Source of the DNA: a virus
Strand: one strand, 5' to 3'
DNA length: 20,746 bases
IMG/VR virus record: IMGVR_UViG_3300025466_000213
Span: 1-20,746 of that record
In this document: positions 1 through 20,746 of the stretch, piece by piece
Layout of the letters: the number at the start of each line of letters is the position of its first letter
Position numbering within the stretch: the stretch's first letter is position 1
Program-made: the position numbers and the translations under genes
Notes under the pieces: generated by a model
Seen by the model: the letters and a program-made list of their open reading frames with translations, nothing else
The model's database searches: none
Told to the model about the DNA's origin: nothing

Positions 1-1
1 A

Positions 2-1156
2 ATGAACAGTCTAAGCCTGGGATCAGCTCTTAATGTTAATGTGTTTGGTATTGGTGCTGGTGGTACAGCAGGAGTAAATCAAGGATATTTAACTGTAGAT
101 CCTAACAATGGTTTTTGGAATATTGGCATGGGAACTGTATATGGTTATGGTCAATATGAGACCAATCTCTCTAACTTATCCAGTATAGGTAATAGTAACT
201 ATTGGAGTAGTCGAGAAAATGAAGTCGGATTACCTGACATATACATAAGTGTAGGTGGTAACGGTGATACCGAGTCTACATGGGTGTTTGCCGCACAATA
301 CGAGCCTACTGAACGACCTAGTACCCTAGTTATTCCCTACAATGGTGTTATTGGTATTCAAAATAATGACAGTGGTACTGATAATGTAATAACTGTCACT
401 TACTACAATGATCTTGCCAGTGAGCCAAATATTGCTATAGGTCCACAAGCAGGCGCTAATCCTACTGGCGGTAATATGATTGCTATAGGTTACGAAGCAG
501 GTAAGGCATATCAAAATAATTATGCTATTGCTCTTGGGGCCCGTGCTGGTAAGTTTGGACAAGGAGCAGGCGCTATTGCTATCGGTGCGTTTGCCGCAGG
601 TGCTTGGGGAACTAGTGGCACAGCACAATCAGCCAACAGTATTATTATCAACGCTACGGCTGATCATAGCCAACCACTATATGATGCTGGTGCTAACACA
701 CTAGTAATTAAACCTGTTAGAAGTTCTACAGGACCTGCGCATGTCTACTACGATTCAGCAAGTGGTGAAATCACATATAGCACAGTTAACTTAGGATCTA
801 AAACTACAGCACTGACTGGTACAGATAATTCTACTTCACCTGCGCCTGCTGATTGTACAGCGTTGGATTTAACCAAACAGATACAGTATTTGGACGCTGG
901 TAGCGGTACAAATCAGATATCTTTTTATCTTGCTGCCGGCACAGAAGGACAGATCATGTACTTTGTAGCCAAATCCAGCACTAACATGGCAAGTATTTTG
1001 ATTTACTGCTCTCATGTGCGTTATAGAAACGGATCCGCAATAGTAGCTTTAGGTGATGTATTTCCGTTTAGTAACCTTGTTACCGACGGGCGTACAATGG
1101 CAACAGCTATATTCATTGACGGAGCATGGAGCTTTGACGGTGGCGGCATAGATTAA
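2..1156 (+). CDS. Tail fibre / adhesin protein with YadA-head-like repeats (probably 5'-truncated)
   Basis: At least 384 residues. The first ATG lies one base from the window edge, so no upstream context is visible and the gene probably starts outside. Residues about 143-217 carry repeats of the IAIG / AIALG / AIAIG type alternating with AG-rich turns, the pattern of the left-handed beta-roll heads of trimeric YadA-like adhesins. Residues about 233-260 (VIKPVRSS...YYDSASGEITYS) resemble a linker often seen in aquatic phage fibres. The C-terminal ~95 residues form a beta-rich module (GQIMYFVAKSS...) similar in style to modules duplicated in the 6315-10397 gene, ending in a Gly-rich tail. Inferred role: trimeric virion fibre or adhesin contacting the host. 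The next gene follows 18 bases later, after an AAGGAT-type ribosome site. Coding call is strong; the specific fibre identity is not. Confidence 0.8.
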   Translation: MNSLSLGSALNVNVFGIGAGGTAGVNQGYLTVDPNNGFWNIGMGTVYGYGQYETNLSNLSSIGNSNYWSSRENEVGLPDIYISVGGNGDTESTWVFAAQYEPTERPSTLVIPYNGVIGIQNNDSGTDNVITVTYYNDLASEPNIAIGPQAGANPTGGNMIAIGYEAGKAYQNNYAIALGARAGKFGQGAGAIAIGAFAAGAWGTSGTAQSANSIIINATADHSQPLYDAGANTLVIKPVRSSTGPAHVYYDSASGEITYSTVNLGSKTTALTGTDNSTSPAPADCTALDLTKQIQYLDAGSGTNQISFYLAAGTEGQIMYFVAKSSTNMASILIYCSHVRYRNGSAIVALGDVFPFSNLVTDGRTMATAIFIDGAWSFDGGGID

Positions 1157-1174
1157 AATTAAGGATAAAGAAAA

Positions 1175-1708
1175 ATGGCAAATATAACAATCACAAACCC
1201 AGCTATTACTAGTACTACTGGAGTATTTTCCTGTACAGCATTAGCCGCTCCGCTAGCATTAGGGCAAGCAGTCAACATATCAGGTGTGTTTAGCAGTGGA
1301 GGTGTCGTAGGGCAAAAATCAAATGGTGTTTACTATGTGATAGGTACTCCGACTACTACAGCTTTTCAATTGAGTAAGACCAAAGGCGGTGCTCCAATTA
1401 CCACAGTGGTCAGCACAGGAGCAATTACTGGCGTCACTATTACCACAGTAGACGAAGCTACTGTGTATGTACAGAGAAATTGTAAAAACAGCGCCGATGC
1501 TGTTAAACTATTAAGAGCTAATGGTGTAAGAGTACACGCAGTTATGGTAACTGGTTCAAGCAAGAATAGAAAAGCTATGGCAGCGGCTACTAGTAATGCT
1601 AGGACTACTCCACAAGTGTTCATTAATGGAGCACATGTTGGCACACTGACTCAACTAAAATCTAGTTCACTAATCAATCCTAACGCTAAACTAAAAGCTA
1701 GAACTTAA
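1175..1708 (+). CDS. Small beta-module tail-type protein with C-terminal glutaredoxin-like domain
   Basis: 177 residues. Residues about 2-92 are Thr/Val/Gly-rich beta sequence (LALGQAVNISGV... NGVYYVIGTPTTTAFQLSKT) matching modules inside the protease and the 1360-residue fibre of this window. Residues about 96-163 look like a glutaredoxin fold: strand VYVQRN, then C103-K-N-S106 where glutaredoxins have CPYC or, in monothiol types, CxxS; a helix (ADAVKLLRANGV); a second strand and helix; then TTPQVFINGAHVG (144-156), very close to the cis-proline T-V-P-Q-hydrophobic-F-I-N-G-x-H-I-G motif of the family. The usual GG-C/S-DD glutathione contact that follows is lost (GTLTQL). The tail is basic. 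It sits between a fibre gene and the protease with 18- and 14-base gaps, so it is probably co-transcribed and virion-associated. The thiol activity is inferred only; the domain may be purely structural. Confidence 0.8.
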   Translation: MANITITNPAITSTTGVFSCTALAAPLALGQAVNISGVFSSGGVVGQKSNGVYYVIGTPTTTAFQLSKTKGGAPITTVVSTGAITGVTITTVDEATVYVQRNCKNSADAVKLLRANGVRVHAVMVTGSSKNRKAMAAATSNARTTPQVFINGAHVGTLTQLKSSSLINPNAKLKART

Positions 1709-1722
1709 TCCGGAACAAGACC

Positions 1723-4700
1723 ATGCGTTCAATAAAAAAGACTTGGTCCAAGATTACAACAAAAAGTGCTCCACAACACACAGACGGACAAGAATATGTT
1801 GTTTGTTTGAAAAAAGGAGAGAACTATGATCAGGTCTGGACAGAAATAGAAACAGAAACTACTGGCTTGGATACAATACCTAACCGAGCCGCTAGGATCC
1901 TTAATGCTCGTCCGGGTAGTCCACGCAGTTGTCACTATTCTTTGACCCCAGCTGAAGCAGAACAACTAAGATTGGATCCTCGTGTACATAGTGTAGAAGT
2001 TCCTCCACAGTACAAAGGTATCCGTGCTGTTCACAAGACTACTCAGTTCAACAATTTTACCAAACCCACAAGTCTCACAGACAGCACTGGCGACCTAGTC
2101 AACTGGGGCTTACCTAGAATGAATGCCAGCTACAATAACTATGGCACAGGCGCTACATTGCTACCAGGTGGTACTGGTGGCTATGACTATACTTTAACTG
2201 GCCAAGGTGTAGATGTAGTTATACAAGACAGTGGACTACAGATAGACCACCCAGAGTTTGCTGGCCGCGTACAGGCTATAAATTGGTATGAGCATACTGG
2301 ATTTTCAAATTACAGCAGTATTGACAGTATAGGTCTGCCTGGAACTGCTTACTTGGCACTAAACCCAGGCGCAGTGGCATCGACTTATGTACATGATCGT
2401 AACAGTCTATACTTCAATGGACATGATTGGCTACAGTTTGCCAGTGAAGCTATCAATTTTGGTTCTGGTGATTTTACAATTGAATTCTTTTTTAAGATAG
2501 ACACAGATGTCAATCTCGACACTACTCAGATGGGATTTGTCGACTATGGTGCTAATGGGTCACTAGCTATGTACATGGGCACCGCACCAGGTACAGCCAG
2601 CAGTCATGTTTTCACCGTTGAACTAAAAGGCACTGATTCACAGTCATTTGACTTTGTCTATCCTATAAGCAAAGGTGTATGGCATCATTTGGCTGTTACT
2701 AGAGAGATCGGTTATTTGAATGTGTATTTGGATGGCAACGGTGCTGGTAATCACCCTAATACTTGGAATTTTATATATCTTTCACAAGGGTTTGGTACCT
2801 ATGGCGGAGTTTACAATTTCAAAGGTCATTTGGCTAATCTACGAGTATCTGTTGGTTCAGCAATATACGCATCTGTAGTAGGATCAATTACTGTACCTAC
2901 AGCACCTTTATCGATAACATCAGGAGTTGTATTATTATTAAATTGTTTAGATGCCAATACTCCTTATCATAACTCTGTGTATATTAGCTATTCGTTAGTC
3001 AACGCAAATAATGACAGCACATCAGTTGTTACATTTAGTTCGGGAACGGGCACACCTGAATTTACTATAGAGTTTTGGTTTAATCTAGCTACTGATCCTG
3101 CTAGTCACAGACATGCTTTTTTAGGAAGTGCTAACGATCGTGCTCTCAGCGTATACACCGGAGATGTTATAAGTGGTGGTACCGGGCCAGCAAACAATAA
3201 AATTGGTGTGGACATTTATACAGAGGGCGGCGTAACATTTACATTTGCCACAGCAATGACCACAGGCACCTGGTATCATTGTGCTGTGGTTCGAGACGCT
3301 AGTTGTAATCTACAGATATTCTTGAATGGCATTGCGGCCACAGGATGGAGTACTAATATTAGTGGAGTAAGTCCTACATCAGGTTCAGGACATTACTCAA
3401 ACTTTAATTTCACAGTCAACGGTGCTATTGACCAAGTGGGCAATTGGGATTCTTATAGTACATTTGATGGTGCTATTACAGATGTGAGAATAGTACAAGG
3501 TACAAATCTATATGACCCTACTGCTAATAATATTGCTGTACCTACTACTATGTTAACTGCTGTATCAGGTACTGAATTTTTATTAAATCTCACTTATTAT
3601 TCGGAATATACTGGACCGATAGATGCTACAACAAATAGTAGTGTTACTATCGAAGGTACTGGTGCTGAATTAATCGCAGGCCCTACTACAGTATTTTATC
3701 AGAACTTCCAACCTGCCGAACACTACATGGACACAGTGGGTCATGGAACACATGTGGCTGGTATTGCCGCAGGTACTACATATGGTTGGGCAAAGAATGC
3801 CTATGTATATTCGGTTAAAGTAGCAGGGCTAGAAGGTCCGCAAGATCCAGGAACAGGTATACAGTTTCCTGACTGTTTTGAAGTTATACAATTATTCCAT
3901 TCACAGAAAACTCCTAGAGTCAACGGCTATGTAAAACCCACGGTGGTCAACATGAGTTGGGGATATGAAGGTAATTATGTCAGCGATATATCCCCATTAA
4001 CTAATGTAACAATTATAGGAACTTCGGGAGAATTTGGGTGTGATGTACCCGGGATAACATTGGCTATAGGCATGGCGGTGTGTGTACAAGGTACAGTAGC
4101 TTACAGTGGACTCGGCGGCTATACCGCTAATACAGACAATTACTATATTATTACAGCTCTTCGTCCGGGTACTCCTACCAGCTATACATTAGTTACAAAT
4201 CAAATTTATGATATTGGCCAAAGTGCTAATCAGTATCTTTCTTATACAGTAACTAGAACAGATTATCCTGCTATCGTAGCTATAATTGGAGCTTACACAG
4301 GTTCCAGTTATTATTACCCTAACCCCGGAGAATTTACTATTACGGCTCCAGGAGTAACTGGAACTAGAACAGTTCTATATTGTGGATATGATATTCCTGG
4401 AAATCTTTTCTTTGAGTTTCATTACGAAGCTGGACAAGATGATCCTACTAGTATAGCAAGTGGAACTTCATTTACTGTAACCCATACTCCTACTAATGGT
4501 AACAATGGATTTACACTACAAGCGGCAACTGCGCTGGGAGAAGCTAGTGGTACAGCAATAACCACTGTGGAAGGTACTCCAAGTCAACTGTCATTTACTG
4601 TGATTGTGACTAATATCACAGGCGGGCATTATCGAGGCACACCCTGGACTGGGACTTTTCCTCAAACCAATTATGGCATGGGTCCAAACGATGTGCTGTA

Positions 4701-5346
4701 CTACAACAGTTTCCCTGTGAGAGATCCTAGCACCGATGTAGCTCTTGAAGATTTAATTGATGCTGGAGTTATTGTTAGCATAGCGGCAGGCAATGATTTT
4801 ATCAAGATTGATAACTCTGGTGGCCCAGACTACCTAAACTCATATACCGATGGTACTTACACCTATTACTATAATCAAGGATCTAGTCCTTATAGTGTAC
4901 ATGCTAATATTGTAGGTAGTATAGATGTCACACCATACGATGTTAATAGAGACCAAAAAGCCGAATACAGCAACAGTGGTCCAGGTGTAAACATATTTGC
5001 TCCAGGCACTGGTATATTGAGCTGTACTAGCAATAATCCAGCAGGCATTTATGAAGAAGGATACACTCCAGCACCGTACTTCTTGGATAGTGCGTTCAAT
5101 CAACTTAATTTAAGTGGGACTAGTATGGCTAGCCCACAGATTACAGGCTTGTCAGCATTGTTAGCAGAGATGAATCCGCAGGCCACTCCCTCACAGATTC
5201 TTACTCAACTACAAAATATGGCTAGAAACAATCTGTATACTACTAATTCAGCTAATGATTATAGTGTGTTTAACAGCCTTTGGGGTGCAAGTCCTAAGTT
5301 AGTCTACAATCAGTTTAATAATACTGTCAGCGCATACTTTGGTTAA
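1723..5346 (+). CDS. Subtilisin-like (S8) serine protease with two LamG-like domains inserted in the catalytic domain
   Basis: 1207 residues. Residues about 22-97 resemble an I9-type inhibitor propeptide (EYVVCLK...LTPAEAEQL...DPRVHSVE). The catalytic set is complete: Asp169 (VVIQDSGLQIDHPEF), His674 (GHGTHVAGIAAG), oxyanion Asn1024 (SIAAGND) and Ser1134 (LSGTSMASPQ). In ordinary subtilases Asp and His are about 30 residues apart; here the gap is about 505. It holds two related LamG/concanavalin-like domains, about 222-390 and 434-600, with matching cores (FTIEFFF / FTIEFWF; GVWHHLAVTR / GTWYHCAVVR; YLDGN / FLNG). A second insertion (about 750-985) follows VNMSWG and contains a module like the N-terminus of the preceding gene. 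No signal peptide or membrane segment is evident, so release with the virion or by lysis is likely. Inferred role: tail-associated protease binding and cutting surface polymers, or maturing fibres. The ribosome site (CGGAAC) is weak, suggesting coupling to the upstream gene. Confidence 0.9.
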   Translation: MRSIKKTWSKITTKSAPQHTDGQEYVVCLKKGENYDQVWTEIETETTGLDTIPNRAARILNARPGSPRSCHYSLTPAEAEQLRLDPRVHSVEVPPQYKGIRAVHKTTQFNNFTKPTSLTDSTGDLVNWGLPRMNASYNNYGTGATLLPGGTGGYDYTLTGQGVDVVIQDSGLQIDHPEFAGRVQAINWYEHTGFSNYSSIDSIGLPGTAYLALNPGAVASTYVHDRNSLYFNGHDWLQFASEAINFGSGDFTIEFFFKIDTDVNLDTTQMGFVDYGANGSLAMYMGTAPGTASSHVFTVELKGTDSQSFDFVYPISKGVWHHLAVTREIGYLNVYLDGNGAGNHPNTWNFIYLSQGFGTYGGVYNFKGHLANLRVSVGSAIYASVVGSITVPTAPLSITSGVVLLLNCLDANTPYHNSVYISYSLVNANNDSTSVVTFSSGTGTPEFTIEFWFNLATDPASHRHAFLGSANDRALSVYTGDVISGGTGPANNKIGVDIYTEGGVTFTFATAMTTGTWYHCAVVRDASCNLQIFLNGIAATGWSTNISGVSPTSGSGHYSNFNFTVNGAIDQVGNWDSYSTFDGAITDVRIVQGTNLYDPTANNIAVPTTMLTAVSGTEFLLNLTYYSEYTGPIDATTNSSVTIEGTGAELIAGPTTVFYQNFQPAEHYMDTVGHGTHVAGIAAGTTYGWAKNAYVYSVKVAGLEGPQDPGTGIQFPDCFEVIQLFHSQKTPRVNGYVKPTVVNMSWGYEGNYVSDISPLTNVTIIGTSGEFGCDVPGITLAIGMAVCVQGTVAYSGLGGYTANTDNYYIITALRPGTPTSYTLVTNQIYDIGQSANQYLSYTVTRTDYPAIVAIIGAYTGSSYYYPNPGEFTITAPGVTGTRTVLYCGYDIPGNLFFEFHYEAGQDDPTSIASGTSFTVTHTPTNGNNGFTLQAATALGEASGTAITTVEGTPSQLSFTVIVTNITGGHYRGTPWTGTFPQTNYGMGPNDVLYYNSFPVRDPSTDVALEDLIDAGVIVSIAAGNDFIKIDNSGGPDYLNSYTDGTYTYYYNQGSSPYSVHANIVGSIDVTPYDVNRDQKAEYSNSGPGVNIFAPGTGILSCTSNNPAGIYEEGYTPAPYFLDSAFNQLNLSGTSMASPQITGLSALLAEMNPQATPSQILTQLQNMARNNLYTTNSANDYSVFNSLWGASPKLVYNQFNNTVSAYFG

Positions 5347-5354
5347 CCAAATCG

Positions 5355-5402
5355 CGCTCTGCCGCTATTTTCAATAAATATGTATAATAGCACAAGAGAG
5401 CG
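5355..5402. repeat. Nested inverted repeats around a late promoter
   Basis: Two perfect 6-base inverted repeats nest around the promoter box: CGCTCT (5355-5360) with AGAGCG (5397-5402), and GCTATT (5364-5369) with AATAGC (5386-5391). The ATAAATA element lies in the central unpaired part. Function unknown; could be chance or a protein site. Confidence 0.5.
5373..5380 (+). promoter_or_regulatory. T4-type late promoter element AATAAATA
   Basis: The octamer matches the T4 late -10 consensus TATAAATA at 7 of 8 positions. It lies 26 bases before the ATG of the 298-residue fibre gene, directly after the protease stop. Part of a set of ten such boxes in gene gaps here. Confidence 0.65.
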
Positions 5403-5405
5403 AGC

Positions 5406-6302
5406 ATGGCAGCATTACAATTCCCGTTAAACCCTACCGTAAATCAAGTTTTTGTTGGTTCTAACGGTATTAACTACACGTGGGACGGTATCAAATGGGT
5501 TGGTCAAGGCCAGCTTGGTGCTCCTCCACAACCCCCGCAATTTGTCTTACCCCCAGCAACTATCAATCAGTTGGGTGGTATCGAAATTGGTTCTGGATTA
5601 TCTGTTGACAATGCTGGAGTATTATCAGCACAACAAGCTACAGTTTCTGATAATCCCCCTAGTAATCCTATAGCAGGTGCACTTTGGTTTAATACCCTAG
5701 TTAATACCTTATTCATTTATCAAAATCAAGGATGGGAATCGGCAGCTGGGGGTGATTTACTTAACGTAGCCTCTGATATACTTCCTGCCACTGATCTTAC
5801 ATATAACTTAGGCAGCCCAACAAGGCAGTGGAAGGATGTTTATGTGGGTCCAGGGTCTGTTTATGTTGGTGGAATAAAACTTAGTAATGTTAGTGGAAAT
5901 CTAACTGTAACTAATGCTTTGGGTATTACACTTCCACAAAATGTAACCTATACAAATGCTTCCGGCAGTGTAATTCCCTTAAACAGCGAATTAGCTACAA
6001 CTACCAATCCGGGTATTGTAGAAATTGGGTCAAATATTGATGTAATTAACGGCGTTATCAGTGTACCTACTGCTACAAACAACAGTTTAGGAGTAGTAAA
6101 AGCTGGTACAAATGTGTCTATTGACAGCACTGGCGCAGTAAGCGTTCCTACAGGGGCTGGAATAAATACACTAGAGACTATTGCTAATGTGAATCCTACG
6201 GGAATAACCAACGGATCGCTGTTAGTTTATAATCAAGCAGCTAGTAGATGGGATGTAACAGTTAACTTAACACAAGAAAACTGGGATTCAGGGCAATATT
6301 AA
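5406..6302 (+). CDS. Fibre-like structural protein with repeated LGxxxxGxxLSVDxxGVLS motifs
   Basis: 298 residues. The N-terminus (FPLNPTVNQVFVGSNG..YTWDGIKWV) is typical of phage tail-fibre-type proteins, followed by a Pro-rich hinge at about 38-51 (LGAPPQPPQFVLPP). A motif of the form LGGIEIGSGLSVDNAGVLS occurs at about 56-74 and recurs in variant form at about 202-219 and 228-246. Residues about 84-110 (PPSNPIAGALWFNT...LFIYQNQGW) and 134-160 (NLGSPTRQWKDVYVG..SVYVGGIKL) match short modules common in aquatic phage fibres. It starts just after a late promoter, with GAGAG as a possible ribosome site, and ends 12 bases before the 1360-residue fibre gene. Likely a short fibre or a connector for the larger fibres; its exact structural place is unknown. 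Confidence 0.85.
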   Translation: MAALQFPLNPTVNQVFVGSNGINYTWDGIKWVGQGQLGAPPQPPQFVLPPATINQLGGIEIGSGLSVDNAGVLSAQQATVSDNPPSNPIAGALWFNTLVNTLFIYQNQGWESAAGGDLLNVASDILPATDLTYNLGSPTRQWKDVYVGPGSVYVGGIKLSNVSGNLTVTNALGITLPQNVTYTNASGSVIPLNSELATTTNPGIVEIGSNIDVINGVISVPTATNNSLGVVKAGTNVSIDSTGAVSVPTGAGINTLETIANVNPTGITNGSLLVYNQAASRWDVTVNLTQENWDSGQY

Positions 6303-6314
6303 CGGAGCGCATAG

Positions 6315-9300
6315 ATGGCAACCACATTTAGAATTAAACGATCGCCGACCACGGGTAATCCCGCGGTACTGGCACAAGGTGAATTAGCCTATTCATACTT
6401 AACCAACAACGGCTCCAACGGTGGTGACACGCTGTATATTGGTACAGGTACTGAAACAACAGGTAATGCGGCGAATCACGTTAAGATCGGTGGTCTCTAC
6501 TATACAACACAGATTGATAATGCTACTAACTTAAACACAGCTAGCACTATTGTTAAACGCGATGGCAGTGGTAATTTTGTAGCTGGTACTATCACAGCGG
6601 CCTTAACTGGTAATGCCTCAACAGCAACCACATGGCAAACAGCACGTAACTTATCTCTAACAGGTGATGCAACTGCTACTCTAAGTAGTGTTAATGGTAG
6701 TGTTGATGTATCAGCAGCCTTAACCTTAGCCAACGTAAACTCAAACGTTAACAGTCTAGCAATAACAGCCGCAAGTGGTAATGGTACAACTGTAACATTA
6801 ACTTATGCTACACAAGCCAGCAATCCCTATACCATTGGTCAACAGGTTACAGTCACTGGTGTAAGCCCAAGTGGTTATAATGGAACATATACAGTAACAG
6901 GTGTTTCAACAACGCAAGTACAATATGCTAGTTCATTTACAACAAGCTATGTAAGCGGTGGTACTGTAATTGGCCTATTTGGTAGTGCTACATTTATTCC
7001 TGTAATTACAGTTAATGCTAAAGGACTGATTACCTCAATTAGTAATACATCAATCAGCACAACATTGAATCTTGCTGGTTCAACTGGCACTGGTTCTGTT
7101 GCTGGTGGTGGAACATTAACTGTTACTGGCGGTGCTGGTATATCTACTACTGTTAGTGGATCAACAATTACAATTAACTCTACTGGTGCTGGCGGTTATA
7201 CTACCACAGCAACTAGCGGAACAACATATACAATTACATCTACAAGTACTCCTGCACAATACTTTACAGGAAGTACACCTCAGACAGTAGCACTACCAAG
7301 TACAAGTGGACTAACACTTGGTCAAGAATATATTTTAACAAACAATAGTACAGCTAACTTGTCTGTACAAACAAGTACTGCGGCTGCTGTTCTAACTCAG
7401 ATTCCAGGTACAACAGTTAGTTATACTATAATATCGACAAGCGGCAACACTGCGGCTGCTTGGAACTATGAATACACCGGTTTTGCTGGCATTACTGGAA
7501 CAGGTAACGCTGTACTAGCTAATGCTCCAACATTAACAGGTCATCCAACGATTGAAGGTGTTACTTCAACAGGTGCAACTGGTACTGGTAACTTAGTATT
7601 CAGTGCAAGTCCTACATTTACAGGTACACTGACTGCTGCTACTGCTAGCTTTAGTGGTCACTTAACAGTTGAAGGAGTTACTTCAACAGGTGCCACTGGT
7701 ACTGGTAAGTTTGTATTTGATAATGCTCCTACAATCAGCGGACATCCAACAATTGAGGGAGTTACTTCAACTGGTGCCACTGGTACAGGCAAGTTTGTAT
7801 TTGACACTAGTCCAACTATCAGTGCTCCTACAATCAGTGGTCACCCAACAATTGAAGGTGTTACTTCAACTGGTGCTACTGGTACTGGCAATTTAGTATT
7901 CAGTGCAAGTCCTACATTTACAGGTACACTGACAGCTGCTACTATTAGTGCAACAACACTATCAGTTAGTAACATCAATGATGGTTATACAACTACAGCT
8001 ACAGCCGCTGGAACTACAACACTAACAAGCTCCAGTAACTATCAACAATACTTTACTGGTTCAACAACCCAAACAGTTGTACTACCGGTTGTAAGCACAC
8101 TAGTTTTAGGCGCTCAGTATCAGATTGTAAACACCAGTACAGGTAACGTAACTGTACAAAGTAGTGGTGCTAATACTATTCTAGCAGTATTACCAGGCAC
8201 TGCGGCATTCTTTACAGTAATAGCTGTTACAGGTACAGGTGCAAGTTCTTGGTATGCTGCCTACGATGCATTTGCTACCGTTACTGGCACTGGTGCTAAT
8301 GTTCTAGCCACTGCTCCAACGTTCACAACTAGTATTGACGGTAGTTCAGGATCGTTTACAGCATTCGCAACCCCAACAACATTAACAGTTGGTGGTGCAA
8401 GTACTAATACTACCATTGGCGCAACTACAGGTACAACTACCTTAAACAGTCCAACAATAGTTGGTCAGGCTACGACACAAAACGTATTCAATACTGTAGC
8501 AACAACAGTTAATGCGTTTGGTGCTGCTACTACAATCGGTATTGCTAGTGGTGCAGCCAGTGCTACTACAATAACACTTGGTGCTAATACTAACAATAAT
8601 ACTTTAAGTATTTACGGTAATGGCACAGGCGGAACAGCAACATTAACCTCTAACGTTACTACAGGTACTATCAACGTATTCACAGGTGGCCAGCTGATCA
8701 GTATCGGTGCTAGTTCAGGAACTACAACAGTTAACAATACATTAACTACAACAAGTCCAAACATCACCACCAGCATTACAACTCCAACTACTGGAACATT
8801 TAGTCTAGTTAATACTACTGCTACACAGGTTAACTTTGCTGGTGCAGCCACTACAGTAAACGTTGGTGCTAGTACAGGTACATTAACTCTTAATAATCCT
8901 ACTATTGCTACTAGTGTAACAAGTGGTACACTGGCCTTATTCAATACAGGCCTAACAGGGACATTAAACTTAGCAGGTGCTGCTGGTTCAATCAATATTG
9001 GTTCTAGCACAAGCACTACAACCTTTAACGGTAATGCTAACGTAGCAACTGGTAAAGGCTATCAGATTAATGGTACTACAGTATTAAGTGGTACAACACT
9101 AGGCAGTACAATAACTAGTTCTAGTTTAACTAGCGTTGGTACGATTACTAGCGGTACTTGGAATGGCACTACCATTGGCGTAGGCTATGGCGGTACTGGA
9201 ACTACGACTGGCAGCATAACAGGCACCGGCGCACTAACATTTACAGCTGGTGGATCTAATACAAACGTTAATCTAGTTCCGCAAGGTTCAGGAACTGTTG

Positions 9301-10397
9301 ACGTTGGCTCAGCAAGAATTACAAGTCTAGCAACTCCAACACAATCAACTGATGCGGCTACTAAAGGATATGTTGATGCGGCAGCTACTGGTATCAATGT
9401 ACACGACAGCGTAGAAGTATTAGCTGATAGCACAAATACAGCTATCACAGGTGCTACTTATGCTAATGGTACTGCTGATGCTGGTACTGGTACTGGTATA
9501 GGCGCAACACTTACTGACGCTACAACAGGTTCATTACTATCAATTGACGGCTACACACTAGTATTAAATGATCGCGTTTTAGTTAATGCTTTCACAAGTA
9601 CTAGCGCAAAATACAACGGTGTTTACTATCTAAGCACATTAGGTGTAAGTGGTACAACAAAATGGGTCTTGACTCGTGCTACAGATTATAACAATAGTGT
9701 TGCTGGACAAGTTATTCCTGGCGACTTTGCGTTTGTTACCAAAGGTACAACATACGGCAAAACCGGTTGGGTACAAACTAATATTGGTACAGGAGCAAGT
9801 CCAGCCAACGCTATTAAGATTGGTACAGATGCCATTGCTTATACACAGTTCAGCGGATCTGGAACTTATCTAGCTGGTAATGGTATTGCTTTATCTGGAA
9901 GCACATTCTCAATTGATACTACTGTAACAGTTGATAAGACAACAAGCCAAACACTAACTAACAAAACACTAAGCACAGGTACAGTTTATAACGGTGGTGT
10001 AATTGGTGCTACTTATGGTGGTACTGGAGTTAATAACGGTTCAAGCACGATTACTATCGGCGGAAACGTTACAATGTCTGGTGCGTTTACCTTTACTGGT
10101 ACAGTAACAGGTAACACCAGCGTAACATTCCCAACTAGTGGTACACTTGTTAATACAGCGGTTACAAGTTTAAGCAGCTTGTCAACAGTTGGTACGATTA
10201 CTAGTGGTACATGGAATGGTACAACTATTGCTAGCGGCTATGGCGGAACAGGATTCAGCACATACGCTGCTGGTGATTTAATCTACGCCAGTGCAACTAA
10301 TACCCTAAGCAAGTTATCAGCAGCTACTAACGGGCAAGTTCTACAGCTTGTAAGTGGTGTACCTGCGTGGGGCGACTTAGACGGCGGAACCTATTAA
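6315..10397 (+). CDS. Giant repetitive tail fibre-like protein (1360 residues)
   Basis: Extremely Thr/Gly/Ser-rich, almost no Cys. Residues about 1-60 (FRIKRSPTTGNPAVLAQGELAY...DTLYIGTG) form a conserved N-terminal block also seen in the 10469-14416 gene, probably the virion attachment end. Residues about 148-220 hold the GQQVTVTGVSPSGYNGTYTV module. A module starting GYTTTAT is present twice (about 294-405 and 557-668). Between them are four copies of a GHPTIEGVTSTGATGTG motif. Later come NFAGAATTVNVGASTGT repeats, SVGTITSGTWNGTTI..GYGGTG repeats, and a domain at about 1013-1185 (DAATKGYVDAAATGINVHDSVEVL...NGVYYLSTLG). No intramolecular chaperone (S74) domain is seen at the C-terminus. GGAG stands 7 bases before the ATG. 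Inferred role: host-recognition fibre, expressed with the preceding gene. Confidence 0.88.
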   Translation: MATTFRIKRSPTTGNPAVLAQGELAYSYLTNNGSNGGDTLYIGTGTETTGNAANHVKIGGLYYTTQIDNATNLNTASTIVKRDGSGNFVAGTITAALTGNASTATTWQTARNLSLTGDATATLSSVNGSVDVSAALTLANVNSNVNSLAITAASGNGTTVTLTYATQASNPYTIGQQVTVTGVSPSGYNGTYTVTGVSTTQVQYASSFTTSYVSGGTVIGLFGSATFIPVITVNAKGLITSISNTSISTTLNLAGSTGTGSVAGGGTLTVTGGAGISTTVSGSTITINSTGAGGYTTTATSGTTYTITSTSTPAQYFTGSTPQTVALPSTSGLTLGQEYILTNNSTANLSVQTSTAAAVLTQIPGTTVSYTIISTSGNTAAAWNYEYTGFAGITGTGNAVLANAPTLTGHPTIEGVTSTGATGTGNLVFSASPTFTGTLTAATASFSGHLTVEGVTSTGATGTGKFVFDNAPTISGHPTIEGVTSTGATGTGKFVFDTSPTISAPTISGHPTIEGVTSTGATGTGNLVFSASPTFTGTLTAATISATTLSVSNINDGYTTTATAAGTTTLTSSSNYQQYFTGSTTQTVVLPVVSTLVLGAQYQIVNTSTGNVTVQSSGANTILAVLPGTAAFFTVIAVTGTGASSWYAAYDAFATVTGTGANVLATAPTFTTSIDGSSGSFTAFATPTTLTVGGASTNTTIGATTGTTTLNSPTIVGQATTQNVFNTVATTVNAFGAATTIGIASGAASATTITLGANTNNNTLSIYGNGTGGTATLTSNVTTGTINVFTGGQLISIGASSGTTTVNNTLTTTSPNITTSITTPTTGTFSLVNTTATQVNFAGAATTVNVGASTGTLTLNNPTIATSVTSGTLALFNTGLTGTLNLAGAAGSINIGSSTSTTTFNGNANVATGKGYQINGTTVLSGTTLGSTITSSSLTSVGTITSGTWNGTTIGVGYGGTGTTTGSITGTGALTFTAGGSNTNVNLVPQGSGTVDVGSARITSLATPTQSTDAATKGYVDAAATGINVHDSVEVLADSTNTAITGATYANGTADAGTGTGIGATLTDATTGSLLSIDGYTLVLNDRVLVNAFTSTSAKYNGVYYLSTLGVSGTTKWVLTRATDYNNSVAGQVIPGDFAFVTKGTTYGKTGWVQTNIGTGASPANAIKIGTDAIAYTQFSGSGTYLAGNGIALSGSTFSIDTTVTVDKTTSQTLTNKTLSTGTVYNGGVIGATYGGTGVNNGSSTITIGGNVTMSGAFTFTGTVTGNTSVTFPTSGTLVNTAVTSLSSLSTVGTITSGTWNGTTIASGYGGTGFSTYAAGDLIYASATNTLSKLSAATNGQVLQLVSGVPAWGDLDGGTY
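7194..8320 (+). repeat. Duplicated ~112-residue fibre module (two copies, 789 bases apart)
   Basis: Copy 1 begins at 7194 and copy 2 at 7983. Both start GYTTTAT, share QYFTGST.QTV.LP, a LG.(E/Q)Y.I.N.ST.N..VQ(T/S)S core and a closing VTGTG/ITGTG plus (V/A)LA.APT. Divergence at protein level shows an old duplication. Confidence 0.75.
7539..7943 (+). repeat. Four-copy coding repeat GHPTIEGVTSTGATGTG
   Basis: Copies begin at 7539, 7656, 7740 and 7839, all in frame. The first and last are the most alike and extend for about 105 bases, through LVFSASPTFTGTLTAAT, exactly 300 bases apart. The middle two have KFVFD in place of NLVFS. This looks like in-frame expansion by unequal recombination inside the fibre gene. 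Confidence 0.85.
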
Positions 10398-10400
10398 AGA

Positions 10401-10407
10401 ATAAATA
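10401..10407 (+). promoter_or_regulatory. T4-type late promoter element ATAAATA
   Basis: It lies four bases after the stop of the 1360-residue fibre gene and 61 bases before the ATG of the next one. Its right end forms part of the left arm of an inverted repeat (10404-10434). Confidence 0.6.
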
Positions 10408-10434
10408 CAATATCAGTATATACTGGTATGTATT
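10404..10434. repeat. Long inverted repeat / hairpin in the gap between the two giant fibre genes
   Basis: The core CAGTATATACTG (10414-10425) is a perfect 12-base palindrome. Pairing continues outward with one G-U pair, one bulged A and a further six pairs to 10404 and 10434. It overlaps the late promoter. It could form a cruciform or hairpin or be a protein site; there is no T-run, so a terminator is less likely. Confidence 0.55.
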
Positions 10435-10468
10435 CCTCGCTTTATAGCGGATTTAACTAGGGCGCCAA

Positions 10469-13400
10469 ATGGCACAACAAACAGCGATTAAGATTCGACG
10501 TAGCTCGGTTGCGAGCAAAATTCCGCTAACAACGGACCTAGTACTAGGCGAGTTAGCTCTTAATACGTACGATGGTATACTGTATTTTAAGAAATCGCCC
10601 GGCGGTGTAGATTCAATTGTTACTAGTGTTACACTAGATGCTACACAAACCCTTACTAATAAAACCCTAACATCACCTACTATTAATAGTGGTGCCCTAT
10701 CAGGTACATTCTCAGGTAATACTACCCTATCTGGTGTTATTACTCTATCTAACACTACTGATGCAACTAATACTACAACTGCCGGCACTATAGTATCCGG
10801 CGGTCTTGCTGTTGCTAAGACCATTTACACTGATCAAATCCGTGTTATGAATAATGGCAACGGCACTAACATTTATGTTGGTGACGATGCAATAATTGGT
10901 GACGTCAACGCTGCTAATACTTTTAGTGTTAGAGGACAGGAAGATCCTACCCAAGGTTATATTATCTTTGGTAATGCTAATAATAGTGCGTACATTGGAC
11001 GTAGCGGATCAAACCCAATTACTGTATCTGGCGGTCAATTAACTGTCACAGGAACTGCTACTGGTAGCAGTGCCGTAGCTCTACAACTTAATGGCTATAC
11101 TAACAAAGGTGGAACAGGCTATCACGATTTCCTAAGCGTTACAAACGCATATGGATCTGCTACTAATCCAAATAAGTTTTTCCGTTTAAACAGTAGCGGT
11201 AACTTAGAGATTATTAATAGTGCATATAGTTCTAATATTTTCTCCCTTACTGATGCTGGAGAATTAAGTGTTCCAGCGTTTAGTCTAGCAGGCACATTTA
11301 AAGATAGCACAGGCAGTGTAGGTACTAATAATCAGATATTATCTAGTACCGGTACTGGTGTTAAATGGGTTACTAGTAGTGCCGGATCATCTGGCACAGT
11401 TACTAGCGTAAGTGTTGTAAGTGCCAACGGCTTTGCAGGTACTGTAGCAAACAGCACAACTACTCCTGCTATTACCCTTACTACTAGTATCACTGGCCTA
11501 CTCAAAGGCAATGGCACTAGTATATCGGCAGCTACAGCAGGTACAGATTATCTAACACCAACAGGTTCTGGATCAGGGCTAACCTTTGCATCAGGACTTA
11601 GTGTATCTAGTGGTACAATTAATTTAACCAATACTACTACTAGCAATCAAATTAACTTTGGCTCTGCTGGTGTAGCTACACCAACTACTACTAGTTATAG
11701 TGTTGGTACTAAACTTGTTCTATACGATAATATTAGTTCTACCAATACTGGTATGGGCTTTGGTATTGAAACTGGCTATTTATGGAGTGTTGTTAACCCT
11801 GCAAATGGTTTCAAATGGTATTCTGGTACAACTAACATATTAAAATTAGACAGTAACGGAGCAGTAACGCTTACTGGCGCAATTAATAAAGTCACAATTA
11901 CAGCACCAGCAACTGGGTCAACATTAACCATCGCTGATGGTAAGACTCTAACTGCAAGTAATACTCTAACATTTACTGGTACTGACGGGTCGAGTGTAGC
12001 ATTTGGCACTGGTGGCACTGTTCTGTATTCTAGTGGAGCATTAGGTACACCTAGTAGTGCTACATTAACTAATGCTACTGGATTACCGTTAACTACTGGT
12101 GTTACAGGAGTTCTTTCTCCTGCCAATGGCGGTACTGGTATTGCAAATAACGCAGCAAGTACATTAACTATTAGTGGTAATTTTGGTACAACACTCACTG
12201 TATCAGGTACTACAAGTTTAACACTACCTACAAGCGGTACAGTCACAGCGTTAGGTAACACTGTAACTGGTAGTGGTAGTATTGTATTAGCAACTAGCCC
12301 GACCCTAGTAACACCAACGCTGGGTGTTGCTTCTGCTACTTCAATTAATAAAGTCACAATTACAGCACCAACAACTGGTTCAACATTAACCATTGCCGAT
12401 GGTAAGACCCTAACTGTAGGTAACACTCTAACATTTACTGGTACTGATACATCAAGCGTAGCATTTGGCGCTGGCGGTACAGTATTATACACAACCAGTA
12501 CACTCACTGCTGGCAACTTATCTGGTACAATACCCAGCTCGGTATTAGGCAATTCAACAGTCTATATTGGAACTACGGCCGTAGCCCTGAACAGATCTAG
12601 TGCTAATCTAGCCCTAACTGGTATAAGTTCAGTAGCACTTGCTGGAAGTACTAGCGGAACGTCAACTCTACAGGCACAGGCCACTGCTGGTACAACTACA
12701 TTTACACTGCCGACTACAACAGGCACACTAATTGGTACAGGCGATAGCGCAACAGTTACTAATACAATGTTGGTTAATCCTAGTTTCTACATTGGAACAA
12801 CTAGTGTATCATTAGGAGCAACTAGCGGTAGTATTACAAGCCTAGCTGTAAACATTTCAGGTACTGCTGCCAACTTATCAGGTACACAAACTGCAAATTA
12901 TGTATATGCAGCGCCAAATGGTTCTAATGGTGCTGCTAGTTTCCGTGCTCTAGTAGCCAGTGATATACCTCCAATATCAAACGTTGCTGGTGGCACTACC
13001 GGTGCAATACACTATCAAAGCGGTGCTAATGTTACTGCGTTCTTATCAGGTAACACAACAACTACTCCGCAGTTTGTAACATCAACAGGTACTGGCTCAG
13101 CCGCACAAGCACCTACACTAACTGGTTCAACAGGTAGTGGTAGTGTAGTATTAGCAACTAGCCCGACCCTAGTTACCCCTGCATTGGGTGTAGCCAATGC
13201 AACTAGTGTAACTACTAGTGCTGGTCTAGTTTCAACTGGATTATTTACTGGCACATATACTGATGGTATTATCCTAGACTATGATTCAGCTAATAGTAAT
13301 GCTCGTATTAGTGCAGGCGCCGGAGATGGATTTACATTCTATAATAGTGCGAATACTACACGAGTATCGTTGTTAACAGTAAGTAGTGCAGGTGCTGTGA

Positions 13401-14416
13401 CACTGACTAGTGATCTATTTGGTCAAGCAACACAAAATGTATTTAATACTGTAAGTACAACAGTAAACTTTGCCGGAGCTGCAACCACTGTTAGCATAGG
13501 TGCAAGTACTGGTACAACCACTGTTAATAATAATTTAACGGCAACTGGTACAGTTGCTGCCAATGGTGCAAGTGGTATTACTACTACACAGACTACATTT
13601 CCATTAGTTAACACTACAGCAACAACTGTTAACTTTGCCGGGGCAGCTACCGCAGTTAATATTGGCGCAAGTACTGGTACAACTACTGTTAATAATAATT
13701 TAACAGTAACGGGTAATCTTGATGTTAAAGGCACTACTACATTTGTTGAATCAACTACTGTACAGGTCTCTGATAAAAATATTGAAATAGGTAAAGTAGC
13801 AACACCTACAGACACAACCGCTGATGGCGGTGGTATTACACTGCTTGGATCAACTAATAAAACTATTACTTGGGACAGTGCTAACAATAATTGGACGTCA
13901 AGTGAAAACTGGAATATTGCTTCAGGTAAGACATTCAAAATTAACAACGTATCGGTTCTTAGTTCAACAACATTAGGATCCGGAGTTACTGGATCAAGTT
14001 TAACCAGTGTTGGAACTATCACTAGCGGTACTTGGAACGGCACTGTTGTTAGTCCAACTTATGGCGGTACTGGAGTCAACAACGGTTCTAGCACTATTAC
14101 CGTTGGCGGTAATGTAACCTACTCAGGTGCATATACACAGACATTTACCGCTACTGGAAATACTAGTGTAACGTTACCAACGAGTGGTACATTGTCTACA
14201 CTTGCGGGCGCAGAAACCTTAAGCAACAAAACACTGTCATCTGTAGTGCTTACAGGCACTGTTACTGCAAATGGTTCTACAGGTACTGCCGGCTATGTGC
14301 TATCATCTACAGGTACTGGTGTACAATGGGTAGCTCAAAGTAGTGGTGGCTCAGCTAGTTTTAGCCCAACTGCTGGCAGTTTTGATTATTGGGTAGCGTC
14401 CCTAATCATGGGATAA
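10469..14416 (+). CDS. Giant repetitive tail fibre-like protein (1315 residues), partial paralogue of the preceding one
   Basis: The N-terminus (AIKIRRSSVASKIPLTTDLVLGELALNTYDGILYFK) is the same block as in the 6315-10397 gene and is a common start of phage fibre proteins. The body is Thr/Gly/Ser-rich with internal repeats: INKVTITAP.TGSTLTIADG (from 11881 and again from 12343), GSGS(I/V)VLATSPTLVTP.LGVA (12271 and 13137), and NFAGAAT.V.IGASTGTTTVNNNL (twice, about 13460-13700). The C-terminal part shares SSLTSVGTITSGTWNGT and YGGTGVNNGSSTIT.GGNVT with the other fibre. The last residues (DYWVASLIMG) are distinct. No recognisable ribosome-binding consensus precedes the ATG beyond GGGCG. Inferred role: second large fibre or fibre segment. 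It ends 7 bases before the metallopeptidase-like gene. Confidence 0.88.
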   Translation: MAQQTAIKIRRSSVASKIPLTTDLVLGELALNTYDGILYFKKSPGGVDSIVTSVTLDATQTLTNKTLTSPTINSGALSGTFSGNTTLSGVITLSNTTDATNTTTAGTIVSGGLAVAKTIYTDQIRVMNNGNGTNIYVGDDAIIGDVNAANTFSVRGQEDPTQGYIIFGNANNSAYIGRSGSNPITVSGGQLTVTGTATGSSAVALQLNGYTNKGGTGYHDFLSVTNAYGSATNPNKFFRLNSSGNLEIINSAYSSNIFSLTDAGELSVPAFSLAGTFKDSTGSVGTNNQILSSTGTGVKWVTSSAGSSGTVTSVSVVSANGFAGTVANSTTTPAITLTTSITGLLKGNGTSISAATAGTDYLTPTGSGSGLTFASGLSVSSGTINLTNTTTSNQINFGSAGVATPTTTSYSVGTKLVLYDNISSTNTGMGFGIETGYLWSVVNPANGFKWYSGTTNILKLDSNGAVTLTGAINKVTITAPATGSTLTIADGKTLTASNTLTFTGTDGSSVAFGTGGTVLYSSGALGTPSSATLTNATGLPLTTGVTGVLSPANGGTGIANNAASTLTISGNFGTTLTVSGTTSLTLPTSGTVTALGNTVTGSGSIVLATSPTLVTPTLGVASATSINKVTITAPTTGSTLTIADGKTLTVGNTLTFTGTDTSSVAFGAGGTVLYTTSTLTAGNLSGTIPSSVLGNSTVYIGTTAVALNRSSANLALTGISSVALAGSTSGTSTLQAQATAGTTTFTLPTTTGTLIGTGDSATVTNTMLVNPSFYIGTTSVSLGATSGSITSLAVNISGTAANLSGTQTANYVYAAPNGSNGAASFRALVASDIPPISNVAGGTTGAIHYQSGANVTAFLSGNTTTTPQFVTSTGTGSAAQAPTLTGSTGSGSVVLATSPTLVTPALGVANATSVTTSAGLVSTGLFTGTYTDGIILDYDSANSNARISAGAGDGFTFYNSANTTRVSLLTVSSAGAVTLTSDLFGQATQNVFNTVSTTVNFAGAATTVSIGASTGTTTVNNNLTATGTVAANGASGITTTQTTFPLVNTTATTVNFAGAATAVNIGASTGTTTVNNNLTVTGNLDVKGTTTFVESTTVQVSDKNIEIGKVATPTDTTADGGGITLLGSTNKTITWDSANNNWTSSENWNIASGKTFKINNVSVLSSTTLGSGVTGSSLTSVGTITSGTWNGTVVSPTYGGTGVNNGSSTITVGGNVTYSGAYTQTFTATGNTSVTLPTSGTLSTLAGAETLSNKTLSSVVLTGTVTANGSTGTAGYVLSSTGTGVQWVAQSSGGSASFSPTAGSFDYWVASLIMG
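11881..12490 (+). repeat. Pair of 148-base coding repeats, 462 bases apart
   Basis: Copies at 11881-12028 and 12343-12490 align without gaps and with few differences, mostly at third codon positions. They encode INKVTITAP(A/T)TGSTLTIADG and the following LTFTGTD.SSVAFG.GGTVLY segment of the 1315-residue fibre. Confidence 0.85.
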
Positions 14417-14423
14417 GTACTGT

Positions 14424-14834
14424 ATGAAGATTAGAGAAATACTCACAGAAGGTTTGGACAAAAAGGATACGTTTGCTATCCTACACGACTTTATAAAATT
14501 CGCTGCCGAAGATCTACAGTTAAAAGATCTGCCAAAATTTGAATTTGATTTCGACTCTAAGAAAAGTGTAGAGCATAGAAGTTTTGGAGGTTATTCACCT
14601 GGTGCGCAACATATCCGCATTACTGTCAAAAATAGGCACATCAATGATGTGTGCCGTACACTAGCCCATGAGTTGGTACACTACAGTCAAGATCTAAAGA
14701 AAGAGCTAGAAGATGATAATGCAGGAGCAACGGGCAGTCCACAAGAAAATGAAGCCAATGCCCGTGCCGCAGTTATCATGCGCAACTGGGGCAAACAACA
14801 TCCGGAATTTTTTGAAAAAGAAAGTATAGCCTAA
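14424..14834 (+). CDS. Small HExxH metallopeptidase-like protein
   Basis: 136 residues. Residues 79-89 (TLAHELVHYSQ) carry the zincin motif H82-E83-x-x-H86, and a later QENEANARA stretch (107-115, E108 or E110) could supply the third zinc ligand, as in gluzincin-type peptidases. SPQENEANARAAVIMR matches the consensus of small metallopeptidase-like proteins known from T4-like aquatic phages. The protein begins MKIREILTEG, a type of N-terminus shared with several other genes here, including an L-x-E site at residues 7-9. It lacks a signal peptide. It follows the last fibre gene by 7 bases and probably reads through from its late promoter, ending at a strong terminator. Substrate unknown; roles in virion maturation or after entry are both possible. 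Peptidase activity is inferred from the motif. Confidence 0.85.
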   Translation: MKIREILTEGLDKKDTFAILHDFIKFAAEDLQLKDLPKFEFDFDSKKSVEHRSFGGYSPGAQHIRITVKNRHINDVCRTLAHELVHYSQDLKKELEDDNAGATGSPQENEANARAAVIMRNWGKQHPEFFEKESIA

Positions 14835-14838
14835 TAAA

Positions 14839-14866
14839 AAAGCCCACTGTTACGTGGGCTTTGTTG
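14839..14866. terminator. Bidirectional intrinsic terminator
   Basis: A 9-base perfect stem, AAAGCCCAC / GTGGGCTTT, with a 6-base loop (TGTTAC). A T-rich run follows on the plus strand and an A-run precedes it, giving a T-run on the minus strand. It sits between convergent genes ending at 14834 and 14899, where it can stop both. Confidence 0.85.
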
Positions 14867-14898
14867 CTTTTATAGTATCAGCCTACTAAAAGCTATGC

Positions 14899-15165
14899 TT
14901 ACTTCTTTGCACCCGTATTAACGAATCCATAGAACTTTTCAGCGGCTTCCATGATCTTTTCCATTCCTGGAAACTCTGGCATTGCTACTGTACTAACAAC
15001 TTGGCCAGTCTTCTCATCACGAGCAACTGACATTTCCCAGCCCTTAAACTTCATATGGTATTCTTCCATAACAGCATCTTTGGCCATGGCCAACACATCG
15101 CTACGGATTTCATAGCCGTTCTTGCTGAACTTGACTTCTGGTAGTTTTGGAGTTTCGTAAGTCAT
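14899..15165 (-). CDS. Conserved hypothetical small protein (88 residues)
   Basis: Charged, mixed helix/strand protein with no membrane segment. Residues about 11-45 (VKFSKNGYEIRSDVLAMAK..., then KFKGWEMSV) read like a small protein of unknown function found in T4-like aquatic phages. Its ATG overlaps the TAA of the phasin-like gene by one base (TAATG), with AAGGAG inside the end of that gene as ribosome site. The two are thus translationally coupled and probably act together. The C-terminal FPGMEKIMEAAEKFYGFV is predicted helical. Function unknown. Confidence 0.82.
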   Translation of the reverse strand: MTYETPKLPEVKFSKNGYEIRSDVLAMAKDAVMEEYHMKFKGWEMSVARDEKTGQVVSTVAMPEFPGMEKIMEAAEKFYGFVNTGAKK

Positions 15166-15371
15166 TACTTTGCTCCTTTTGCCAATGGGTTTTTGTAGCT
15201 GGAAACCAATGTTTCGGCAAGTGTAAGAGTTGTATCAACCCAACCTTGGTAAAATTTAGTTTGTGCTTCAATCAATGTTACTAGTTTTGATTGGATTTCT
15301 TTGTCGGTAACGAATGTGTTAACGATTGTCTTTTTGCCAGATTGAATGGCATCGATTGCTTGATTAAACAT
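15165..15371 (-). CDS. Phasin-like small helical protein (68 residues)
   Basis: The N-terminus (MFNQAIDAIQSGKKTIVNTF) and the amphipathic helical run through SKLVTLIEAQTKFYQGWVDTTLTLAETL resemble the short helical core of phasins, which coat polyhydroxyalkanoate granules in bacteria. It is far shorter than typical phasins (usually over 110 residues), so it may instead be a generic amphipathic helical phage protein. AGGAGA precedes the ATG, and a TAAATAC box lies 45 bases upstream on the same strand. Coupled one-base overlap with the next gene. Coding call is strong; the phasin label is tentative. Confidence 0.8.
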   Translation of the reverse strand: MFNQAIDAIQSGKKTIVNTFVTDKEIQSKLVTLIEAQTKFYQGWVDTTLTLAETLVSSYKNPLAKGAK

Positions 15372-15415
15372 ATTTTTCTCCTGTGTGTGTTTATGTTTTT
15401 ACTTCTACTACCTAA

Positions 15416-15422
15416 GTATTTA
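15416..15422 (-). promoter_or_regulatory. Late promoter element (C)TAAATAC, minus strand
   Basis: Reads CTAAATAC on the minus strand, preceded by GTATA. It lies between the GNAT stop and the phasin-like start, giving the last two genes of the cassette their own start site. Confidence 0.55.
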
Positions 15423-15433
15423 GTATACAGACT

Positions 15434-15985
15434 TTAATTCAGTAGTGCAAGTGGTCTGGCGAAACATTTTTTCAAGTACTCCCATGCTCCTAGATTTGTA
15501 TCAACGCTTTCGTTAATATAAGTGGACAAATCTGGATGATCTAGTTCAATATCTGCTAGTGTTTCACCCATCTCTGTGGTCAGCTTAATGCCATTCTTAC
15601 GACACAAGTGGCGTATGGCAGCATTTGAATTCAAACAAACCATACAGCCTTTGAGTTTGCCGATCACTCGACAATACTGTATACAACGTTTCATTAAGGT
15701 ATCGCCCATGCCCTGTCCTTGATGATCTTTTAGTACTGAAAATGCCAATTCCATGTCATACTCAGTGGACACATGTCCCACTGCTACAAACTCAAGATTG
15801 GCATTTTCGATAATGAAAAATGTATGCTGATGTTGTTTCTTTTTGAAACCATCGCATAGAGCATCTATAACTTCGTCAGAAACATGATAACCAAAGCGCA
15901 GTGATTTACTGACTGCATCAAGTGCCTTGAGATGAGCTCGTAATTTGGGTAACTCAATAGGCATCATGCGACGAACTTGGTACAT
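15434..15985 (-). CDS. GNAT-family N-acetyltransferase
   Basis: 183 residues from ATG at 15985. A TTG four codons earlier (15997) is possible, but the ATG sits two bases after the stop of the 30-residue gene, which favours coupled initiation there. Motif A, the acetyl-CoA pyrophosphate loop, is clear: MELAFSVLKDHQGQGMGDTLM, with Q89-G-Q-G-M-G94, followed by the alpha helix. Motif B-like NSNAAIRHLCRKNGI (119-133) is where GNATs carry N-x-x-A...(Y/C)-x-K-x-G. The N-terminal half (FGYHVSDEVIDALCDGF) and C-terminal ~40 residues do not identify a substrate. In a phage it may modify host proteins, small molecules or virion parts. Family assignment is firm; substrate unknown. Confidence 0.9.
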   Translation of the reverse strand: MYQVRRMMPIELPKLRAHLKALDAVSKSLRFGYHVSDEVIDALCDGFKKKQHQHTFFIIENANLEFVAVGHVSTEYDMELAFSVLKDHQGQGMGDTLMKRCIQYCRVIGKLKGCMVCLNSNAAIRHLCRKNGIKLTTEMGETLADIELDHPDLSTYINESVDTNLGAWEYLKKCFARPLALLN

Positions 15986-15987
15986 AA

Positions 15988-16080
15988 TTAGAGCCAATGT
16001 CCGTCAATCATGCGAGCTTTGATGTAGGCTTTGCGAGCTTCTAACCAAGCTGCCAATAGTTCTTTAAAAAATTTACGCAT
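15988..16080 (-). CDS. Short basic/helical protein (30 residues), translationally coupled
   Basis: Begins MRKFFKELLAAWLEARKAY and ends MIDGHWL. It is a basic amphipathic helix with aromatic residues and no known family. Its ATG overlaps the preceding TAA by one base (TAATG), and its own TAA is two bases before the GNAT ATG. This tight fit, on the same strand as its neighbours, is the main evidence that it is translated. Possible membrane-surface binding peptide; function unknown. Confidence 0.6.
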   Translation of the reverse strand: MRKFFKELLAAWLEARKAYIKARMIDGHWL

Positions 16081-16247
16081 TACAGACCACGACCCCAGTA
16101 CATACCTTCATCTGTTAATTCGTATTCTCTAGTCCAATATTCAACTTCAGCTGCTGATGTTGGCTGTTTGCTGTTGATAAACATTTCTAGTGCAGATTCT
16201 TGTTTTAATGCAAAGAACTGGATAAGTTCTTGGATAATTTTCGACAT
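16080..16247 (-). CDS. Conserved small hypothetical protein (55 residues)
   Basis: The ATG at 16247 has a strong AAGGAGA ribosome site 8 bases upstream. The sequence runs MSKIIQELIQFFALKQESAL, then EMFINSKQPTSAAEVEYWTR, ending MYWGRGL. The N-terminal half is helical; the SKQPTSAAEVEYW part and the Gly/Trp-rich end recall small proteins of T4-like aquatic phages. First gene of the minus-strand cassette, about 50 bases from a late promoter, and overlapping the next gene by one base. Function unknown. Confidence 0.78.
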   Translation of the reverse strand: MSKIIQELIQFFALKQESALEMFINSKQPTSAAEVEYWTREYELTDEGMYWGRGL

Positions 16248-16269
16248 TTTGTGTCTCCTTTTAAGTGTG

Positions 16270-16284
16270 TGATGTGAAACATCA
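16270..16284 (-). other. Leader hairpin of the minus-strand cassette
   Basis: TGATGT and ACATCA form a 6-base perfect stem with a 3-base loop, between the late promoter and the ribosome site of the 55-residue gene. Could stabilise the mRNA 5' end; weak evidence alone. Confidence 0.35.
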
Positions 16285-16299
16285 TGGTTTTCACTAGTA

Positions 16300-16306
16300 T
16301 ATTTAT
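16300..16306 (-). promoter_or_regulatory. Late promoter element ATAAATA, minus strand
   Basis: Exact ATAAATA on the minus strand (GAGATAAATATAC), 53 bases before the first gene of the minus cassette. The rest of the 16248-16409 gap holds the divergent plus-strand promoter. Confidence 0.65.
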
Positions 16307-16385
16307 CTCAGTAGAACTATTGATATATTACCTTATGATTACGCTCAACTGGTTTGATATTCAGTTTAAAGAAATGTATAATACC

Positions 16386-16392
16386 ATAAATA
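16386..16392 (+). promoter_or_regulatory. Late promoter element ATAAATA, plus strand
   Basis: Exact ATAAATA (CCATAAATAACTAAG), 17 bases before the ATG of the 83-residue gene and divergent from the box at 16300-16306. Confidence 0.65.
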
Positions 16393-16409
16393 ACTAAGAG
16401 AAATAAATT

Positions 16410-16661
16410 ATGCGTAAAAGTACTCGTAGCATCTTACAAGAACTTAGTGATATTGGGCTAAGCCGCGATACCGACTTAATAATCGAAAGTCGTGGCAGCA
16501 ACATCATTGCCAGTGCTATCAACCTATTAGATATGGTGCGAGAAAACTATGACGTAGAAACTGCCGCTGAATTAGAGCGCCGTTTTATCAATTCAATCAA
16601 ATCAGCTGATGCTACCAAGTTCAAACGCGGTATTAAACGCATCCAAGAAAGTAAAGAATAG
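16410..16661 (+). CDS. Conserved small hypothetical phage protein (83 residues)
   Basis: Mostly helical and charged: STRSILQELSDIG, then IESRGSNIIASAINLLDMV, then ETAAELERRFINSIKSAD and a basic end (TKFKRGIKRIQESKE). The pattern IESR-x-SNII-x-(S/A)AINLL followed by ETAAELERR resembles a small protein shared by T4-like aquatic phages. A short AGAG ribosome site lies about 10 bases upstream. Monocistronic between its own late promoter and a hairpin region. No known function; a nucleoid- or DNA-associated role would fit the basic tail but is speculation. Confidence 0.85.
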   Translation: MRKSTRSILQELSDIGLSRDTDLIIESRGSNIIASAINLLDMVRENYDVETAAELERRFINSIKSADATKFKRGIKRIQESKE

Positions 16662-16677
16662 ATTCTAAGCTACATCC

Positions 16678-16710
16678 GCTAAAATAGGTATTTTAGCCCT
16701 ATTTTTAGCC
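16678..16710 (+). terminator. Hairpin(s) after the 83-residue gene, possible terminator with alternative pairing
   Basis: GCTAAAATA (16678-16686) pairs perfectly with TATTTTAGC (16689-16697). The same left arm extended to GCTAAAATAGG can instead pair with CCTATTTTTAGC (16698-16709) with one bulged T. Only short T-runs are present, so termination would be modest. Confidence 0.4.
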
Positions 16711-16716
16711 AAAATA

Positions 16717-16723
16717 ATAAATA
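16717..16723 (+). promoter_or_regulatory. Late promoter element ATAAATA
   Basis: Exact ATAAATA in an A/T-rich run (AATAATAAATAATATTA), 69 bases before the ATG of the 147-residue structural-type gene. It leaves a long leader with hairpins. Confidence 0.65.
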
Positions 16724-16750
16724 ATATTACACAGGCTCTTTAGGAGAGTC

Positions 16751-16767
16751 GCTTGCAGAGTGCAAGC
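16751..16767 (+). other. Leader hairpin with GAG loop
   Basis: GCTTGCA and TGCAAGC form a perfect 7-base stem closing a GAG loop, 13 bases before the AGGAGA ribosome site of the 147-residue gene. A weaker hairpin (CTCT..AGAG, about 16736-16748) precedes it. Likely stabilises or regulates a highly expressed mRNA. Confidence 0.6.
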
Positions 16768-16792
16768 AGTATGGTAGATTAGGAGAAATATT

Positions 16793-17236
16793 ATGCCATC
16801 ATTATTTGGAACAACAGTAGCGGCTAACTATGGCCGTATGACAGCACAACAGACTTACGGTGTAGGTCAACAATTTAGCAACTTTGGTACACGTCAAGTA
16901 CGTTTCGTTAAAGTAGCTATCAGCGGTGGATCAAACAACGATTTGACAAAAGGTCCAGATGGAGCAACTGGTTCATACAGCGATCCATTAAGCCTATTTT
17001 CTTTGGCAATTCGTGGAATCCAGCAATTTGCTGAAATTTATTATGTAGGCACACCAGTTGCAACTGGTTTCGTTATCGCTGTATCAGATGATACAGACAA
17101 CGATAATGATGCTGCCAACGGTAACATCAGCAACGGCGGCAACGGTTTGATCGAAGCAGCAGTTAACGCAGCGATTGGTTCAGGTACAGCTACAGCAACA
17201 ACAATTAGCAACCTAGCACCAGGCGTAACTATCTAA
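16793..17236 (+). CDS. Probable virion structural protein, unknown (147 residues)
   Basis: Gly/Ala/Thr-rich, no Cys, no membrane segment, predicted mostly beta with a helical part (DPLSLFSLAIRGIQQFAEIYYVG). An acidic Asp/Asn-rich loop at about 99-115 (DDTDNDNDAANGNISNGGNG) could bind metal or be surface exposed. The N-terminus MPSLFGTTVAANYGRM and the GTRQVRFVKV stretch recall a conserved protein of T4-like aquatic phages. It has a dedicated late promoter, a structured leader, a strong AGGAGA site, frequent CGT/GGT-type codons and its own terminator. This is the setting expected for an abundant capsid or decoration protein. The structural role is inferred from context only. Confidence 0.85.
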   Translation: MPSLFGTTVAANYGRMTAQQTYGVGQQFSNFGTRQVRFVKVAISGGSNNDLTKGPDGATGSYSDPLSLFSLAIRGIQQFAEIYYVGTPVATGFVIAVSDDTDNDNDAANGNISNGGNGLIEAAVNAAIGSGTATATTISNLAPGVTI

Positions 17237-17265
17237 TAGTTAATTCTCAGGGATGGGAAACAATT

Positions 17266-17287
17266 AAGGACCGCAAGGTCCTTTTTT
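17266..17287 (+). terminator. Intrinsic terminator
   Basis: AAGGACC / GGTCCTT stem with a GCAA tetraloop followed by TTTT. It lies 29 bases after the stop of the 147-residue gene and before the next promoter. Confidence 0.9.
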
Positions 17288-17310
17288 GTTGGCCTGCGTA
17301 TCTGTGTGGG

Positions 17311-17317
17311 TTAAATA
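17311..17317 (+). promoter_or_regulatory. Late promoter-like TTAAATA directly against a start codon
   Basis: GTTAAATACTGGC ends next to the ATG at 17323; only five bases separate box and start. A T4-type late promoter starts RNA about 6-7 bases downstream, so the mRNA would be leaderless or nearly so. No ribosome site is visible. Confidence 0.5.
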
Positions 17318-17322
17318 CTGGC

Positions 17323-17727
17323 ATGAATTATAAATTGTATACCCTTGTAGATATAACACACACCGGTCAAACTCGCAGTGAGCCAGGCCGCGAAAGTCTT
17401 AGATGGCAGGAACAAAACTTTAATACCCTGCTACAGACTTTAGGTATTAGGGCTAATATTGCCTACTCACAGAGTCCGGCTAGTACAGAAATAAAAGGTA
17501 GACTAATTGGTTTTGATACAGATGAAATTATACGAGTGTGGCGATTTGATTTTTATACTGAACGAGATTTCTTGTTTGAAAAAGATGGAAATCCAGTAGG
17601 GCTACTAGAAGAAGATTTTCAAATGGTGCCTTACATCAGCGGACTAGGCGAGACCATGGAGCAAAAGTACGCAGTTTTTAACCCCTACGACCCTGGCAAG
17701 AACATAGTTTTTTCATTAAAGCAATAA
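17323..17727 (+). CDS. Conserved hypothetical phage protein (134 residues)
   Basis: The start (LYTLVDITHTGQTRSEPGRE) and the central stretch IKGRLIGFDTDEIIRVWRFDFYTE, then NPVGLLEEDFQMVPYI, strongly recall a protein of unknown function that is well conserved in T4-like aquatic phages. Mixed alpha/beta, acidic, no signal or membrane segment. It lies between a terminator and a late promoter that overlaps its stop codon, so it is probably expressed alone. The absence of a ribosome site in front of the ATG is odd. No function can be proposed from sequence. Confidence 0.87.
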   Translation: MNYKLYTLVDITHTGQTRSEPGRESLRWQEQNFNTLLQTLGIRANIAYSQSPASTEIKGRLIGFDTDEIIRVWRFDFYTERDFLFEKDGNPVGLLEEDFQMVPYISGLGETMEQKYAVFNPYDPGKNIVFSLKQ

Positions 17728-17730
17728 ATA
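17724..17730 (+). promoter_or_regulatory. Late promoter element ATAAATA overlapping a stop codon
   Basis: AATAAATAAAACTG; the TAA stop of the preceding gene lies inside the box. It is 98 bases before the next ATG, leaving a leader with a GAG-loop hairpin. Confidence 0.6.
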
Positions 17731-17786
17731 AAACTGTAGGCAATTTAATCAACAACTTAGGCAACTCAATTATACATTAGGCACAT

Positions 17787-17801
17787 GACTCGGAGCGAGT
17801 C
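17787..17801 (+). other. Leader hairpin with GAG loop (second copy of the type)
   Basis: GACTCG and CGAGTC form a perfect 6-base stem closing GAG, the same loop as at 16758-16760. It lies about 20 bases before the GGAG site of the coiled-coil protein. Confidence 0.55.
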
Positions 17802-17828
17802 CCTGACTTATAACATTGGAGCCTAAAA

Positions 17829-18233
17829 ATGGCTGTTACAAAAGAAGCACAAGCACAACTAGCTATGTTACCCGAGCGTGTAGCAGTAGTAGAAACTAAA
17901 GTAGACAGCATGATAGTATGCATCGACGAAGTTAAGGGCGATGTAAAAGACATGCACGACTGTTTAGATCGTACTAGAGACGAAGTGCTCCTTGAACTCA
18001 AAGAAATGCAAAAAGCCTATTGGGACAATGCTAAAAAATACTACGAACACGCAGACGATCTTAATTTACAACAAACTGCACAGCACGATGAACTAGCCGG
18101 CAAAATTAAAGATTTACAACAACTAAAAGAAAAGTGGGTCAAGTATGCTATGGCTGCTCTAGCTTTTGCAGCAGGTAGTGGTTGGGTACACGCCGCAAAC
18201 TTACCACAAATATTAAAGTTTTTAGGACTGTAA
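17829..18233 (+). CDS. Coiled-coil protein with C-terminal membrane segment (XhlA-like architecture)
   Basis: 134 residues. Residues about 13-102 are long charged helices with heptad-like spacing (VAVVETKVDSM..., DEVKGDVKDMHDCLDRT..., HDELAGKIKDLQQLKEK). A single hydrophobic segment follows at about 104-121 (VKYAMAALAFAAGSGWV), then a short amphipathic end (LPQILKFLGL). An N-terminal coiled coil with one C-terminal membrane anchor is the layout of XhlA-type accessory lysis proteins and some holin-associated phage proteins. A membrane-anchored structural or superinfection role is also possible. Ribosome site GGAG is 8 bases upstream. The late promoter fits a lysis or virion function. Family not certain. 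Confidence 0.85.
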   Translation: MAVTKEAQAQLAMLPERVAVVETKVDSMIVCIDEVKGDVKDMHDCLDRTRDEVLLELKEMQKAYWDNAKKYYEHADDLNLQQTAQHDELAGKIKDLQQLKEKWVKYAMAALAFAAGSGWVHAANLPQILKFLGL

Positions 18234-18238
18234 TTCTG

Positions 18239-18245
18239 TTAAATA
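18239..18245 (+). promoter_or_regulatory. Late promoter-like TTAAATA directly against a start codon (second case)
   Basis: GTTAAATACAGA ends at the ATG at 18250, four bases after the box, matching the arrangement at 17311-17323. No ribosome site is seen. Confidence 0.5.
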
Positions 18246-18249
18246 CAGA

Positions 18250-18951
18250 ATGCAAGTTCAAGAACTATCAATAGATCCTAATCCGCATCACCATCATCTT
18301 AATCCCGTTATATGGGACCAAGACGAGATGCACACAGAAGTACGTCGTAAGCTACTGCAAATAGCCGAACATTTTATCGACTATATCAACGTACCTAACT
18401 TAAATTTAAAAGACATTACCCTAAGCGGCAGTTCGGCCGGTTATAATTACAGTGACTACAGTGATATAGATCTACATCTCATAGTAAAAGGTGTCAGCAA
18501 AGAAGATGAAGAACTGTTTTCAGCCAAAAAGAATCAATACAATAACATCTACGATTTAACCATTAAAGGTATCCCTGTAGAATTGTATGTTCAACCTGCA
18601 GATCAACCACATGTTAGTGCCGGTATTTTCAGTGTCATGCGTAATCGATGGATTAATAAACCTGAACATAAAGAACCTACTACTAGCCCAAAAGATATTA
18701 AAAATAAAGCTAGAAGTTATGCCGGCAAGATAAATCATGCACTGCGCGGCGGAGATCTAGCAAAAAGTAAAGCAGTTATGGATGAACTTAAACGACTTAG
18801 ACAGGCTGGCCTGGCCAAAGGTGGTGAACAAAGCGTAGAAAACCTAGCTTTTAAACTGCTCAGAGCTAGGGGACAAATTGACAAATTGCGTAAATATATA
18901 GATAAATTAACTAGTGCTGAATTAAGCCTTGGGGAACAAGATGAAAATTAA
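18250..18951 (+). CDS. Nucleotidyltransferase-fold protein (DNA polymerase beta superfamily)
   Basis: 233 residues. Residues 58-78 hold the hallmark LSGSSAGYNYSDYSDIDLHL, with G60-S61 and D72-x-D74, the metal-binding pair of the Pol-beta-type nucleotidyltransferases. A downstream strand (VELYVQ, E111) could be the third acidic ligand. The N-terminus has a run of four His (13-16). The C-terminal ~80 residues are helical and basic (SYAGKINHALRGGDLAKSKAVMDELKRL). Relatives occur in T4-like aquatic phages without a known substrate; tRNA, protein or small-molecule nucleotidylation are all possible. It begins MQVQELS, similar to neighbouring MKIRE-type starts, and overlaps the next gene by 11 bases. 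Fold assignment is good; the reaction is unproven. Confidence 0.88.
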   Translation: MQVQELSIDPNPHHHHLNPVIWDQDEMHTEVRRKLLQIAEHFIDYINVPNLNLKDITLSGSSAGYNYSDYSDIDLHLIVKGVSKEDEELFSAKKNQYNNIYDLTIKGIPVELYVQPADQPHVSAGIFSVMRNRWINKPEHKEPTTSPKDIKNKARSYAGKINHALRGGDLAKSKAVMDELKRLRQAGLAKGGEQSVENLAFKLLRARGQIDKLRKYIDKLTSAELSLGEQDEN

Positions 18952-19618
18952 ACAAATAGTAGTGCGTGAAGATGATATGATTACAGTTAAGTCTGTAGCA
19001 GGTACCGGAGATAATGCCAGTGTTGAATTAAGCAATGGCACTAAGATTCCAAAAAGTGCTATTCTTCCAGGCGCACAACCAAACACTGTAGCACTGAATC
19101 CTGACGCATCCGGTGATGCAAATCAGTTAGTAGGCAAGACTGTACAGGAGCCAACAAGCGAGGGAATCTTCGGAACTAGCGAAGAAGAATTGGCAAAACT
19201 ACCAGTAGGCAATCCAGCTGGCGACTATTATAGAAAGTTAGTGGCTCTTAAAACCGATCCACGTTGGGCTGGCAAACAGGACATTATCCAGAGTCGTATC
19301 CAAGACTTAATTACTAAACTAGATGACGGACGTGGTATTCCTCAACCTGGCTATGGTCAACCTGCAGGTCCGGAAACAGATCCTACTAAATTCATGCAGA
19401 AGAATCCTGGATTTAAAGAATCTGGCGATACAGTTGCCAGCGGCAATACACCCGTAGGTGGTGATGCCTCTGATAACTTTAGAGATGAAGTTATTGACAA
19501 AGAGTTTGATGCCGCTAATCGCAACAATCCTGCTCAGGGAACTCGCAGTCCTATTTCAGAAAAGTTAAAAGAATCTGATGAGCTTATGAAGTGGTTAACT
19601 ATTGCTGGTATAAAATGA
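18941..19618 (+). CDS. Hypothetical protein, low complexity, Gly/Pro/Asp-rich (225 residues)
   Basis: Start taken as ATG at 18941 (MKIKQIVVRED), with GGGGAA just upstream; a TTG 12 bases earlier is less likely. Residues about 14-48 form a small beta domain (ITVKSVAGTGDNASVELSNG). The rest is polar and probably partly disordered, with a Pro/Gly-rich stretch near 130-143 (GIPQPGYGQPAGPETD), and ends in a helix (ELMKWLTIAGIK). It overlaps the nucleotidyltransferase end and shares ATGA with the next gene, so translation is coupled. The MKIKQI start matches the other MK(I/V) starts. No family recognised. Confidence 0.8.
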   Translation: MKIKQIVVREDDMITVKSVAGTGDNASVELSNGTKIPKSAILPGAQPNTVALNPDASGDANQLVGKTVQEPTSEGIFGTSEEELAKLPVGNPAGDYYRKLVALKTDPRWAGKQDIIQSRIQDLITKLDDGRGIPQPGYGQPAGPETDPTKFMQKNPGFKESGDTVASGNTPVGGDASDNFRDEVIDKEFDAANRNNPAQGTRSPISEKLKESDELMKWLTIAGIK

Positions 19619-19827
19619 AAGTAAGTGATTTAATTAGTGATTTTGAAATCTGGACAACTAATGAAGAAGCCCAGCTTTTAGAAAAACTTAAAACACCGGT
19701 CAGACTCAGCAATTTAAGCGAACACGAACAGTTCAGAATCCAGACTCTTATTCGTAAGAGTTTGGTAACTAAAGTAGGCATCGAGAATCCTACAGTAGTT
19801 GCAAATGAAAAAAACAAACAAACCTAA
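19615..19827 (+). CDS. Conserved small hypothetical protein (70 residues)
   Basis: The start codon shares ATGA with the preceding stop. The sequence MKVSDLISDFEIWTTNEEAQ, then LKTPVRLSNLSEHEQFRIQTLIRKSLVTKV, is helical. The (N/T)EEA..LLEKLKTP..LS...E.EQF.I..LIRKSL pattern suggests a small winged-helix or HTH-like protein, as found in T4-like aquatic phages. Small basic/acidic balance, no membrane segment. Function unknown. Confidence 0.82.
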   Translation: MKVSDLISDFEIWTTNEEAQLLEKLKTPVRLSNLSEHEQFRIQTLIRKSLVTKVGIENPTVVANEKNKQT

Positions 19828-20314
19828 AAAACAGTCCAAGAAACTTAATTCAGCGCCAGCTTCAAAATCACCATCACGATCTAAAGAACGTGTAATTAAA
19901 GAACTAGCCACACAGTTTGAAGAGGAATTAAAAAATACGCTGCCTATCACTGTATTACCCGATGGTAGCGTGGTTTATAAAAATTATCTAGTTAAGCAAT
20001 TAACCACAGGCAATTGGGGATTATACAGCATTAAGAGTCGAGATCTCGTAGAACAGTACTATCTAAAGACATCAGCAATCATGGCTGCCAAGGCATACAA
20101 TAATGTGTATTTAGAAAAGTTTTTTGAAATCAAACGATTAGATGATCGATATTGGGCTAATTACAGTAATAACTTAATATATCGCCGCAACATGCAATCA
20201 ACCGTAGACTTCAGCAAATACTTAATTTTATTAAATAAATTAGAAGACAGTCAGGAACAAACAGAGCAGTACAAGAGCAAAATTTCCAAGATGTTTAAGT
20301 GGAGTTTCGCATAA
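19805..20314 (+). CDS. Conserved hypothetical basic protein (169 residues)
   Basis: ATG at 19805 overlaps the preceding gene by 23 bases (a TTG two codons earlier is ignored). The first ~30 residues are very Lys/Ser-rich and likely disordered (KKTNKPKKQSKK...). The folded part begins near 31 and includes VLPDGSVVYKNYLVKQLTTGNWGLYSIK and KTSAIMAAKAYNNVYLEKFFEIKRLDDRYWANYSNNLIYRRN, a Tyr- and Asn-rich helical region. The C-terminus is a coiled-coil-like helix ending KMFKWSFA. The basic tail could bind nucleic acid or an acidic partner. No family named; probably expressed with the two genes before it. Confidence 0.83.
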   Translation: MKKTNKPKKQSKKLNSAPASKSPSRSKERVIKELATQFEEELKNTLPITVLPDGSVVYKNYLVKQLTTGNWGLYSIKSRDLVEQYYLKTSAIMAAKAYNNVYLEKFFEIKRLDDRYWANYSNNLIYRRNMQSTVDFSKYLILLNKLEDSQEQTEQYKSKISKMFKWSFA

Positions 20315-20317
20315 ATA
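20311..20317 (+). promoter_or_regulatory. Late promoter element ATAAATA overlapping a stop codon
   Basis: GCATAAATAGTTAAT, with the TAA of the preceding gene inside the box, 29 bases before the next ATG, which has AGGA 7 bases upstream. Confidence 0.65.
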
Positions 20318-20346
20318 GTTAATAAGAAACAGCTTAGGATATCACC

Positions 20347-20746
20347 ATGCAAATTAGAGAACTTTCAAAACCAATTACTAGTCAGGCACTTAACGAGAGC
20401 CTAGCAAAAACATTTGGCTACAAAATCAACCTTGAAAACTTTACAGATGTTCAACTAGAAGATGCACGTAATAAGTTACGTACAAAAATCAGCCAGTTTG
20501 AACTAGAAGAAAGCTTCAATAGCATTGGTGAAAGTCCAGAATATCAAAAAACACGTATGTTCCTTGATGTAGTTAATCAAGAGATTTTCGAACGTGAAGA
20601 AGGCAAATGCCCAACATGCGATTGCAATCCATGTGAGTGCAAACATAAAGAGCAGGATCACAAAGAAGACAAAAAAGAAAAAGCCAAAGTCGACGAAGCT
20701 AAAAAAGAAGAAATCACTAAGAAATTAAAAGCCGACAAGATGAAAG
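20347..20746 (+). CDS. 3'-truncated phage protein with Cys cluster and Lys/Glu-rich region
   Basis: Open to the window end; 133 codons visible. It begins MQIRELSKPITSQALNESLA, then a helical block FTDVQLEDARNKLRTKISQFE...YQKTRMFLDVVNQEIFERE. This matches a conserved T4-like aquatic phage protein of unknown role. Residues 88-98 form a Cys cluster, CPTCDCNPCEC, followed by His100, suggesting metal binding. Then comes a Lys/Glu/Asp-rich stretch (KEDKKEKAKVDEAKKEE) of the sort seen in T4 scaffolding/core proteins. The L-x-E at residues 15-17 (ALNES) could be a prohead protease site. Scaffold or internal head protein is an inference from composition and context only. Confidence 0.78.
   Translation, partial: MQIRELSKPITSQALNESLAKTFGYKINLENFTDVQLEDARNKLRTKISQFELEESFNSIGESPEYQKTRMFLDVVNQEIFEREEGKCPTCDCNPCECKHKEQDHKEDKKEKAKVDEAKKEEITKKLKADKMK

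Follow-up and report, generated by a model that had tools for sequence, protein, structure and literature searches.

The stretch of DNA analyzed here, referred to as the window, comprises the 20,746 nt of IMGVR_UViG_3300025466_000213, a record from an uncultured tailed phage that is probably a fragment. On its plus strand, an open reading frame (ORF) at 1175–1708 encodes a fusion protein of 177 amino acids, in which an N-terminal beta module (residues 1–92; 1175–1450) is joined to a C-terminal glutaredoxin (Grx) domain (residues 96–163; 1460–1663). After a gap of 14 nt, and on the same strand, lies the gene for an S8 subtilase of 1207 amino acids (1723–5346), recognized by Pfam and by its catalytic motifs. 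The plus-strand ORF upstream (2–1156) had no family match. Downstream, the plus-strand genes at 5406–14416 match a tail fiber family (phrog_27381) and a virion structural family (phrog_6002), in agreement with the earlier note, which had placed the fusion gene in a fiber block. No ribonucleotide reductase (RNR) or other nucleotide-synthesis gene was recognized among the window's ORFs.

The Grx domain is genuine and not a chance resemblance. Pfam PF00462 (Glutaredoxin) matched residues 96–155 over profile positions 2–60 of 60, at a score of 44.5 bits (cut-off 22.9; E = 1.7e-11). The NCBIfam model TIGR02181 (glutaredoxin 3) also matched (E = 1.4e-12), yet under its equivalog cut-off, and phmmer against the PDB gave Synechocystis Grx A as the nearest solved structures by sequence (E = 2.4e-6). 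With only the two known copies of the fusion as input, AlphaFold reached a pLDDT of 41. When 29 phage Grx domains from viral loci were added to these copies, residues 91–170 were predicted as a block at pLDDT 78–97 (approximately 90 in the Grx half), in the strand-helix-strand-helix-strand-strand-helix order expected for a Grx; the N-terminal module in the same model was of low confidence. A Foldseek search of the PDB returned 24 matches at E ≤ 0.001, all of them glutaredoxins or Grx-domain proteins, with glutaredoxins on top, and the named matches in BFVD were mostly phage glutaredoxins. The highest-ranking viral match was UniProt A0A6J5KP53, a protein of 229 amino acids annotated as a glutaredoxin in an uncultured Caudovirales phage; were its additional ~140 residues to form a tail module, the fusion would extend beyond two contigs. 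Also among the structure matches was a 263-amino-acid Grx of Colwellia phage 9A, which, judging from gene length, appears to adjoin RNR genes. While the AlphaFold model was aided by the Grx rows in its alignment, the Pfam match is independent of them, so the domain call stands by itself. The earlier note had proposed this domain from the sequence and had named structure prediction and profile searches as checks; a thioredoxin/glutaredoxin fold and a Grx match were both obtained.

The active-site region departs from that of a classical dithiol glutaredoxin. The motifs that had drawn attention to the gene lie exactly where they were reported: CKNS (C103–S106; 1481–1492) takes the place of the CxxC active site, which is absent, and the cis-proline loop region TTPQVFINGAHVG (residues 144–156; 1604–1642) begins 41 residues after Cys103. 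The classical TxP motif is present within it as T144-T-P146-Q. At the glutathione-binding Lys and the GG-x-D/E region, the protein has Q100 and GTLTQ. The loss of a GG-[CS]-DD motif described earlier is real, but Q and GT occur in ordinary phage Grxs too. We had considered this loss as proof of lost glutathione binding and dropped it, because ordinary phage Grxs vary at that site.

Comparison with known systems helps to place the domain. Dithiol glutaredoxins of the GrxC or Grx A type (PF00462), including stand-alone phage Grxs, share its fold and nucleophilic Cys at 23–33% identity, as well as the cis-Pro loop TxPQ-[VI]-F-[IL]-[ND]-G-x-H-[IV]-G. The window protein differs from them in having CKNS rather than CxxC, a fused tail-type module, a long branch, and a gene located away from nucleotide metabolism genes. 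The CGFS monothiol glutaredoxins (Grx4/Grx5, TIGR00365) likewise combine a Grx fold with one active-site Cys. However, the label “monothiol glutaredoxin” does not hold in its strict sense (CGFS, Fe-S type), given CKNS and a TIGR00365 score of 20.5 bits, below the cut-off of 117.1. Stand-alone CPYS phage Grxs (L094–L109 except L098 and L100) resemble the window Grx in their single active-site Cys with Ser in second position and in the spacing from Cys to cis-Pro. Unlike it, they are approximately 75 amino acids long, lack the N-terminal module, keep P-Y and GG, and fall in the tree with a Grx-NrdB-type row. Finally, there are phage Grx-NrdB fusions (L070, L150, and comparable ORFs approximately 400 amino acids long) in which a Grx is also joined to another phage protein, but there the Grx is N-terminal, retains CxxC, and has the ribonucleotide reductase small chain as its partner.

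The architecture is rare among the viral sequences scanned. An alignment-guided scan of viral contigs yielded 79 further Grx loci, mostly stand-alone proteins of 73–94 amino acids. All 79 keep CxxC and none carries the N-terminal module. Six are longer, at approximately 400 amino acids, and have an N-terminal Grx; two ORFs of this kind that were tested, L070 and L150, were the Grx-NrdB fusions mentioned above. A second viral scan added only ordinary Grxs, and a scan of genome contigs only two bacterial ones. A search for the CxxS pattern at the window's spacing recovered the stand-alone CPYS family in 14 contigs and the second copy of the fusion; scans using the alternative spacing or serine codons of the TCN type, which relied on exact patterns and were not exhaustive, found nothing. 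Because the CPYS family exists, CxxS by itself is not new in phages. The Grx fusion within a tail block is new within the collections scanned, and literature searches found no tail-linked phage Grx. That such a fusion is unusual, as first suggested from the sequence, is borne out by the phage search, which gave one other contig. In the tree, the terminal branch leading to the window Grx measures 3.02, compared with a median of 0.35, and the domain has no well-supported neighbor; this branch length fits a changed constraint.

The neighboring protease has a copy of the N-terminal module. Residues 6–61 of the fusion align with subtilase residues 759–820 at 37% identity (blastp E = 1e-5), and phmmer in the opposite direction, against a set of 3301 ORFs drawn from the window and the other loci, recovered the match at 1.8e-4. 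The protease copy spans residues 757–848 (3991–4266, plus strand), between the catalytic H674 and S1134, and C20 of the fusion aligns with C773, the one of the ten protease cysteines that lies inside the module. The earlier note had extended the shared module to the fiber genes as well, and this part did not hold up: the fiber gene at 6315 gave a weak blastp match (E = 0.005) that phmmer did not reproduce. Used alone as a query, the module had no phage tblastn match, no Pfam match, and no convincing PHROG match. The subtilase also contains LamG-like sequence between the catalytic D169 and H674, within an insertion of approximately 500 residues. Its nearest named relatives are mostly from cyanophages, and in the two cyanophage records examined the subtilase gene directly follows baseplate wedge or tail pin genes. 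Together with the tail-fiber and virion structural PHROGs downstream, this supports a tail setting. The fusion protein thus shares a module with a tail-locus protein and is encoded among tail genes, the two features that we looked for in a tail or virion protein.

One further IMG/VR viral contig (L001) carries this fusion, with a 97% identical protein beside the same protease. The shared two-gene block starts at the stop codon of the upstream ORF and ends shortly after that of the protease (1156–5350, plus strand) and is 97.6% identical to L011:230–4424 (IMGVR_UViG_3300000439_000256). Other matching parts of the two contigs are only 73–78% identical. The genes upstream do not align, including the ORF at 2–1156 and the L001 gene in the same place, and the two large fiber genes that follow the protease in the window are absent from that position in L001/L011. 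Consequently, the Grx gene and the protease gene appear to have been exchanged together. Within the block, divergence climbs toward both ends, which suggests a recent homologous exchange. In the second contig (L011:4420–5835, compared with 5406–14416 of the window), the protease is followed directly by a homologue of the small metalloprotease-like gene at 14424, and then by a 2OG-Fe(II) oxygenase gene on the other strand that has no counterpart at that place in the window.

Selection acts on the fusion gene. Its two known copies differ at 24 nucleotides, all in codons 1–90 and none in codons 91–177; the module DNA differs by 9%, and the window-versus-L001 comparison gives a dS of 0.32 for the module but of 0 for the Grx part. 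Synonymous changes dominate, with dN/dS at 0.09 for the gene in the same comparison. The fusion gene is thus translated and constrained by purifying selection, although this value speaks for the gene and not for Cys103, since the Grx DNA is identical in both copies. We had considered the identical Grx stretch of 335 nt as a sign of special selection and rejected this, because a longer identical run (3254–3839) lies in the protease; the Grx stretch is read as recombination.

We consider the best explanation to be that a captured and reworked Grx domain serves a tail-locus protein as a scaffold or for single-thiol binding, rather than as a glutathione enzyme, with a probability of roughly 0.45. 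The domain would have descended from a dithiol glutaredoxin of the ordinary phage or bacterial kind, and would have become fused to a small beta module that recurs in at least one more protein of the block. With its resolving cysteine gone, substitutions close to the active site, and strong divergence, the domain would most likely have become a folded binding or decoration domain that exposes one thiol, Cys103, and a role as a glutathione-dependent reductase in nucleotide metabolism would be less likely for it. The module would most likely let the protein dock onto the tail, or else onto the neighboring subtilase that carries the same module. From the tail setting and the shared module, we infer that the fusion protein is probably in the virion; docking by the module is probable as well, and the Grx domain may have lost its enzymatic activity. 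Retention of the Grx gene and the protease together while their neighbors differ supports this explanation. Two observations count against a scaffold: Cys103 and the cis-proline are kept, as a catalyst would need, and stand-alone CPYS phage Grxs that look enzyme-like exist.

CxxS glutaredoxins can still act by a monothiol mechanism. The protein could accordingly be a virion-borne single-thiol oxidoreductase, whose Cys103 would form mixed disulfides with host surface or envelope proteins, or deglutathionylate them, at adsorption or entry. The retained Cys103, cis-Pro146, and fold, and the position in the tail block, are consistent with this, and redox proteins packaged in virions have a precedent in a eukaryotic virus group (PMC9282662). 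We nevertheless regard such an enzyme as fairly unlikely: the resolving Cys is gone, Lys and Asn occupy the active-site loop, GG has become GT, the branch is very long, and outside cells there is no obvious reductant. A partner closer at hand would be the subtilase itself, whose cysteines the fusion protein might shuffle or block as a folding helper, with the shared module as the contact. The genes lie 14 nt apart and are kept as a pair, and the module cysteine of the ten-cysteine protease is the one aligned with C20. However, disulfides are not favored in the bacterial cytosol, and cyanophage subtilases in a similar locus have no annotated adjoining Grx gene, which makes a folding helper distinctly unlikely.

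Improbable to a similar degree is an ordinary intracellular glutaredoxin, serving RNR or stress, that was extended at its N-terminus and came to lie in a tail block by chance. Its best sequence relatives are indeed stand-alone phage and bacterial Grxs, some of which adjoin RNR genes, but the place in the tail block, the module shared with the protease, CxxS, and the lack of a recognized RNR among the window's ORFs all argue against it. An ORF made chimeric by assembly might be suspected from the presence of the fusion in only two contigs. We consider this extremely improbable, given the same junction and frame in both despite unrelated upstream genes, the 9% difference in module DNA, and the excess of synonymous changes.

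Phage glutaredoxins are regarded as enzymes of nucleotide metabolism, separate proteins that serve the making of DNA building blocks. The fold at this locus may therefore have a new use, possibly on the virion. If so, a Grx fold that entered a tail block and moves along with a protease bearing the same module would represent the recruitment of an enzyme domain into the virion or the apparatus for host contact; with one active-site Cys and one module, it offers a compact test case for redox chemistry in phage tails. In a more speculative form, to which we give low odds even beside the alternatives above (other than an assembly artifact), a tail-borne single-thiol Grx paired with the protease of the same module would trap or cut disulfide- or glutathione-linked host surface proteins at attachment.

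Elsewhere in the window, the gene at 18250–18951 encodes a nucleotidyltransferase-like protein (phrog_36119) that is also found in cyanophages, Maribacter phages, and Prevotella Lak phages, at approximately 33–38% identity.
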